Program-made: the position numbers and the translations under genes
Part shown: positions 1 to 64,000 of the stretch, one piece after another
Position numbering within the stretch: position 1 is the stretch's first letter
Layout of the letters: the number at the start of each line of letters is the position of its first letter
Source: an uncultured Bryobacteraceae bacterium
Lineage (GTDB): Bacteria > Acidobacteriota > Terriglobia > Bryobacterales > Bryobacteraceae
DNA: 64,000 nt
Reading direction: 5' to 3'
Assembly: GCA_938003835.1 (NCBI GenBank)
Contig: CALKXJ010000013.1
Span: forward strand, 62,001 to 126,000
Notes under the pieces: generated by a model
Database searches by the model: none
The model's input: only the letters and a program-made list of their open reading frames with translations
What the model was told of the DNA's origin: nothing

Positions 1-918
1 GAGGACACAAAACTGTGCGAGCTCGAGAAAATCGACCTTGCCCCGCAGGATGTTGAGCGTCATTCCGCGGTAGCCGTGGAAGCTCATCCCCTGGTGAGCG
101 AAGCCAGAAACGCCGCCAAGCTCGTGCACGCGGTCGAAGACGCGGTCATAGGAGTAATAATCGCGAGGATTCCTTACCAGCTCGCGCGCGCCCAGCGAGA
201 TGGTGTGGCCGATTTCGGGCGTGCGCGGCTCCTCCTGGCCCGGCGAAAGGATGTGGCTGCCCTCGCGGTAGCGCCCGCGGGGGCCGAAGGCGTACTGCGT
301 GTAGTAAGTCGCCCAGAAATCGCCCATTTCGAGAAGGTTGCCGACGTGGACGTCTTCGGCCGCCATCCAGCGCACGATTGCCGCGTCGTCGCGCGGGGAG
401 CGCTGGAGGTGGACGTGGTCGTCGGCCGAATACCAGCCCCGCGCGGGCATGTCGATCCAGCGCTCCAGGCGCCAGACCGGCTGCGATACCTCGCCCGGCT
501 TCAGCACGAGGGTGTGCGTCTGCGCCAGATACTCGTAGCCTTTCGAGACGCGGATGGTGTATCGGCCCGCCGGCAGTTGCACCTCGAAAGCGCCGTCGGC
601 ATAGAAGGAGCCGTCGGGCAGCACAGCCCAGCCCTCGGCCCGGTCATTGCGGCCCCACATCACTCCCACCGCCTGTTTCGGCACCGGGATGGCTGTCTCG
701 GAAACGGCCACCGCGCCGGCGGCGCGCGGCCGCACGCCCCCTTCGCCCTCGACGAGAACGCGCACCGGTGTCGGCTTGCCCGTCGCCGCCTCCAGGATGC
801 GCACCCGCAGGGTCGCCTCGCGGCTCGCCTGCGCGGAATGAATTACGGCGTAGAGAAATGCTCCGGCAAGGGCCGCGCGAACAGGCAGCGGCCAGCGGAT
901 TCTGTCAAGACGGGCCAT
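1..918 (-). CDS. CehA/McbA-type metallohydrolase (PHP-like), 3' end outside window
   Basis: The minus-strand frame starts at an ATG (916-918) and stays open for 306 codons to the left edge, so the C-terminus is missing. The N-terminus (MARLDRIRWPLPVRAALAGA) looks like a signal peptide or anchor. A beta-rich region of about 130 residues resembling a carboxypeptidase-regulatory/Ig-like fold follows, then the metal-binding signature ADDHVHL near residue 165 and a later FAHQGMSFHGY segment. DxHxH followed by isolated His residues is typical of the CehA/McbA branch of PHP-fold hydrolases; substrates in this group vary and cannot be named here. It lies 17 bp downstream of the VWA gene and probably ends that operon. 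Exported location is inferred. Confidence 0.75.
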   Translation of the reverse strand, partial: MARLDRIRWPLPVRAALAGAFLYAVIHSAQASREATLRVRILEAATGKPTPVRVLVEGEGGVRPRAAGAVAVSETAIPVPKQAVGVMWGRNDRAEGWAVLPDGSFYADGAFEVQLPAGRYTIRVSKGYEYLAQTHTLVLKPGEVSQPVWRLERWIDMPARGWYSADDHVHLQRSPRDDAAIVRWMAAEDVHVGNLLEMGDFWATYYTQYAFGPRGRYREGSHILSPGQEEPRTPEIGHTISLGARELVRNPRDYYSYDRVFDRVHELGGVSGFAHQGMSFHGYRGMTLNILRGKVDFLELAQFCVL

Positions 919-935
919 ACGGGGTCCCTCCAGTC

Positions 936-3431
936 TTAGTTCCGCCGTCGAACGAGCTCGACGAGCCCACGCCACTTGCGGTGGATGAGCTCGGCAAGGT
1001 TAAGCAACACGGCAAGGCCGAGCAGCCCCGGCCAGAGGCGCAGTGTGGCGGCCACCGCGCGCCCGCCCGAATCGAAGACCTGGCGCGCCGGAGGCTCGAG
1101 CCGCCCGCCGGTGAATTCCGCCACCTGGCGGAGCAGCGTTTCGTTGGAGCCGTAATCGTTGAGCTCCTGCTCCTGCCGGTAGAAACCCAGCTCCGGAAAA
1201 ACGGGCGAGACCTCGAGCGGCCGTATGCGGAACAGGCCCTGTTCTTCGCTGATCGGCGCCCGGCCGCGCCAGGCGCCCGCGGCGACCTTGGAGAGGCTCA
1301 GGGGCCGGCGGAAGCCGTTCGGCCCGAGGATGAAGATGTCGGGCACCTCGGCCGGTTCGGCGATGTGCCGCGCCAGACGGTAGTCGGCGACGATCTCCTG
1401 GTTGGCGCTGTCGAAGCCGACATACGCCTCCGCCGCCTGAGCGCGGGGCAGCAGGTCTCGCATCAGATTGATCCAGAACTTGTCGAAGCCCTGCCAGCCC
1501 ACCCAGTCCGCCGCCCAGCGGCTCTTGGCGTCGGAGGTGAACACGGCGGCCCGGCCGAGCCCATACTGCCAGCGCGCCAGCAGGGGATCCTCCCGGTCGG
1601 CACGCATCAGCATCTCGGCCGTCGGCTTCATCTCGAAACGGACGTAGCCTTTGAGCGCCGGCGCCGAGTCCATGCCCACGCCTTCGAAGATCTCGCTTCG
1701 CTTCAGCACGACAGGCCGGATGGGCTTCTCGACGGCGGTCGAGCCGGTGTGTTCCAGGACGTCGCGCAGCAGCACCTGCTCGAGCCCGGCCGGATCGGAA
1801 ACCAGGTAGGCCTTGCCGTTGGCCAGCGTGGCCACGCGCTCCAGGTACTGTTTGTTGACGTCCTGACCCAGACCGACCGTCGAGATCGTCACCCGCTGGC
1901 GGGCCGCGTCCTGAGCCAGCGCAAGGCTGTCGCCCTCTTCCGAGATCCCGTCGGTGAGCAGCACGATGTGCTTGAAGGTCGCCTTCACCGGTAGGATCCG
2001 GCGGTAGGCCTCGGCCAGGGCGGGCGCAATTTGCGTGCCCCCGTCGGCGGTGATGCCGGCAATCAGCCGTTTAATCAGGTTGCGGTCCTCGGCCAGCCGG
2101 ATCGGCACCGCCCACTGGAAGGAGTTGTCGAAGATCAGCACGCCGACCCGGTCCACCGGCCGCAGGTTCTCCACCACGTTGATCGCGGCCTGGCGCGCCA
2201 GTTGCATCTTGCGCCCTTCCATGGAGGAGGACTTGTCGATGATCAGCACCAGGCAGGTGCCCTCGGGCGACTCCGGCGGCGCCAGGCGGGCCGGCAAGGC
2301 ATCCTCGAGCGGGTCGGGCAAATGCTTGTACTCCTCGAGGTAGATGTTCTTCTCGCCGGCGATCACCAGCAGCCCCCCACCCTGGCGCACGTACGTCTCG
2401 AGAGCGCGCTTGCGTTCGAGCGGCATCGCCTTGAGATCGAGGTTATTGAGAACAACGATCTCGAACCTGGAGAGATCCTCCGGCCAGTCGCCGGCGAGTG
2501 GTTCCACTTCGAAGCGGCCCGCCTCGAGCAGGCCGAGAAAATGGCGCTCGGTACCGGGCGGATCCTCGGAGACATACAGCACCCGGGGCCGGCGCAGTAC
2601 GAGCGCCTGCGCGAAGCGGACTTCCCCCAGTTCAGCCGAGCGGATGCTGCCCGCGAGGTCGAACGCGCCGCTTTCGCTCAAACTCGCGTACGCCCGGATG
2701 TGATTGAGGCCCGGTTCCAGGACCACCTGGCTCGAGCCCAGCAGCTTTCCCTCGGCGCGGATTTCCACTGTGCCTTCGGCGCGCCGCGGCGACACCAGGG
2801 TGAGATCGATGGGAAAGCGTTCACCGGTGAAGGCCGCTGCGGGAAAGCTCACCGTCTCCAGACGCAGCTCCGGGCGGCGGCGGCCGGCCAGCGGATAGGT
2901 GTCCACCGGAATCCCCTGCTCACGCGCTTGCCAGACGGCGCGGACGATGCTGCCGCGGTTTTCCCGGCCGTCGGAGATGAGCACGATCCGGGGCACCAGC
3001 CCGGCGGGCATGGCGGCGATCGCCTCGAGAAGCGCTGCCTCCAGATTGGTGCTCCGGCCCTCCTCACCCGTCGTATGCCGGAGCTTCCAGCCGGCGGCGT
3101 TCTCTTCGGGCATCGGCAGCCGCGTCTGGCGCGCGAACGGGACCACGCGCATCCAATGCCGGCCGCGGGCGCGTTCGAGCTCGGCCACCAGGCGGGAGGC
3201 GCGCTCGAGGTCCTCCTCGGAGACGCTCGCAGAGGTGTCGACCAGCGCCGCCACCGCCATCTTGGTTTCCCAGACGCCCAGGCGCGGCTCGCAGAGCGCG
3301 AGGAGGATAGCGGCGATCGCGCAGATCTTAAGGATGAGTCCGGTGCGGCGCGCCAGGCGGGACCACTCCCAGATCGCCCAGGCGATCAGGGGCAAAAGCA
3401 ACAGCAGGGGCCACCACCGCACGAGCGTCAT
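936..3431 (-). CDS. Membrane protein with two VWA domains and a class I GATase-like segment
   Basis: The 831-residue protein opens with two hydrophobic segments (about residues 8-24 and 31-47). A VWA domain with the MIDAS-like motif DTSAS follows. A middle part (about 290-370) with RFEIVVLNNLDL and YVRQGGGLLVIAG resembles the glutamine-amidotransferase-like fold found in large bacterial VWA proteins. A second VWA domain with DKSSSM starts near residue 400. A last hydrophobic helix lies near the C-terminus. Its ATG overlaps the end of the BatA-like gene by 4 bp, so the two are translationally coupled. The family is usually linked to MoxR/DUF58 chaperone-like systems acting on envelope proteins. 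No enzyme activity can be assigned. Confidence 0.8.
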   Translation of the reverse strand: MTLVRWWPLLLLLPLIAWAIWEWSRLARRTGLILKICAIAAILLALCEPRLGVWETKMAVAALVDTSASVSEEDLERASRLVAELERARGRHWMRVVPFARQTRLPMPEENAAGWKLRHTTGEEGRSTNLEAALLEAIAAMPAGLVPRIVLISDGRENRGSIVRAVWQAREQGIPVDTYPLAGRRRPELRLETVSFPAAAFTGERFPIDLTLVSPRRAEGTVEIRAEGKLLGSSQVVLEPGLNHIRAYASLSESGAFDLAGSIRSAELGEVRFAQALVLRRPRVLYVSEDPPGTERHFLGLLEAGRFEVEPLAGDWPEDLSRFEIVVLNNLDLKAMPLERKRALETYVRQGGGLLVIAGEKNIYLEEYKHLPDPLEDALPARLAPPESPEGTCLVLIIDKSSSMEGRKMQLARQAAINVVENLRPVDRVGVLIFDNSFQWAVPIRLAEDRNLIKRLIAGITADGGTQIAPALAEAYRRILPVKATFKHIVLLTDGISEEGDSLALAQDAARQRVTISTVGLGQDVNKQYLERVATLANGKAYLVSDPAGLEQVLLRDVLEHTGSTAVEKPIRPVVLKRSEIFEGVGMDSAPALKGYVRFEMKPTAEMLMRADREDPLLARWQYGLGRAAVFTSDAKSRWAADWVGWQGFDKFWINLMRDLLPRAQAAEAYVGFDSANQEIVADYRLARHIAEPAEVPDIFILGPNGFRRPLSLSKVAAGAWRGRAPISEEQGLFRIRPLEVSPVFPELGFYRQEQELNDYGSNETLLRQVAEFTGGRLEPPARQVFDSGGRAVAATLRLWPGLLGLAVLLNLAELIHRKWRGLVELVRRRN

Positions 3432-5368
3432 GAGGCCCTCCGCAAGGATCGCGCCGCGAGGGCACGCATGCGGCGTTGCCAGCCGTGGATCCAGCTCACG
3501 GCGGAGCGGGCCGGCTCAGCCGCACGACCCCGCGCGCGGCCGAAGCGAAGCCACTCCACCACCACCAGCAGAGCCGCCAGCGCCGCCAGGGGCCACCACA
3601 GCTCCCGGAACGGCGCCGGATAGATCCGCGGAGCGGGCAGCCCGTTCAGCGCCGAGGCCGGCGGATCCCACTTTCGGGTGGCCACCTCGGGCAGGTTCAT
3701 CGAGTAGACGACCTCGCGGTCTCGGGTCACGACGCGCACCAGGCCGGGAGCGCCGGAATAGAATCGCAGGCGGTCGCCCTCCAAGGTCGCAGGCAGGGTC
3801 GCTCCCGTTTCCGAAAGGACCTTGATGGAGTTCGGATCGGAGCCCTCGTCGAGCGCCAGTTCCACGGTTCCCACGCTGCCCGCATTGAGTTCCCAGCGCC
3901 GGAAAACCGCCGACTCGATCCAGCGCAAAATGTTCGCCGCAAGCAGCGGCGCCGCGAGCTGGTAACGCGCCGCGCCGTCCATCGGATCGAAACCGAGCAC
4001 GACGGTCTTGCGCAGGCTCCTGGCGTCGCGCGCGGCGAGGATCACCGGGCCGGCATCGACCGATGCCACCACGTCGAAACCATCGATCGGCGCGAGCACG
4101 CGAGCCGAACGGAGCTGGAACTCCTGGGTATTGAGACCTGCTGCGATGGGGTGGCTCTGATTCCAGGCGCGGACCACGGCGGAGGTGACCTTGCCGCTCA
4201 CGGGCACGGGGCCGCCCGCCGGCGGCTCGATCCACAGCGTGTGCGCCTCGAGCGCGCCGGGCGGCAGGCAACGATCCAGCACGACCAAATCCGCCGGTTC
4301 TTCGGAAACTTGTCCCGGCTTCCGGTACACGGCTTCGACGAACGGGCTGGCGTCGAAGACAGCTCGGAGCCGCTCGGGCCGGTCCGAGTACACGAGTACT
4401 TTCAAGGATCGCTGCGCCGGGAGCTCGACCCGGGCCCGGTCATCGGCGGGAAACCCATCACCCGGTTCCAGCGCAAGCTCCACCGTGGCCGCGGCGCGAG
4501 TTCTTAAGGGGAGGGTGAGCTCCGCTTCGGCGCCGGCGTCCAGAGCGAGCGATCGAAATCCGGCGGGGGATCCAGCAAGCTGCGCGCGGAGCTCCACGCG
4601 GCGCGCCTTGACGCCGTAGTTGTGCACCGAAACGTACATCTCCCACAGGTCCGCCTCAGTCGGCGAGTGCCGCAGCCCGATTTTGCGGATGCCGGCGTTT
4701 TCGATCCGGTTCTCCACCAGGAGCAGGCGCAGGCGGGGAATTTCGACCGCAGTTGTGGGGTCGTCCGCGGTGCGGGCGCAGCCGGCGTAGACGATCTCAC
4801 CCGGCCGGCGCGCATGGAGTCTCTGCACCCGGCGGGCGAAATCGAACGCCTGCTCCAGATGAAGCGCTCCTGCGCCAGGTTGGGACTCCTCGATGGCGCG
4901 CCTCAGCAGTTTGCGGTCGGTCTCGAACGCCGTCACCGGCGTAGCAAGCGCCTCGGCTCGCACCAGGATCACGCGGTCCTCGGCGGGCAGGGCGTCCAGA
5001 TAGCCGAGAGCGAGCTCCCGCGCCCGGTCCATGAGCGTTCCGGAGTCGGTGCGTGCCGCCATCCAGGCCGAGGTGTCCAGAAGGAGCACATGGTCTTCCG
5101 CCCGGTCCTCCCGACTGCCCCAGCGCACTTGTGCCGCCGCGAGTAGCAGCAGCGCCAGGGCCAGAAGCTGGAGCACGAGCGACAGCGGCTCGCGGATGCG
5201 CCGCCGCCGGCGGATCTCGGTCAGGCGCGCTGCCTGGCTCCAGAAACGCAACGAAGCAACCACCTGCCGCCGCCGGGCACGATCGAGCAGGTAAAGCGCC
5301 GTGATGAGGGCGGCCGTGACGCCGAACAACGCCATCAGCTCGCCCAAGCTCAGATTGACCAGATGCAT
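3428..5368 (-). CDS. BatA-type N-terminal membrane domain plus VWA-like protein
   Basis: The 646-residue protein starts with the two-helix BatA signature: a helix at about residues 8-27, an arginine-rich loop, and a helix at about 58-80. A VWA-like domain follows, but its first metal motif reads DTSAW, lacking the last Ser of DxSxS, so metal binding may be weak or lost. The middle is beta-rich. A C-terminal helix (WWPLAALAALLVVVEW) is followed by a basic tail. The gene abuts the DUF58 gene with no gap and overlaps the next VWA gene by 4 bp. The arrangement matches Bat/MoxR-associated operons. A role in envelope protein maturation or stress is family inference only. Confidence 0.8.
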   Translation of the reverse strand: MHLVNLSLGELMALFGVTAALITALYLLDRARRRQVVASLRFWSQAARLTEIRRRRRIREPLSLVLQLLALALLLLAAAQVRWGSREDRAEDHVLLLDTSAWMAARTDSGTLMDRARELALGYLDALPAEDRVILVRAEALATPVTAFETDRKLLRRAIEESQPGAGALHLEQAFDFARRVQRLHARRPGEIVYAGCARTADDPTTAVEIPRLRLLLVENRIENAGIRKIGLRHSPTEADLWEMYVSVHNYGVKARRVELRAQLAGSPAGFRSLALDAGAEAELTLPLRTRAAATVELALEPGDGFPADDRARVELPAQRSLKVLVYSDRPERLRAVFDASPFVEAVYRKPGQVSEEPADLVVLDRCLPPGALEAHTLWIEPPAGGPVPVSGKVTSAVVRAWNQSHPIAAGLNTQEFQLRSARVLAPIDGFDVVASVDAGPVILAARDARSLRKTVVLGFDPMDGAARYQLAAPLLAANILRWIESAVFRRWELNAGSVGTVELALDEGSDPNSIKVLSETGATLPATLEGDRLRFYSGAPGLVRVVTRDREVVYSMNLPEVATRKWDPPASALNGLPAPRIYPAPFRELWWPLAALAALLVVVEWLRFGRARGRAAEPARSAVSWIHGWQRRMRALAARSLRRAS

Positions 5369-6253
5369 TCAGCCCAGCGCTCCGACGTAAGAGAGCGGCC
5401 CGAAGATGGCCTCTTCGACCGGCGTGCTGGTGGACAGCCCGACGTAGCGCCCGCCGCTGGCGAGCGCTACCCGCTGAAGGTCGCGCGCATAACTCGCGAA
5501 GGCCTCGGCATAGCGCCGGCGGGCCTCGCCGTCGAAGTCGATATGCAGGACGGCTCCCGTTTCGGCATCCACCAGTTCGAGCTCTCCGCTGGCGGACGGC
5601 TCGCGGTCCTCTTCGTCCCAGATCTGGACCAGGAACAGCTCGTGGCCGAAATCGGCCAGATACTGAAGCGGGCGCTCGCTGCCGCCGTCATCGAAAAAGT
5701 CGGAGATGACGATGAGCAGACCGCGCTGGAGGAAACGGGTGCTGAACTGACGAACCACGGCGAGATAGTCGGTGCGGCCCTGAGGCTCGAGCGCGCTCAG
5801 GTAATCCACCACGGGCGCGAAGCGGTGGCGGCCGCCCCAGCAGTGAAACGGGTCGCCCAGGTGGTCCGAGAACGGCAGCACGGAAATGGCGTCCAGCCGC
5901 ACGAGCCCCACGTAGCAGAGCGCCGCCGCCAGCCGGCGCGCGTAGTCGAACTTCGTGCCGGCCCCGGTGGCCATCGAGCGGCTGACGTCGAGCAGCAACC
6001 GCACGGGGATGCGCGGCTCGACGTGGAACATCTTCATGAACAGCTTCTCGAAACGCAGGTAGGCCCGCCAGTTGACCGCCCGGAGGTCGTCGCCGTAGTG
6101 GAAATGCCGGTGGTCGAGGAATTCCAGACCCGGGCCCGCCTGCCGCGACGGATTGTGCCCTCCCACCAGCCCCGGGAAGGACTTCTGCCAGCGGATAGCC
6201 AGCCGTTCGAGCTTTTCGAGGAAGCCTCGCTCAATGAATGGCTTCTGCGCCAA
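5369..6253 (-). CDS. DUF58 domain protein (MoxR/Bat cluster)
   Basis: DUF58 proteins carry a VWA-like fold and usually partner MoxR AAA+ ATPases. The hallmark HFHYGDDLRAVNWRAYLRF near residues 43-61 is clear, followed by LLLDVSRSM, a VWA-like DxSxS motif. I chose the TTG start at 6251-6253 because GGA lies 6 nt upstream and the protein then begins just before the conserved FLEKLERLAIRW stretch. The frame is open further upstream, but that extension runs into the 3' end of the oxidoreductase gene and is low-complexity. The length of 294 residues is normal for the family. It is the first of three tightly packed genes; no moxR lies between it and the upstream oxidoreductase, which is where one would expect it. 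Confidence 0.85.
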   Translation of the reverse strand: MAQKPFIERGFLEKLERLAIRWQKSFPGLVGGHNPSRQAGPGLEFLDHRHFHYGDDLRAVNWRAYLRFEKLFMKMFHVEPRIPVRLLLDVSRSMATGAGTKFDYARRLAAALCYVGLVRLDAISVLPFSDHLGDPFHCWGGRHRFAPVVDYLSALEPQGRTDYLAVVRQFSTRFLQRGLLIVISDFFDDGGSERPLQYLADFGHELFLVQIWDEEDREPSASGELELVDAETGAVLHIDFDGEARRRYAEAFASYARDLQRVALASGGRYVGLSTSTPVEEAIFGPLSYVGALG

Positions 6254-6303
6254 CGCCGTTCCTTTTTTCAGTATAGCGGCGCTGTCCGGCAGGGCCTTGC
6301 CAC

Positions 6304-9300
6304 TTACGGGCGCATGAGCACGTAGTAGAAGGCCACGCGGTCTTCCCCGGGCTCGAGATAATCGCCGAGAGCATGCAGCAGAGCCGCCGGCATCCGGCGC
6401 GAAACCCACCTGCCGATCAGCATCCCCTCGTCGACGGCGCGGATCTCGTCGTGGAAGGTCGTGAAATCGTCCAGGCGGACGAACTCCTCGGTGAAGCTTA
6501 CATCCATCTCCCCACGGAGCAGCCCGAACTGATAGCGGCCCTCGATCCTTCCGCCGGAGGGAGTGAAGCGCAGGCGGAACAGTACGGGATTGGCCTGGTT
6601 GAGCAGGCTGACGTTAGGGCGGGTCAGCCAGACGAGATTGCCTTGCCACTCGCCCTCAAGCTGCGAAGCCGTGGGGATGCGGACGCGGGGATCGGAAAAG
6701 ATCCGGTGATGATCCTCGACCGACATCTTCTCGAAGGGGTAATTATTGCGCTCCATGACGAAGGTGGCGAACTCGACTCCGTGGGGAAACTCGCCAAGGT
6801 GCATGACGCCGATGGCGCTGTCTGCGTCGATCACCTTGATGGTGTCGTAAACGATTCGGTAGGGTTGGTTCCGGTAGCGAAGCAACAGGATGCGGTCGCC
6901 GCCGCGGAAGTAGCGGCGGGCGTCGTCTGGATAATCGACTTCGCGGACTTCCGGGTCGCCGGGCAGAAAATCGAGCTCGTAGTTGACCACGTGGCCGCGC
7001 GCCAGGCCGTTTTCGATCCGGTCAAACCGCTTCCAGAAGCTACCGCCGGCGAAGATCGCCCCGGCGCCCACCTCCTCACCGGTCAGGCCTGCCCCTCGCA
7101 GGCGCTCCTCCCAACCGAGCAACGTGTCGCGGGCGAAGGAGCCCTTCCAAAAAGAGTCCCGGAAGATCCGCTTCCGCTCGAAGTCGATGCGCACCTGGCC
7201 GGTATTGATCAGGCTTTCGAGCGGAAGCGTCGGCGTGTCGCGCAGCAGGGCCTGTAGCTCCGCGGTTGGCACTGTGCTGAAGTAATCCGGCGTCTCGGCG
7301 CCACGCAGCACGTCGGCGCGCACGTCCTCCTGAAGAGCCCCGGGGCCGGGCGCCAGCGGGTCATACTCGGTGAGGACGAAATGGGCCGTGAAGGCCAGGA
7401 AGCGCATTTGGGCCTGGAGCTTGATCAACGGGTCGTCGGTGCCTGTCACCCGGAACGAGGTTAGAAAGTCGGCCAGGTTCCGCGCAGCGGGCAGATCCTC
7501 GAAGGTGCGGAACTCAAGATAGGCCGTGCCGCGCTCCTCTCGGCCCGCCGGGGTCTCTTCCCAAAGCCGGGCGTAGAGCGTCGTGTAGTCCTCGAGAAGC
7601 TCGTTGACGGCGCGCAGGCCGCCCGAGCTATCGCGCTGAAGGTACTTGGTGCCCTCGAGCGTGTAGCGGCGGCCGGGCGGAGTCTGGAACTCCAGCCGGT
7701 AGCGCATCTCGGCCTCGCGGGTCGCCTCGTTGATTCTTAAGTAGTTGAACCGGCTTCGCCGCTCGTCGATGGAGAAGCTCACCGGGCCGGCCCCTTCGAA
7801 GCTGCCGAAGCGAATCGTTCCCTCCAGTTGCGCCTCGTGTTCGGCCCCTTCGATGAAATCGTTGACGTCGGCAATCCGCATGCGGACGTGGAAGCTGAGA
7901 TCCGCGGCATCCGTGGCGCGGCCTTCCCAGGCCGGGCGGCCTGAGGCGTGGAACCAGCCTGCCATCGTTTCCTCGAAGGTCAAGCCCACACCTTCGGGGA
8001 GACGGGTCTCCATCAGGGGCCGGAGCAGCCGGTTCACCGGAACGTCACGGTCTTTGACCCGACAGAGCAGGTAGTAGAAGCCGAAGCGGCGGCCTTGTTC
8101 ACTCTCCTCGACATGGAACAGGCCGAGCGAGGCTGCCGGAAAGACGCCGGCGGTGCCGGCCGGGGCCGGAGCGACCCACTTGCCCACCATCAGGTCCGCC
8201 GTTAGGCGCCGGATCTCGTCGTGAAACGGGGTGAAGTCGTGAAGCTGGAAGTGATTGGCGGTGAAGCGGGGCGTCACCAGGCCTTCGATCAGCCCCAGCA
8301 GTTGATAGCGACTCTTAAGGCGTCCGTCGGGGGTGAGCTCGAACTGGAGATACGCCAGGCTCACGGCGTGGTTGGCGTTCGAGATCACATCCATGCGCCA
8401 GGCGCCGCTGAGCTCGGCCTTCTCGGGCCGCGCCCCGATGTCCCAGAGGCGGCGATGATCCTCCACCGTCATGGCCTCGAAGCCGTATTCGCGCACCATC
8501 GGGAAGGTGAACAGCCGCCGCCCGTGTGGAAACACCCCCAGATAGACGCGGCCGACGAGCAGGTTGTCCTGAATGACCTTGAAGACGTCGTAGAAGCCCT
8601 GCCAGGGCGGATCGGTGTAGCGCAGCAGGATGTAGCGGCCGGGATCCAGGTCTCCGGTTCGCTCGGCGAGCTCGACCTCTTCGACGATGTTGCGCGCCTG
8701 GATGCGGTCGTCGGCGTCGCTGGTGATGCCGCCGAGGCGCCCATCCTGGGGGAGGAAGCGCTTCTTGAAGCCGGCGAAGAGGGCGGCCGACATCGCGTTC
8801 AGCACGTGGCCCTTCGGGAAGAACCCTTTCCAGAAGGCGTCGTTGCGGATCCCGCCGGAGGCCAGGTCGATGTCGCGCCGCCCGCTGTTGAGCATCCATT
8901 CGACCGGCTTGGTCACGCTGCGGCGGAATAGCCGGTCAAGCTCCTCTTCGGTCCAGCCCGCCACCGCCCGCGCGTCGATCCGGGCCAGGCTGAAGCTTGC
9001 GGGCGGCGCCGGGTAGGCTTCCCCCTGAAGTTCGCGAACTTTGCGCTCGGCGATGCGCTCGGCAAGCGCGGCAATCGTCAAGAACGGGTTGACTCCGAGC
9101 GAGGTGGGGATGATCGAGCCGTCGGCGACGAAGAGCCCTTTATGGACGCTGCCGTCGGAGGAGTAGACCCGCCCGAACTCATCGACGGCGCCCTGCCCCG
9201 CGTCGTCGCCCATCGGGCAGCCGCCGAGCGGGTGCGCCGTAATCAAGTGCCGGAGGTTGAAGATGGTCCACAGCGGATTGGCGATGAAGCTCGCGCCCTG

Positions 9301-10680
9301 CGCCCTCGCGTGCCTCCGCAACTCGTCGTTGATGCGTGCGAAAGCGGACTGCCGGCCGGCATCCTTCCAGACCACCTCAGCGCGTCCGTCCGGATCCCAC
9401 CACGGGCGTTGAAACTCGATGATGCCGCGCGCGTCGTCGAAGCCCATGCACAGATAGAGCATGGTGTGATTGAGCGCGCCGTCGGGGTGATGAGGCCTGA
9501 AGGGGTCGAAGTCGCGCAGCAGGCGGCGCTGCTCTTCGCGCTCGTCGCCGGTGTCGGAATCCTCGCCGCGCAGCGCGCCAAAGGCGAGCTTGGCGGCGCT
9601 TACGTAGGCGCTGGGGAAGGAGAGATCCTCGATGGCGAAGCGCCCCTCGAGCGGGCCGCCCCGGTTGTACTGTAGCACGCCGACGATCGTCGGACCGGGC
9701 GCCAGGGCCGCACCGGGACTGCCCGGGTGGTTACCGAAACCCAAGACGTTGGTCCGGTAATCGCCGTTATAGGCGAGGCCGAAGAAATCGCCGTTTCCGC
9801 TGAAGGTGGTGCCGACGGCGGGCGCCAGCGCCAGCCCGGCCGCCTGAGAGCGTAACAAAATCTCCGTACTGTGGATGGCGCCCGCCGCGAGGATGATATT
9901 TTCCGCTTCCAGCCGGAACGTTTCGGTGCGACCCAAGCCGAGCAGGCGCCGCCCGTGTAGGCGCCAGCCGCCGCTCGCCAACTTCTCCACCCAGAGCACC
10001 TCGGCTTCGGTGAAGAGGTCCGCGCCGCCACGAGCGGCCATCGGCAGATAATTCATTGCCAGCGTATTCTTCGCGCCGACGTTGCAGCCGGTGACGCAAT
10101 CGCCGCAGTCGATGCAGGGCTTCTGGCGCACCCCGTAAGGGTTGACTCCGTCAAGCGCGAAGTTCACCGCGATGTCTAGCGGCCGGGCGTCGAGCCCGAT
10201 CTGGGCCCCGCGACGGGCGAGCGCCTGCACCTTCAACAGCTGCGCGGCGCGCGGATGCGGACCGGCGCCGAGCACCTGCCGCGCCCGCTCGAAATAAGGC
10301 CGCAGCACGCCGAGCTTCACTCCGGCCGGCCAGCCTGGCTTTTCGAAGGTCTCCTCATCCGGGACGATCGCGACATTGGCGTTCACCAGCGAGGTGCCGC
10401 CGAGGCCGGAGCCCTGAATCACCGAAATATCGCGGTAGGTGAGCAGCTCGTAGAGCCCATAAGGATTGGCGGCGCTGCGTTGCGCGGCCACCACCTCTTC
10501 GAGCCGGTCGGGAAATCGACCCACTTCCCATTCCCGCCCGCGCTCGAGCAGGCACACCGTTGGTTTCGGATCGATCGGCGCATTGGCCAGGCGGGCGGCT
10601 GTGATCGCTCCCCCGTAGCCCGAGCCCACCACAATGAAGTCGTAGCGCGCACGGCGCGCCCCCCAGTCTTTTGACAGCAT
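6304..10680 (-). CDS. GMC-type FAD oxidoreductase (cholesterol-oxidase-like) with duplicated C-terminal module
   Basis: At 1458 residues this is about 2.5 times the usual GMC length. Residues 14-24 give the FAD-binding VVGSGYGG motif. A Cys-rich CIDCGDCVTGC segment (about 188-198) and the C-terminal GMC motifs AHPLGGCPMG and ADGSIIPTSLGVNP complete an enzyme like the cholesterol-oxidase branch by about residue 545. The rest holds two diverged copies of a ~310-residue unit (about 575-890 and 1150-1458), sharing FWKG, LLRY, FPHG, VEDH and FTPFHDEIR/FTTFHDEIR. Between them is a separate beta-rich region with a SFSIDERRSRFNYLRI stretch. I used the ATG at 10678-10680, which has a GGGGGG run 6-7 nt upstream, rather than the ATG 24 bp earlier. 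The substrate (sterol or other alcohol) is unknown. Confidence 0.8.
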   Translation of the reverse strand: MLSKDWGARRARYDFIVVGSGYGGAITAARLANAPIDPKPTVCLLERGREWEVGRFPDRLEEVVAAQRSAANPYGLYELLTYRDISVIQGSGLGGTSLVNANVAIVPDEETFEKPGWPAGVKLGVLRPYFERARQVLGAGPHPRAAQLLKVQALARRGAQIGLDARPLDIAVNFALDGVNPYGVRQKPCIDCGDCVTGCNVGAKNTLAMNYLPMAARGGADLFTEAEVLWVEKLASGGWRLHGRRLLGLGRTETFRLEAENIILAAGAIHSTEILLRSQAAGLALAPAVGTTFSGNGDFFGLAYNGDYRTNVLGFGNHPGSPGAALAPGPTIVGVLQYNRGGPLEGRFAIEDLSFPSAYVSAAKLAFGALRGEDSDTGDEREEQRRLLRDFDPFRPHHPDGALNHTMLYLCMGFDDARGIIEFQRPWWDPDGRAEVVWKDAGRQSAFARINDELRRHARAQGASFIANPLWTIFNLRHLITAHPLGGCPMGDDAGQGAVDEFGRVYSSDGSVHKGLFVADGSIIPTSLGVNPFLTIAALAERIAERKVRELQGEAYPAPPASFSLARIDARAVAGWTEEELDRLFRRSVTKPVEWMLNSGRRDIDLASGGIRNDAFWKGFFPKGHVLNAMSAALFAGFKKRFLPQDGRLGGITSDADDRIQARNIVEEVELAERTGDLDPGRYILLRYTDPPWQGFYDVFKVIQDNLLVGRVYLGVFPHGRRLFTFPMVREYGFEAMTVEDHRRLWDIGARPEKAELSGAWRMDVISNANHAVSLAYLQFELTPDGRLKSRYQLLGLIEGLVTPRFTANHFQLHDFTPFHDEIRRLTADLMVGKWVAPAPAGTAGVFPAASLGLFHVEESEQGRRFGFYYLLCRVKDRDVPVNRLLRPLMETRLPEGVGLTFEETMAGWFHASGRPAWEGRATDAADLSFHVRMRIADVNDFIEGAEHEAQLEGTIRFGSFEGAGPVSFSIDERRSRFNYLRINEATREAEMRYRLEFQTPPGRRYTLEGTKYLQRDSSGGLRAVNELLEDYTTLYARLWEETPAGREERGTAYLEFRTFEDLPAARNLADFLTSFRVTGTDDPLIKLQAQMRFLAFTAHFVLTEYDPLAPGPGALQEDVRADVLRGAETPDYFSTVPTAELQALLRDTPTLPLESLINTGQVRIDFERKRIFRDSFWKGSFARDTLLGWEERLRGAGLTGEEVGAGAIFAGGSFWKRFDRIENGLARGHVVNYELDFLPGDPEVREVDYPDDARRYFRGGDRILLLRYRNQPYRIVYDTIKVIDADSAIGVMHLGEFPHGVEFATFVMERNNYPFEKMSVEDHHRIFSDPRVRIPTASQLEGEWQGNLVWLTRPNVSLLNQANPVLFRLRFTPSGGRIEGRYQFGLLRGEMDVSFTEEFVRLDDFTTFHDEIRAVDEGMLIGRWVSRRMPAALLHALGDYLEPGEDRVAFYYVLMRP

Positions 10681-10721
10681 CCCGATTCCCCCCTCGCTGT
10701 ACAAGCATACTTGATTTTCGG

Positions 10722-13145
10722 TTAACGGACGATGGCAAGGACGCTGTCGCCGGGATTGAACAGGACCTCCGAAGGCCGCTGCGCAAGGGCGAGATGGAAC
10801 GTCACCGGCTCCTCGCCGTCGGTGCGGAGCCAGTGCACCTGCGGCGGTTTGCCGGCAAAGCGCAGCTCCACCGGCACCAGAGCGCTGAAATCCGCCGGGA
10901 CGCCGCGCTGTGTCAGCGTCGCCGTCCAGCGCATCTTCGGGCTCTGGCCGCGCAAGGTGTGGCTAAAGCTCAGTTGCGGAATGCCCACTCCGTAGACCCA
11001 GGTGTCGAAAAAGGCTTCCAATTCCGGATCGGGCCCGCCGGCCGGCAGGAACTCCGCCGCTAGCTTGCGGAACTCCTCCGTGCTAATGCTCTGGAAGCGA
11101 TACCGGCGGCAGAGCGCGCCGAGCATGGCCAGGAACTGCTCATCACCCAGTCGGCGCCGGAGCATGTGGATGATCCAGGACCCCTTCTCGTAAGTGATGG
11201 TGCGCCAGGCGCGCGCTTGCGAGGAATCCAGGCGCGGGCCCCAACTGATCGGCCCGGCGGACTCGACGGTCTGCCCGCTCTCGTTGCGCGCCAGCAGGTT
11301 ATCCCGGTAGCGTTCCAGTATTTGGCGGAGCGCGGCGCCGCCCTGGCGCTTTTCGAGCATCAGGAGTGCCGAATAGTTCGCCAGGGCCTCCATCACCCAT
11401 TCGTCCTGATAGCTCTTGGCCGTCACCACATTGCCCCACCACTGGTGGGCCGTCTCGTGGGCGTGCAGGATTTCCGAGAAGAAGTAGCGGTGGTACTCGT
11501 TGCGGAGAGCCTGCGGGCGCTCGGAGGGGTCCAGGTAGGAGACCGTCGAGAGATAAAGCAGGCCGGAAAAGCCTTGGCCGAAAAATCCAGGGATGGGGGA
11601 GACGGTCAGGGTGCGACTGGGCGGAGGCCCGAAGTGCTCGGCCATGAACTCGAAGGCATCGGCAATCTCTCGGGCCAGCGCCTCGAGCCGCGCTGCCGGA
11701 TTGGCGCGGGGCGGCGCGGCCGGCAGCGTTAACAGGTCGTGAACGCCGCGCTGCCGCCTCTGTGTCCAAGGAGGCTCGTTGCGCGGCACCAGCACCACAG
11801 TCGGCGGCGGCTCCAGCGCCTTCTCCAGACGCCGGTTGGCGAAAAGCTGGATGCGGTAGTTCCCGCGCACCTCTTCATGCCGCCGGTACTCGCCCACGTT
11901 GAAGCCGAACAGCCGCACCGGCGACTCGGTCCGCCGGCGCACGATCCGCCAGTCGCCCTCCGTGCTCTCTTCGACCGCTTCGCCGGGCAGGACCAGATCC
12001 AGGGAGGCCGGATGGCGGAATCTCACATCGTAGTCGGTGAACGGCACGCCCTTGCGCGGGTACCAGGAGCCCCGCGAGCCGACGTAGTAGACGCCGTTGC
12101 CTGCCTCGCTCACGACGCGCCCACGGTGCTGGAAGGCGAGCTCGTAGCTCTGATGGGGTTCGAGCGGGCGCTCTGGAATGACCAGGAAGAGCTTGTTGCC
12201 CGCCCCGCGCAGCAGGTTGTCGCGCAGCGCTTCGCGCTGAAAGACCTCGCAGGCCTGCCCATCCAGCGCGACGGCCGTGATATCCATGCTCTCGGAAATC
12301 TCAAAATGCAGGACCGGCCGCCGCCGGCCGCCGGTCCGCAGCCGCGCTCGAGTCACCACTTCGAGCTCCAGATCCGGCTTGAGCGTGGCCTCGATCTGGT
12401 AGCCGGTGAGCGAATCCGCAAGCGGGTCGAGTCGGCGAGCCCCACTGCGAAACGAGCGCGCCTGGAAGCTGGTCCAAACATCAAAAAAGGCGCGGTTTTC
12501 GCGAAAGTTCACCTGCCCGACCTGAATCTGCTCGGCTGCGGTCGGATCATAGATCACGTCAAAGTTGCCCAGCCGGTTGCCCCGGACGGCGGCGTAGAAG
12601 AATCCCTCCTCGGGTGGCGCGCCCGATAGCAGATCGTAGAGAAAGCGCATGCCGAAACTAGCGGCGAGGTTGTTTACCGAGGAGGTCAACTGCCGCTCGA
12701 GGAGTACTGCGGTCTCCGGGCTCCGTGCGAAGCCGCGCTCGCGAACCAGGCGCGCCAGCTCCTGGGCGGTGCCGTCGGTGAACAGCATCACCGCCAGACG
12801 GAAATGCTCGTTCAGATTGGGCGACTGGGTGAAGGTGGCCAGCGACAAGCGCTCGCTTTTGAGCGGCGGCATCAGCAAAAGCTCGGCGTCGCCGCCCTCA
12901 TTGTGGGCCGAGAAGACCGCCGAGAGGATGCGCCCGTCGACCGGGCGGCCGAAGATCAGGTAACCGTCGGTGAGGTAGAATCGGAGCTCCTCGCGGCTGA
13001 AGTGGAGCTCGCGCACACGGTAGCACTCCTCGGTATCGAGCCCGGCTTGGCGGATGCGGGCGGCCAGATCGGCCGCCGTGGTGCCCGCCGCCTGGAGCCA
13101 GAAGGGCAGAGCGAGGACGCCCACGAGCCCTCGAAGTGCTCTCAC
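10722..13145 (-). CDS. M1-family-like zinc metallopeptidase, exported
   Basis: Residues 1-21 look like a cleavable signal peptide. The gluzincin signature HETAH is at residues 563-567 and the third zinc ligand Glu is at 586 (EWVMEALANY), exactly the HExxH-x18-E spacing of M1 peptidases. The canonical exopeptidase GAMEN motif is not seen at the expected upstream position, where GQGFSGLLYLS occurs, so aminopeptidase specificity is uncertain. The first ~250 residues form an extra N-terminal region. Length is 807 residues. The gene is 41 bp upstream of the GMC gene and 45 bp downstream of the GH20-like gene, so co-transcription is possible. Likely a periplasmic or outer-membrane peptidase. Confidence 0.85.
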   Translation of the reverse strand: MRALRGLVGVLALPFWLQAAGTTAADLAARIRQAGLDTEECYRVRELHFSREELRFYLTDGYLIFGRPVDGRILSAVFSAHNEGGDAELLLMPPLKSERLSLATFTQSPNLNEHFRLAVMLFTDGTAQELARLVRERGFARSPETAVLLERQLTSSVNNLAASFGMRFLYDLLSGAPPEEGFFYAAVRGNRLGNFDVIYDPTAAEQIQVGQVNFRENRAFFDVWTSFQARSFRSGARRLDPLADSLTGYQIEATLKPDLELEVVTRARLRTGGRRRPVLHFEISESMDITAVALDGQACEVFQREALRDNLLRGAGNKLFLVIPERPLEPHQSYELAFQHRGRVVSEAGNGVYYVGSRGSWYPRKGVPFTDYDVRFRHPASLDLVLPGEAVEESTEGDWRIVRRRTESPVRLFGFNVGEYRRHEEVRGNYRIQLFANRRLEKALEPPPTVVLVPRNEPPWTQRRQRGVHDLLTLPAAPPRANPAARLEALAREIADAFEFMAEHFGPPPSRTLTVSPIPGFFGQGFSGLLYLSTVSYLDPSERPQALRNEYHRYFFSEILHAHETAHQWWGNVVTAKSYQDEWVMEALANYSALLMLEKRQGGAALRQILERYRDNLLARNESGQTVESAGPISWGPRLDSSQARAWRTITYEKGSWIIHMLRRRLGDEQFLAMLGALCRRYRFQSISTEEFRKLAAEFLPAGGPDPELEAFFDTWVYGVGIPQLSFSHTLRGQSPKMRWTATLTQRGVPADFSALVPVELRFAGKPPQVHWLRTDGEEPVTFHLALAQRPSEVLFNPGDSVLAIVR

Positions 13146-13190
13146 ACTTGCAGTCTACTGCCCTCCCCGCGCCGAAATGCGCCAGGCCCT

Positions 13191-15221
13191 CTACCTCTCC
13201 TCCGCAGTCAGTTCGCCCTCAAGCGAGAACCTCCTGAAGCACGGGTTCGCGGCGCGAGCCCTGTCGGCGCTTACCTCGAACCAAAACCGAATGTAACAGC
13301 TCGCATGTCCGCGCACCCATGGGCTTAGGTCCACCGGCTCACCGTCCCAGTTCCGATCGGCAGCCGCCGCCGTCCATCCTTTCAGCATGTACCAGTCGTC
13401 GCCCTCCAAGGGGCCGGTTTTGATGAAGATGGCGTTGGCGCCCGGGTTGTCGAACCACGGGCGAACGACGAGCCGCGCAAAGCGTGCCTTCTCGCCGGCC
13501 AGACGATAATCGATGAATCCCTGCCTTCCGGGTTTCGCCGAGATGCCGAGGAATCGTTCCTCCTGCCGGTCATCGATCGCGACGCCGCCCTCGTACCAGC
13601 CGGCGCTCAGGAAGTGCCCGGCATCATGGTCGAGAAAGCTGATTTCCCTGCGAAAGCGCCCCGGGCGCAGGCGCTCGAGCGGTTTCCGCATCGCCTCGTC
13701 GGCCACTGCGCTCAGTCGCGCCAGGTAAGCCGGCATTCCCTCCAGCCGTCCGGCGTTCCAGGAGCAGGCAGCCACATGTTCATGACTGGCGGGAGGAGCC
13801 TTGTCCCACCAGGTGCCGAGAAGCCCGCGGAAGTTCGGCCCTCCGTGTTCTTTCGCATATTTACTCAGAAAAAAAATATTCGTCAGGCGCTTATAAGATG
13901 CTGCCAGAAACGGAAACCCAGCGGCGCGAAAGATGTCGATACTTGGGAAGCTCCATTGACTGTCGTACTTCCAGTCGAGGATCAGGATGTCCTTCGGCAG
14001 GCGATCGCGAGCCAGATAAAGATTATCTGGAGGGCCGCCGTAGGCGCCGTTCTTCATGTTTGTCGCGTGGCCGTGAAGCTCCTGTGAGGACAGCAGGCAA
14101 TCACCCCACATCGCCATCTGAACTCCCAGGGTGCGGATCACGGAATGGAAATAGTTCAAAAAATCGGCCCAGAGCTCATGAGCCACCGTCTCGGGTCCGT
14201 ACCGTCCGGGTGGGGGCGCCTCGCGGAGCGGCGCAGGCGCCGTCAGAGTGGGGCGGCGCTTCCAGGGGCTGTAATCGCTGATGATTTCATCCTGGTTGAT
14301 CGAGATGACGTCGGGCCGCACGCAATCAACTAACTCCTCGAGCTTTTTCCTTATCAATTGCTTGCCGGCTTCGTCAGGGAACCAATGCACAGCCGGCGCA
14401 GGCTTGTGAATGATATAACTCGGAGCGTAGATCACAGGGAACTTGTCTACGAAAGCGAAGACGATAATCTTCATGTGGCGCTTCCGGGCGTAGTCAACGA
14501 CGGCGCGCAGTTCGGCATGGAACGACCGACGTTTGTCGTCGGGCCACGCCGGATCGGCGCGATCAAAGTGAATCATGGGATCCGTGAAGGCGAAAAGATT
14601 CAGCTTGACGGCCAGCGCGGAGTCGATCCACTCGCGAAACGAGCGGAACGTAGCGTCCTCGGGCGCCATGAAGTACGGATAGACGCCGCGCCACGCCATG
14701 TCGGGCCAGTCGCGAATCGTCACGGCGGGCAGCCAAAACCGGCCGCCTCTCCCGGAGAGCATCTGAAGCAGCGTGCGGGTGGCGTAGTAGGCGCCGGGAG
14801 CGTCGCGCCCGCACAAGAGAACCCGACGGGGACGGACCGAGAGGAAGTATCCTTGCTCCTGCTGGGGTACGCTGCGGGAAGCTGCGACAGCCAGCCCGGG
14901 ATGAGCGCCTACATCGCCGACAACAATGCCGGTGTCGGGAATCGGCGCGCCGGCCGGCAATGGCTTGACGGCGAGCCGCAATCCGGTTACCCTCTCCAGG
15001 TCCCGAACCAGATCGGAGACGGCGGCGTTCTCGGGATGGCCCCAAACGATGGCGCGCTCGTCGAGCCGGAAGATGCCCGATTCTTTCCGGTACATCTTAG
15101 GAAGGGGAACGAGACTGCCGGCGCACGGAGCCGCGATCGCCACGCCCGCGATGAGTGCGCCGAGGCGCCCTCGCCGAAGAATTCGGGCGAGACGCCGAGT
15201 AAGGCCGAGGACGCCGATCAT
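13191..15221 (-). CDS. GH20-like (beta-N-acetylhexosaminidase superfamily) protein
   Basis: 676 residues from ATG 15219-15221, two bases after the TonB-receptor stop. A basic, hydrophobic N-terminus suggests export. Residues ~50-180 match the GH20 domain-2 fold: IVVGDVGAHPG, QEQGYFLSV, and AGAFY-like PGAYYATRTLLQML. A TIM-barrel-like part follows with TIRDWPDMAWRGVYPYFM and a candidate catalytic Asp-Glu pair in ISINQDEI, comparable to the D-E pair of GH20. The C-terminal ~170 residues resemble a carbohydrate-binding or beta-sandwich domain. An in-frame extension upstream of the ATG lies inside the receptor gene and was rejected. With the receptor it suggests glycan uptake and cleavage, but the sugar is unknown and other GH families sharing the domain-2 fold remain possible. 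Confidence 0.7.
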   Translation of the reverse strand: MIGVLGLTRRLARILRRGRLGALIAGVAIAAPCAGSLVPLPKMYRKESGIFRLDERAIVWGHPENAAVSDLVRDLERVTGLRLAVKPLPAGAPIPDTGIVVGDVGAHPGLAVAASRSVPQQEQGYFLSVRPRRVLLCGRDAPGAYYATRTLLQMLSGRGGRFWLPAVTIRDWPDMAWRGVYPYFMAPEDATFRSFREWIDSALAVKLNLFAFTDPMIHFDRADPAWPDDKRRSFHAELRAVVDYARKRHMKIIVFAFVDKFPVIYAPSYIIHKPAPAVHWFPDEAGKQLIRKKLEELVDCVRPDVISINQDEIISDYSPWKRRPTLTAPAPLREAPPPGRYGPETVAHELWADFLNYFHSVIRTLGVQMAMWGDCLLSSQELHGHATNMKNGAYGGPPDNLYLARDRLPKDILILDWKYDSQWSFPSIDIFRAAGFPFLAASYKRLTNIFFLSKYAKEHGGPNFRGLLGTWWDKAPPASHEHVAACSWNAGRLEGMPAYLARLSAVADEAMRKPLERLRPGRFRREISFLDHDAGHFLSAGWYEGGVAIDDRQEERFLGISAKPGRQGFIDYRLAGEKARFARLVVRPWFDNPGANAIFIKTGPLEGDDWYMLKGWTAAAADRNWDGEPVDLSPWVRGHASCYIRFWFEVSADRARAANPCFRRFSLEGELTAEER

Positions 15222-15223
15222 GC

Positions 15224-18200
15224 TCAGAAGACCAGCTTCAACCCCATCTGGACATAGCGTGGGGTGTCTGTCTGGCCGACCACGGTTCCGAAGCGGGCAT
15301 CCGTAGGAGTCACCACCGGGTCGTTGAACATCGAGGGATGATTGAAAGCGTTCAAAAAATCGGTCCGGAACTCCAACGCGGTCGACTCGGAGATTCGGAA
15401 GCGCTTCGCGAGGGTGATGTCCCATCGGTTCAGCGGGCCGCCGCGAATGGAACTCAAGCACAGGGGCCACCTTCGAATGTTGTAGTCCAGCTGCCTGGCG
15501 GCCGCACGCTCGAAGCCGGCATCGGCGTTGAACCAGCGCTCTACCCGCCTTTGGGCGGCGGGAATCGGAATGTCGTTGGGATTGCCGGCGAACAGGACGT
15601 TGCCCCAGCGGGCCAAGGTGCCCGACGCCGCGCGCCAAATGGCGCTGGCCTGCCAACCGCCTACCAACAGGTCGAGGCCCCGCCCGGCCGAGCCGAGAAC
15701 CGCCCGCCCGCGCCCGATCGGCAGTTCGAAGATACCGCTAAGTGACAATGCGTGCGGCCTGTCGTTCCAGGACAGGCCACGAAACGGGCGCGGATCGGCC
15801 GCATTCAGGTAGCCGAGCGCCTCCATGGCTTTCGAGAAGGTGTAGGAGAATTGAACGCCGATGCCGCGATTCATGCGCCGGTCCGCGCGAAAGTGTAAAG
15901 CGTGGTACCAGGAATGACCTTGATGATCACGAATAATCACCGAGGTGAAGTGCGGATACGGCCGCAGGAGCTGATTTCGTGCGATGGTCGCCCCGTTGAG
16001 GCCCGTACCCGGCAGCAATCCGACAAACGGATTTGGTACTTGAGCGGTGAGAAAGTTGATCGTCTCCTGATCGCGAAACGGGGAGGAGCTCAGGTACTGG
16101 AGCGGGATCCCATTCATCTCTCGGCGCGTCATGAGTTTGATCGCCTTGTTGCCCATATAACCGATCTCGATCAGAGTCTGTGCAGGCATCTGAACCTGTA
16201 TGTTGAAGTCCCATTTCATCGAATACGGAGCCGACGCGATCGGGTCATAGAATTCCAGGCCGCGGCCCAGGTAAGTATTCGGGCCCAGGGAGGCGCCCGA
16301 GGCGGGCAGAAGCCCGGAAGGAAAGGGTCGGGCCAGAGTGCCGATGAAAGTCAGTCCGCCGTCGGTGGAGGCCACGAACGGTGTCTGCTGGCTGAAGCCG
16401 GTTTGAATGCTACCTTGGGTTCCGGCTCCCAAATAGACTGGACGAAAGCCGAAGCCGCCAAAGATGCCGAAGCCGCTGCGGAGGACGAGTCGCTTGTGGG
16501 GCTGAAGCGCTATGCCGATGCGCGGGTGAAACCCGCCCAAGTAACGGTCCCAAAACAATCGCGGCACGCCGCCGACACCGGCGAATTGGACGCCGCCGCG
16601 TACCTGAAATTGGTTGACCGGGAGCGCGGGGTCGGGCTTGGCAGCGTATGCGGCCAAGGCCTGAGAGCGAATCACCAGGTTGGCGTTCGGATCGAAGCCG
16701 CGAACGGCACGATTGAAGCGTTCGGTGAGGGGGCCCTCGTATTCCCATCGTAGCCCGACGTCGACCGTAAGCCCCTGCCTGACGCGCCAGTTGTCATGAA
16801 GGAAACCGGCCCAGTAGGTCATGGTGATTGCCTCACTCGTGTTGCGGTCAATAAAGCCCGAACTCGGCTGCCCTAACAGTAAGGCTGCCAGGCCCTGGGC
16901 CAGTCCGTTTGGGGAGCCCGGCGAACTGTCGAGCGGACCGCGCGTGTACGCCGTGTCAAAGAGAAAATACCCGGCTGCCATTCCGTAATAGCGGTTGAAG
17001 TTGCGGTACGCCCTCGCATCGATGCCGGCCTTCAGGTTGTGCTTGCCCTGCTGCTTGGTGAGCGTCAGGAAACCGGAGTGCGAGTCACTGATGGCAAAAC
17101 TGGCGGCCTCAAAGCCGATCGGCGGCAAGGCGCTGACGTCGATTCGGGGCAGAATCTGACCGATCTCGGTGATCTGTGCCAGCGTCTCTTCGGGAAAGCC
17201 AAGAGCGCGGACGTTGAAGCCCCAGTGGTCGGGAACGCGCCGCCCGGCAAAGCGGTTGTAACCGTACCTGGCGTTGAGTATCAGGTTCGGGCGAAGGCTG
17301 TAGACGTGATCCAGGGCGAACTGACGGTTCGGTCCGTGATACGCCGCCCCGTAAACCCGTTGATCCCAGGGCCGACGGGGAAAAGTGTCGCGTGTCGAAA
17401 AGCCGAACCGGCCGAAAATGCGCTGCCGTTCGCTGACGGCGTGGTCCACGCGGAAGACCCAGTTGCGTAAGCGGAAGGGAGTCGCCACGTCGCCTACGTC
17501 GAAATTGCCCGTGCCGTCGGCTGCACCGGGTGCGTTGGGCTGGGGATACAGGCGGGCGATGTTCAGCCCGATGGGGCTGATGCGGCTCGCCGGAATGCGG
17601 TTTCCGGCGAAGGGCTGCCGGCTGAGGCGCCCGCCCGGTGCCGGGACCGCGCTGGCCGGGTCGTAAATCTGGTACTGGGGTCCGAGACGCAGCAAGCCGG
17701 AGAAGTCACCCTGAAGTTGCTCCGCCGTGGGTACGGTTACAAAGTAGCGAATGGGAGAGTTCTCCTTCAGCTCTTCGAAGGCCGCAGCGAAAAAGGTGCG
17801 GTCCTTCCCTTTGTAAATTCTGGGCAGCCAAACCGGCCCGGTGAAGCTGCCGCCCCAGCGGCGGTAGTCGAACACGGGTCTCGGCAATCCAGACCGGTTG
17901 TTAAAGAACGAGTTGGCATTCCATTCCGGGCGCCGGGTATTGTAGTAGGCGCTTCCGTGCACCTCATTCGTGCCGCTCTTGGTGTTTACGTTCACGATCG
18001 TTCCGCTCGTATGGCCGACGCTTGCGTCAAAGGCCGTCTCAATCTTGATCTCGGTGACGATATCCGCCGGCGGCGACTGATTGGCTCCCTGCCCCCAACT
18101 CGTCACTGCGTTTTGGGTATTCGGCACGCCGTCCATGGTGAAGTCGGTGCTGCCCATGGGAGCCCCCTGGATGTTGGCGACCGCCGTATGGATCTGGGCT

Positions 18201-18715
18201 CCGGCGGGGTGGGCGTAGGCTTCCGGACCGGAGCTCGTGGTCACACCGGGCGTCAGGTACAAGACGACGTACGGAGTGCCGTGCGACAGAGGCAGATCGG
18301 TGAACTGGCGCGCCGAGTACACCCGTCCGAGATTGGCCGACTCGGTCTCTAACAGAGGCAGCGGCTCGGTCACCGTGACGCTCTGGGTGGCAACGCCGAC
18401 GGCTAGCTGGACATCGACGCGAACGCGGTCGCTCACTCGCAGCTCAATCGGGCTTCGCTCATGTGCCATAAATCCGCTGTGTTCGACCCGCAGACGGTAT
18501 CTCCCCGGCGCCAGGAAAGCGAGCAGGTAGTTGCCTTCGCCGTCGGTTTCCGTGCTGGACCGGACGGAGGTCTCGATGTTGACGGCGATCACCTTGGCTC
18601 CAGGTACGCCGGCGCCGCTGGGGTCCGTAACCGATCCGAGGAGGGTTGCCCGAAACTCTTGCGCCAGACCGAGTGTGGCAAGCAAGAAGATCACGCTAAT
18701 CCGAAGAGCCGACAT
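15224..18715 (-). CDS. Oar-like TonB-dependent receptor with carboxypeptidase-regulatory domain
   Basis: 1163 residues from ATG 18713-18715, which has GGAGG just upstream and gives a clean signal peptide (MSALRISVIFLLATLGLAQ). Residues ~20-105 form a carboxypeptidase-regulatory-like domain (GSVTDPSGAGVPGAKV, LLAFLAPGRYRLRVEHSGF). A plug domain follows (TMDGVPNTQNAV), then a long beta-barrel ending in an aromatic terminus (QMGLKLVF). This architecture is abundant in Solibacter-type acidobacteria and is usually tied to uptake of large polymers. The gene is directly followed by the GH20-like gene and faces the ECF sigma/anti-sigma pair across 125 bp. That context suggests regulated glycan uptake. 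Confidence 0.9.
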   Translation of the reverse strand: MSALRISVIFLLATLGLAQEFRATLLGSVTDPSGAGVPGAKVIAVNIETSVRSSTETDGEGNYLLAFLAPGRYRLRVEHSGFMAHERSPIELRVSDRVRVDVQLAVGVATQSVTVTEPLPLLETESANLGRVYSARQFTDLPLSHGTPYVVLYLTPGVTTSSGPEAYAHPAGAQIHTAVANIQGAPMGSTDFTMDGVPNTQNAVTSWGQGANQSPPADIVTEIKIETAFDASVGHTSGTIVNVNTKSGTNEVHGSAYYNTRRPEWNANSFFNNRSGLPRPVFDYRRWGGSFTGPVWLPRIYKGKDRTFFAAAFEELKENSPIRYFVTVPTAEQLQGDFSGLLRLGPQYQIYDPASAVPAPGGRLSRQPFAGNRIPASRISPIGLNIARLYPQPNAPGAADGTGNFDVGDVATPFRLRNWVFRVDHAVSERQRIFGRFGFSTRDTFPRRPWDQRVYGAAYHGPNRQFALDHVYSLRPNLILNARYGYNRFAGRRVPDHWGFNVRALGFPEETLAQITEIGQILPRIDVSALPPIGFEAASFAISDSHSGFLTLTKQQGKHNLKAGIDARAYRNFNRYYGMAAGYFLFDTAYTRGPLDSSPGSPNGLAQGLAALLLGQPSSGFIDRNTSEAITMTYWAGFLHDNWRVRQGLTVDVGLRWEYEGPLTERFNRAVRGFDPNANLVIRSQALAAYAAKPDPALPVNQFQVRGGVQFAGVGGVPRLFWDRYLGGFHPRIGIALQPHKRLVLRSGFGIFGGFGFRPVYLGAGTQGSIQTGFSQQTPFVASTDGGLTFIGTLARPFPSGLLPASGASLGPNTYLGRGLEFYDPIASAPYSMKWDFNIQVQMPAQTLIEIGYMGNKAIKLMTRREMNGIPLQYLSSSPFRDQETINFLTAQVPNPFVGLLPGTGLNGATIARNQLLRPYPHFTSVIIRDHQGHSWYHALHFRADRRMNRGIGVQFSYTFSKAMEALGYLNAADPRPFRGLSWNDRPHALSLSGIFELPIGRGRAVLGSAGRGLDLLVGGWQASAIWRAASGTLARWGNVLFAGNPNDIPIPAAQRRVERWFNADAGFERAAARQLDYNIRRWPLCLSSIRGGPLNRWDITLAKRFRISESTALEFRTDFLNAFNHPSMFNDPVVTPTDARFGTVVGQTDTPRYVQMGLKLVF

Positions 18716-18840
18716 AAGGTCCTCCAGTTGTCGAGAGTGCATGGCCGGGGCAAAACGGGTGACAACCCGCACGTCGTACGTCACCTGAATCCGGGCTTCG
18801 GGAACACTGGATAATTAAAGACAACACAGGCTGAGCGGCA

Positions 18841-19389
18841 TTGGATCGCGGAGAGGCCGAGCAACTCGTGAACCTGCTTTTCGAGCAGTGGTACTCTTGT
18901 CTCGTCCGTTACGCCTGTCGGCTCAGCGGTGACCTCTTGCTGGCCGAGGACGTCGTCCAGGATTCCTTTATGGCCTGATTTCGAGAACTGGTGGGCGGTC
19001 GCCGCATCGCGAATCCGAAAGCTTGGACGCTGTGTGTGGTGCGCCGCGAGATTGCCCGGCTCGAGCGCCGCGAAAACCGCCGCCGGTTGGCGCTCCTGCG
19101 GAGTCAACACGAGCCGCCTGCCGCGGCGCCCGGCCTGAGCTGGCACCCGAACGAGTTGGCGCGCCTGTTCCAGGTCCTCACGGCGCGGGAGGAGGAGGTT
19201 CTGCTGTTGCGCGTCAACGGGCTGAAATACCGTGAGATCGCTTCGGCCCTCGGCATTAGCCTCAACTCGGTCAAGACGCTTCTGGCGCGCGGGTTAGCAA
19301 AGATGCGCCGGGCGGCTGAGGCGCCGGCGCCGGAAGACCATGTGGCAGTCCGCCCGGGGGTAAACCGTGAACGCCAGACACTACAGTGA
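18841..19389 (+). pseudogene. ECF-type sigma factor interrupted by an in-frame TGA
   Basis: A single frame runs from TTG 18841 to TGA 19387-19389 (182 sense codons if read through). The first 45 codons carry sigma region 2 (LVNLLFEQWYSCLVRYACRL, AEDVVQDSF). Codon 46, at 18976-18978, is TGA. After it the same frame continues through REL and NPKAW into region 4 with REEEVLLLRVNGLKYREIA and a complete helix-turn-helix. The stop sits where ECF proteins normally have a hydrophobic or Trp residue (DSFMA*FREL), so a TGG-to-TGA change fits. No in-frame start lies upstream, because a TGA is at 18832-18834. A GTG at 18991 could restart but would give region 4 alone. A GGAAC pentamer at 18801-18805 resembles an ECF -35 element. 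It could be a pseudogene, a read-through gene or a sequence error. Confidence 0.75.
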
Positions 19390-21220
19390 CGAAGAACTGC
19401 TAGCGTATTTAGACGGCGAGGTATCCTTTCCGCGCCGGGCCCGGCTGGGCGGCCACCTGCGGACCTGCTGGAGTTGTCGGGCGCGGCTCTCCGAGGTGGA
19501 GCAGCGAATTGAAGCTGTCACGCGACTAGTCCACGCCGATCAATTCCCCGGGGCCGACCGCATCGCCGAGGCGCGCGCCAGATTTCAGGTTTGGGCCCGA
19601 AATTATCGCCAGACCGACGGCCGACAGACGGCCTCCCTCGGCTGGGAGGCCGCCGCCCTCGCCGCCGCCTTCTGTGCCTGTATTTGCCTGGTTTGGCTTG
19701 CCGTCGGGCCTTCTCGCACTCGGCCGGTCGATCCAGCCGACGCCGTACTGAGCCGGGTCCTTGCGGCCGAGCAGTCGAGCGGTTCCGCGGCGCAACCGTC
19801 GTACATTTATCAAGCGGTCTCCCGCGGAACGAACGCGCCGAACCTGCGGCGTACGAGTTATTTGCGCACTCGGCCTGAGCCCGCGCAGCAAGGGGCATCC
19901 TTTCGCTGGGAGGACGAGGGCGGCCGGCAGCAACGCATCCCCTTGCACCTTGGCGCCGATGGTCGGTTCCCCGATGGGGATTTGAGCTTGGAGGAACTGG
20001 AGTCCGCCGTCATCGCCTGGCTGATCGCTGCGCAAGAGTCGGCGCCATTGCTGTCCTCGGGTTTCGCCAGGTTCGCTCGCCTGCATCCGATTCGGTCGAG
20101 CCTGAGCCTCGTCAGCGACGGAGCAAGCGCGACGAGAGTGATTCGCGCGGTGCGGCGGGGCGCAAAAAGCATCACGGTCTTTGAACTCGGGTTCTGCCGG
20201 GATACCTTTGCGCCCAGGTTTCTACGCGTGCGTCACAGCGTGGGAGCCAGGACCATGGAAGTGGAGGTAACAGCTTTGCCGGCTCACGGGTACCGGAGCA
20301 CCGAACCCCGCCGCGAGACGCAGGCCACCCGCCGCCCGCCTGCGGGTCCTCGGCCGGCGCCCACCGCCCCGCTATCGCAGGAAACCCGGAATGCCGACGA
20401 CGAGTTGGAATTGGACATCGCCTACGCCCTCCATCGCATTCGGGCGTGTCTTGATGAACCCCTTGAGGTGCGCCGTGGCCCTGACGGGAGCTTCGTCGTT
20501 CACGGAGTGGTGAGCACACCGCAGCGGCGGCAACAGGTGTTGGCGGCGCTTGCCGAATTCGCCGGCCACTCCGGCGTGACCGCCGCACTGGAGACGACCC
20601 AAGAGGTTCTCCGTCGTTTGCCGCACGACCAGATCCAATCGGTTCCGGCCCTGCCAGCGCGCCCGGAGCCTTGGATTTTGCCAGTTCTCGAATCCCAGAT
20701 GCCGGGCGATGCCACCCAACGTCGAGAAACGGCCGTGCAATGGATCGACCGCGCCCTCTCCAGCGTCGACGGAATCCTGGCCGAAGCGTGGGCGTTACGC
20801 CGGCTTGCCGATCGGTTCGGCGCTCTCCGGCGGGAGGCGATCTCGCCGGAAGCCGCTCGCCGGCTGGAGTCGATGAGAAACGAGCATCTCAGCGAGCTCA
20901 ACCGGCGGCGTGCGGAGCTGGGGCGCTGGCTTGAGCCATTACTCGCCACCATGGTCGGCGGCACCGGGGACGCCCTCGAGAGCACCGGAGCGCCGCCCGC
21001 AACCCAAGGGCCCTCTAGCGAGCGGGTCGGCTCGCTAGAGGAGGTGTTCGCCGCCGCCGAGGCGCTCTACAAATCGGCCGTGACCCTGTTCACCGATTCG
21101 ACGCCTGCCAGCGAGCATTTCGAGGCGACCAAACAGGTCCTCGCTGCGCTCCGGGACCTGGATGCCTGCCTTGGATCCGCTCAAGAGCGCCTCGCAACGT
21201 CCTCCATCCCCGCCCGGTGA
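19367..21220 (+). CDS. Zinc-finger anti-sigma factor with large C-terminal extracytoplasmic region
   Basis: 617 residues from GTG 19367, overlapping the sigma frame by 23 bp. Residues 30-37 form the HxxxCxxC zinc anti-sigma motif (H30, C34, C37). A hydrophobic segment near 93-113 is the likely single membrane span. The ~500 residues beyond it are far longer than in typical anti-sigma proteins. They include a BON-like stretch (about 345-405, DGSFVVHGVVSTPQRR) and a helical C-terminus with possible coiled coils. The protein should hold the sigma factor in the cytoplasm and sense a signal outside. Its long intact frame contrasts with the broken sigma gene next to it. Confidence 0.75.
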   Translation: MNARHYSDEELLAYLDGEVSFPRRARLGGHLRTCWSCRARLSEVEQRIEAVTRLVHADQFPGADRIAEARARFQVWARNYRQTDGRQTASLGWEAAALAAAFCACICLVWLAVGPSRTRPVDPADAVLSRVLAAEQSSGSAAQPSYIYQAVSRGTNAPNLRRTSYLRTRPEPAQQGASFRWEDEGGRQQRIPLHLGADGRFPDGDLSLEELESAVIAWLIAAQESAPLLSSGFARFARLHPIRSSLSLVSDGASATRVIRAVRRGAKSITVFELGFCRDTFAPRFLRVRHSVGARTMEVEVTALPAHGYRSTEPRRETQATRRPPAGPRPAPTAPLSQETRNADDELELDIAYALHRIRACLDEPLEVRRGPDGSFVVHGVVSTPQRRQQVLAALAEFAGHSGVTAALETTQEVLRRLPHDQIQSVPALPARPEPWILPVLESQMPGDATQRRETAVQWIDRALSSVDGILAEAWALRRLADRFGALRREAISPEAARRLESMRNEHLSELNRRRAELGRWLEPLLATMVGGTGDALESTGAPPATQGPSSERVGSLEEVFAAAEALYKSAVTLFTDSTPASEHFEATKQVLAALRDLDACLGSAQERLATSSIPAR

Positions 21221-21253
21221 GCGGCCGCTCCGGACCAACGGCGGCGGCTCGCC

Positions 21254-22780
21254 TTATCGGTCTGAAGCGGGCAAACCGTTGCCGCCTGAAGTCTCCGCCT
21301 CCCCGAACACCTGCGCATCAAAGACGTAGAGGCGCGCCTGCGGATGGCGATAGGCCGAGCCTGTGAGGCCGGCCTTCTTGGCCAGGTTCTCGAGAAACTG
21401 CTCCCGGTTCCAGCCCATCTCGGCGGCCACCTGCGGCAGCAGCGTGGCGGACTTGCCCTCCAGCAGCAGGAGCGCTCCCCTACCCAGGCGGAATTCGCGC
21501 CAGTCGGCGAGTTTTTTGAGCGGTGTCAACACCGAAATCTCGAGCGTTACCGGCCCGTCGCCGTGGCTGAGGGGCGGAAAGCGGGGGTCCTCGGTCATCG
21601 CCGCCAGAGTCCGATCCGGTACGGTCTCCCACAGGGGTTTGCGGGTTATCAGGGCGCCGACGCAGCCCCGCAGCTCGCCATTTTTTTTGACAGTCACAAA
21701 AACGCCGCTCGCTCGCTCCAGGTCCGGCGAGCGCTCCGCCACGGGCACCGTCACCCCGTCGCGGGCCTGCTCGGCCAGATACCGGTTTAGAGTCTGGCGG
21801 GCACTCGCCAGCAGCTTGCGCTGGTCTTCCGGGTCAACCTGGAAGGCCGAAGCGGGGTAGAAGGCCAGTGCTCCGTAGCTCACGCTCATGGAATAGTCGC
21901 CGGTCAGCTCACCGGAGGCCATGTAGTCGACCGGCTCCATGTAGATCTCCTCGCCCTGCCGCTCGAGCCGGCTCAGGGCCGCCAGCAGCAGCCGGATCGG
22001 CCCCTGCCCGCAGATCGTGTCGCCGGTAGCCTCCAGATACCTGTCGAATTCGGCAACACGAATCGATCCGATCCCTTCGAAAGCGAGCATGGCCTGGCGA
22101 AACAGCCGCAGCCGGATCTCTTTATCATTCGGGTAGGGCAGGTAGCCGTAGGCCTTCCCGTAGTGGGTGAAGTCCGAGGAGGCGATCACCACGTCACCCT
22201 TCTTCAGGCGCGCCGCCAGCCGGCCGGCCGCCTCCTCGAGCTGCTGTGCCGATAGTTCGCCGACGTACAGCGGCGTGATCGTGGCCTCTGGCGTTGCCCG
22301 CTGGAGGTACGGCAGCTGGCTCTCGACGGAATGGTCGCAGAGATCCTTTTCCTCGGCGGTGCGAAAGCCGAGCTCCTCCAGCGCCCCGCGGTTCACCTCG
22401 AGCAGGCCGAGCGGCGTGCGGTAGGCCTCCAGTCGCGGCGCTACCACGCCCTCGAGCGCCCTGCGGTGACTGAAGCCCAGAACAATGACGTTCTTCGGTT
22501 GCTCGAGCAGGCGATAGGCTGAAGCGGCCACCACCCCCGAGTATTGGATGGCGGCATGGGGAGCGATCAGGGCCCGAAGCTGCTTTCGTCCCGGCACGCC
22601 CCCGGCGCGGTTCTCCGCTGCGTCGAAGACCCGGTCGAGCAGCTGGTTAAGCTCTTCGGGCTTCGCCGGAAACCACTTGCCGGCAAAGGGAGTCTCGTGA
22701 ACCTGCGCGGCGAGGTACGCGCCCACCAGCGCCATCCCCACCAGCGCGCGCCCGACTCGTCTGCCCCAACGGCCCTGCAT
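21254..22780 (-). CDS. AmmeMemoRadiSam-type MEMO-AMMECR1 fusion protein with N-terminal signal/anchor
   Basis: 508 residues from ATG 22778-22780, 16 bp after the upstream stop. An extended start at 22852 would add a basic stretch overlapping the phosphatase gene. The first ~26 residues are hydrophobic (RALVGMALVGAYLAAQ). Residues ~30-300 are MEMO1-like, with the conserved His-bearing motifs APHAAIQYSG, GFSH, DHSVESQLPYLQ and SSDFTHYG. Residues ~312-495 are AMMECR1-like, with the motif ELRGCVGAL. The two domains occur as AmmeMemoRadiSam proteins B and A alongside a radical SAM protein; no such radical SAM gene is adjacent here. Exported placement is unexpected for this system. The function is not established. 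Confidence 0.85.
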   Translation of the reverse strand: MQGRWGRRVGRALVGMALVGAYLAAQVHETPFAGKWFPAKPEELNQLLDRVFDAAENRAGGVPGRKQLRALIAPHAAIQYSGVVAASAYRLLEQPKNVIVLGFSHRRALEGVVAPRLEAYRTPLGLLEVNRGALEELGFRTAEEKDLCDHSVESQLPYLQRATPEATITPLYVGELSAQQLEEAAGRLAARLKKGDVVIASSDFTHYGKAYGYLPYPNDKEIRLRLFRQAMLAFEGIGSIRVAEFDRYLEATGDTICGQGPIRLLLAALSRLERQGEEIYMEPVDYMASGELTGDYSMSVSYGALAFYPASAFQVDPEDQRKLLASARQTLNRYLAEQARDGVTVPVAERSPDLERASGVFVTVKKNGELRGCVGALITRKPLWETVPDRTLAAMTEDPRFPPLSHGDGPVTLEISVLTPLKKLADWREFRLGRGALLLLEGKSATLLPQVAAEMGWNREQFLENLAKKAGLTGSAYRHPQARLYVFDAQVFGEAETSGGNGLPASDR

Positions 22781-22796
22781 GCCCAGCTCTTGCCGT

Positions 22797-23555
22797 CTAC
22801 CAGAATCTATACCATTTCTTGCCGGTCGCGCTCGGCTTCTCGAATACCTCAATCGGCCGGCTCTCCAGCACGCGGCGCGGATTGTCGACGAGGAGCCGCT
22901 GGGCTACTTCCTCCCCGTATTTGCGCCGGAGGTAGTCGTAAGCGCCCGCAAGATCGGGCGGGCGATCCTCGGCGTCGTGGGCGTCGCTGGCCACCAGGTG
23001 CGCCACGCCGCGCCGCACCAGCAGCTCCGCAAACTCGCGGGCCTGGCGCCCGAAGCGGCCAAGGAACGACTGCGCCGTCACCTGCACGCGGCAGCCCTGC
23101 TCGACCCAACCCTCGAGCTCGCCCAGCCGCTGCTGGAGCAGAGCGTTGCGCTCCGGGTGGGTGATGATAGGCACTACGCCCGCCCCCAGGAGCATGTCAA
23201 AGATGTCGCCGGCCGTCCGGATGATCAGCAGATCCGGGAACTCGACCAGCAGATAGGTTCCCCCGTCGATGGTGAAGCGCGAGGGCCGGGCCAGAGCCTG
23301 CTGGATGTTGTCGTAGGAGAGATGGAGGTCACAGCCGCGATGGATGCGCGGTTCCGGTCCCGCCGCGGCCGCCAGCTCGGCAATCTTTCTCTCGGTCAGT
23401 TCCAGCTCGAACGAGTATTCCAGGTTGGCGTGAGGCGTGGCGACAATGTCGGTGGTCCCGGTGCGCGCCGCGATCCGCATCATTTCGACGCTCTCCTCGA
23501 GGCTGGGCGAGCCGTCATCCAGCCCGGGAAGGATGTGGCTGTGAATGTCGATCAT
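22797..23555 (-). CDS. CpsB/CapC/YwqE-type PHP-fold tyrosine phosphatase
   Basis: 252 residues with the full PHP metal-site series: HSHILPGLDDG at the N-terminus, ATPHAN, a central ITHPERN and SDAHD toward the C-terminus. This is the manganese-dependent protein-tyrosine phosphatase family that counteracts bacterial tyrosine kinases controlling capsule or exopolysaccharide export. No kinase or polysaccharide export gene is within the window, so its partner is elsewhere. It sits 18 bp downstream of the DUF948-like gene and 16 bp upstream of the MEMO fusion, suggesting a four-gene envelope-related operon. Cytoplasmic by lack of a signal peptide. Confidence 0.88.
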   Translation of the reverse strand: MIDIHSHILPGLDDGSPSLEESVEMMRIAARTGTTDIVATPHANLEYSFELELTERKIAELAAAAGPEPRIHRGCDLHLSYDNIQQALARPSRFTIDGGTYLLVEFPDLLIIRTAGDIFDMLLGAGVVPIITHPERNALLQQRLGELEGWVEQGCRVQVTAQSFLGRFGRQAREFAELLVRRGVAHLVASDAHDAEDRPPDLAGAYDYLRRKYGEEVAQRLLVDNPRRVLESRPIEVFEKPSATGKKWYRFW

Positions 23556-23573
23556 GCGGCCCGGGCGGCGCAG

Positions 23574-24104
23574 CTAGATGAACATTTCTTCGTCGGTGGT
23601 GGCTTGCGCGACGCTTGGCCGGCCGCCCCGCACCAAATAGTGGAGCGCAGTGCGAATGCCCGTTCCCACGGCGCTGATCTCGCGCAGCGGCCAGAGGACT
23701 CCCTTGTTGAGGACCACAACAGTTTCGTGGACGCGGCTGACGGTGTCATCGAGCACCAGCTCGATCCGGTCCAGTTGGATCCGCGCCCGCTGGGTCAGCT
23801 CGGTGAGAAACTCATCCGTCTTGCCGAGCTGTAGGCGCGTCACCTCGAGCGCGGCGTTGGCCTTCGTGGTCAGTTCGACGGCCTTGGCGGTCAGTTCGGA
23901 GATGCGCGTCTGGCTCTCGGCGAGGGTCTTCTCCGCCGACTGGAGCACGGACTCGGCCTTCGGCACGAGCTCGGCAAGCTGGGACCGGACCGCCGCGGTC
24001 GCGCGCGCCACGCGGATCATTGCGAGGGCCATCAGCGTCAACGCCACGGCGGAGACGACCACCGCCGCAGCCATCACATACAACAAGGGCTCCTGGGCTT
24101 CCAT
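23574..24104 (-). CDS. Membrane-anchored coiled-coil protein (DUF948-like)
   Basis: 176 residues. A single N-terminal transmembrane helix (about residues 8-30) is followed by a long amphipathic region (about 35-150) rich in Ala, Glu, Lys and Leu with heptad-like spacing, then a short tail. This is the layout of DUF948 and other membrane-tethered coiled-coil proteins. It is followed by the phosphatase gene and preceded by a ytxH-like gene; DUF948 and YtxH genes are often neighbours. No catalytic motif was seen. Confidence 0.6.
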   Translation of the reverse strand: MEAQEPLLYVMAAAVVVSAVALTLMALAMIRVARATAAVRSQLAELVPKAESVLQSAEKTLAESQTRISELTAKAVELTTKANAALEVTRLQLGKTDEFLTELTQRARIQLDRIELVLDDTVSRVHETVVVLNKGVLWPLREISAVGTGIRTALHYLVRGGRPSVAQATTDEEMFI

Positions 24105-24128
24105 GTCCGCTATTCGGTGAACGACAGA

Positions 24129-24446
24129 TCAGCTCTGGGCCTCGCCCTCAGCCTTGGCCTCCGCCGGGCGGCCGACGGCCTCCCGGTAGGCCTGCTTGCC
24201 GGCTTCCACCGCCGCCGCCAGATGATCCCGCTGACGGGTGATCGCTTCCTTGCCTTTCTCGACCAGCTCGCTGGCCGATTGGCGGACCTCCTCCGTGCGC
24301 CGCTTCACATACTCCCGACCTTCGTCGGCCTTGGTTTTGATGAGCTGACGCGTCTCCTCGCCCGATTTCGGGGCAAACAAAATGCCGATTCCCACGCCGA
24401 TTCCCAAACCGAGGAAAAAGTACGCCAACTTGTTGTTGTCCTCCAC
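24129..24446 (-). CDS. YtxH-like small envelope protein
   Basis: 105 residues from GTG 24444-24446, which has AAGGAAGG about 6 nt upstream; the frame remains open upstream but without a comparable ribosome site. A glycine-rich transmembrane helix (FFLGLGIGVGIGILFAPKSG) with the YtxH-type APKSGxETR motif is followed by a charged helical tail of about 75 residues. YtxH proteins are general-stress or envelope proteins of unknown mechanism. First gene of the minus-strand set that includes the DUF948-like, CpsB-like and MEMO-AMMECR1 genes. Confidence 0.75.
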   Translation of the reverse strand: MEDNNKLAYFFLGLGIGVGIGILFAPKSGEETRQLIKTKADEGREYVKRRTEEVRQSASELVEKGKEAITRQRDHLAAAVEAGKQAYREAVGRPAEAKAEGEAQS

Positions 24447-24513
24447 GGCAACCTTCCTTTCTGCTTTGAGTGTACTCCGTTTATCCTTGAAGATAGCACC
24501 AAAGGCTTGAGCG

Positions 24514-25059
24514 ATGGCGGCGGAAGGCACGCGGAAACCGCGCAGGCTCGACAGCGCAGCGCTGTGGGAGAACGCACTGCGGCTGCTGGCCTCGCGCGCC
24601 TACTCGGTCGGCGAGCTGCGCGAGAAGCTTCGGCGCAAGGCGGCCGATCCGGCCGACGTGGCCCGCATCCTCGACCGCCTGAAATCCTACGGTTACCTGG
24701 ATGACCGCGCCTTTGCGGAAAACTACGCCGGGGCGCGACTGGAAGCTCAGGGCCACGGCAAGCTCCGCGTCCTGCGCGATCTGCGGGCGCGCCGCGTGGC
24801 GCCGGCCGTGGCGCGCGCCGCCGTGGAGAAAGTTTACGCCGGCGCCGATGAAACCCAACTGATCGAGGAGTACCTGCGCCGCAAGTACCGCAAGGTCTCG
24901 CTCGCCGAGCACCTGGCCGACCCGCGCCACCTGGCCGCCGCCTATCGCCGCCTGCGCTACGCCGGCTTCAGCGCCGCGGGCTCCATCCGCGTGCTCGAAC
25001 GCTATTCCCCCGATGCCGCCGCGCTCGAGGCGAGCGAAGAGGACGAACAACGGGATTGA
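24514..25059 (+). CDS. recX: RecX-family regulator
   Basis: 181 residues made of the three-helix repeats typical of RecX: the first repeat has LLASRAYSVGELREKLRRK, then LDRLKSYGYLDDRAFAENY, RVLRDLRARRVAPAVARAAV and a last repeat ending RYAGFSAAGSIRVL. RecX binds RecA filaments and limits strand exchange. recA is not in the window. The gene starts 67 bp from the divergent ytxH-like gene. Its stop is 33 bp before repeat copy 1. Confidence 0.88.
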   Translation: MAAEGTRKPRRLDSAALWENALRLLASRAYSVGELREKLRRKAADPADVARILDRLKSYGYLDDRAFAENYAGARLEAQGHGKLRVLRDLRARRVAPAVARAAVEKVYAGADETQLIEEYLRRKYRKVSLAEHLADPRHLAAAYRRLRYAGFSAAGSIRVLERYSPDAAALEASEEDEQRD

Positions 25060-25091
25060 GCGGGGTGCAGTGGTAACGGTACCGTGCCTCG

Positions 25092-25118
25092 AATCGGGGA
25101 TTGAGTATACTGTCCCCG
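25092..25118. repeat. Palindromic intergenic repeat, copy 1 of 3
   Basis: The 20-base core GGGATTGAGTATACTGTCCC is shared exactly by copy 1 and copy 3 and with one change by copy 2. It is an imperfect palindrome: CGGGGA and TCCCCG flank a centre holding the palindrome GTATAC. This copy lies between recX and the lptC-like gene, with the downstream ATG at 25140. It also contains TATACT, which resembles a -10 box, so a promoter role cannot be excluded. Confidence 0.8.
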
Positions 25119-25139
25119 CTTTCCTATGCTGAAAGTGCG

Positions 25140-27389
25140 ATGCGGCGCCTGCGCCGTCTGCTGCTCGTCGCCATCGGCCTGCTTGTGGCCGCCGTCGGCC
25201 TCACCTACTGGGCCCGGCGCAGCCTGCTCGAGCGACAGACGCCGCCCGCCTCGGCCGCCCTCCCTCAGTCCGTTCAGGCCGAAACGCGCGAGTGGATCTA
25301 CACCCATCACGAGGGCGACCGCCCCCGCGTCGAGGTCCGCGCCGGCCGCATGCGCCAGATCGCCGAACCGGCCGAGTTTGAACTCGAAGGCGTCGAGCTG
25401 CGCATCTTCGATCCCGGCGGTGAAAGCTACGATCGCGTCAAGAGCGCTTTTGCCCGCTTCGACACCAAGAAGGCCGAACTTTACTCCGACGGGGAGGTCG
25501 AGATCGTCCTGGGGTTGCCTGTTTCCGGCGTTATCCCGGAGAACCCCGTCACCATCCGCTCCTCGGGCGTTCGCTTCGACACCACCACCGGCAAGGCGGT
25601 CACCGACCGGCCGACCTCGTTTCATTACGGGCGCGCCGAAGGCCGCAGTTTCGGCGCTTCGTTTGATCCGGCCTGGAACGACCTGCGGATGCTCGGCGGT
25701 GTGGAGCTACGCTGGCATCCCGGGCGACCGGGCGCCAACCTCATGCAGGTGGCAGCCGGCGAGCTCGTCTACAAGCAGGACCAGGACCGGATCTATCTAT
25801 CGCCCTGGTCCCGGCTCGTGCGCGGGAACTTCGAGCTGGAGGCCGCCGACAGCGTCGTTACGCTGGAAAACAACGAACTGCGTCGAGTGGAGGCCGCCTT
25901 GGCGCGAGGGCGCGACCGCTACCCGGGCCGTTCGATCGAGTTCAGCGCCCGCCGGCTGGTGGTCGACTTCGAGGCCGGCGCCGCGGTCCGAAAGGTCATC
26001 GGGCAGGAGGGCGCCCGGCTACTTGCCATCTCCGAAGCGGACCGCACGAGTGTCGAATCACGCGAGATCTTCCTGGAGTTTCAAACCGTCTCCGGCGACA
26101 GCGTGCTCGATTCGGCGCTGGCCCTGGGCGAGAGCGTACTCGAGTCGAGGCCGCTGGCGCGAGGCGCAAAACCTCCCGCGGAAACCCGTTTGCTGCGCGC
26201 CGAAGTGATCAAGACCCAAATGCGGCCGGGCGGAAGCGAGATCTCTGTCATCGAGACGCACACACCCGGCGTGGTCGAATTCCTGCCCAACAGTCCCGAG
26301 CAGCGCAAGCGCCGCATCGAGGCCGAGCGCCTCTGGCTGCACTTTTCCCAGGGCAACCGCGTCGAGAGCTTCCGCGCAACCCAGGTCGCCACGCGCACGG
26401 AGCCCCGGGCGGGCGGTGACCGGCCGGGCGAGCCGACCCTCACCACGAGCCAGGACCTGCTGGCTACCTTCGATGCCGCCTCAGGCGATTTGATCGGTCT
26501 GGAGCAGTGGGGCGATTTCCGCTTCCAGGAGGGCACGCGGCGCGCCGCGGCCGAGAAGGGGACTCTGGATGAGGCTCGGAGGACTGTTACCTTGAGCGGC
26601 AAGGCCCGTCTGTGGGACGAGACGGGCTCGACCGCCGCCGAGGAGCTGTTTCTCGACCAGGCGAGCGGCGACCTGACGGCAACGGGCCGGGTCCGCACCA
26701 CCCGCAAGCCGGATTCAGGCTCGGGTTCCGGCCTGCTCGAATCGGGAGAGCCGGTTCACGCCGCCGCCACGAGCATGGTCGTCACCCGAAATCGGACCAA
26801 CATCGTCTATGAGGGAGATGCCGTCCTGTGGCAGGGCGCTAACCGCCTGGAGGCGCCACGCATCGAGATTGACCGCACACAACGGCTACTGTTCGCCTCC
26901 GGCGGGGTTCTCAGCCGGCTGGTGGAGAAGGCCAAGTCCAACTCCGCGCAGAACGGCGCCGCCGCCCCCGTCTATCTCACGGTGCGGGCCGCCGAACTGG
27001 TTTACGCCGAGCAGGATCGCCTGGCCCACTACCGGGGCGGCGTCCGACTGCGGCGCGGTAGCCTCGAGGTGTCCGGCAACGAACTGCGGGCCTGGTTTTC
27101 TCCGAGCGAAGCGAAGAGTTCCCAGACCACTCTGGATCACGCCGTCGCGGAAGGAAGCGTGCGCATCGTCGAGACCCGCGGCGACCGCACGCGAACCGGT
27201 ACGGGCGACTACGCTGAGTACCTGGTGGCCGAGGAGAAGATCCTGCTCCGCGGCGCGCTGGCCCGGTTGGTCGATTCGGCCCGCGGCACCACCGAGGGCC
27301 AGCAATTGATCTACTTCGCCGGAAATGATAGGCTGCTGGTGGAGGGTGGGAAATCCCGGCCCGCGGTCACCCGGCTCCGGCGCGACTGA
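25140..27389 (+). CDS. LPS transport periplasmic protein, LptC-LptA/OstA-like fusion
   Basis: 749 residues from ATG 25140. A TTG at 25101 inside the repeat would add 13 residues and was rejected. An N-terminal transmembrane helix (about 5-24) is followed by a beta-rich part like LptC (residues ~30-200). The remainder contains several OstA/LptA-like repeats, for example around residue 557 (YEGDAVLWQGANRLEA) and later (HYRGGVRLRRGSLEVSG). In E. coli LptC (~190 residues) and LptA (~185) are separate; here one long chain seems to carry both. lptB follows after 3 bp. The protein probably bridges the inner-membrane LptB2FG complex toward the outer-membrane LptD. Confidence 0.75.
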   Translation: MRRLRRLLLVAIGLLVAAVGLTYWARRSLLERQTPPASAALPQSVQAETREWIYTHHEGDRPRVEVRAGRMRQIAEPAEFELEGVELRIFDPGGESYDRVKSAFARFDTKKAELYSDGEVEIVLGLPVSGVIPENPVTIRSSGVRFDTTTGKAVTDRPTSFHYGRAEGRSFGASFDPAWNDLRMLGGVELRWHPGRPGANLMQVAAGELVYKQDQDRIYLSPWSRLVRGNFELEAADSVVTLENNELRRVEAALARGRDRYPGRSIEFSARRLVVDFEAGAAVRKVIGQEGARLLAISEADRTSVESREIFLEFQTVSGDSVLDSALALGESVLESRPLARGAKPPAETRLLRAEVIKTQMRPGGSEISVIETHTPGVVEFLPNSPEQRKRRIEAERLWLHFSQGNRVESFRATQVATRTEPRAGGDRPGEPTLTTSQDLLATFDAASGDLIGLEQWGDFRFQEGTRRAAAEKGTLDEARRTVTLSGKARLWDETGSTAAEELFLDQASGDLTATGRVRTTRKPDSGSGSGLLESGEPVHAAATSMVVTRNRTNIVYEGDAVLWQGANRLEAPRIEIDRTQRLLFASGGVLSRLVEKAKSNSAQNGAAAPVYLTVRAAELVYAEQDRLAHYRGGVRLRRGSLEVSGNELRAWFSPSEAKSSQTTLDHAVAEGSVRIVETRGDRTRTGTGDYAEYLVAEEKILLRGALARLVDSARGTTEGQQLIYFAGNDRLLVEGGKSRPAVTRLRRD

Positions 27390-27392
27390 TCC

Positions 27393-28142
27393 ATGCGCAC
27401 GCTCGAAGCGGTCGAGATCTCGAAAGCCTATCGGGGCCGAAAAGTCGTCGACGATGTCTCGCTGCGGGTCGGCGAGGGCGAGGTGGTGGGCCTACTCGGG
27501 CCGAACGGCGCCGGCAAGACCACCTCCTTCTACATGATCGTCGGCCTAATCAGCCCGGACTCGGGTCGAGTGCTGCTCGATGGCGATGACATCACGGATC
27601 TGCCCATGTACCAGCGGGCGCGGCGCGGCATCAGCTACCTGCCCCAGGAGCCGTCGATCTTCCGCAAGCTCACCGTAGAGGAAAACCTGATGGCGATCCT
27701 CGAAACCATGCCCCTGAGCCGCCATCAGCGCCGCGAGCGCATGGAGCTGCTCATCGAGCAGCTTGGCCTCGAAAAGGTTCGCCACAATCGCGGCTATGCC
27801 CTCTCGGGCGGGGAGCGCCGCCGCGTCGAGGTCGCCCGTTCGCTCGTAATCGAGCCAAGCTTCCTCCTGCTCGACGAGCCCTTCTCCGGCATCGACCCCA
27901 TCCAGGTGCTCGAGCTCCAGAAGATCATCTTTGACTTGAAGCGCGCCGGCATCGGCATCCTGGTCACCGACCACAACGTGCGCGAGACGCTGGCCGTCAC
28001 GGACCGGGCCTACATCATTACCAACGGCAGGATCTTCCGCGCCGGCACCCCCGAGGAGCTTGGACGCGATCCCGAGGTCAAGCGGATCTACCTGGGCGAA
28101 GCCTTCGAATTCGAGCGGGTGCGCACGGGCGGCGCCTCCTGA
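27393..28142 (+). CDS. lptB: LPS export ABC transporter ATPase LptB
   Basis: 249 residues with all ABC ATPase motifs: Walker [12 protein letters not shown]-loop LPQEPSIF, signature [13 protein letters not shown], Walker [13 protein letters not shown] and switch-His region [10 protein letters not shown]. The LptB-specific flavour ([21 protein letters not shown]) is strong. It drives LPS extraction from the inner membrane with LptF and LptG, which are not in this window. The start is 3 bp after the LptC-LptA-like stop, so the two form an operon. Confidence 0.95.
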
Positions 28143-28146
28143 GCCT

Positions 28147-28578
28147 TCAGGTGCCGCTCGAGCCGAAGCCCCCGGCGGCGCGGCGGCTCTCGCTCAGTTC
28201 GGCCTCTTCCCACTCGACGGCCTCGTAACGCGCCACCACCATCTGCGCGATGCGGTCCCCCGCCCGCACGCGATACGGCCGGCTGCCGAGATTGAGCAGG
28301 ATCACCCGGATTTCACCCCGGTAGCCGGGGTCGATCGTCGCCGGGGCGTTGGGAAGCGTGATGGCGTGATGGAGCGCCAGCCCGCTGCGCGGGCGGATCT
28401 GGGCCTCGAAGCCCGGCGGCAGCTCGATCGCCAGCCCGGTCGCCACCGCGCGCGGCACGCCGGGCTCGAGAACCACCTCTTCGACTGAGCGCAGGTCCAT
28501 GCCGGCGTCTTCGAGCGGCCCGTGGGCGAAAGCGGGCAGCACGGCCTCCGGATGGAGCCTCTTGATCTTCACCCGCAT
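28147..28578 (-). CDS. dut: dUTP diphosphatase
   Basis: 143 residues from ATG 28576-28578, with GGA 5 nt upstream. The trimeric dUTPase motifs are all present: AGMDLRS, PRSGLALHHAITL, GTIDPGYRGE-like ATIDPGYRGEIRV, RAGDRIAQMV and a C-terminal RAAGGFGSSGT loop. It converts dUTP to dUMP and pyrophosphate, supplying dUMP and keeping uracil out of DNA. It is head-to-head with a ThyX-like gene (24 bp between start codons) that would use the dUMP. It converges on lptB with 4 bp between stops. Confidence 0.95.
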   Translation of the reverse strand: MRVKIKRLHPEAVLPAFAHGPLEDAGMDLRSVEEVVLEPGVPRAVATGLAIELPPGFEAQIRPRSGLALHHAITLPNAPATIDPGYRGEIRVILLNLGSRPYRVRAGDRIAQMVVARYEAVEWEEAELSESRRAAGGFGSSGT

Positions 28579-28602
28579 GGAATCCGCTATCATAACCGTT
28601 TC

Positions 28603-30039
28603 GTGAATCCCCCCGGCCACCGGCGCGTCCGGGCTGTCGCTCCACTGCCGCCGGAGAAGTGCGCCTACGCGCTGGCCCGCTACAGCCGCTCGCCCGACTC
28701 CATCGCGGAGTCGCTCGAATGGGTCCGCTCTCACGATTCGCAGAAGTTCCTTGAAAGCTATTACTTTCAATACGGTCATGCCTCGATTGCCGATCTCGGA
28801 CACGTCGTGCTCTGCTTTGAGGGGATTTCCGAGCTGGCGGCCACCGAGATCGAGGACGAGCCGCTCTGGGACGGCCAGGCGCGCTCCAGCCGCTATCAGG
28901 ATTTCTCCCGCTGCGGAGTGGTGACCCCGCCGGAACTGGACCCGGCGCAAGCGGCCGTCTTTGCCGGGGCGGCCGCAAAGCTGCTCGCCGCCTATCAGAG
29001 ACTTCACGCCGCCGCGCTCGACCGCCTCCGCGAAGAGCTCCCCCGTCCGGCCGGGATGGACGAGGCGGCCTACGAGCGCAACCTGCGCGCACGGGCCTTC
29101 GACGTGGCCCGCTACCTCCTGTTGCTCGGCGTGCCCACCAGCGTCGGGCAGGTCACCAGCATCCGAACACTCGAAAAGCAGATCCGGCGCCTCAAGGCGA
29201 GCGAGTATGCCGAGGTGCGCGAGCTGGCGCGGGAGATTGCCGAAGCCTGCGCGGCCGAACCGGATTGTCTCTGGGAGCCCATCTCCGGCCGCGAGCCGCT
29301 CGCTCCCACTCTGGCCCGCCACGTCGACACCGATCTTCACCTGCTGCGCTCCCGCGCGGAGCTGCGCCGTTGGGCGGCCGAGAATCTGCCGCCGCCGGCG
29401 CGCCAGGCGTCGCCGGATGTCGACCTGCTGCGTCCCGCCGACGTGGCTGCTGACATCGTCGCGACGCTGCTTTATCCGGTGACCGATCGCCCGTACCGGG
29501 AGCTTTATGAAACCGCCGCCGGCTGGAGCGCCGCCCGGCGCCGCGAGGTGATCGATCTGGCATTGGGCTCGCGCACGCGCCGCGACGAGCTCCTTCGCGC
29601 TTTCCGCGGCGCCCCCTATGTCTTCGACATCGTGATGGACATCGGCGCCTGGCGCGACCTGCACCGTCACCGGCGCTGCCATCAGTTTCGCCAGGATTTT
29701 ACCTGCGAACTGGGCTATGCCACGCCCGCGTCGATCGCCCGTTGGAAGCTCGAGGAGCTATATCAAGTTCCGCTGGAGGCGGCCTTCGCCACCGTCCGTG
29801 CCTTGCCCGCCCCGGGCGCGCACTTCCTGCTGCCGTTCGCGGCGCGCGGTCGCTTCCTCTTCAAGATGGACTTTGCCGAAGCCGAATACATCATCCGGTT
29901 GCGCAGCGGCGTCAAAGGACACCCGAGTTATCGCGAGATCGCCTGGCGGATGAAGCAGGAAATCGAGAGACTGGAGCCGGAACTCGGCCGCCTGATCGAG
30001 GCCACGCCGCCCTGGGTGGAGGAGCCGCTCAAGCGCTGA
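28603..30039 (+). CDS. ThyX-like FAD-dependent thymidylate synthase, double-length
   Basis: 478 residues from GTG 28603-28605. The frame is open further upstream inside dut but has no better start. ThyX proteins are usually 210-260 residues; this one has two related halves. The first half has YGHASIADLGH and then ARSSRYQDFS, resembling the region around the ThyX signature but without RHR. The second half has GAWRDLHRHRRCHQFRQD, keeping RHR but lacking the usual Ser residues of RHRxxSxxxxSxR. The halves may form a pseudo-dimer with a composite site. ThyX makes dTMP from dUMP using methylene-THF and FADH2. The neighbouring dut supports the pathway; catalytic competence is unproven. Confidence 0.7.
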   Translation: MNPPGHRRVRAVAPLPPEKCAYALARYSRSPDSIAESLEWVRSHDSQKFLESYYFQYGHASIADLGHVVLCFEGISELAATEIEDEPLWDGQARSSRYQDFSRCGVVTPPELDPAQAAVFAGAAAKLLAAYQRLHAAALDRLREELPRPAGMDEAAYERNLRARAFDVARYLLLLGVPTSVGQVTSIRTLEKQIRRLKASEYAEVRELAREIAEACAAEPDCLWEPISGREPLAPTLARHVDTDLHLLRSRAELRRWAAENLPPPARQASPDVDLLRPADVAADIVATLLYPVTDRPYRELYETAAGWSAARRREVIDLALGSRTRRDELLRAFRGAPYVFDIVMDIGAWRDLHRHRRCHQFRQDFTCELGYATPASIARWKLEELYQVPLEAAFATVRALPAPGAHFLLPFAARGRFLFKMDFAEAEYIIRLRSGVKGHPSYREIAWRMKQEIERLEPELGRLIEATPPWVEEPLKR

Positions 30040-30047
30040 GGCGGAGC

Positions 30048-30329
30048 TCAGTCGCGGGCACGCGAAATCCGCCGGGCGCGCAGGAAGCTTCCCACGCCGA
30101 ACCAGACCATCAGCACGGCAAACAGGCCGGCCAGGAAAACGCGAAAGAAGCTCTCGGCGTCGCCCTTGAACTCGCGGACCGCACGAAGCGTCGAGGGTAC
30201 CGCCCAGACGGCCAGCGCCAGGAAGACGAAGCCGATCACCTGGTTCCAGAGCACGCGCAGCGGGCGGACGACGCCGGGCAAAACGTGCTGGAGGAACTGC
30301 CGGATCTTCGCACCCATCGATGCGAGCAT
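30048..30329 (-). CDS. Small two-helix membrane protein, function unknown
   Basis: 93 residues with two hydrophobic helices (about 31-46 and 64-83), a positively charged linker and a basic C-terminal tail (RARRISRARD). The ATG at 30327-30329 has GGATGATGG just before it; an inner ATG four codons later is also possible. It is convergent with the ThyX-like gene (8 bp gap) and divergent from the YihY-like gene. I do not recognise the family. Confidence 0.55.
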   Translation of the reverse strand: MLASMGAKIRQFLQHVLPGVVRPLRVLWNQVIGFVFLALAVWAVPSTLRAVREFKGDAESFFRVFLAGLFAVLMVWFGVGSFLRARRISRARD

Positions 30330-30379
30330 CCATCATCCTAACAGAGCAACCCGGGTTGGGATAATCGAGACGGAAGCGT

Positions 30380-31276
30380 GTGATCTTCGATAACGCACAG
30401 CCGCCTCCGGGCGCCGCGGAGCGCCTGGCTGCCCGGTACAAACCCACCGCCCGGTACTTGATGCAGGTCGAGGTGCACGTTTACGCCTTCTCGATGGCTG
30501 CCAACGTGCTCCTCTCCTTCTTTCCGTTTCTGATCGTCATGGTCTCGCTGTGCCGCTATGTGCTCGAGTGGAAGGCGGCCGAGGAGATGATCTTCCTGGC
30601 GCTTCGGGACTATATCCCGGACCCGATGGGCGCCTTTGTGGAGCGAAACCTGCGCGCCACCGTCGCCTCGCGCGGCCCCTTCCAGGCCGTCTCGGTACTG
30701 CTGCTGCTTTACACGGCCAACGGGATCTTCGAGCCGCTCGAGGTGGCGCTGAACCGCGCCTGGGGGATCGGCGCCAACCGGAGCTACTTCCGCAACCAGC
30801 TCATCTCCCTGGCGCTGATCTTCGTCTGCGGCGCGCTGGCGCTGGCTTCGGCGGTGCTGGCCGCCATCAACCAGGAGGTCTGGGCCCGCTTCGGGCTGCT
30901 CGGACCAAAATGGACGCAGTTGGTGGCGCTGACGGCTTTCAAGACGGCCATGGTGCCCGCGCTCATCCTGCTGCTCGTTCTCGTCTACTGGATCCTGCCC
31001 AACGGGCGCATCCCGGTGAAGCCGCTCATTCCCGCGGCGATCGTCGTCGGCCTCCTGCTCGAGGCGCTCAAGTATGTCATGGTGCTCGTCTGGCCCTGGC
31101 TGCGGCGCAAGCTTGAGATGGAGTACGGACCGTTCGTCTACTCCGTGACGATCGTGCTGTGGGCCTTTCTGGCCTCGATGATCGTGCTCGCCGGGGCCGA
31201 ATGGGCGGCACGCTCGCATCGCGAGGAAGCGACCTTAGCCGCCCCGCCATTGCAGACGGCGGAGGAAAGCCGATAG
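30380..31276 (+). CDS. YihY/BrkB-family inner-membrane protein
   Basis: 298 residues starting at GTG 30380, with about six transmembrane helices. Family hallmarks are the early AFSMAANVLLSFFPFLIVM, the central LLLYTANGIFEPLEVALNRAW and the GPFVYSVTIVLWAFLASMIVLAGAEW end. YihY proteins were once annotated as ribonuclease BN, which is now considered wrong; their role (transport or envelope) remains unclear. A GATAAT sequence at 30360-30365 could be a -10 element. Confidence 0.88.
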   Translation: MIFDNAQPPPGAAERLAARYKPTARYLMQVEVHVYAFSMAANVLLSFFPFLIVMVSLCRYVLEWKAAEEMIFLALRDYIPDPMGAFVERNLRATVASRGPFQAVSVLLLLYTANGIFEPLEVALNRAWGIGANRSYFRNQLISLALIFVCGALALASAVLAAINQEVWARFGLLGPKWTQLVALTAFKTAMVPALILLLVLVYWILPNGRIPVKPLIPAAIVVGLLLEALKYVMVLVWPWLRRKLEMEYGPFVYSVTIVLWAFLASMIVLAGAEWAARSHREEATLAAPPLQTAEESR

Positions 31277-31324
31277 ACTCGAATTTGAACCAGACAACTT
31301 AATCCCCAAAGTCGAGGTGCAGCC

Positions 31325-32731
31325 GTGCCAGAGACCAATGATCTGACCCGCCGCGAGGTCGTCAAGATGGCAGGAGGAACCGCCGCCATGGCGGCCGCCG
31401 CCAAACTCCAGGGAGCGCCGGCCATCCAGAAGGTGAAGGCCGCCAACGAGGTCGTCGCCTTCGCCGTCATCGGCACCGGCGGCCGCGGAACCTATCTGAT
31501 CCGGCATTTTAACGGCCTGGACGGCGGGCGCTGCGTGGCCGTCTGTGACATCGACGAGAACGCCGTCAAGCAGGCGCAGCAGACTTCCAAGGACAAACCG
31601 GAAGCCTACCGGGACTACCGGGAGGTGCTGGCGCGCAAGGACGTCGACGCCGTGGTGATCGCCGTGCCGCTCTACATGCACTTCCCGATCACGCGCGACG
31701 CGCTGCTGGCGGGCAAACACGTCTTCTGCGAGAAGAGCTTGGTCTTCAAGCCCGAAGAGGTTCACGCGCTGCGGGCGCTCAAGGAGCAGTATCCCAAGCA
31801 GGTGCTTCAGACCGGCCTGCAACGCCGCTGGAGCCGCTTCTATCGCACGGCCAAGCAGATGATCGACAAGGGCATGATCGGCGAGGTCACCCACGTCACG
31901 GCCCAATGGCACCGCAACCCGGGCTGGCGCATGCGCCAGTATCCGGATCGCCAGAGGGAGCGGAACTGGCGCCTGTTCCGCGAATTCTCGGGCGGCCTCA
32001 CGGCCGAGCTGGCGTCGCACCAGATCGACGTGGCCACCTGGATGTTCGGCCACGAGCCCGAGTTCGTCGTCGGCGTCGGTGGCCTGGACTTCATGCGCGA
32101 CGGCCGCGACGTCTACGACCATATCCAGCTCATCTTCACCTACCCGCGAGGCCGGCGCCTGATGTACTCCTCCATTTCCACCAACAACCATCTGGCGCTG
32201 TTCCACGGCGAGCGGACCGAGTTCGGCGAGATGATCATGGGCACCGACGGCACCATCCACATCACCGTGGGCACCGACAACGAGCCGGCGCTCGGCATGT
32301 GGTTCTACGAGCCGCGGCCGAAGGAGGTCAAGTCCGCCGAGGAGCTCGCCAAGGAGAAGGAAAAGCCCGCCATCGCCGGCGCGACGCTGGCCGCCACCGG
32401 CAAGGGCCGCCGCGGCTGGCCGATCCTGTTCGACGAAGCGCTGATCACCGGCCGCGAATCCTTCCTCGCGCGCGAGCTCAAGTATGCCAAGATGTGGCTG
32501 TATCAGAAGGGCGTGGTGGTGCCGGAAGAGCGCAACCCGGTGGACACCATGCTCGAAGACTTCTTCGAGTGCGTGCGCACCGGCAAGCGGCCTCCGGCCG
32601 ACATCGAAGTGGGTCTGGCCGACTCGACCGCGGTGATCCTCGCCAACCTGGCGATGGACGAAGGCCGCCGGGTGTACTTCAACGAGATCGAGACGATGGG
32701 CCGCGGCGAGCAACCGGCGAAGAAGGCCTAG
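31325..32731 (+). CDS. Gfo/Idh/MocA-family oxidoreductase with Tat signal
   Basis: 468 residues from GTG 31325 with GAGGTG about 7 nt upstream. The N-terminus carries TRREVVKMAGGTAAMAAAA, a twin-arginine-like signal. The NAD(P)-binding fold starts with VIGTGGRGTYLIRHF near residue 49, followed by the family EKSLVFKPEE motif (EKP variant) and a C-terminal substrate domain with FSGGLTAELASHQIDVATW. Exported Gfo/Idh/MocA proteins of this kind are common in planctomycetes and acidobacteria and act on sugars or cyclitols, with cofactor bound before export. Substrate unknown. Confidence 0.9.
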   Translation: MPETNDLTRREVVKMAGGTAAMAAAAKLQGAPAIQKVKAANEVVAFAVIGTGGRGTYLIRHFNGLDGGRCVAVCDIDENAVKQAQQTSKDKPEAYRDYREVLARKDVDAVVIAVPLYMHFPITRDALLAGKHVFCEKSLVFKPEEVHALRALKEQYPKQVLQTGLQRRWSRFYRTAKQMIDKGMIGEVTHVTAQWHRNPGWRMRQYPDRQRERNWRLFREFSGGLTAELASHQIDVATWMFGHEPEFVVGVGGLDFMRDGRDVYDHIQLIFTYPRGRRLMYSSISTNNHLALFHGERTEFGEMIMGTDGTIHITVGTDNEPALGMWFYEPRPKEVKSAEELAKEKEKPAIAGATLAATGKGRRGWPILFDEALITGRESFLARELKYAKMWLYQKGVVVPEERNPVDTMLEDFFECVRTGKRPPADIEVGLADSTAVILANLAMDEGRRVYFNEIETMGRGEQPAKKA

Positions 32732-32743
32732 CGGGCAATCGGG

Positions 32744-32782
32744 CCGAAATCGGGGATTGAGTATACTGTCACCGATTTTCGG
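32744..32782. repeat. Palindromic intergenic repeat, copy 2 of 3
   Basis: This copy keeps the core with one change (TCACCG for TCCCCG). It shows terminal inverted ends: CCGAAATCGG on the left and CCGATTTTCGG on the right. It sits between the convergent Gfo/Idh/MocA and CRTAC1 genes. The single-base difference creates the TGA that ends the CRTAC1 frame (complement of 32769-32771). A bidirectional terminator role is plausible from position and hairpin shape. Confidence 0.8.
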
Positions 32783-34436
32783 AGAGGCGTAGGAGCTGGT
32801 TGGCGGGAATCTGCTCCAGCACCTGGCGCGCTCCGCTCGGCCAGCGGATCTCGAGCCGGCGCACCTGCGTCTCCCGTCCCAGGCCGAAATGAACGCGGCG
32901 TGTGCTCGAGCAGGCATAGCCCACCGCGGTCGTCACGTGGTTGTACTGCACCACGCCGGAGGGCGACTCCAGGCGCACCTTGGCGCCGATGGCGTCCCGG
33001 TTGCTCCGCGTGCCCTCGAGCTCGAGCTCGAGCCAGTTCTGCGTCGCGTCGGAGACGTTTCTGAGCAGCACCGCCCGCTCCTTGATCGCCGAAAGCGCCA
33101 CATCGATGCGGCCGTCGTTGTCGAAATCGGCGAAGGCCGCCCCGCGATGAAACCGGGGCCGGAAGACCTCGGGCGCCGAGCCCGAGGCGCCGTCGGCGAA
33201 GCGCTCGCCCCCCAGGTTGACGAAGATCCGGTTCGGCTGGCGCGACTTGCGGCTGCTATAGAGCTCCTCGTTGTCGAGCACATGAGACCCCGCCGTGAAG
33301 ATGTCCTTGAGGCCGTCGTTGTTGAAATCGAAAACGCCGGTCGAGAAGCCGGCCGAGGGCAAGCTCAGGAATCCAAGGCGGCTCGACCAGGTGATGTCCT
33401 GAAAACTGCCGTTGCCCAGATTCTTGAACAGCGGGAAGGTCTCGTTCGAGAGCGCGGTGACGAAGATGTCAGGCGCGCCGTCGTTGTTGATGTCGCGGAA
33501 GTCGGCGCCCATGGTCGAAAGCGCCACCCCGTCCTCGTTGAGGGCCACGCCGGCGCGCAGGCCGAGCTCCGTGAACGTGCCGTCACCATTGTTGCGGAAC
33601 AGGAAGTTGCGCACCGTGTCGTTGCAGACGAAGACATCCATCCAGCCGTCATCGTCATAGTCGGCGAAGGCGATTCCCATACCCTTGCCGATGTGCGCGG
33701 CGATGCCTGACGGCTCCGAGACATCGGTGAAGGTGCCGTCGCCGTTGTTGCGGTAAAGCTGATTCGGCAGGCCCTGGTAGTGCTTGGGGTGGCAGTAGGC
33801 GCGATAGCCCGGTTTTCGGAGCCCGCAATAGGGCTCCGTTCTCGGATCCCAGACGCAGTAGTTGACCACGAACAGATCGAGCAGCCCGTCGTTGTTGTAG
33901 TCGAACCAGCCGGCCGAGATCGACCAGCGCTTGCCGCGCTCCTCCCCGGTGACGCCCGCCGCGCGCGTGACGTCCGTAAAGGTGCCGTCGCCGTTGTTGC
34001 GATAGAGAATGTTCCGGTTCACCCCGGCCACGAAAAGGTCCGGGAGGCCGTCGTTGTCATAGTCGCCGGCGGCGGCCGCCATCCCGTAGCCCGATCCCGC
34101 CACCCCGGCCTGCGCGGTGACGTCGGTGAATCGGAAATTGCCTTCGTTCCGGTACAGGCGGTTCCAGTGTTCCGGGCCGGCCTTCTCGAGATTGGCGGTC
34201 GAGGCGCCGTTGACGAAGTACAGGTCCTCCAGGCCGTCCCGGTTGTAGTCGATGACGGCCACGCCGCCCACCATCGTCTCGATCTGATACTTGTGCTCGG
34301 TGGCCTCGTTTTCGAGCCGGAAGTCGACGCCGCTCGCCTCGCTCACGTCGACGAAGGCGACAGGGACGATACTTTGGGCGGCGACAAGCCCGGCGAGGAC
34401 CGCTGCGGGCACGCACGCACGCAGACGGCCCCTCAT
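32769..34436 (-). CDS. CRTAC1-family protein (FG-GAP/VCBS repeats plus ASPIC/UnbV)
   Basis: 555 residues. A signal peptide of about 20 residues is followed by a beta-propeller of repeated FG-GAP/VCBS units with Ca-binding-like DYDNDGLPDLFV, DYNNDGLLDLFV, DYDDDGWMDVFV, DINNDGAPDIFV and DFNNDGLKDIFT motifs. The C-terminal ASPIC/UnbV domain has NRDAIGAKVRLESPSG and RRVHFGLGRETQVRRLEIRW. Such exported proteins are very abundant in acidobacteria; their role is unknown, perhaps binding or adhesion. It overlaps the TPR gene by 4 bp. The last codons and stop are inside repeat copy 2. Confidence 0.92.
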   Translation of the reverse strand: MRGRLRACVPAAVLAGLVAAQSIVPVAFVDVSEASGVDFRLENEATEHKYQIETMVGGVAVIDYNRDGLEDLYFVNGASTANLEKAGPEHWNRLYRNEGNFRFTDVTAQAGVAGSGYGMAAAAGDYDNDGLPDLFVAGVNRNILYRNNGDGTFTDVTRAAGVTGEERGKRWSISAGWFDYNNDGLLDLFVVNYCVWDPRTEPYCGLRKPGYRAYCHPKHYQGLPNQLYRNNGDGTFTDVSEPSGIAAHIGKGMGIAFADYDDDGWMDVFVCNDTVRNFLFRNNGDGTFTELGLRAGVALNEDGVALSTMGADFRDINNDGAPDIFVTALSNETFPLFKNLGNGSFQDITWSSRLGFLSLPSAGFSTGVFDFNNDGLKDIFTAGSHVLDNEELYSSRKSRQPNRIFVNLGGERFADGASGSAPEVFRPRFHRGAAFADFDNDGRIDVALSAIKERAVLLRNVSDATQNWLELELEGTRSNRDAIGAKVRLESPSGVVQYNHVTTAVGYACSSTRRVHFGLGRETQVRRLEIRWPSGARQVLEQIPANQLLRLSENR

Positions 34437-35230
34437 GGCGCCAGCTTCTCCCGCAGCTCAAGCGCGCGGGCTGCCTCCTCCGGGCGGTTCAGCTCGAATA
34501 GCACGCGCGCCAGCAGGTGCAGAATGCGGGCTGCCTCCTCCGGTTTCGCGGTGCGGGTCGCCAGAGCGCGTTCGAGCGCCGGAGCGGCCGCCTCGGGCCT
34601 GCCCTGCTTGTAGAGAAGCTTCCCCAGCTCGAAATGGGGCTCCCAGAGGTTGGGCTCGAGCTCCACGGCGCGGCGCAACTGCTTTTCGGCCTCCACGAGC
34701 CGGCCCAGCTTGGCGAGTAGCGCGCCGTAACAGTAATGGGGGCGGAAGCCCGGCGCGGGCAGGCGCGCATTGAGCTCCACGGCCTTCCGGTAGGCGCGCT
34801 CGGCGGCTTCGATCTCCCCCGTGGCCTCCAGCGTCAGGCCGAGGAATGTGTGGACGCGCGCGTCGCGTCCGTTAAGCTGCCGGGACCGCTCCAGGGCTTC
34901 GAGGGACTTCTCGAAAAAGTTCAGCTTGTAGTAATGCCGGCCGAGGAAGAGCCAGACCTCGGCATCCCGCGGGTTCAACTCGGCGGCGCGCCGGAAAGCC
35001 GCCTCCGCCCTTTCGTTCTCCTCGGCGAGCTGATAGCAGAGGCCCAGCAGTTTGGCCACCGCAGGCTGCCGCGGATCGAGTGCCAGCGATTGCTCGAGCG
35101 CCCTGGCCGCCTCCACGGGTCGGCGCTGCTCGAACAGCGCCGCGGCCTGCCGGTTAAGTTCCTCCGGCGATTCCAGGGCGGACGCGGCTGCGGCCGCCAC
35201 CAGCAGCAGGAAGTTGCTTCGGTGCCGCAT
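34433..35230 (-). CDS. Exported tetratricopeptide-repeat protein
   Basis: 265 residues with a signal peptide (MRHRSNFLLLVAAAAASALE) and about six TPR units, for example AAALFEQRRPVEAARALEQS, AEVWLFLGRHYYKLNFFEKS and EPHFELGKLLYKQGRPEAAA. TPR arrays are protein-binding scaffolds. Its stop overlaps the start of the CRTAC1 gene by 4 bp, so the two are coupled. TPR plus CRTAC1 pairs are frequent in this phylum. No catalytic domain is present. Confidence 0.88.
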   Translation of the reverse strand: MRHRSNFLLLVAAAAASALESPEELNRQAAALFEQRRPVEAARALEQSLALDPRQPAVAKLLGLCYQLAEENERAEAAFRRAAELNPRDAEVWLFLGRHYYKLNFFEKSLEALERSRQLNGRDARVHTFLGLTLEATGEIEAAERAYRKAVELNARLPAPGFRPHYCYGALLAKLGRLVEAEKQLRRAVELEPNLWEPHFELGKLLYKQGRPEAAAPALERALATRTAKPEEAARILHLLARVLFELNRPEEAARALELREKLAP

Positions 35231-35275
35231 CCGCCGCCTTCTCGCCCCCTCCGCCCCTGGCGGGCGCGCCCGCCT

Positions 35276-36649
35276 TTAGCGCCGGAAGGGGTTCGGGATT
35301 CGAATCAGATCCGTCCTCTCTTTGCCGCCCTCCTGGATCGCTGAGAGCGCATAGACGTCGCCGTCCTTGCCGATGGCGATCGAGTTCACGTACGAGGGCC
35401 GCTGGCCGTCCTCGAGAAAGATCGGCCCATGATCGGTGTACGTCCCGGTCGGAATGTCCCAGGTGATCAGGTGCAGATTCTCCTCACCCTGGGCCTCGAT
35501 CTTGGTCTTGTCGCGCGCCACCTGCGGCCGGCCGTCCTTGTATATGCAACCGCCGGTAAGGTAGTAAAGCGTCCGGTTATCCGGCCCGAGCGTAAAGCCC
35601 AGATACCCGTAATAGAACTTGTCGAACATCCCGCTTTGCTTGGAGGGCTTCGAGGTGATCCGCTCGATCACATCCACCCGCTCGATCTTCGGATCGAATT
35701 TGAAAAGATAACCCGAGTTGCCATGAACGGCGTAAATCACCTTCTCGGTCGGATGCCACACCGCCTGGCGCCAGTTGTAACCCATGTGCCCGGGCGAGGT
35801 GGGGTCGTAGAGGCCGAAATAGTCCTTGCGGAGGTTGTCCGCCGTGACCTTTTCGATCGCGTCTTTGTCGTAGCGGTACCGCATGATGTCGCCGTCGGCC
35901 GTGGTGTAGTAGACCGAGCCGTCATCCGGGTTCACCACCATCGCGCGGGTCAGTGTGCGATACTCGGCGCCGAAGCCGGCCTCCCCCTTGGCCGAAACCG
36001 GACCCAGGTTCTTGAGCTCCTTCGAATTCATGTCGTAACGGACGAAGAAGCCGTCCGGCCAGGTGATGCCGTACATTCGGCCCCGCTGCGGGTCCATCGT
36101 CATGGTCAGAATCCCCTGTTCGGGCATGATCTTGACCACGCTTTCCAGCTTCTTCGTAGCCAGGTCGTAGGCGACGAAATGCCCTCCGGGATAGGGCTTG
36201 TAGCCCGGAGGCGGCACGCCCATTAGTTCCCGGCCGCCTTTGAGCGTGTAGTAACCCACATGCGTGGCAAAGTAAAGCTTGCCGTTCGACTCGAAGAAAG
36301 GGACATGGCTCTTGCCCTGCGGAATGGCCTTGAGATCCTTTTCCCCGACGGCTTCGTTGAGATCGGCCAGATGTTCGATCCTGTCGGTCGCCGGGTCGTA
36401 GGAATACAACTGGCCCGCCGTGTCGATCACGGCGGTGCAGAGCACGTAGTAGATCTTCCCGTCGCTTGCCGCTCCCAGCCCGTTATAGGTATGTTTGGAG
36501 AGCGGGAAGTTCGAGTTGAAGGCGCGGGCGACGAGCGGTTTGCCCGCGGAAACCGGAGCGGCCGGCTCGGAAGGAGCGGGCGGCCGGGAGCAGGAGCTAG
36601 CGAGCATGACAAAGATTCCGAGAGCAGCGCTGAGGTTCTGTTTCCGCAT
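35276..36649 (-). CDS. Beta-propeller-like lipoprotein, function unknown
   Basis: 457 residues from ATG 36647-36649; a GTG at 36676 would extend it by 9. The N-terminus ends in LASSCSRPP, a plausible though not ideal lipobox, so an outer-membrane or periplasmic lipoprotein is likely. The rest shows repeated beta blades (DGKIYYVLCTAV, NGKLYFATHVGYY, RGRMYGITWPDGFFVRYD, DGSVYYTTADGDIMRYRYD), like SMP-30/oligogalacturonate-lyase or WD40-type propellers. No definite active site was identified. It is divergent from the AGE-epimerase gene with 60 bp between starts. Confidence 0.65.
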   Translation of the reverse strand: MRKQNLSAALGIFVMLASSCSRPPAPSEPAAPVSAGKPLVARAFNSNFPLSKHTYNGLGAASDGKIYYVLCTAVIDTAGQLYSYDPATDRIEHLADLNEAVGEKDLKAIPQGKSHVPFFESNGKLYFATHVGYYTLKGGRELMGVPPPGYKPYPGGHFVAYDLATKKLESVVKIMPEQGILTMTMDPQRGRMYGITWPDGFFVRYDMNSKELKNLGPVSAKGEAGFGAEYRTLTRAMVVNPDDGSVYYTTADGDIMRYRYDKDAIEKVTADNLRKDYFGLYDPTSPGHMGYNWRQAVWHPTEKVIYAVHGNSGYLFKFDPKIERVDVIERITSKPSKQSGMFDKFYYGYLGFTLGPDNRTLYYLTGGCIYKDGRPQVARDKTKIEAQGEENLHLITWDIPTGTYTDHGPIFLEDGQRPSYVNSIAIGKDGDVYALSAIQEGGKERTDLIRIPNPFRR

Positions 36650-36709
36650 CACGATCACAAGGATACAACAGCGCACCTGCTAAGATCAGCATGACGGATC
36701 GAGGTGCGG

Positions 36710-38023
36710 ATGAAGAGGCGGAACTTCCTGGCAACGGCAGCTGCGACGACGGTCGCCGGGTGCCGGAGGGACGGCACGCCTGCCCGGAAGGAGCCGGCTC
36801 CGGTGAAACTCGCCGGTTTGAGCCTCGACGACTGGCGGGACCGCTTCCGCAAGGAGCTCTTCGAGGTGATGCTCCCCTTCTGGGACCGTCACGGCGTCGA
36901 TCACGAGCGCGGCGGCATCCTGCATGCCCTGGACTACGACGGCACGCTTGTACGCCCGGAAAAGCACCACTGGTTTCAGGGCCGGGCCATCTGGGTCTAT
37001 AGTTTCCTCTACAACCGCTTCGGCGGCGATCCGCGCCATCTGGAGATCGCCCGCAAGATTCGGGACTTCTTCCTGAAGCACGCGCGGCAGCCCGACGGCT
37101 TTTATGCCGAGCTGCTCGACCGCGACGGTCGCGTGCTCCGGCCGTTTCAGGGCGACGTCTACGGCATGTACTTCTTGGCCGAAGGCCTCCAGGAGTACGC
37201 TTGGGCTGCCAAGGACGAAGAGTCCTGGGACCTGGCCCTCGACCTGATGAAGCGTCTCTCCCGGTACATCGAGAATCCGAGGCTCCAGTTACCCGGCTCG
37301 CCCGCGCCCGGCGCCCGCCCGCAGGGGCTGTGGATGGTGAACCTCCGCACGGCCACCCAGATGCTCGCCCGGAGGCGCGACGCCGAGATCGAAGAGATCG
37401 CCGAGAAGGCCGTCGATGCCGTCATCCACAAGCACTACAACCCGGACATCGGCCTCAACAACGAGGACCTCGCCTTCGACTTTAGCCGGATCAAGGGCCA
37501 GGAGAACAAGTGCCTGCCCGGTCACTCGATCGAGACGCTTTGGATGATCCAGGACGAGGCCCTGCGCCGCGGTGACACCAAGCTGTGGGATCTGTGCGCC
37601 GAACGGATCGAGCGCCACATCGAGGTCGGCTGGGATTCGGTCTTCGGCGGCATCATCGAGTGGATCAACGTCGATCAGGGCTGCTACGAATGGCCGGTGG
37701 AACGTCCCGTCGGAACCGATCTGGAATTCCGCTTTCGCGGCGAGCGCTTCTATCTGAAGCCGCTCTGGGCCCTCAACGAGGTGCTGGTGGCCTGCCTGAA
37801 TGTCTTCGAGCGGACGCAGGCCGAGTGGGCCTCCCGCTGGTTCGGCCGGGCGCAGGAGATCATCGACCGCCACTACGCGCGGCGCAACGGCCAGCCCGGC
37901 TACATGCTGTTTGCCGACCGCCGGTTCACGCCACAACCGAAAGTGGCCCGCCAGGACAACTATCACCCGCCACGGCAGCTCATGCTGAACCTGCTGGTTC
38001 TCGAGCGGATGCTGGCGGCGTGA
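36710..38023 (+). CDS. AGE-family (N-acylglucosamine 2-epimerase-like) lipoprotein
   Basis: 437 residues from ATG 36710; GAGGTG lies just upstream, and the overlapping GTG two codons earlier is an alternative. The N-terminus has KRRNFLATAAATTVAGC, combining a twin-arginine-like motif and a lipobox (VAGC). The (alpha/alpha)6-barrel of the epimerase family follows: FWDRHGVDHERGGILHALDYDG, HHWFQGRAIWVYSFLYNRFGG, and PGHSIETLWMIQDEA. The family interconverts sugars such as GlcNAc/ManNAc or acts on mannose/glucose. Export as a lipoprotein suggests it works on imported or external sugars. Confidence 0.85.
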   Translation: MKRRNFLATAAATTVAGCRRDGTPARKEPAPVKLAGLSLDDWRDRFRKELFEVMLPFWDRHGVDHERGGILHALDYDGTLVRPEKHHWFQGRAIWVYSFLYNRFGGDPRHLEIARKIRDFFLKHARQPDGFYAELLDRDGRVLRPFQGDVYGMYFLAEGLQEYAWAAKDEESWDLALDLMKRLSRYIENPRLQLPGSPAPGARPQGLWMVNLRTATQMLARRRDAEIEEIAEKAVDAVIHKHYNPDIGLNNEDLAFDFSRIKGQENKCLPGHSIETLWMIQDEALRRGDTKLWDLCAERIERHIEVGWDSVFGGIIEWINVDQGCYEWPVERPVGTDLEFRFRGERFYLKPLWALNEVLVACLNVFERTQAEWASRWFGRAQEIIDRHYARRNGQPGYMLFADRRFTPQPKVARQDNYHPPRQLMLNLLVLERMLAA

Positions 38024-38107
38024 TCCGCCGGCGCGCCCAGCGAGGCTCGCCGGCCGATCCGAAATCGCGCCGCGGCAAATCCAGAGGCCAAGCGGCCCGC
38101 GGGCTGC

Positions 38108-39064
38108 TCAGCTCCGCAGGCGGAGGAAGAACCAGCCGAGGCCGACCGCCAGCAGCAGGCTCGCGGCGACCGGCACCGGCTGAAGCCCGCAGAGCGAACG
38201 CCGCAGGCGCCCGAAGACCAGCGCGAACAGCGCCGCGATCCCGATTTCGGCGGCCGTCACGCCCAGCAGCACCCAGAGGGCCTCATAGCCGCTCGTCGCG
38301 ATGAAGTGGCCGACGTAGAGCCCGTGGAAGACGCCCAGCACGGCGACCACCAGGCCGCGCTGGCCGGCTTCGGGCAGCAGCAGGATCTCCACCGCCAGAT
38401 AGGCGATGGTCAGCGCCGCCGCCGCCTCGACGAACCGCGTCGCCGGCTGCCAGCCCGTGAACGGCAGAACGAGAGCCGTCGCGGTCTCGCCCGCGAGAAA
38501 CATCGCCACCAGCACCAGGAGTTCCCGGCGGCTGCGCGCCGCCAGCACCAGAGCCGCCAGAAACAGCAGCGGCGCCGCGTTGCCCGCAATCCGCATCGCG
38601 CCGGCCGCCGTCTGCTGGAGCGCCGTTTCGAGCGGCGTCGGAGGGATGAAGTCGATCTCAGCCTCCCGCGAAGCCAGATCGAAGATCTTCTCGTCGGAGG
38701 TTTCGCCGCGGCGCGCGCGCAGGATGTGGATGTGATTGGGCACGGTGGCCGCATAGAAGGTGCACCGGACAACGAGCTCCTCGACCTCCCGCGGGAACTC
38801 GTAGGCGGCCTGGCAGATGTAGGCGCCCTCGGCAAACTCGGCCCGGCAACTGCGCTCGAGCAGCCGTCCGGCCGCCCCATCGCTGGTGAAGCTCAGCTGA
38901 TCGAACAGGGCCGTTTCCGGATCCCGGATCGGCTCTACCTCGTAGAGCGGCATCCGGAGCTCGTAGCGGATCCGGTTGCCTTCGGCGACCAGTTCGCCCG
39001 TGCTGATGCTCAGCAGGTGGGCGGCAGCCGGTAAGGGGAGCAGGATCGCGATGAGCCGCCACAT
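38108..39064 (-). CDS. HupE/UreJ-2-like membrane protein
   Basis: 318 residues. A signal peptide is followed by a ~140-residue extracytoplasmic domain, then about six transmembrane helices (from residue ~165), including LTIAYLAVEILLLPEAGQRG and GVFHGLYVGHF, which recall the HupE/UreJ-2 family. HupE-like proteins are thought to transport metal such as nickel, but the -2 subgroup is uncharacterised. It lies 6 bp downstream of the GH2 gene. Confidence 0.65.
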   Translation of the reverse strand: MWRLIAILLPLPAAAHLLSISTGELVAEGNRIRYELRMPLYEVEPIRDPETALFDQLSFTSDGAAGRLLERSCRAEFAEGAYICQAAYEFPREVEELVVRCTFYAATVPNHIHILRARRGETSDEKIFDLASREAEIDFIPPTPLETALQQTAAGAMRIAGNAAPLLFLAALVLAARSRRELLVLVAMFLAGETATALVLPFTGWQPATRFVEAAAALTIAYLAVEILLLPEAGQRGLVVAVLGVFHGLYVGHFIATSGYEALWVLLGVTAAEIGIAALFALVFGRLRRSLCGLQPVPVAASLLLAVGLGWFFLRLRS

Positions 39065-39070
39065 CGCAAC

Positions 39071-41245
39071 TCAGCGCTCTCTCAGCCGCACCTTGCGTCG
39101 GCTCACGGTGGGCTCCCCGGCGTCCGGCTGCGCCATGGCGGTGAGCCGGTACGCGCCGGGCGCCGCGGGCAGGCACAAGTCCAGGAGCACCGTCTGTTGC
39201 CCGAGCGGCGCCAGCCGGAACGGCGTTCGCCGCTCCGCTCTCGCGCCGCCGTGCTCCCGTTCGATCGCCAGCACCAGCTCGCCCGTGACCTCGCGATCCC
39301 AGTCGTTCACAAGCATGGTGGCGAACTTGCGCTCGGCGCCCGCCTCGAGTTCCGGCTGCCAGAAATTCAGATACACCCCCAAGGGCTTGAACGCCTCACT
39401 CACGTAGCGCGCGAAGTGTGGTTCGAGCTCGAGCGTGCGGACATCGCGCCAGTGGTCGCCGGTAAAGGCGCCGGGGTAGCTCGAGGTCAGATAAACGAAG
39501 TGGAGCACGCCGGCGAAGTTGCGGTGCGCGCGCCAGTATTCGGTCAGCCCCGCCAGATGGTAGGCCCAGGCCTCGAAGCGCTCCTCCGCGGTGGCGTTCG
39601 GCCCCACCAGCCGCTCGTAAACTTTGTCGGTCAGCTCCGTCGGCGTGCCGTCGCGGTGGAGCCAGAGCCAGCCGTACTCGTTGAGAATCGCCGCATGCGC
39701 GCTGGGGTGGGCCGAGTTGGTGCTCTTGGCGCCCGTCGAGCGTTCAAGATCGGTGATCTCGAAGCGCGGCGCGCGCTCGCTCTGCCAGCTCGAGAACAGA
39801 TAGGGGTGATCCTCCACCGGATCGTCCGGCCCGGCAGGCAGATTGTAGCCGTTCTCCCAGGGCCGGTTTGACAAATCAAGCTGCCGGACCGCCGGAATGA
39901 TCCGCTCGGCGAAAACATCGGCAATGGTTTCGTTGTTTGCATCCCAGATCACCACGCTCGGATGGTTCCAGTTGTCGCGGACCCACTGGCTGTACTGGCG
40001 GATCAGTTCGTCGGTGTCCCACTCCTGGTGCCAGCCGTCGCGGCCCGTCCAGAGGAAGAACTCGTTCTGGATGAGCAGGCCGGCCTCGTCGGCGATCTCC
40101 AGCCACCGCTGGGGCACCGGGCCGATGCAAAAGCGGAACGAGTTCCAGTGCATCCTCTTCGGAATCTCGACGAGCAGCTTGCGCACCCAGTCTTCGCGCC
40201 AGACCAGATCCCCGCAATCGGGATCCTCGAAGAAGCGATGCAGAGTGATGTTGGAGCCGCGCAAGAAATACATCTTCCCGTTGAGCCAGGCCCGGCGCGT
40301 CGGCGTGTCGAAGCGGAATTCGCGCAGGCCGAAACGCGTCGTCACCCGATCACCTCCCGTCGAAGTCTCGACCGTATACAGGAACGGATCCTCGGGTGAC
40401 CAGAGGCGCCCGCCGGGGATGGGTATCCGGCGCAACCGCACCAGCTCGCCGCCCGCGCCGATGCGAATGCGCTCGAGCGGGGCGCGCGCCACCTCTTTGC
40501 CGCTTGCCGCCTCCCGCACCCGGTGCGTCAGCTCGAAGGCGCGCGCCGGGCCGTAGTTGACAAACTTCACCTGCACCGTGATCTCCGCCGGATCGATCTT
40601 CGGCGCCACCTGGACCCACTCGATCACCGGGTTGTCAGCCAGATGAAGCGAGACGCTGTCGTAGATGCCCGGTGTCCATTTCCGCTTTTCGAAGTCGGTC
40701 CCGGCCGGCGCCCACTCGGGCAGCGCGGCCGGGTGGGCGCCGATGCGAACGAGCAGCGTGTTCTCCGCCTCCCAGCGAATCGCCTTCGTAACGTTGAACG
40801 TTGCAGAGGTGAAACAGCCAACATGCTCGCCCACCTTGACATCGTTCACCCAGACCGTGGCGCCGAATTGCGCCTTGTTGATGCGCAGCAAGGCCACTTC
40901 GCGCTTCTCCGGCGGACGGAACGTCCGCCGGTACCAGAACCAGTTGCGCTCCTGGCGGGGGATGCCCACCCGTCGGGTTCGCTCCGAGGCCGGCAGCTTG
41001 CCGCGGCGGACGAGGTTGTCGATCAGCTCGCGGCTGTCGAAGCGATCCACGTCGGCAAATGGCGGGCGCGCCAGGTTCGCCAGGCCGGGAACGGGCACCC
41101 TGCGCTCAAAGCTCGCCGGAGGTTCCTCACGGATGCTGTCGGCGATTTCCCAGACGCCGTCGAGGCTGACGACAAGGCGGCCCGCGCCGGCCGCCTCAAG
41201 CGTTGCCGCGGCCGCCAGCAGGATCATGCTGAAGCTCGCCCTCAT
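39071..41245 (-). CDS. Exported glycoside hydrolase family 2 protein
   Basis: 724 residues from ATG 41243-41245, chosen because it gives a signal peptide (MRASFSMILLAAAATLEAAG); the frame extends 15 codons upstream. The order of domains is a sugar-binding jelly-roll (INKAQFGATVWVNDVKVGEH), an immunoglobulin-like domain, and a TIM barrel. Glu439 (DANNETIAD) is the likely acid/base and Glu523 (LNEYGW) the likely nucleophile. GH2 covers beta-galactosidase, beta-glucuronidase and beta-mannosidase; which of these cannot be told. It fits with the nearby epimerase and oxidoreductase in sugar breakdown. Confidence 0.88.
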   Translation of the reverse strand: MRASFSMILLAAAATLEAAGAGRLVVSLDGVWEIADSIREEPPASFERRVPVPGLANLARPPFADVDRFDSRELIDNLVRRGKLPASERTRRVGIPRQERNWFWYRRTFRPPEKREVALLRINKAQFGATVWVNDVKVGEHVGCFTSATFNVTKAIRWEAENTLLVRIGAHPAALPEWAPAGTDFEKRKWTPGIYDSVSLHLADNPVIEWVQVAPKIDPAEITVQVKFVNYGPARAFELTHRVREAASGKEVARAPLERIRIGAGGELVRLRRIPIPGGRLWSPEDPFLYTVETSTGGDRVTTRFGLREFRFDTPTRRAWLNGKMYFLRGSNITLHRFFEDPDCGDLVWREDWVRKLLVEIPKRMHWNSFRFCIGPVPQRWLEIADEAGLLIQNEFFLWTGRDGWHQEWDTDELIRQYSQWVRDNWNHPSVVIWDANNETIADVFAERIIPAVRQLDLSNRPWENGYNLPAGPDDPVEDHPYLFSSWQSERAPRFEITDLERSTGAKSTNSAHPSAHAAILNEYGWLWLHRDGTPTELTDKVYERLVGPNATAEERFEAWAYHLAGLTEYWRAHRNFAGVLHFVYLTSSYPGAFTGDHWRDVRTLELEPHFARYVSEAFKPLGVYLNFWQPELEAGAERKFATMLVNDWDREVTGELVLAIEREHGGARAERRTPFRLAPLGQQTVLLDLCLPAAPGAYRLTAMAQPDAGEPTVSRRKVRLRER

Positions 41246-41305
41246 GATGCTGCCCAGTGTAGCTCGAGGCTGTACTATCATGAGGAACATTTACGCGAGG
41301 CGGAT

Positions 41306-42097
41306 TTGACCCCGTACCTGAAGCTGCGCCGCGAAGATCGCCTTCTGCGGCTCATGCTCAACCGGCCCGAAAAGCGGAACGCGCTTCGCGTGGACGACTG
41401 CCGCCACCTGGTGACTGCGCTTCACGACGCCGAGGCCGACCGCCGGGTGGGCGCGGTGCTGCTCGAGGCGGCGGGCCCCGACTTCTGCGCCGGAATGGAT
41501 CTGAGCGAATCGCTTCGGGAGGATGCGCCCGAACGGGCGGCCATTCACGATGAGCTGTTCACCATCGGCAACCGGCTGCTGAAACCGATTGTCGTGGCGG
41601 TCGAAGGGCGGGCGCTCGGCGGCGGTCTCGGTTTGGTCGCCAATGCCCACATCGCCGTCGCTTCCTCCACCGCCGGCTTCGGGCTCACCGAGATCCGGGT
41701 GGCGATGTGGCCCTTTATCGTATTCCGGTCCGTGGCGGAGGTAATCGGCGAGCGGCGGGCGCTCGAGCTGAGCCTCACCGGCCGGATCATCGGCGCCGCG
41801 GAGGCGCTGGCCTGGGGCCTGGCGCACTACGTCGTCCCGCCGGAAGAGCTCACCGAACGCGCCCTGGCGCTGGCGGCGGCCGTCGCCGGCTGGAGTCCCG
41901 AGGCGGTGCGCCGGGGCCTTGATTATGTCCACCAGACGCGCGGCCTCGCCCCGAAACAGGCGCTCGAGCTGGCCGATTCGATGCGCCGCCGGATGTTCCG
42001 CAGCGCCGACTTCGCCGAGGGCGTGCGCGCCTTTTTCGAGAAGCGGCCACCGGAGTGGCCCTCGCTTAAACACAATCCGGGAGAGGAGGACTCATGA
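41306..42097 (+). CDS. Enoyl-CoA hydratase/isomerase-family protein
   Basis: 263 residues from TTG 41306-41308, preceded by GAGGCGG. The crotonase fold shows RPEKRNAL, the oxyanion-hole segment GPDFCAGMDLSE, GRALGGGLGLVANAHIAVAS and FGLTEIRV. The first catalytic Glu of classical hydratases (in GGGxEL) is replaced here (GGGLGL), while the second Glu (TEI) is kept, so isomerase or another crotonase activity is more likely than hydratase. It overlaps the S9 peptidase gene by 4 bp and is divergent from the GH2 gene. Confidence 0.85.
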   Translation: MTPYLKLRREDRLLRLMLNRPEKRNALRVDDCRHLVTALHDAEADRRVGAVLLEAAGPDFCAGMDLSESLREDAPERAAIHDELFTIGNRLLKPIVVAVEGRALGGGLGLVANAHIAVASSTAGFGLTEIRVAMWPFIVFRSVAEVIGERRALELSLTGRIIGAAEALAWGLAHYVVPPEELTERALALAAAVAGWSPEAVRRGLDYVHQTRGLAPKQALELADSMRRRMFRSADFAEGVRAFFEKRPPEWPSLKHNPGEEDS

Positions 42098-44052
42098 GAA
42101 CGCTCGTCGTGCTACTGGCGGCGGCCTTGCCGGCTGCGCACGCTTCCGACGCTCCCGGCGCCTGGACGCCCGAGCTCACCATGGAGGTGCGGACTATCGG
42201 CTCGGTCACGCCCTCGCCCGACGGGGCCTGGGTGGCCTGGACCGAGACGCGGGCCGTCATCGAGGCGGACAAGAGCGAGCAGCTCACCCACATCTTCCTT
42301 GGGCGCGCCGGCGGCTCGCGCCGCTTCCAGCTCACCCAGGGAGAGAAAAGCTGCACCGCGCCGGCCTTCTCGCCGGATTCAGCCTGGGTCTACTTCCAGA
42401 GCGAGCGCACGGGCAAGCCCAATCTCTTCCGCATTCGCGTCGACGGCGGCGAGGCGGAGCGGATTACGGACTGGAAAGGCTCGATCGGCTCCTTCCGCGT
42501 ATCGCCTGACGGCAAGTGGGTCGCCTTCACCGGCCGCAAGGACTCCGAAGAGGAGGAAAAGGCCCGTAAGGAGAAGCGCGACTTCCAGGTGGTGGACGAA
42601 AAGCCCAAGAACCACAGCCTGTGGCTGCTTCCGGCCTCGGGCGAGATCAAGCCTCCGCGCGAGCTCACCGGCGGGGAGTTCCACGTCCAGGACTTTGATT
42701 GGGCGCCGGATGGCCGCTTCATCGCCTTGGTGCGGGTGCCCACGCCCGTGGCGGACGATTGGACCCGGTCCGACATCCTCGAGCTTGCACTCGAGAGCGG
42801 CGCCGTGCGCCTCGTGGCCGCCAGCCCGGCAGCCGAGCGTTCCCCGCGCTACTCGCCCGACGGAGCCTGGCTGGCCTTCCTTCGCTCGAGCGAGCCGCCG
42901 CGCTGGGCCGGCGAGGACCGCATCGTGCTCCTCCGGCGCGCCGACGGGACAACGCGTACGCTCGGGGCCACCTACGACGAGCAGCCCGAGATCCTCGGCT
43001 GGAGCCGCGACGCCCGGCGCATCTACTTCATGGAGACCAGGCGCACCCGCACCACCCTGTTCGCCCTGCCGCTCGAGGGAGCTCCGGCCGCTGTCCACGA
43101 ACCCCCGGCCGGCACGCTTGGCGCGGCGAATCTCAACCGCGCAGGAGACCGCGTGGGCTTTGCCTGGGAGACTTCCGAAGAGGCGCCGGAGGCCTGGGTG
43201 ATGGCGCTCACGGGCGGTCAGCCGATCCGGGTGAGTCGCGCCAATGCCGACCTGCCCCGGCCGCCGCTCGGCAAGACCGAAATCGTGCGCTGGCGCTCCC
43301 CGGACGGCCTGGAGATCGAGGGCCTGCTCACCTATCCGGTCGGCTATCAGGCTGGCAAGCGGGTTCCGCTGATCCTGCTCATCCACGGCGGCCCGGCCGG
43401 TGTCTTCCGGGAAACCTTCCTCGGTACGCCCGGCCTGTATCCGCTCGCCGCCTTCTCGGCCAGGGGCTACGCCGTGCTCCGGCCGAACCCGCGCGGCTCG
43501 AGCGGCTATGGCAAGCCGTTCCGCTTCGCCAACTACAACGACTGGGGCGGCAGGGATTACGAGGATCTCATGGCCGGCGTCGACCACGTCATCCGCATGG
43601 GCGTGGCAGACCCGGAACGGCTGGCCGTGATGGGCTGGAGCTACGGCGGCTACATGACCAGCTGGATCATCACCCAGACCCGGCGGTTCCAGGCCGCTAT
43701 CATCGGCGCCCCGGTCACCAATCTATGGAGCTTCACCGGCACCAGCGACATTCCCGGCTTCCTGCCCGACTACTTCTCCGGCGAGCCCTGGGAAAATTTC
43801 GAAGCCTACCGGAAGCACTCGCCGCTGGCGCACGCCAAGGGCGTCACCACGCCGGCGCTCATCCTGCACGGAGAGGCCGACGTGCGCGTGCCGATCTCCC
43901 AGGCTTACGAGTTCTACCAGGCGCTCAAGCGCCAGGGTGCTCCGGTGAAAATGGTGGTCTATCCCAGGGAAGGGCATGGCCCGCGCGAGCCCAAGTTCCG
44001 GCTCGATATCATGAACCGACACCTGGAATGGCTGGAGAAATACGTGCGCTAG
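42094..44052 (+). CDS. S9-family (prolyl oligopeptidase-like) serine peptidase
   Basis: 652 residues with a signal peptide (MRTLVVLLAAALPAAHA). Residues ~20-390 form a beta-propeller (TPSPDGAWVAWTE, SPDGKWVAFTG). The C-terminal alpha/beta-hydrolase domain holds the triad: Ser516 (GWSYGGYM), Asp596 (HGEADVRVP) and His628 (EGHGPREP). This is the DPP-IV/acylaminoacyl-peptidase subgroup, probably periplasmic and cutting short peptides. The start overlaps the crotonase stop by 4 bp. Confidence 0.93.
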   Translation: MRTLVVLLAAALPAAHASDAPGAWTPELTMEVRTIGSVTPSPDGAWVAWTETRAVIEADKSEQLTHIFLGRAGGSRRFQLTQGEKSCTAPAFSPDSAWVYFQSERTGKPNLFRIRVDGGEAERITDWKGSIGSFRVSPDGKWVAFTGRKDSEEEEKARKEKRDFQVVDEKPKNHSLWLLPASGEIKPPRELTGGEFHVQDFDWAPDGRFIALVRVPTPVADDWTRSDILELALESGAVRLVAASPAAERSPRYSPDGAWLAFLRSSEPPRWAGEDRIVLLRRADGTTRTLGATYDEQPEILGWSRDARRIYFMETRRTRTTLFALPLEGAPAAVHEPPAGTLGAANLNRAGDRVGFAWETSEEAPEAWVMALTGGQPIRVSRANADLPRPPLGKTEIVRWRSPDGLEIEGLLTYPVGYQAGKRVPLILLIHGGPAGVFRETFLGTPGLYPLAAFSARGYAVLRPNPRGSSGYGKPFRFANYNDWGGRDYEDLMAGVDHVIRMGVADPERLAVMGWSYGGYMTSWIITQTRRFQAAIIGAPVTNLWSFTGTSDIPGFLPDYFSGEPWENFEAYRKHSPLAHAKGVTTPALILHGEADVRVPISQAYEFYQALKRQGAPVKMVVYPREGHGPREPKFRLDIMNRHLEWLEKYVR

Positions 44053-44059
44053 GAGGGCT

Positions 44060-44392
44060 TCACTCGGCGCCGCCGCCGGCGGGCTCGATGATGGCTCTCA
44101 TCGAACCTTTCGAGCGCGGCATGCGCCAGTCCGGACCGTAAGCGTGGATCTGATCGCGGGCGAACTCGGCTTCGGGCAGCTCGCAGGTCATCAGGACGGT
44201 GCGCCCGGTGGTGTCGACCTCGACGGCGTGGCGGTAGGCCTGCGCCCGGCTGAACAGAAAGAGCCGTTCGAGCATTTCGATCACATAATCGTAAGTGTGA
44301 TCGTCGTCGTCGAGCAGGACGACGTTATAAAGTGGTGTGAGCTCCTCCCGGCTCGTCGTCGAGACGTCCGGGGCCGTCAGCGTCCCGGGCAT
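44060..44392 (-). CDS. clpS: ClpS-family Clp protease adaptor, divergent pocket
   Basis: 110 residues from ATG 44390-44392. The core LYNVVLLDDDDHTYDYVIEM aligns with the E. coli ClpS segment [20 protein letters not shown]. By this hand alignment the N-degron-binding Asn34 becomes Asp and His66 becomes Asp (HAVEVDTTGR against LAVHYQGK). Such changes may alter or abolish classical N-end recognition. ClpS binds ClpA/ClpC and redirects it toward N-degron substrates and away from SsrA-tagged ones. It lies divergently next to ssrA, 74 bp apart. No clpA or clpC is in the window. Confidence 0.85.
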   Translation of the reverse strand: MPGTLTAPDVSTTSREELTPLYNVVLLDDDDHTYDYVIEMLERLFLFSRAQAYRHAVEVDTTGRTVLMTCELPEAEFARDQIHAYGPDWRMPRSKGSMRAIIEPAGGGAE

Positions 44393-44466
44393 CGCCAGCG
44401 AAAAACCATCCTGAAATATAGTACTCGATGAGGCCGCCAGTCGCACCTGTGTTAGAATTTTGCTGA

Positions 44467-44820
44467 GGGGGCGAAACGGCTTCGACGGGATTGAATTGGC
44501 GTGGAAAGGCGTGCCGGGTTCCGAGCTCCCGTAAAACGATCGGAAAACCAATAACTGCCAATCAGCAGTTCGCCTACGCCGCCTAAGATTTAGGCGGCCG
44601 CCGCGGCCGGCGGGCCCGCAAGCCGGCCGGTCGGCGTCATCGAGCGGGCTGGGCTGAAAGGCTTCGGTCCGGAGCCCGAGGCCGAGATTCAAACGGACTA
44701 GACCGCCGCTATTCTCGCCGGCTCTGAGGCGGCGGTCGAAAAAAGCCGAGCCGGCTACGCACGTAGGCTTTCCACGGCAAACTTTCTCGGACGCGGGTTC
44801 GACTCCCGCCGCCTCCACCA
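44467..44820 (+). ncRNA. ssrA: Transfer-messenger RNA (tmRNA)
   Basis: The 5' end GGGGGCGAAACGGCTTCGAC and the 3' end GTTCGACTCCCGCCGCCTCC followed by ACCA are diagnostic. The first seven bases pair with the seven before the ACCA (one G-U). The T-arm GGTTCGA is present. The tag reading frame starts with the resume codon GCC at 44557 and ends at TAA 44584-44586, encoding ANQQFAYAA; with the charged Ala the tag is AANQQFAYAA. A TAGAAT hexamer at 44453-44458 could be the -10 box. tmRNA rescues stalled ribosomes and marks proteins for Clp proteases. No smpB is in the window. Confidence 0.96.
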
Positions 44821-44832
44821 TCGCCCCGCCTC

Positions 44833-47163
44833 TCACCCGCCGGCCTTCTGCAAGGCCTTCGACAGTCGCGACCAGGCTTCGCTCGTGGAAAAGTTCTTCG
44901 ACAGCCTCCACTGCCCTTCGAGGGTGCTGCCGAGATCCGCCAGCTCAAGGACGGCGTCGATCAGCCTCCGCCGGTGGGGCTCCAGTCGGGCCGATGCGGT
45001 TCGCAGGAACGTCATCAGGCGCTCGATGTGGGCCCGGAAGGGACTGCCCGCTGGCGCCCCCTTGGCTAAAAGCAACCGGAGCAGGAGAAACAAGGAGGCA
45101 AGAATTCGTCGTTCCATCGTTCTGCCGGGTAGGCCGCCGTCCGGCTCCAGTCGGCCGAGCAGATCGAGCAGTTCATCCATCGGGTCGGGCCGGGCGAACT
45201 GCTCGAGGGACGCTTCCGGGATACGGCACGCAATGAAATCCGATTTGCTCGGGATTACACTTGGCGCCGGCCGGGGAGCTCCGCAGCGAAGACCAGGCAA
45301 ACGCGAGCGGTAAGCTCCAAACTGCATCCCTTGAGGCAGACCGACCGGCACGACCAAAGTTTTCGGCAAATCGCCGGTCGCATCGGCTGCCCGCTCGACG
45401 ACCGCAACCAAAGCCATTGCCTGGCTGGCTAGGCCGTACTCGGTGCTCAGCGCTTCCAGGCGCGCGCTGCGCCGCTGGCGCCGTCGGCGGTCAAGCACGT
45501 GGAGCGCCTCCCCATCTTCGGCTTCCTCGATCCGGCTCTCAAAGTCCGCTAGTAGCCGCGCGCCGGTGAGCAGCCGCAGGATCTCGCCGCGGCGGCTCTG
45601 TTCAATCGAGAACGGCAACTCAAGCTGTTCCCTTCCGGCGCCCCTCGACCAGGTGACTTCAAGTGTGGCCTCCCCCGGAGCCGACGTCGATCCGTACACT
45701 ACCAGCGGCGTCCCTGGAGAGACATGGCTTGCCGGAGTCGGGGCGACGGCGCCCCCCGGGGCCCGAATCGCGACCGCGACCCCCTCGGCCGATGGCCGCC
45801 CGATGCCGGCAAACAGCGCCAGCGCCTCCAGATCCACGCGCTCGCCGACGGAGACGAAGCGGCTCGTCGCTTCCGTCTCGCGCGCCAGAGTCGCCAGGAA
45901 TCGGTCCTGACTCGCCGATCCGAGGCCGAGGCAGTGGACCCGGATCTTGCTCGCCCTCGCGCGGGCAATCACCGCATCGGTGCCAAAGACCTGGCCGTCG
46001 GTGATCGCGAGAAGGTCGCCCCCGGCGCCGCCCAGCAGGCCAGCCGCCGCCTCGATGCCAGCCGCCAGCTCCGTGCCGCCCCGGGCAGTGAGTGTCCGAA
46101 GAAAATCGCCGGCCTCTTGTCGATTTTCGGCTGTGGCCGGCAAGAGCTCGCTGCGGAAGTACTCGATTAGGTCGTTGAAGGCTACGATGCCGAACTGATC
46201 CGTTTCGCGCAGCGCACCAAGACAGGCCAGGAGCGCACGCTGCGCCTGCTCGAACGTAATGCCCGCCATCGAGCCGGAGCGATCCAGGACGAACACCAGG
46301 CGGCGCGGCCGATCCCGGACCTTCCCAAATCGCACCGACGGGATGAAGGCGATGAACCGTCCTAAGCCCTGGCGATCGACTCCGGTGAAAACACCCTCGA
46401 GCGTCTCCCGGCTTCGCACGTCGAGCAAGAGATCTCGATCGGGCACATCGGCCTCGGGCGCCAGCGACACGCGATAGCGGTGAGGATCCTCCTGCTCTAC
46501 TTCGACGCGGTGCGACGGCGAGGCGATCCGCTGGATCGGCGCCGGAAGCGAGACCCGAAGCTCGAAGCCTACCTGGTGGAGCGCGGCGGAATCCTCGTGC
46601 CAGATCGGCAGAATCAGATCCCCGAACTCCTCCTCCGGAAGCTCGATTTCCCCTCTGCCGGCAGCGGGGGACACCGCCCGCATCTGCGCGTGATAGGCCG
46701 GCGCCACGGTAAAGGGAAAGCGGAACCGGAAGCCGTGATCGTGCTGCTCGACCCCAGTGAGGATCTCCAGGTAGACCGTGACCAGCTCCTCTGGGCGGAT
46801 GTTACCAATTGTGAGGTTCACCAATCCGTCGCGGTACTGCTGGGCAAGTGTCGCCAGGCGTCCCTCCGCGAGTGCCTTTTCATAGGCGCTCCGGGCCTGT
46901 TCGACCGGGCGAAGCTCCGAGCGGACCGAAAAGCCCTCACCCACCACGCGGAACCGGCGCAGCGCGGCCTCCCGCGGGAGCTTGAAACAGTAAATGACCT
47001 CGATCGGTCGCCGCTCACTCGATCGAAACAGGTGCGCAATGCGCAGCCGCCCGCCCGCGGCAAGAAGCTCGCCTTCCAGCCAAAGCCGTTGCATGGCCAG
47101 TGGAATCTGTTCGCCCGTCTCTGCGGCGACGGGAGCAAAACCGTTAACTGTCGAAACCGCCAA
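44833..47163 (-). CDS. VIT-VWA domain protein
   Basis: 776 residues. The TTG start at 47161-47163 has GGAGG about 9 nt upstream and lies inside the end of the MerR gene. The N-terminal VIT domain (about 20-150; IEVIYCFKLPREAALRRF, AEGRLATLAQQ) is followed by a VWA domain with a complete MIDAS start DRSGSM near residue 295 and TGGTEL-like RGGTEL. The C-terminal ~250 residues are of unknown fold. VIT-VWA proteins resemble inter-alpha-trypsin inhibitor heavy chains; bacterial roles are poorly known. No signal peptide is seen, so it may be cytoplasmic. It ends 12 bp from the 3' end of ssrA. Confidence 0.88.
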   Translation of the reverse strand: MAVSTVNGFAPVAAETGEQIPLAMQRLWLEGELLAAGGRLRIAHLFRSSERRPIEVIYCFKLPREAALRRFRVVGEGFSVRSELRPVEQARSAYEKALAEGRLATLAQQYRDGLVNLTIGNIRPEELVTVYLEILTGVEQHDHGFRFRFPFTVAPAYHAQMRAVSPAAGRGEIELPEEEFGDLILPIWHEDSAALHQVGFELRVSLPAPIQRIASPSHRVEVEQEDPHRYRVSLAPEADVPDRDLLLDVRSRETLEGVFTGVDRQGLGRFIAFIPSVRFGKVRDRPRRLVFVLDRSGSMAGITFEQAQRALLACLGALRETDQFGIVAFNDLIEYFRSELLPATAENRQEAGDFLRTLTARGGTELAAGIEAAAGLLGGAGGDLLAITDGQVFGTDAVIARARASKIRVHCLGLGSASQDRFLATLARETEATSRFVSVGERVDLEALALFAGIGRPSAEGVAVAIRAPGGAVAPTPASHVSPGTPLVVYGSTSAPGEATLEVTWSRGAGREQLELPFSIEQSRRGEILRLLTGARLLADFESRIEEAEDGEALHVLDRRRRQRRSARLEALSTEYGLASQAMALVAVVERAADATGDLPKTLVVPVGLPQGMQFGAYRSRLPGLRCGAPRPAPSVIPSKSDFIACRIPEASLEQFARPDPMDELLDLLGRLEPDGGLPGRTMERRILASLFLLLRLLLAKGAPAGSPFRAHIERLMTFLRTASARLEPHRRRLIDAVLELADLGSTLEGQWRLSKNFSTSEAWSRLSKALQKAGG

Positions 47164-47581
47164 TATCGAAACCTCCTTGTTGGTGCTGCTCTTCGTTTTC
47201 GCCGTCTGCCAATGCCTCGGCGAGGGCCCGCAGGGCCGCGTGCACCCGCCGCAACCTCCAGGGCGGGCTCTCCGCCCGCACCAGCACTGTCACATCGGGC
47301 GCCACCTGATACTGCCAGCAGGCGACCGACGGCGGAAGGTCACGCGCCGTCCCTCCTCCGCTCAGACGGCGCGCGATTTCCGCCAGGGTCAGGCCTTTCC
47401 CTTGCAGCGCGCGGATCGCCCGCAGCCGTTCCAGGTGCTTCTCACCGTAACTGGCGCCGCGCCCCGCCATGTCCGGTCCTTCGAGCAAACCGCGCGCGAT
47501 GTAGTACCGAATGGTGCGAGCCGGCACGCCAGACTCTTCGGCGAGTTCGACCAGCGACAGCCGCCGATCCGCCACCGCCAT
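47144..47581 (-). CDS. MerR-family transcriptional regulator
   Basis: 145 residues from ATG 47579-47581, with GAGGG about 6 nt upstream. The winged helix-turn-helix is clear: LSLVELAEESGVPARTIRYY, then GEKHLERLRAIRALQGKGLT. The C-terminal part is short and lacks the Cys pattern of metal-sensing MerR proteins, so the signal is unknown. It overlaps the VIT-VWA gene by 20 bp and is the first gene of that transcript, suggesting it controls the operon. It is divergent from the phosphatase gene. Confidence 0.88.
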   Translation of the reverse strand: MAVADRRLSLVELAEESGVPARTIRYYIARGLLEGPDMAGRGASYGEKHLERLRAIRALQGKGLTLAEIARRLSGGGTARDLPPSVACWQYQVAPDVTVLVRAESPPWRLRRVHAALRALAEALADGENEEQHQQGGFDIGGFDS

Positions 47582-47590
47582 CGTGCCCTC

Positions 47591-47628
47591 AGAATACCCC
47601 AAAATATTCACACTGTCAAGTAGTGACA
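47591..47628 (-). promoter_or_regulatory. Predicted promoter and operator of the MerR/VIT-VWA operon
   Basis: On the minus strand a perfect TTGACA (complement of 47614-47619) is spaced 17 bp from TATTCT (complement of 47591-47596), 9 bp before the MerR ATG. Overlapping the -35 is the inverted repeat TGTCA-CTACT-TGACA, a candidate operator. Classic MerR promoters have 19-20 bp spacers; this one is normal, so MerR may act as a repressor. The -10 is so close to the ATG that the mRNA would be nearly leaderless. Confidence 0.6.
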
Positions 47629-47657
47629 CAAAAACTTTCGTATGCTGTCCCTCAGTC

Positions 47658-48476
47658 ATGAGCTCGACTCCCGCCGAAATCCTCCCTTTCGCCCTGGAAC
47701 TCGCCCGCGCCGCCGAGGAGGCTATCCTTCCCCTGTTTCGCCGTGCGGAGGCCCGCCTCAAAGCCGACGGCACGGAGGTGACCGAGGCCGACCGTGCGGC
47801 CGAGGCCGCCATGCGAAGCCTGGTCGAAGAGCGCTTCCCGGCTGACGCCATCCTGGGTGAAGAGTACGGCGAATCGGGCGCCTGGGAAGCCGGTCGCTGC
47901 TGGGTGCTCGATCCCATTGACGGAACGGCATCCTTTACGCTTGGCCTACCGCTGTTTGGGACGCTCGTGGCGCTCGTCGAGGAGGGCGAGCCGGTGGTGG
48001 GCGTCATCCACCTGCCGGCGATGCGGGAGACGGTTTTCGCGGCCCGGGGCGCGGGTTGCTGGTTCCGTTACGGTGATGCCGAGCCGGTGCGGGTGCACGT
48101 CGCCGAACCGGTCCCGCTGGCGCAGGCCGTGGTCTCAGCCACGGCCGCTCACAGCTCCGACATCCAGGCGCAGCCTGGCCAGAGGCCCTACCGGCTTTCC
48201 GAGCTCATCCGCCGGGCGCGCAAATTCCGCTTCGTGGGCGACTGCGTCCAGCACGCGCTCGTTTGCCGCGGCAAGCTCCACGCGGCGGTCGACACCATCA
48301 TGTCGCCCTGGGACATCGCCGCCCTGGTGCCCTGCATCGAAGAGGCGGGTGGGAAGCTCACCACGCTGGGTGGCGCGCGGCGCGATCTTCTCCGGGGTGG
48401 AAGCCTGCTCAGCTCCTGCGGCAGCCCGCTTCACGAGGAGGTGCTCGCCGTGCTGGCGCCCGGGGCGGGAAATTAG
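47658..48476 (+). CDS. Inositol-monophosphatase-family protein, histidinol-phosphatase-like
   Basis: 272 residues from ATG 47658-47660. Metal-binding motifs are GEEYGE, DPIDGTASFTLGLPLFGTLVAL and the late SPWDIAALVPCIEEAGG. The segment DPIDGTxSFxxGxPLFGTLxAL is closer to histidinol-phosphatase (HisN) members than to general inositol phosphatases, so histidine biosynthesis is likely but not proven. No other his gene is near. Its stop codon TAG (48474-48476) lies inside repeat copy 3. Confidence 0.85.
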   Translation: MSSTPAEILPFALELARAAEEAILPLFRRAEARLKADGTEVTEADRAAEAAMRSLVEERFPADAILGEEYGESGAWEAGRCWVLDPIDGTASFTLGLPLFGTLVALVEEGEPVVGVIHLPAMRETVFAARGAGCWFRYGDAEPVRVHVAEPVPLAQAVVSATAAHSSDIQAQPGQRPYRLSELIRRARKFRFVGDCVQHALVCRGKLHAAVDTIMSPWDIAALVPCIEEAGGKLTTLGGARRDLLRGGSLLSSCGSPLHEEVLAVLAPGAGN

Positions 48477-48508
48477 GGATTGAGTATACTGTCCCCGATT
48501 TTCGGGCG
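48471..48508. repeat. Palindromic intergenic repeat, copy 3 of 3
   Basis: This copy has the exact 20-base core of copy 1 and shares GATTTTCGG on the right with copy 2; its left end is changed (AATTAG for AATCGG). It lies where the phosphatase and AI-2E permease genes converge. Both stop codons are within it, and the last nine residues of the AI-2E protein (KIGDSILNP) are encoded by the repeat. Confidence 0.8.
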
Positions 48509-49519
48509 TTCGGGGCCGAGCAGGATCGCCAGCCAGCGCGTCTCTTCCCGGTTGGCCAGCACGATGCGCAGCGCCACCGTCAGCGGCACCGCCAGAAACA
48601 TCCCCGCCGTGCCGAGCACCCAGCCCCAGGCGAGCACCGACAGGAAGACCACCGTGGTCGACAGGCCCAGACTGCGCCCCATCCATCGCGGCTCCCAAAT
48701 GTTGCCGATCACGGTGTTGATGACCACGTAACCGATGGCCACCAGCAGCGTGCCTCCCAGCCCTAACTGCACCAGCGCGAGCGCCACCGCCGGCACCGCC
48801 GCCACCACCGAGCCGATGTTCGGAATGTAGTTCAACACGAAGGCCAGCAGACCCCACAGCAGCGGGAAGTCCAGGCCCAGCACGCCCACCCAGAGCGCCA
48901 CCGCCGCGCCCGTGGCCAGGCTGAGGACCGTCTTGAGCAATACGTAGCGCTCGAGGTTGCGGAGTATCTCGCGGATGTGCGCGACCGATGCCGGCGCCTC
49001 ACCGAAAGCGGCGCGAAACTTCTGGGGAAACCAAGGAACTTCGAGCAGCACGAAGGCCACAATCAGAACGATGAGCAGCGAGTTGCCGACCAGGCTCCCT
49101 AGGGCCGTGAAAAGCTGGCCCGCCAAGCCCATGACGGCGCCGGGATCGATGACCCGGAGCCACTCGACAGCCGGAAGCTGGATGCCCAAACTGCCAAGCC
49201 AGCCGAGAAACGCCTCGCGCTGGGCGCTGAGCCGTGCCCGGTAGGCGGGCACGGCGCGGATGAAATCGTTGATCGAGGCCCCGACGACCACCCCGGCCAG
49301 CGAGAGCACGCCCACCGAAGCCGTGACGACCAGGGCCACGGCCGCCACTGGAGGCACCTTCTTCCGTTCGAGCCACAGCACAGCCGGCGCCGCCAGCATG
49401 GAAAAGAAGGCTGAGACGAGCAGCAAGACAATGATCGAGCTGGCCGCCTTGAGGCCGGCGACCACTACCACCAGTGCCGCGGCGTTGATCAGAACAGAGG
49501 AGTGCCCGCTCGGCTTCAT
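48473..49519 (-). CDS. AI-2E-family permease
   Basis: 348 residues from ATG 49517-49519. About seven or eight transmembrane helices are arranged as in the family: N-terminal pairs, a cytoplasmic/amphipathic middle, and a C-terminal block with ALWVGVLGLDFPLLWGLLAF, LNYIPNIGSVVAAVPAVALA and the WEPRWMGRSLGLSTTVVFLS loop. The family was named for AI-2 export (TqsA) but includes Na/H antiporters. The C-terminal residues come from repeat copy 3. The start is 5 bp from the URO-D-like stop, so the two may be co-transcribed. Confidence 0.88.
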   Translation of the reverse strand: MKPSGHSSVLINAAALVVVVAGLKAASSIIVLLLVSAFFSMLAAPAVLWLERKKVPPVAAVALVVTASVGVLSLAGVVVGASINDFIRAVPAYRARLSAQREAFLGWLGSLGIQLPAVEWLRVIDPGAVMGLAGQLFTALGSLVGNSLLIVLIVAFVLLEVPWFPQKFRAAFGEAPASVAHIREILRNLERYVLLKTVLSLATGAAVALWVGVLGLDFPLLWGLLAFVLNYIPNIGSVVAAVPAVALALVQLGLGGTLLVAIGYVVINTVIGNIWEPRWMGRSLGLSTTVVFLSVLAWGWVLGTAGMFLAVPLTVALRIVLANREETRWLAILLGPERPKIGDSILNP

Positions 49520-49524
49520 CGGCC

Positions 49525-50706
49525 TCAGTGGAGGTTGCGAACGCGGTCGGCCAGGTACCGCAGCCGGTCCCATTCGGCATCCGCGGTCACCATGTCGCTG
49601 ACGCCTAGGATAAACCGCGGCTGGTGCGCATACCGCACCAGCAGTTCGTCCACCTTCCGCCGAAAGTCCTCCTCCGGGCAACTGTCCCGGCACAGCAGCA
49701 CTGACGGGATGCCGCCGATGACGGTGATCTTGCCGGCGAAGGCTTCGAAGAACTCCTCCAGGCGGACGCTGGTCATCGGATGGGGGCAGACCGAGTCGGC
49801 CACGTCGATCTCTGCTTCGCGGTAGAGCCCGAGCAGGCGCCGGTTCTCCCCGTCGGTGTGTGTCGCCAGGAACTTGCCCCGCCGGTGCAGGCGCTCGGCG
49901 TAATCGCGCAGCGCCGGCAGGATGTACTGGCGGAAGAACCGGGGAAAGGTGATCGCGTCGTCGTAGTTGCCGCCGAGCATCACCACCGGCGCCTCCGAGC
50001 AGGCGCAGATCTCTTTGGTCCCCTCGTAGTAAGGCTCCATCTGTTCGGCCAGCCAGTGAATCTTCTCCGGATAGTCGTGGTAGGCGTAAAAGAACTGCTC
50101 CACCTCCATGAGCTCGCGAAGGATGTGGTGCATCGGGCAGGCCGAACCGCTCGCCGAGGCAAAAACGAGGCCCCGCTCGCCGGCGGCCGCCTGCTGCGCC
50201 TTCCAGCGCTCGACGCGCGGCTCGAGCCGGGTGTGGGAGAAGATGAACCCGACGACGTCGATGTCCTCGGGCTTTTCGATGGCGTGCTTGGTCCGCCAGG
50301 GCACCGAGGCCCCGGCGTCGAGCATCTCCTCGGTGTAAGTGGTGACCGTTTCGATGGAGCCGACAGGCGTGCGGTATTCCACCGCCGTCCGGTATCCGTC
50401 GCGCCTTACCCGCCGCTCGACCTCCTCGATCACCGGCTCGTACAGCAGGACCGGTGACCGGTAGATGCCAAGGGCGTAGTCGACCATGTCATCCTCGCCG
50501 GTACGCTCGGCAAGGTTGGGCACGATGGCGTAGTAGCCGACGCCGAGATGGTCGGCGATCTCGATCAGGTTCAGGCCCTCGAGTTCCGCCGGGAGCGTCC
50601 CGCTGCGTTTCCGCGCGCGGTACCAGAACTCCAGACGCGGCACAAACGGTATGCGGTCCGGCGTCTCGCCGCGAATCGCCGCCAGCATGCGCTCCCGGTC
50701 GGTCAT
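49525..50706 (-). CDS. Uroporphyrinogen decarboxylase-family protein (URO-D-like)
   Basis: 393 residues. The start MTDRERMLAAIRGETPDRIPFVPRLE has the family pattern (RERxxAaLxGexPDRvPv). C-terminal motifs include HTDGENRRLLGLYREAEIDV and TVIGGIPSVLLC. True HemE proteins begin with FLRAC..RxPVWxMRQAG, which is absent, so this belongs to the broader group that includes methyltransferases for methylated or corrinoid substrates. The real substrate is unknown. It precedes the AI-2E permease gene. Confidence 0.8.
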   Translation of the reverse strand: MTDRERMLAAIRGETPDRIPFVPRLEFWYRARKRSGTLPAELEGLNLIEIADHLGVGYYAIVPNLAERTGEDDMVDYALGIYRSPVLLYEPVIEEVERRVRRDGYRTAVEYRTPVGSIETVTTYTEEMLDAGASVPWRTKHAIEKPEDIDVVGFIFSHTRLEPRVERWKAQQAAAGERGLVFASASGSACPMHHILRELMEVEQFFYAYHDYPEKIHWLAEQMEPYYEGTKEICACSEAPVVMLGGNYDDAITFPRFFRQYILPALRDYAERLHRRGKFLATHTDGENRRLLGLYREAEIDVADSVCPHPMTSVRLEEFFEAFAGKITVIGGIPSVLLCRDSCPEEDFRRKVDELLVRYAHQPRFILGVSDMVTADAEWDRLRYLADRVRNLH

Positions 50707-50765
50707 AGATCCTCAGCGCAACTATAGCAGGCGTCCGGCCGGAAAGATACACTTGAGGGGTTCGC

Positions 50766-52022
50766 ATGGTCGAGCTCGAGGACCACGCCCGCCGCCGCTT
50801 TGCCTGGGCCGTCGCCGTCCTGGTGTTCTGCGGCTCGGTGGTCAACTACATGGACCGCACGGTGCTCGGCGTCGTCATGCCGCAGATCCGCGCCGATCTC
50901 GGTCTGAGCAACGCCGACTACGGCCTGGCGGTGAACGCCTTCCTCGTCTGTTACGCGGTCTTCTATGTTCTCGGCGGGCGCGTGGCGGACTGGCTGGGTT
51001 ACCGGCGCATGTTCGTGGCCACGGTGCTGTTCTGGTCTGCCGCCAACATGCTGCACGCGACCGCCCGGGGCATGCTGAGCCTGAGCCTGTTCCGCGCGCT
51101 GCTCGGTGTGGGCGAGGGCGGCTATTACCCGACGGCGATCCGCGCCATCTCGCACTGGTTCCTGCCCCGGGATCGCGCCAAGGCGGTGGGCCTGATGCTG
51201 TGCGGTCTGAGCGTGGGCACCCTGATCACGCCGCCCATCGTCGCCGCCATCACGCTGCACTACGGCTGGCGCACGGCCTTTCTGGTGACTGGGGCCGCCG
51301 GAGCGCTGCTGGTGCCCCCATGGGTTTGGCTCCACCGGCGGGTCCGGCGCGCGCGCCTGCCGGAGCACCAGCCCTCCGGGAGTCCGGACTCGCAAAACCA
51401 TGCCGAGGAGATTTCGCTCGTCGAGGTTCTCCGCCACCGCAAGTACTTGTGCACGCTCGCGGCGCGCATGATGACCGACTCGGCCTGGTATTTCTACCTG
51501 TTTTGGCTGCCTGGCTATTTTCAGCAGGTGCGCGGCTTCGACCTCAAAATGGTCGGGCTGACGCTATGGATTCCCTACCTGGCGGCCGACATCGGCGCTC
51601 TGGCGGGCGCCTGGGCTTCGAGCGGGCTGATCCGCCGGGGCTACAGCGTCAACTTTTCGCGCAAGGCGGTCCTGGTGCCCTCGGCGACGCTGGCCTCCCT
51701 GGGTACGCTCACTTACTTCGCCGGCTCGCCCTACCTCGGCCTGGCCATCGTCAGCCTGGCGATGTTCGGGCATCTGTCCTGGGCCTCGAACATTCACACG
51801 GTGATTACCGAGATCACCCCCCCGCGCCACGTGGCGACGCTGTATGGTATCACTGGCGCTTCGGGCACGGCGCTTGGAGCCATCACCCAGCCCGTCATCG
51901 GCTATCTGGTGGATGTCTCCGGGTACGCTCCGGCGTTCCTCTACGCGGGCGGCGCGTACTTTGCCGCCATCGCGCTGGCGCTTTCGGCCGGGCGGGTCGA
52001 GCCGATCCGGACGGCCCGCTAA
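50766..52022 (+). CDS. MFS transporter, anion:cation symporter (ExuT/hexuronate-like) group
   Basis: 418 residues with about 12 transmembrane helices. The family motifs are VVNYMDRTVLGVVMPQIRAD in helix 1, GGRVADWLGYRRMF (the MFS loop 2-3 motif) and FRALLGVGEGGYYPTAIRAI. This set is typical for the ACS group carrying hexuronates, galactonate or related acids. Uptake of sugar acids fits the many sugar-related genes in the window. It is divergent from the URO-D-like gene and ends 7 bp from efp. Confidence 0.88.
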   Translation: MVELEDHARRRFAWAVAVLVFCGSVVNYMDRTVLGVVMPQIRADLGLSNADYGLAVNAFLVCYAVFYVLGGRVADWLGYRRMFVATVLFWSAANMLHATARGMLSLSLFRALLGVGEGGYYPTAIRAISHWFLPRDRAKAVGLMLCGLSVGTLITPPIVAAITLHYGWRTAFLVTGAAGALLVPPWVWLHRRVRRARLPEHQPSGSPDSQNHAEEISLVEVLRHRKYLCTLAARMMTDSAWYFYLFWLPGYFQQVRGFDLKMVGLTLWIPYLAADIGALAGAWASSGLIRRGYSVNFSRKAVLVPSATLASLGTLTYFAGSPYLGLAIVSLAMFGHLSWASNIHTVITEITPPRHVATLYGITGASGTALGAITQPVIGYLVDVSGYAPAFLYAGGAYFAAIALALSAGRVEPIRTAR

Positions 52023-52029
52023 GCAGGCC

Positions 52030-52605
52030 TTACGGTTTTCCCGTTCCTTTGGCTCGGTCCATGTATTGAAGCTTCTCGACGTCCAGGCGGATCACGTCGC
52101 CCGTCTTGATGAACTGGGGGACCATCACCAGCAGGCCGTTCTCGAGCGTCGCCTCTTTCCAGGTGCTGTCCTGCGGGTTGTGGGCCGGGGGCGCCGTATC
52201 GACGACGGCCAGCTCGAGCACGTCCGGGAACTGGACACTCACCGGCTTGCCGTCGGTAAACTCGACGGCCACCCGCATCTGCTCGCGCAAAAGCGCGGCC
52301 TGCTTGCCGAGCTTGCCGGCCGGGATCTCCACCTGCTCGAAGGTCTCCGGATTCATGAAGACGCATAGCTCCCCGTCCCGATACAGGAACTCCATCGGGA
52401 CCTTGTCGAGCGGCACATCCTCGAGTTTGAGATCCGAGCGGAATCCGTGGTCCCAATAGGCGCCGGTTTCCAGGTTTTGCAGGTGGGCGTGAGTGACGCC
52501 ACCCATCTTGCCTTGGCCGGGGTGGTATTCGGCCGAGATCACCTTGTAGAGCTGGCCCTCGTGGCGGATGGCCATGCCGGCGCGCAGTTGCGAGGCTGGG
52601 ATCAT
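52030..52605 (-). CDS. efp: Elongation factor P, tip residue Gln
   Basis: 191 residues with the three-domain EF-P arrangement: an N-terminal KOW-like domain (IRHEGQLYKVISAEY), an OB domain (CVFMNPETFEQVEIP) and a C-terminal domain with GDVIRLDVEK. The tip loop reads HPGQGKMGG; by alignment with E. coli PGKGQA, Gln31 takes the place of the modified Lys34, with Lys33 two residues later. EF-P relieves stalls at polyproline. No EpmA, EpmB or EarP gene is nearby. It is divergent from the amidohydrolase gene. Confidence 0.93.
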   Translation of the reverse strand: MIPASQLRAGMAIRHEGQLYKVISAEYHPGQGKMGGVTHAHLQNLETGAYWDHGFRSDLKLEDVPLDKVPMEFLYRDGELCVFMNPETFEQVEIPAGKLGKQAALLREQMRVAVEFTDGKPVSVQFPDVLELAVVDTAPPAHNPQDSTWKEATLENGLLVMVPQFIKTGDVIRLDVEKLQYMDRAKGTGKP

Positions 52606-52697
52606 GGCGGCCTCCCCTTAGCTAGCTGGGATTTTCCAATCTCAGTCTACTAAAGTAGCCCGGCGGAGGGCGCTGCCGCTCGGCTACCATACAAGGC

Positions 52698-53921
52698 GTG
52701 AAACTCTGGCTGACGGCTGTGTTTACTTTGGTTGCGGGCGCCCAGGAGCGCTATGACCTGCTGCTCAAGGGCGGCCATGTGATCGATCCCAAGAATCGGA
52801 TCCACGCCGTACGCGACCTGGCGATTCGCGACGGCCGGATCGCTGCTGTCGAGGAGAACCTGCCGGCTTCGGCCGCCCGGCGCGTCGTGGACGTTTCGGG
52901 CCTCTATGTGACGCCGGGTCTGGTGGACATCCACGTCCACGTCTTCGCCTCGACGATGGGGCCCGAGTACACCGGCGAATTCAGCGTCCGTGCCGACGGC
53001 TTCAGCTTTCGCAGCGGCGTCACGACAATGGTGGATGCGGGCGGCGCCGGCTGGCGCAACTTCGAGGAGTTCCGCCGCGACGTCGTCGAGCGGTCGAAGA
53101 CGCGCGTGCTGGCCTGGATCAACATCGTCGGCCGCGGCATGGCCGGTCGAAAAACCTTCGAACAGGACGTCTCCGACATGCAGCCCGAGCCCACGGCGGA
53201 GGTGGCGCTTCGCCACAAGGACATCGTGGTCGGCATCAAGATCGCCCATTTCCACGGGCCGGAGTGGGTGGCTGTGGAGAGGGCGCTCGAGGCGGGCGAG
53301 CGCGCCGGCCTGCCCATCATGGTGGACTTTGCCACCTTCCGCCCGGAGCGCCCCTTCGAGGATCTCGTGCTCAAGAAGCTTCGCCCGGGCGATATTTACA
53401 CCCATGCCTACTTGAGCGCCGTACCGATGCTCGACGCCGAAGGCCGCCTGCGGCCCTATCTGTTCGAGGCACGCAAGCGTGGGGTCATCTTCGACGTCGG
53501 CCACGGCGGCGGCAGCTTCTCCTGGCGGCAGGCGGTTCCGGCGGTGCGCCAGGGCTTCGTGGCGGATTCGATCTCCACCGACCTCCATGTCGACAGCATG
53601 AACGCGGGCATGAAAGACTTCACGAATGTCATGTCCAAGTTCCTGAACCTCGGTGTGCCGCTCGAAGAGGTGATCTTGCGCTCCACCTGGAATCCGGCAC
53701 GCCAGATCCGCCGCGAACAGCTCGGTCACCTGACGCCGGGAGCCGTGGCCGACGTAGCGGTTTTGCGCCTGCTCCGGGGAGACTTCGGCTTTCTGGACGC
53801 ACACGGGCTCCGCTTGAAGGGCGACCGGAAACTGATGGCAGAGCTCACGCTCAAGGACGGCCGTGTGGTGTGGGATCTGAACGGGCTGGCGGCCGTCGAT
53901 TGGGACAAAGCCGGCCGCTAG
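52698..53921 (+). CDS. Amidohydrolase-superfamily (dihydroorotase/deacetylase-like) protein, exported
   Basis: 407 residues from GTG 52698. A short hydrophobic N-terminus (MKLWLTAVFTLVAGAQ) suggests export. The metal site is shown by VTPGLVDIHVHVF; later motifs are GIKIAHFHGP (possible carboxylated Lys), THAYLS, DVGHGGGSFSW and STDLHVDS. The pattern matches the amidohydrolase/deacetylase subgroup rather than true dihydroorotase. It may hydrolyse cyclic amides or N-acyl compounds. It converges on the radical SAM gene with 7 bp between stops. Confidence 0.85.
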   Translation: MKLWLTAVFTLVAGAQERYDLLLKGGHVIDPKNRIHAVRDLAIRDGRIAAVEENLPASAARRVVDVSGLYVTPGLVDIHVHVFASTMGPEYTGEFSVRADGFSFRSGVTTMVDAGGAGWRNFEEFRRDVVERSKTRVLAWINIVGRGMAGRKTFEQDVSDMQPEPTAEVALRHKDIVVGIKIAHFHGPEWVAVERALEAGERAGLPIMVDFATFRPERPFEDLVLKKLRPGDIYTHAYLSAVPMLDAEGRLRPYLFEARKRGVIFDVGHGGGSFSWRQAVPAVRQGFVADSISTDLHVDSMNAGMKDFTNVMSKFLNLGVPLEEVILRSTWNPARQIRREQLGHLTPGAVADVAVLRLLRGDFGFLDAHGLRLKGDRKLMAELTLKDGRVVWDLNGLAAVDWDKAGR

Positions 53922-53928
53922 CGCGCCC

Positions 53929-55914
53929 TCAGGCGGAAGCGTCGTAGCTCGGCCCTTTGGCCAGAGCGAGCAGAAATCCGGCGGCGAGGCGGAACTCCTC
54001 CACGGCACAGAGCGCGATTCGGTCGACACGGATCAGCGCCTCGATGCGGCCCTGGCGCAGCCGTTCGCGCAGGCCGCTCCAGAAAGCGTTCAGATCATGC
54101 CGGGTGGAGCGCAGCCGGCCGGCGCCGTAGATCGACAGGCTCTCCTTGAGCAGCGCCAGCCGCGAAGGCACTTCGAGCGAAGGCATCTGGGCTTTGACGC
54201 GGGCGTAGGCGGCCCGGATCTGCTCGATGCGGCGGCCGGAGCGCAGCTCGGCCCGGACGCGCGTTAGCTCCTCGAGCACGCGCCGCTCGATCTCGCTCCG
54301 CTTGCGGGTTTGAAGCCACAGCTCCTCCATCTCGAGCGCCAGCGCGAGGAGGCCGCGCAGGTAGCGGTAAATCTCCGGGATGCGCCGCTTGAGGTGAGCC
54401 AGGCGGCTTTCTTTGGGAAAGATCGCGCGCCGGCTGGTGCGGTCCTTGAGCCGGAACAGCCCTGAGATCATCGGATGCAGCCCCTCGTTGAGCGCCGAAT
54501 TTTTGTACCAGAAGAAGTTCCGGAAGATGTCCCAGTAGTTCCGCGGGTCGGCTTCGGTGAGGACCTCCCTCATGTGCTCGAAGCTGTAGAAATCGCGCCA
54601 GGCCTCCTTGTAGAGCCGCATCAGCGCGCCGTCCTTGAGCTCCGGGTGCGCCATGCACTGGTGGAAGGAGTCGAAGTTGTTGTAGTCGGCATCGAGCGGC
54701 GTTCCGGCATCGACCAGGCGTTTGTGGTCCATCGAGCCCGGCAGGGGCGTCAGCAGGAAGAAGGAGGCCCGCTGCGGCCGCACCTCGCGCATCAGCAGCT
54801 TCAGGTCCTCCCGCACGCTCTCCTCGGTGTCGTAGGGAAAGCCGATGATGAAGCCCACGTGCGTGCTCACGGCGTGCCGGTGCCAGGCCTCGATCAGTTC
54901 CCGGTAGTCCTTCACCCGGTTCTGGTTTTTGCCCGCCGCCTTCAGGTTCTTCGGGTTGACGCTCTCCATGCCGAGGAAGACGTTCGAGCAGCCGGCCCGC
55001 ACGGCCTTCTCCACGAAGCCGGGAATGCGATGCGCGAGTACGTCCACCTGCATCATGAACTGAACCGGGATCGCTTCCTGCTCGCGCAACCGGGTCAGTT
55101 CGTCGAAGATCCGGCTCCAGGCCGGATTCCGGGCGAAGTTGTCATCGGTGAAGAAATGAAAGCTGACGCCCGCCTCGCGCCAGGCCCGGCGCACCATCTG
55201 GGCGATCGCCTCCGGCGAGCGGTGGCGCATCTTCTTGCCCTGTACGTTGATGATGGTGCAGAAGGAGCAGTTGAAGGGGCAGCCGCGCCCGCAGTCCACC
55301 GTGCCGTAGTTGGAGATGATAAATTTCCGGAGGTAGCGTTTGTCCACCACCGGCAGGGGAGCCTGCGCCAGGTCCGGGAGTTCGTTGGTGAAGCGGTAGA
55401 TGGGCTCGAGGCGCCCCTGGTAGGCCTCGGTCAGCAGCCGGTCCCAGTGGTTTTCCACTTCGCCGGCGACCACGGTGACCCCCGCGTCGATCAGGGCGCG
55501 AATCTCCGGCGTCACCTGGTCGAACAGCGCCAGCATGCCGCTCACGTGAAAACCGCCGATCATGACGGCGACACCCTCACGCCGGAGCGCCAGCGCGATG
55601 TCGGAGGCGCGCGCGAACTGGTTGGACTGCACGCCCACGAGCGCCGCGAGGACCTTGTGGCCGGCACGCCGGTTGAGTTCGACGATGCGGCGCACGGGGA
55701 GTTTGTCGACGGCCTCATCAACCAGGTGAACACTGATCTCGACGCCGTCGAGCAGACCGCGCCGGCGCGCCTGCTCGGTCAAACCGTGCAGGCAGGCCAG
55801 CGTGTTGCTCGGCAGCACGCCGCGCCAGTGGCGGATGACGAAGCCGTCATCGTCGTACTTGGACGGCTTGATGAGGAAGATGTGAAAGCGGGGGGCAGCG
55901 CTATGGGACCGCAT
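53929..55914 (-). CDS. B12-binding-domain radical SAM protein
   Basis: 661 residues from ATG 55912-55914 with AGGAG 5 nt upstream. The N-terminal ~200 residues look like a cobalamin-binding Rossmann domain (VALVGVQSNQFARASDIALA, GVAVMIGGFHVSGM). The radical SAM cluster motif is CPFNCSFC, followed by FFTDDNFARNPAW and GFIIGFPYDTEES. The C-terminal ~200 residues are helical and of unknown role. Members methylate or modify lipids, cofactors or natural products; the hopanoid methylases are relatives. No partner gene indicates the substrate. Confidence 0.9.
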   Translation of the reverse strand: MRSHSAAPRFHIFLIKPSKYDDDGFVIRHWRGVLPSNTLACLHGLTEQARRRGLLDGVEISVHLVDEAVDKLPVRRIVELNRRAGHKVLAALVGVQSNQFARASDIALALRREGVAVMIGGFHVSGMLALFDQVTPEIRALIDAGVTVVAGEVENHWDRLLTEAYQGRLEPIYRFTNELPDLAQAPLPVVDKRYLRKFIISNYGTVDCGRGCPFNCSFCTIINVQGKKMRHRSPEAIAQMVRRAWREAGVSFHFFTDDNFARNPAWSRIFDELTRLREQEAIPVQFMMQVDVLAHRIPGFVEKAVRAGCSNVFLGMESVNPKNLKAAGKNQNRVKDYRELIEAWHRHAVSTHVGFIIGFPYDTEESVREDLKLLMREVRPQRASFFLLTPLPGSMDHKRLVDAGTPLDADYNNFDSFHQCMAHPELKDGALMRLYKEAWRDFYSFEHMREVLTEADPRNYWDIFRNFFWYKNSALNEGLHPMISGLFRLKDRTSRRAIFPKESRLAHLKRRIPEIYRYLRGLLALALEMEELWLQTRKRSEIERRVLEELTRVRAELRSGRRIEQIRAAYARVKAQMPSLEVPSRLALLKESLSIYGAGRLRSTRHDLNAFWSGLRERLRQGRIEALIRVDRIALCAVEEFRLAAGFLLALAKGPSYDASA

Positions 55915-56051
55915 GAAACTCCTAGATTCTATCTGGTGCTTGTCCCCGCCTGCTATGACGACCCAGCCGAGCGAAGGCAAACGTTACCTCTAAGTATACA
56001 CGTTTTCGAGTCGTCTCTTCGGAGTCGGCTTGCTAGCATAGGTCTATCGCT

Positions 56052-56876
56052 ATGCGAAACCTCATCGTCTCTCTGGCGCTGTTTTCCGGTCTGGCTGCGG
56101 CTCAGGGTCCGCGGATTTTCATCCTCACGGATCTTGAGGGCGTGGGCGGCGTCCACGACGCCGAAGAACAGTTGCTGCCCGGGCAACGGCGTTTCGAGGA
56201 GTCCCGCCGCCTGCTGGCCGGCGAGCTGAATGCGGCCATCGAGGGGGCGTTCGCCGCGGGCGCCTCCGAGGTCGTCGTCTGGGACGGGCACGACGGCAGC
56301 CGGACCCTGTCCGTCGATCTGATCGATCGGCGGGCGAAGCTGATTCAGGGCAAGCCCACTCCGGCCAACTACTATCTCTCCGAGAAGGCCTATGACGGCA
56401 TTATCTTCGTTGGCCAGCACGCCATGGCCGGCGCGCCGAACTCCATCCTGGCGCACACGCAAAGCTTCGAGGTCAAGCGCCTGACGATCAACGGCAAGCC
56501 GGTCGGCGAAATCGGACAAACTGCGGCCATCGCCGGCCACTTCGGAATCCCGGTGATCATGCTCACCGGAGACGAAGCGGCCTGCCAGGAGATCCGCGAA
56601 CTCCAGCCCAAAGCGATCACGGTGGCGGTCAAGCGGCTGGCCGGCCGCGCATCAGCGTTGAGCCTGTCCCACGAGGAGGCGCGGCGCCGCATCCAGGCGG
56701 CCGCGCGCGAGGCCGTCAGCCGCGTGCGCGAATTCGAGCCCTGGAAGATCCCCGGGCCTGTCGAGCTGAAGTTCGAGTACCTGCCGCGATTGCCCGCCAA
56801 TCCGGAAGGCCGTGTGGTGGTTTACCGCGGGGCCACGGTGCTCGAAGCCTTCGAAGCCTGGCTCGGGAAGCTTTGA
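56052..56876 (+). CDS. M55-family metallopeptidase (DppA-like D-aminopeptidase), exported
   Basis: 274 residues with a signal peptide (MRNLIVSLALFSGLAAAQ). DLEGVGG, the conserved start of the DppA fold, is at residues ~26-32; other family motifs are VVVWDGHDGSRTL and FVGQHAMAGA. DppA forms a decamer and cleaves D-Ala peptides, so peptidoglycan or D-peptide breakdown is likely. The exported form would act in the periplasm. It converges on the next gene with 6 bp between stops. Confidence 0.88.
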   Translation: MRNLIVSLALFSGLAAAQGPRIFILTDLEGVGGVHDAEEQLLPGQRRFEESRRLLAGELNAAIEGAFAAGASEVVVWDGHDGSRTLSVDLIDRRAKLIQGKPTPANYYLSEKAYDGIIFVGQHAMAGAPNSILAHTQSFEVKRLTINGKPVGEIGQTAAIAGHFGIPVIMLTGDEAACQEIRELQPKAITVAVKRLAGRASALSLSHEEARRRIQAAAREAVSRVREFEPWKIPGPVELKFEYLPRLPANPEGRVVVYRGATVLEAFEAWLGKL

Positions 56877-56882
56877 GCCTGC

Positions 56883-58430
56883 TCAGCGGTTCCGCACCGC
56901 CTGCGGGCCAAAGCGGAAGCGCGCCGCAGGATCTCCCGGTTCGGCAACTCTGAGCGCAATGGCCGTGTACAACAGCGCCGCCGCCAGGCCGGCCGCCAGC
57001 GTGCCGAGGGCGAGCTTGCGCGCAAACGTGCGGGCAATGCCGGGGCGGCGCGGAGGTTCATCAGGCTCGCGGGGGCGGATGAGCACCAGCCCCGTCAGGA
57101 GACAGGCGTTGAGGTGGATCACCCCCTCCGTCACCAGACGCACCGGCGGAAACGGCAGGTACCGCGAGAGGTTCCCGATGACGATCCACCACAGAAACAC
57201 GACGAAGAGCACCTGCGCGCGGCCGAGCGCCGAGACGGGAAGCGCCGCAAGCGGGCGGCGCCGGTGAGCGACAATGAGCGCGGCCACCAGCGCCGCGAGT
57301 GCCAGGTAGGCGGCATTGAACCACCAGAATGCCGGGACGCCGTACATCTTTTCCGGGACGACCCGGTTGCTCAGCCAGGGATCGACCAGCACGTTCTTGA
57401 CGATGTTCACGTAGGTGATCCCGACGACAACGAAGAAGACCGAGAAGGCCTCCGTCCACCAGCGCGCGCCTGCCTCCGGGCCGGCAAGCGGCAGCCGCGG
57501 CGCCAGATACCCCATGGCGGCGGCCACGCCCAGACCGGCGATAAAGCCGAAGCTCTGCTCGAGTACGCTGTGCCAGTTCGTGGCGATCCCTGATGCGTGG
57601 CCGGCCACGCGGATCAGCAGGCCGGTGGCGAAGCCGAGGCCGGAGAACAGGCCGACCGCCAGGGCGGCGATGACGGCCGGAGCCATTTTCCGGCGAAGAA
57701 GGAATGCGAGGAGGGCGGCCGCCATGCCGAGGGAGCCGGCCCAGTTGTCGCTGCGCGGCGGCGACAGATGCAGACCGAGGGCTTCCACCAACACGAGCAC
57801 GCCGAGCCACCAGCCGGCGGCCAGGTGCAGAATCAGCGATGCCGCCAGCGACGGCGCCACCAGGGAGGCGGCCGCTCCCACCAGCAAGGCGACGCCGGCC
57901 GCCACCCAGTCGGTGCCGTGCCAGTTCAGGCGCGCGAGCTCTTCCGGGCCAAGCAGGCCGAACAGAGCGAGATAGTCCCAGGCGACCCACAGGGCGAAGA
58001 TCGCCAGCAGGGGGAGGAAGAACTCCTCAAGGCGCCTGCGTTCGAGCGAGGCGGCCAAGGCCGTGGCGGCGCCGCCCATGGCGCCCCAAAGGAACCCGAT
58101 CAGAAAGGTGCCGGCGAAGCCGTAGAGCACGTCGGGCGGCGAGTCCGAATGCGCGTAGCCGAGCACCAGGCCGTAGGAGATGGAACCCCCGAAGCTCCAG
58201 CCGAGGGCTCCGAAGAAGGCAAAATACGGCGCGCGCCGGCGCCAGTCCTCGCGCCCGCTCACGATCGCCGCGGCCAGAGCGGAGAGAGCCCCGGGGATCA
58301 TGGCTCCATACTCGTGGCCCCAGTTGCCGCGCACGCCCCAGCCGATGGAAAGCGCCAGGGCGACGGCGAGCACCGAAGCGGCGCGGCAGCCGGGCACGGG
58401 CGCGCCGGTCGAGCTGCCAGAGAGAAGCAT
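56883..58430 (-). CDS. Multi-pass membrane protein, family not recognised
   Basis: 515 residues from ATG 58428-58430, with GGGAG upstream. About 13 hydrophobic segments span almost the whole length, with few long loops. Conserved-looking features are ALSIGWGVRGNWGHEYGAMIPG near the N-terminus, GGSISYGLVLGYAH and the C-terminal LFVVFLWWIVIGNLSRYLPF. This does not match any transporter motif I know. It could be a transporter or a glycosyltransferase-like polytopic protein. Its promoter region is shared with the divergent icd gene. Confidence 0.6.
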   Translation of the reverse strand: MLLSGSSTGAPVPGCRAASVLAVALALSIGWGVRGNWGHEYGAMIPGALSALAAAIVSGREDWRRRAPYFAFFGALGWSFGGSISYGLVLGYAHSDSPPDVLYGFAGTFLIGFLWGAMGGAATALAASLERRRLEEFFLPLLAIFALWVAWDYLALFGLLGPEELARLNWHGTDWVAAGVALLVGAAASLVAPSLAASLILHLAAGWWLGVLVLVEALGLHLSPPRSDNWAGSLGMAAALLAFLLRRKMAPAVIAALAVGLFSGLGFATGLLIRVAGHASGIATNWHSVLEQSFGFIAGLGVAAAMGYLAPRLPLAGPEAGARWWTEAFSVFFVVVGITYVNIVKNVLVDPWLSNRVVPEKMYGVPAFWWFNAAYLALAALVAALIVAHRRRPLAALPVSALGRAQVLFVVFLWWIVIGNLSRYLPFPPVRLVTEGVIHLNACLLTGLVLIRPREPDEPPRRPGIARTFARKLALGTLAAGLAAALLYTAIALRVAEPGDPAARFRFGPQAVRNR

Positions 58431-58481
58431 GTCTCCCGTTGTGCCGCAACGGCGCGGGAAAAGCAAGCCGGCGAAGCGGAT

Positions 58482-58511
58482 TTGACATAAGAAATCGAAA
58501 TCGTGTATTGT
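58482..58511 (+). promoter_or_regulatory. Predicted sigma70-type promoter of the isocitrate dehydrogenase gene
   Basis: A perfect TTGACA at 58482-58487 is separated by 18 bp from TATTGT at 58506-58511. It lies 66 bp before the icd ATG, in an AT-rich patch that stands out from the high-GC background. The leader of about 60 nt shows no obvious riboswitch-like structure. Confidence 0.6.
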
Positions 58512-58577
58512 AATTCGTGGTCGGAACTCGCCGCAGGCGCGGCGCCCCTACCGCGACCGGAAATGGAGCATACCTGA

Positions 58578-60044
58578 ATGACTGGAGCCTACACACAAGA
58601 CCGCAAACGACTGGTGACCCTGATCCCCGGAGACGGCGTCGGCCCGGAGTGCGTGCGCGCGGCGCAGCGCCTCATCGAGGCCTCCGGCGCGGCCGTGGCC
58701 TGGGAGGAGCGCCAGGCCGGAGCCAGCGTCTTTCGCGCCGGGCTGGCCTCGGGCGTGCCGCCGGAGACCATCGAGTCGATCCGCAAGACCCGGGTTGTCC
58801 TGAAGGGACCGCTCGAGACCCCGGTGGGCTTCGGCGAAAAGAGCGCCAACGTCACGCTGCGCAAGCTGTTTGAAACCTACGCCAACATCCGGCCCGTGCG
58901 CGAGATGCCCGGCGTCCGCACGCCATACAGCGGCCGGAACATCGACCTCGTCGTGGTCCGCGAGAACGTCGAGGACCTCTACGCCGGCATCGAGCACATG
59001 CAGACGCCCGGCGTCGCCCAGTGCCTGAAGCTGATCTCGCGGCTGGGTTCGGAGAAGGTGATCCGGCTGGCCTTCGAGCTGGCCATCGCCGAAGGTCGCA
59101 AGAGGGTCCACTGCGCCACCAAGTCCAACATCATGAAGCTGACCGAAGGCACCTTCAAGCGGACCTTCGAGCGGATCGCCCGGGACTATCCCGACATCGA
59201 GGCCCAGCACATCATCATCGACAACTGCGCGCACCAGCTGGTGAAGCGGCCCGAGCAGTTCGACATCATCGTCACGACGAACATGAACGGCGACATCATC
59301 AGCGACCTCACCTCGGCGCTGATCGGCGGCTTGGGCTTCGCCCCCTCGGCCAACATCGGCAACGAGGTCGCCATCTTCGAGGCCGTGCACGGCTCGGCCC
59401 CCAAGTACGCCGGCAAGAACGTCATCAACCCCACCGCCGTGATCCTCTCGGGCGTGATGCTGCTGCGCCATTTGGGCGAGTTCGAGGCCGCCGCGCGCAT
59501 CGAGCACGCCATCCTGGTGACGCTTGAGGAAGGCAAGGTGCAGACCGGCGACATCGCCGGCTACGACAAGGGCGCCTCCACCACCGCCTTCACCGACATG
59601 GTGATCGCCAACCTCGGACGGACCTCCAAGCGCTGGCAGGTGCGCGACTACCGGCCGATCCGCCTGCCTCAGATCACCGGCGCCGAGGCCGTCGTGCGGC
59701 CCGCGCAGCGGCGGACCCTGGGCGTGGACATCTTTGTCGAGTCGACGCTGGCGCCCGAGGAGCTCGGGCCCAGCATCGAGCAGGCGGCCGAGGGCACGCC
59801 GGTGAAGCTCAAGATGATCTCCAACCGCGGCACGAAGGTCTACCCGCCGACGGGTGCCATCACCGACTGCGTGGATCACTTCCGCTGCCGCTTCATCCTG
59901 CGCGCGCCCGACGGCGATCTCTCCGACGCCGCCATCCTCGACCTGCTGGCCCGCGTGGGGGCCCGCCACCGCTGGATGCACGTCGAGAAGCTGCCGATCT
60001 TCGACGGTGAGAACGGCTTCACGCTGGCGCAGGGCGAGGACTGA
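58578..60044 (+). CDS. icd: Isocitrate dehydrogenase, Thermus/Rickettsia-type long form
   Basis: 488 residues. Beta-decarboxylating dehydrogenase motifs are LIPGDGVGPE, VRENVEDLYAGIEH, NMNGDIISDLTSALIGGLGF and AVHGSAPKYAGKNVINPTA. The ~140-residue C-terminal extension (from about 345; PAQRRTLGVDIFVES, NRGTKVYPPT) is typical of the Thermus-type isocitrate dehydrogenase and absent from isopropylmalate dehydrogenase. It converts isocitrate to 2-oxoglutarate in the TCA cycle; NAD or NADP use cannot be decided by eye. Confidence 0.88.
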   Translation: MTGAYTQDRKRLVTLIPGDGVGPECVRAAQRLIEASGAAVAWEERQAGASVFRAGLASGVPPETIESIRKTRVVLKGPLETPVGFGEKSANVTLRKLFETYANIRPVREMPGVRTPYSGRNIDLVVVRENVEDLYAGIEHMQTPGVAQCLKLISRLGSEKVIRLAFELAIAEGRKRVHCATKSNIMKLTEGTFKRTFERIARDYPDIEAQHIIIDNCAHQLVKRPEQFDIIVTTNMNGDIISDLTSALIGGLGFAPSANIGNEVAIFEAVHGSAPKYAGKNVINPTAVILSGVMLLRHLGEFEAAARIEHAILVTLEEGKVQTGDIAGYDKGASTTAFTDMVIANLGRTSKRWQVRDYRPIRLPQITGAEAVVRPAQRRTLGVDIFVESTLAPEELGPSIEQAAEGTPVKLKMISNRGTKVYPPTGAITDCVDHFRCRFILRAPDGDLSDAAILDLLARVGARHRWMHVEKLPIFDGENGFTLAQGED

Positions 60045-60090
60045 GGCGCCGGGCGAGGGGCCGGTGGCAGGACCGGATGCGGGAGGGGAC

Positions 60091-60465
60091 ATGGCGCCGC
60101 GCGGGTCCGGAAGTTCCGAGTGGACCTTCCTGACGAATCACGCCCACGTGCTGCTCTATTTGGTGCGGAACCCGGAGGCGCGCATCCGCGACATCGCCCA
60201 GGCGGTCGGCATCACCGAGCGCGCCGTCCAGCGGATCATCGCCGAGATGGCCGAAGCCGGCTATCTGGAGCGTCGCCGGCAAGGCCGGCAGAACAGATAC
60301 CGGATCCGCACCGGCCTGCCGCTCCGGCACCCGGTGGAGCAGCACCGGCGCGTGCGGGATCTGATCGCGCTGATCGAGGAGCCCGCGCCAGGCCGGCGCG
60401 GCAGCGCGGCCGGCCCCCGGGCGGGCGCCGGAGTGAGCCGCTCCGCGTCCGCTCGCAAGAAGTGA
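60091..60465 (+). CDS. Small winged-helix transcriptional regulator
   Basis: 124 residues from ATG 60091-60093, with GGGAGGGGAC directly upstream. A longer frame extends into icd but lacks a similar ribosome site. The winged helix-turn-helix is HVLLYLVRNPEARIRDIAQA, ITERAVQRIIAEMAEAGYLE and RRRQGRQNRYRI, a MarR/ArsR-like fold. The basic C-terminal tail has no sensor domain. It lies between icd (46 bp) and the SbtA-like gene (40 bp), so it may regulate the latter. Confidence 0.8.
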   Translation: MAPRGSGSSEWTFLTNHAHVLLYLVRNPEARIRDIAQAVGITERAVQRIIAEMAEAGYLERRRQGRQNRYRIRTGLPLRHPVEQHRRVRDLIALIEEPAPGRRGSAAGPRAGAGVSRSASARKK

Positions 60466-60505
60466 GTCGGAACCAGAGACCTTTCACGATCTCCTGAAGA
60501 GAAGA

Positions 60506-61459
60506 ATGCCGAGTTCGGTCGACGTCGTTGTCTTGTTCTTTCTGCTCGGAGTGACCGCCGGTTTGCTGCGCTCGAACCTGCGTGTGCCTCCTCCGGTTTA
60601 TGAATTCCTGGGCATGTTTCTGCTGGTCGCCATCGGGCTCAAGGCCGGCGCGGAGCTGGCCCGCCAGCCGCTGGGGCCGATGCTGCCGAAGATGGGCGCA
60701 GTGCTCCTGCTGGGTCTGGCGCTTCCCCTTGTTTCGTACCCCGTGCTGCGCCGCCTGGGCGGCCTGGGGCGGGCCGACGCCGGATCGCTGGCCGCTCACT
60801 ATGGCTCCACCAGCGTCGGCACTTATGCGGTTGCCGTCTCTTATCTGACGGCGCGTCAGATCGAGTTCGAATCTTACGTTTCCGTCTTTCTCGGGTTGCT
60901 CGAGGCGCCCGCACTGGTGGTCGGCGTCGCCCTGGCGCGCGGTCTCGGGCGCGAGACGGCCTGGGCGCGGCTGGCCCACGAGGTGATGCTGGGCAAGGCC
61001 ATTGTCCTGCTGTTCGGCGGAATGCTCATCGGCTGGGGGGCGGGGCCGGAGGGACTGAAGTCCCTCGAAGGATCCATGCTCGGCCTCTTCCGTGGCGCGC
61101 TGGCTTTTTTCCTGCTCGAAACGGGCTTGCAGTGCGCCGCCCAGCTCGACGGCCTGCGGCGGCACGGGCTCTTTCTAGCCGCCTTCGGCACTCTGATGCC
61201 GCTGTCTGCCGGAGCGCTCGGATGCGCCGTCGGGGCTTGGCTGGGCCTCTCGCCCGGGGGCACCGCGCTGCTGGGCGTTCTCTCGGCGAGCGCCTCCTAT
61301 ATCGCGGCGCCCGCCGCCATGGCGTTCTCGGTGCCCGAAGCCAACCGGACGCTGGCACTGGCTGCTTCCCTCGGAGTGACTTTTCCGTTCAATGTTACAC
61401 TGGGAGTTCCGCTCTATCTCCAGATGGCCACCTGGATTCACGGGGTTCGGGTCTGGTAA
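60506..61459 (+). CDS. SbtA-family sodium-dependent bicarbonate permease-like protein
   Basis: 317 residues with about ten transmembrane helices. SbtA-type features are PPPVYEFLGMFLLVAIGLKAG, AAHYGSTSVGTYAVAVSYL and SYIAAPAAMAFSVPEANRTL. In cyanobacteria SbtA imports bicarbonate with sodium and is controlled by a PII-like SbtB; no sbtB is seen here. Downstream are purE and purK. PurK uses bicarbonate, so the permease might supply it; this is inference. Confidence 0.88.
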   Translation: MPSSVDVVVLFFLLGVTAGLLRSNLRVPPPVYEFLGMFLLVAIGLKAGAELARQPLGPMLPKMGAVLLLGLALPLVSYPVLRRLGGLGRADAGSLAAHYGSTSVGTYAVAVSYLTARQIEFESYVSVFLGLLEAPALVVGVALARGLGRETAWARLAHEVMLGKAIVLLFGGMLIGWGAGPEGLKSLEGSMLGLFRGALAFFLLETGLQCAAQLDGLRRHGLFLAAFGTLMPLSAGALGCAVGAWLGLSPGGTALLGVLSASASYIAAPAAMAFSVPEANRTLALAASLGVTFPFNVTLGVPLYLQMATWIHGVRVW

Positions 61460-61535
61460 CTCGGGATCGTCGGAGGCCGGAAACGACAGCCCGCATCCAC
61501 GGCGGGCGCCTCCCTTGCTAAAAGGCTGAATCGCG

Positions 61536-62033
61536 ATGAAAGCGCTGGTCGGCATCATTATGGGTTCCCGGTCGGACTGGGAGACGATGCGCCATGCCGC
61601 AGAGACGCTCGAAGCGCTGGGCGTGCCGCACGAGGTGGAGGTGGTCTCGGCGCACCGCACGCCGGACAAGATGTTCCGCTACGCCGAATCGGCTGCTGCC
61701 CGGGGGATCGAGGTGATCATCGCCGCGGCCGGCGGCGCCGCGCACCTGCCGGGCATGACCGCCGCCAAGACTTCGTTGCCGGTCCTGGGCGTTCCGATCG
61801 AATCGAAGGCGCTGCACGGGCTGGATTCGCTGCTTTCGATCGTGCAGATGCCGGCGGGCGTTCCCGTCGGCACGCTGGCCATCGGCCGTGCCGGGGCGGT
61901 CAACGCGGCGCTGCTCGCCGCCGCGATCCTGGGCAATAAGTATCCGGCCTGGCGCGAGGCGTTAGAGGAGTACCGCCGCCAACAGACCCAGGCCGTACTG
62001 GAACATCCCGATCCCCGGGAGGAGCCGAAGTGA
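61536..62033 (+). CDS. purE: N5-carboxyaminoimidazole ribonucleotide mutase PurE
   Basis: 165 residues. The class I PurE motifs [25 protein letters not shown] and [11 protein letters not shown] are complete. It moves the carboxylate from N5-CAIR to make CAIR in purine synthesis and works with PurK. purK follows with a 4 bp overlap. The 76 bp between the permease and purE hold a GCCCGC/GCGGGC inverted repeat (61490-61508 region) without a U-tract. Confidence 0.96.
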
Positions 62034-63181
62034 AGGTGGGCATCCTCGGCGGCGGCCAGCTCGCCCGGATGCTTGCGTTGGCCGGCCATCCGCTCGGCCT
62101 GAGGTTTGCGGTGATCGATCCGGCGCCCGACGGCTGCGCTTTTGCCGTTGCCGAGCCCCTCTGCGGAGCCTGGAATGACCGGGAGCTGCTCGACCGACTG
62201 GCCCGTGGGGCCGATGTGGTTACCTGTGAGTTCGAGAACGTCCCCGTCGAGAGCCTGCGCTACCTTGCCGAGCGCGTTCCCACCTACCCCCCGCCGGAGG
62301 CGCAGGCCGCCAAGCGAGACCGGTTGCGGGAAAAGCAGCTCTTCGACGAGCTCGGGATCCCCACAGCGGCCTACGCGGCGGTGAGTTCGCCCGAGGAATT
62401 GCGCGAGGCGGTGGCGCGGCTCGGCCTTCCGCTGGTGCTCAAGACTCGCTCCCACGGCTATGACGGGAAAGGGCAACGGGTGCTGCGACGCCAGGAGGAG
62501 GTCTCGTCCGCCGCCCGGGAGCTCGGCGCGCCGATGATCGCCGAGCAGTTCATTCCGTTCCTTCGGGAAGTCTCCATCGTCGCCGTGCGCGGCCGCAACG
62601 GGCAGACGGCTTACTACCCGTTGGCCGAAAACGTCCACACGCACGGCATCCTGTTTACTTCACGCTGCCGGCCGGCGGATCCGCTCGAGGCGCCGGCCAG
62701 GGACTATGCCCGGCGGCTGCTCGACCGGCTCGACTATGCGGGCGTGCTGGCGATCGAGTTCTTTGACGTGGGCGGCCGGCTCCTGGCCAACGAATTCGCT
62801 CCGCGGGTTCACAACACCGGCCACTGGACGATCGAAGGGGCTGAGACCAGCCAGTTCGAGAACCACCTGCGGGCCATCCTCGGCTGGCCGCTCGGGGCGA
62901 CGTGCCCGGTCGGACTGGCGGCCATGGTCAACTGCATCGGCGGCCTGCCGGAACGCGAGCCGCTGCTGGAGCTCAACGGCGCCCACCTTCACTTTTACGG
63001 GAAGCAGCCGAGGCCCGGACGCAAGGTCGGCCACGTGACCGTGCGCTCGAACTCTGAGCCGGAACTGGAGAGCGTCTTCGGGCGTGTCGTGGCGCTCGTC
63101 CGACGCCAGGCTCACGACGTCCGCCCGGCGGAACTGCAACGGCCGCCCGAGGCGGCGCCTCGCCAGGTGCAGCTTCGCTGA
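62030..63181 (+). CDS. purK: 5-(carboxyamino)imidazole ribonucleotide synthase PurK
   Basis: 383 residues from GTG 62030, overlapping purE by 4 bp. ATP-grasp features are [45 protein letters not shown] and [17 protein letters not shown]. It uses ATP and bicarbonate to carboxylate AIR to N5-CAIR, which PurE then rearranges. Full length for the family. Confidence 0.96.
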
Positions 63182-63220
63182 GAGCGACCGCCGCCGGCCG
63201 CGCTGGCCCCACCTTGGGTC

Positions 63221-63250
63221 TTGCATTTTCCTCCGGGCTTGGTCTATCAT
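63221..63250 (+). promoter_or_regulatory. Predicted promoter of the aromatic leader and DAHP synthase
   Basis: TTGCAT (63221-63226) is 18 bp from TATCAT (63245-63250). The leader ATG follows at 63261, so transcription from this promoter would start a few bases before it and the leader peptide would be almost leaderless. An AGGG at 63251-63254 could serve as ribosome site only if transcription starts further upstream. Confidence 0.5.
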
Positions 63251-63260
63251 AGGGCTTCTG

Positions 63261-63314
63261 ATGTCGTATCGGTACGCCAACGCGTTCTGGTTTCGATTTA
63301 GCTGGCTCGGCTGA
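63261..63314 (+). CDS. Aromatic leader peptide of the DAHP synthase attenuator
   Basis: A 17-codon frame (ATG 63261, TGA 63312-63314) encodes [17 protein letters not shown]. Seven residues are aromatic: Tyr3, Tyr5, Phe9, Trp10, Phe11, Phe13 and Trp15. That is 41 percent in a peptide immediately upstream of an aromatic-pathway gene, and it covers all three amino acids made by that pathway. Codons 5-8 form RNA segment 1 of the attenuator, and the stop is 6 bp before segment 2 begins. Its role is regulation by ribosome position, not a protein function. AGGG is at a workable distance upstream. Confidence 0.85.
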
Positions 63315-63393
63315 GCCGGTGCGAGTGGCGTTGGCGTAGCGATCGCAATCCAATTCGAGAACCAACCCACTCGCAAGAGTGGGTTTTTTATTT
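63273..63393 (+). promoter_or_regulatory. Transcription attenuator (alternative RNA hairpins) upstream of DAHP synthase
   Basis: Three exclusive pairings can be read. Segment 1 (63273-63283, TACGCCAACGC) pairs perfectly over 11 bp with 63328-63338. Segment 2 (63320-63328, TGCGAGTGG) pairs over 9 bp with segment 3 (63367-63375, CCACTCGCA). Segment 3 with segment 4 forms the terminator. A ribosome stalled at Tyr5 to Phe13 would cover segment 1 and free segment 2 to pair with 3, allowing read-through; a ribosome that reaches the stop would mask segment 2 and let the terminator form. This is the classical trp/phe-type design. Confidence 0.85.
63364..63393 (+). terminator. Rho-independent terminator of the attenuator
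   Basis: A stem ACCCACTC / GAGTGGGT (63365-63372 with 63377-63384, plus an A-U pair at 63364/63385) closes a GCAA tetraloop. A U-rich run follows (TTTTTATTT at 63385-63393). It lies 29 bp before the DAHP synthase ATG, inside the leader and not after a gene, as expected for an attenuator. Confidence 0.92.
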
Positions 63394-63421
63394 GGGAGGT
63401 GCTTCCCGGAAGGGGGCCGAC

Positions 63422-64000
63422 ATGATCATTTCCATGAAACTGCACGCCACGAAAGAGGAGATCGAGGAGGTCTGTCAGCGGATTCGCGAGTTCGGCTATA
63501 AGATCCACACCATCGAGGGAGCCGAACGGGTGGTGATCGGCGCCATCGGTATCGGCGACGTCACCCCCTGCATCGAGGCCCTGGAGGCCATGCCGCAGGT
63601 GGACAAGGCGGTGCCGATCTCGGCGCCGTACAAGTTTGTCAGCCGGGAGTTCCGCCGCGAGCCGACCGTGGTGCGGGTGAACGGCATCGAGATCGGCGGC
63701 TCGGAGTTTGTGGTCATGGCGGGCCCGTGCTCGGTCGAATCCGAAGAGCAGATCATGGAGGCGGCCTACGCGGTGGCCGAGGCCGGCGCCAGGCTCCTGC
63801 GCGGCGGCGCGTTCAAGCCCCGCACCTCGCCCTATGAGTTCCAGGGGCTCGAGCTCGAGGGGCTGAAACTGCTGCGCAAGGCCAAGGAGGCCACCGGTCT
63901 CGCCATCGTCACCGAGGTGATGAGCGAGCACGACATTCCGCTGGTGGCCGAGTATGCCGACCTGCTGCAAATCGGCGCGCGCAACATGCAGAATTTCCCG
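63422..64000 (+). CDS. aroF: 3-deoxy-7-phosphoheptulonate synthase (DAHP synthase, type I beta), 3' part outside window
   Basis: 193 codons are present from ATG 63422, with AGGGGG about 7 nt upstream; the gene runs off the right edge. Residues 1-~68 form a ferredoxin-like regulatory domain ([20 protein letters not shown]), as in the Thermotoga-type enzyme that is inhibited by Tyr and Phe. The barrel motifs [28 protein letters not shown] and [11 protein letters not shown] are diagnostic. It condenses PEP and erythrose-4-phosphate, the first step of the shikimate pathway. Expression is probably set by the attenuator just upstream. The symbol aroF is used generically. Confidence 0.95.

Follow-up and report, generated by a model that had tools for sequence, protein, structure and literature searches.

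A GMC oxidoreductase of an uncultured Bryobacteraceae bacterium carrying a duplicated module most likely related to GXWXG/DUF4334 barrels

Lipocalins are characterized by an eight-stranded barrel that encloses a ligand cavity. Lipocalin-like β-barrels are usually ligand binders, and the sequence L-x-G-x-W occurs in such folds. Cholesterol oxidases (1coy, 1b4v, 4u2l), whose FAD-binding and C-terminal GMC domains carry the HPLGG and GVNPF sequences and a catalytic His/Asn pair, are the closest solved relatives of the catalytic part of the protein that we describe here; such enzymes use oxygen to oxidize 3β-hydroxysterols. A second point of reference is the catalytic subunit of the Burkholderia cepacia FAD glucose dehydrogenase (FAD-GDH), in which the 3Fe-4S ligands are Cys212, Cys218 and Cys222, spaced as C-x5-C-x3-C; Fe-S flavoproteins require a docking acceptor (PMC6719666). 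Our literature search found no paper on the module described below, nor on fusions of GMC domains with hydrolases.

The window, by which we mean the whole 64,000-nt stretch of contig CALKXJ010000013.1 that was analysed, contains a minus-strand ORF at 6304-10704, which comprises 1466 codons when counted from a TTG. We place the start at the ATG at 10680, which is conserved in orthologs as ML..W..R..YD and agrees with the initial annotation, and this gives a protein of 1458 aa. Residue numbers used here run from the upstream TTG, and ATG-based numbers are smaller by 8. The features of the gene are collected in Table 1. No signal peptide was evident by eye, and the protein is probably cytoplasmic. 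Its neighbours in the window, a peptidase-M1-like gene on one side and DUF58/VWA genes on the other, are not common to the ortholog loci. The row directly downstream (936-6409) consists of VWA/glutamine-amidotransferase-like, BatA/VWA and DUF58 genes, and in the ORF list the DUF58 frame and the end of the GMC gene overlap.

Table 1. Features of the GMC-module gene in the window; motif positions in M1 and M2 are given as M1/M2
Feature	Residues	Coordinates	Strand	Evidence or remark
Whole gene, GMC - M1 - middle β-domain - M2		6304..10680	-	same layout in L003-L011
GMC FAD oxidoreductase domain	21-557	9034..10644	-	Pfam PF00732/PF05199; phmmer to 1coy
CX2CX2CX3C, likely Fe-S site	Cys197/200/203/207	10084..10116	-	Cys197/203/207 in 32/32 GMC domains, Cys200 in 31/32
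IEDL, candidate acid/base Glu359	358-361	9622..9633	-	30/32 GMC domains have Glu here, the other 2 Gln
HPLGG, catalytic His	His491	9220..9234	-	His in 32/32 GMC domains; aligns with HPLGG of cholesterol oxidase
GVNP, catalytic Asn	Asn539	9085..9096	-	Asn in 32/32 GMC domains; aligns with GVNPF of cholesterol oxidase
Module M1	585-885	8050..8952	-	M2 paralog; AlphaFold2 model
M1 barrel a, GXWXG/DUF4334-like	585-759	8428..8952	-	hhalign, pooled a barrels; Foldseek 4mve, whole M1 model
M1 barrel b, opens with L-x-G-x-W	760-885	8050..8427	-	hhalign, pooled b barrels; nine model strands
Middle β-domain	905-1115	7360..7992	-	homology to Azospirillum fusion linker; HMM matches in four fusions
Module M2	1145-1465	6310..7272	-	M1 paralog; in hydrolase slot of GMC-X-hydrolase fusions
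M2 barrel a		6679-7272	-	
M2 barrel b		6310-6678	-	
FWKG	624/1185			
LLRY	693/1274			
FPHG	725/1306			
VEDH	747/1329			
DFT(P/T)FHDEIR	823/1413			

An N-terminal GMC oxidoreductase had been proposed in an initial annotation of this DNA, and the Pfam searches agreed, with 49.4 bits for GMC_oxred_N (cut-off 23) and 54.2 bits for GMC_oxred_C (cut-off 24.6). The phmmer match to cholesterol oxidase 1coy had an E of 1.8e-20; the NCBIfam cholesterol oxidase model NF058674 gave 173 bits and missed its cut-off of 850. Members of the GMC superfamily have a FAD-binding GxGxxG sequence and a catalytic His/Asn or His/His pair; the former is present as GSGYGG at residues 27-32, the latter as His491 and Asn539. 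Glu359 is the putative equivalent of cholesterol oxidase Glu361. The near-invariant CX2CX2CX3C motif, which is also found in plasmid-borne GMC-α/β hydrolase fusions, contains the C-x5-C-x3-C spacing of FAD-GDH in the positions of Cys197, Cys203 and Cys207, and we strongly predict from this motif an Fe-S cluster at Cys197-207.

When the protein was compared with itself, M1 and M2 were the only pair of similar segments. Their local alignment (588-882 with 1149-1465) scored 358, whereas the best of 500 shuffles reached 58, and profile-profile comparison of the orthologous M1s with the orthologous M2s gave a probability of 100 and an E of 3.7e-44 over 296 columns. All 5 motifs that the initial annotation had named as shared were located in both copies, at matching spacing. 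Judged from these sequence comparisons, M1 and M2 are true paralogs that arose by internal duplication, as had been supposed. The duplication is old, since in a tree the M1s and the M2s form 2 separate clades, each with 100/100 support. The elements WKG, LLxY, YDxxK, TFxMxR, DH and GxW are near-invariant in M1, M2 and free-standing copies, and the near-invariant charged residues of the module are Asp706, Lys709, Arg738, Asp749, His750 and Arg832. It might be argued that M2 is a dispensable remnant of this duplication with no role of its own, as many orthologs are without it. Yet conservation is no lower in M2 than in M1 (identities to the window copy across orthologs are 60-73% for M2 and 48-72% for M1), it constitutes a fully supported clade by itself, and an apparently intact separate M2-type gene is present in each of 2 other loci described below (L083 and L094). 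We regard passive retention of M2 as very improbable.

The initial annotation was correct in counting 2 copies of a module of ~310 residues, but each copy appears to consist of 2 tandem lipocalin-like barrels, and the domain that lies between the copies had been overlooked. This middle domain was 28% identical (E 6e-12) to the linker of an Azospirillum GMC-X-hydrolase fusion, and its HMM matched 4 such fusions; by homology, it corresponds to the linker found in GMC-X-α/β-hydrolase fusions. The predicted structure (pLDDT 76.8) is mostly β with a C-terminal helix, and a fold search with it gave weak matches only, none below an E of 0.001. Plasmid-borne GMC-middle-α/β hydrolase fusions were found in Azospirillum, Leptospira, Persicobacter and Rhizobium. 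M2 occupies the position of the α/β hydrolase in these sibling proteins, and the window protein had no Abhydrolase match.

Neither the modules nor the middle domain matched any Pfam model above cut-off, and searches with the module of Pfam, NCBIfam and PDB sequences returned nothing above threshold, in accord with the earlier remark that the module is not a recognizable one. Below those thresholds, however, a remote kinship could be detected for both barrels. An AlphaFold2 model of M1 from 20 module sequences (pLDDT 81.5, pTM 0.78) has its strands in 2 sets of nine to ten each, in the order of 2 successive β-barrels with a boundary near residue 760, the second of which starts with L-x-G-x-W. 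In a Foldseek search of the PDB with this model, the DUF3598 protein 2o62 ranked first and the GXWXG/DUF4334 protein 4mve second (probability 1.00, target TM 0.55, rmsd 5.1); lipocalin matches had high probability and low TM, and the query TM for the two-barrel model was at most 0.28. We identify 4mve as a GXWXG/DUF4334 protein because a hand-written family consensus matched it with an E of 1.4e-23 and because both Pfam domains are present in a plasmid protein that was retrieved with the sequence of 4mve; the consensus probe was used only to place 4mve and to fetch family members. In hhalign comparisons of 47 modules with a ten-sequence GXWXG/DUF4334 alignment, which were accompanied by 60 block-shuffled controls, barrel a reached a probability of 80 (E 1.4e-5, nulls 0/60) and barrel b a probability of 88 (E 3.5e-6, nulls 0/60). 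These values of 80-88% were reached only with the full 47-module set, as subsets gave 3-57% and 10-24 module rows with the family alignment gave 3-26%; the module profile against the single 4mve sequence, at a probability of 2-3, was uninformative. When 13 modules were run through hmmscan with Pfam matches accepted up to an E of 10, DUF4334 appeared for 4 members and GXWXG for 2, besides one stray match, and the best E values, 0.022 and 0.086, missed the gathering scores of PF14231/PF14232. The module is most likely a tandem of 2 remote GXWXG/DUF4334-like barrels, such that one polypeptide would most likely hold 4 of them in total. A second and older duplication, which would have produced barrels a and b within the module, is likely, yet is unproven because the direct similarity of a to b is weak (probability 10, nulls 0/60). 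Higher a-versus-b scores were discarded, as they came from overlapping segment ends. Pfam searches for GXWXG and DUF4334, which covered the genome that contains the window and 149 others from the phylum, found no true member of either family. Among proteins of the GXWXG/DUF4334 group from elsewhere, a 549-aa Limimaricola protein (L031, 1909-3558) has the unit fused to an N-terminus that by eye resembles a metallo-β-lactamase, and its gene adjoins one for an acyl-CoA dehydrogenase.

Relatives were sought by means of peptide patterns from close relatives, applied to 84,980 species, and with phylum-limited profile searches, and within this searched set they were found in Acidobacteriota only. The module was present in 19/61 genomes of the organism's family and in 6/396 across the phylum, and plasmids yielded none. 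Full-length orthologs with the 4 domains are present in the Bryobacteraceae, the Solibacteraceae and further Acidobacteriota, while other genomes encode GMC-M1-middle proteins of 1103-1201 aa that lack M2; on the GMC tree, the three- and four-domain forms switch at least 6 times. In one genome (L087, 2766-7032), the four-domain gene is split over several overlapping ORFs, which suggests frameshifts or assembly errors. Free-standing copies, which the initial annotation had proposed to seek, do exist. Those of genomes G125 and G325 group with the M1 clade, and that of G367 groups, on a long branch, with the M2 clade. The G125 copy (L019) is divergent to a GMC gene, and the G325 copy (L082) has no GMC gene within the 20 kb read around it. 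In G367 (L083, 253-6202), 5 separate genes lie side by side and encode an aldehyde dehydrogenase, the middle domain, an M2-type module, a GMC protein and an α/β hydrolase, a row that is the unlinked counterpart of the fusions. Genome G552 encodes a three-domain protein without M2. A free M2-type ORF (L094, 11128-12084) lies on a different contig of this genome, where it adjoins aldehyde dehydrogenase and FAA hydrolase genes; the pairing of the two is tentative, as the listed contamination of the genome is 6%. The gene neighbours of the orthologs are mostly not conserved, and therefore indicate no pathway. Three orthologs have an upstream FAD_binding_4/ALO-type oxidase gene (L009, 2102-3454; L078, 6106-7587; L075, 11599-13156), which the window copy does not have.

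The modules are fused to GMC domains in 26 sampled proteins and stand as separate genes beside GMC genes in L019 and L083, and on these grounds a joint function is indicated, with the barrels probably being working partners of the flavin enzyme. Our preferred and tentative reading, to which we assign a probability of about 0.4, is that the protein is a flavin dehydrogenase with an Fe-S cluster, that it acts on a hydrophobic alcohol and that its barrels hold or transfer the substrate or product; substrate class, Fe-S cluster and ligand binding are all inferred. The cholesterol-oxidase-like flavoprotein would convert the alcohol to a ketone or aldehyde, as is suggested by the top solved relatives and the invariant His/Asn pair. 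Electrons would be routed through the cluster at Cys197-207, probably not straight to oxygen, since the cysteines are spaced as in a GMC protein with a proven 3Fe-4S site. The C-terminal barrel pairs would retain the hydrophobic substrate or product or pass it on, a role proposed because the model shows 2 β-barrels and Foldseek matched them to lipocalin-like proteins (2o62, 4mve); M1 would be the module that accompanies the GMC and middle domains more constantly, and M2 a detachable second station. Lipid or sterol binding by the module, which the initial annotation had mentioned, is plausible from the predicted lipocalin-like fold together with the cholesterol-oxidase-like catalytic part. However, the near-invariant charged residues are as compatible with a role in catalysis or at an interface as with binding, and the preferred reading is weakened by these residues, by the low Foldseek TM, by the unconserved neighbours and by the free module in L082 with no GMC gene nearby.

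Possibly, the modules are themselves enzymes (e.g. an isomerase, hydratase or lyase) for the step after GMC oxidation, with M2 in place of the α/β hydrolase. The presence of M2 in the hydrolase slot behind the same middle domain, the near-invariance of some twelve residues with polar or charged side chains in both paralogs and in all contexts, and the aldehyde dehydrogenase genes next to the free M2-type genes in L083 and L094 all point in this direction. However, the modules have no known catalytic motif, we know of no demonstrated activity for GXWXG, DUF4334 or DUF3598, and the coexistence of hydrolase and module in L083 shows that M2 is not a simple hydrolase replacement, so that an enzymatic role is, to us, possible but doubtful. 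That the tandem barrels represent a new enzymatic domain family, which would replace the hydrolase of the sibling fusions and couple, in one polypeptide, the GMC oxidation of a hydrophobic substrate to a further chemical step, is unlikely; if true, it would provide the first function for the GXWXG/DUF4334 group. Ligand binding being usual in lipocalin-like barrels, and the same barrel motifs being retained in free-standing copies, we also consider it improbable that the barrels are structural only, i.e. that they bind no ligand and serve in oligomerization or in docking to a partner such as an electron acceptor, like the hitchhiker subunit of FAD-GDH. The repeated changes between three- and four-domain forms, by which M2 appears dispensable, would nevertheless accord with a structural role, as would the need of Fe-S flavoproteins for a docking acceptor (PMC6719666).

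The enzyme is of a known type, to which an accessory domain family is added that is new and remotely akin to a pair of domains whose function is blank; on present evidence this is not a new kind of system. An undescribed domain family is thereby seen in 3 natural contexts (as a tandem fusion, as a single fusion, and free beside a partner), and a function-blank group is linked to a tractable redox enzyme. As some relatives encode the GMC domain, module, middle domain and hydrolase as separate neighbouring genes, the parts can be expressed and tested individually.

Compared with the described systems, the window protein has the domains and active-site sequences of cholesterol oxidases, but these are enzymes of ~500 aa without C-terminal barrels, and the aligned region of 1coy is without the Cys4 motif. 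It shares with FAD-GDH (6a2u) the GMC scaffold, the Fe-S ligand spacing and the His/Asn pair (PMC6719666), but has the extra Cys200 and belongs to a different superfamily branch; FAD-GDH requires separate hitchhiker and cytochrome subunits. The GMC-middle-hydrolase fusions (WP_149201188.1 of Azospirillum, WP_002741297.1 of Leptospira) are alike in their GMC domains (36-41% identical), Cys4 motif and homologous middle domain, yet have a hydrolase where the window protein has M2 and have no M1 between the GMC and middle domains. Both barrels resemble GXWXG (PF14231)/DUF4334 (PF14232) proteins in profile, and the module model matches 4mve (Tcur_1030) in Foldseek; members of that group (L030-L038), however, are free proteins of 163-181 aa with one GXWXG-DUF4334 unit, whereas the modules have 2 barrels, lack a strict GxWxG and fall below the Pfam cut-offs. 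The DUF3598/calycin protein 2o62, the top Foldseek match, has a lipocalin-like β-barrel architecture such as is predicted for the module, at 12% identity, a TM of 0.22-0.26 and with no sequence-level link to the module.
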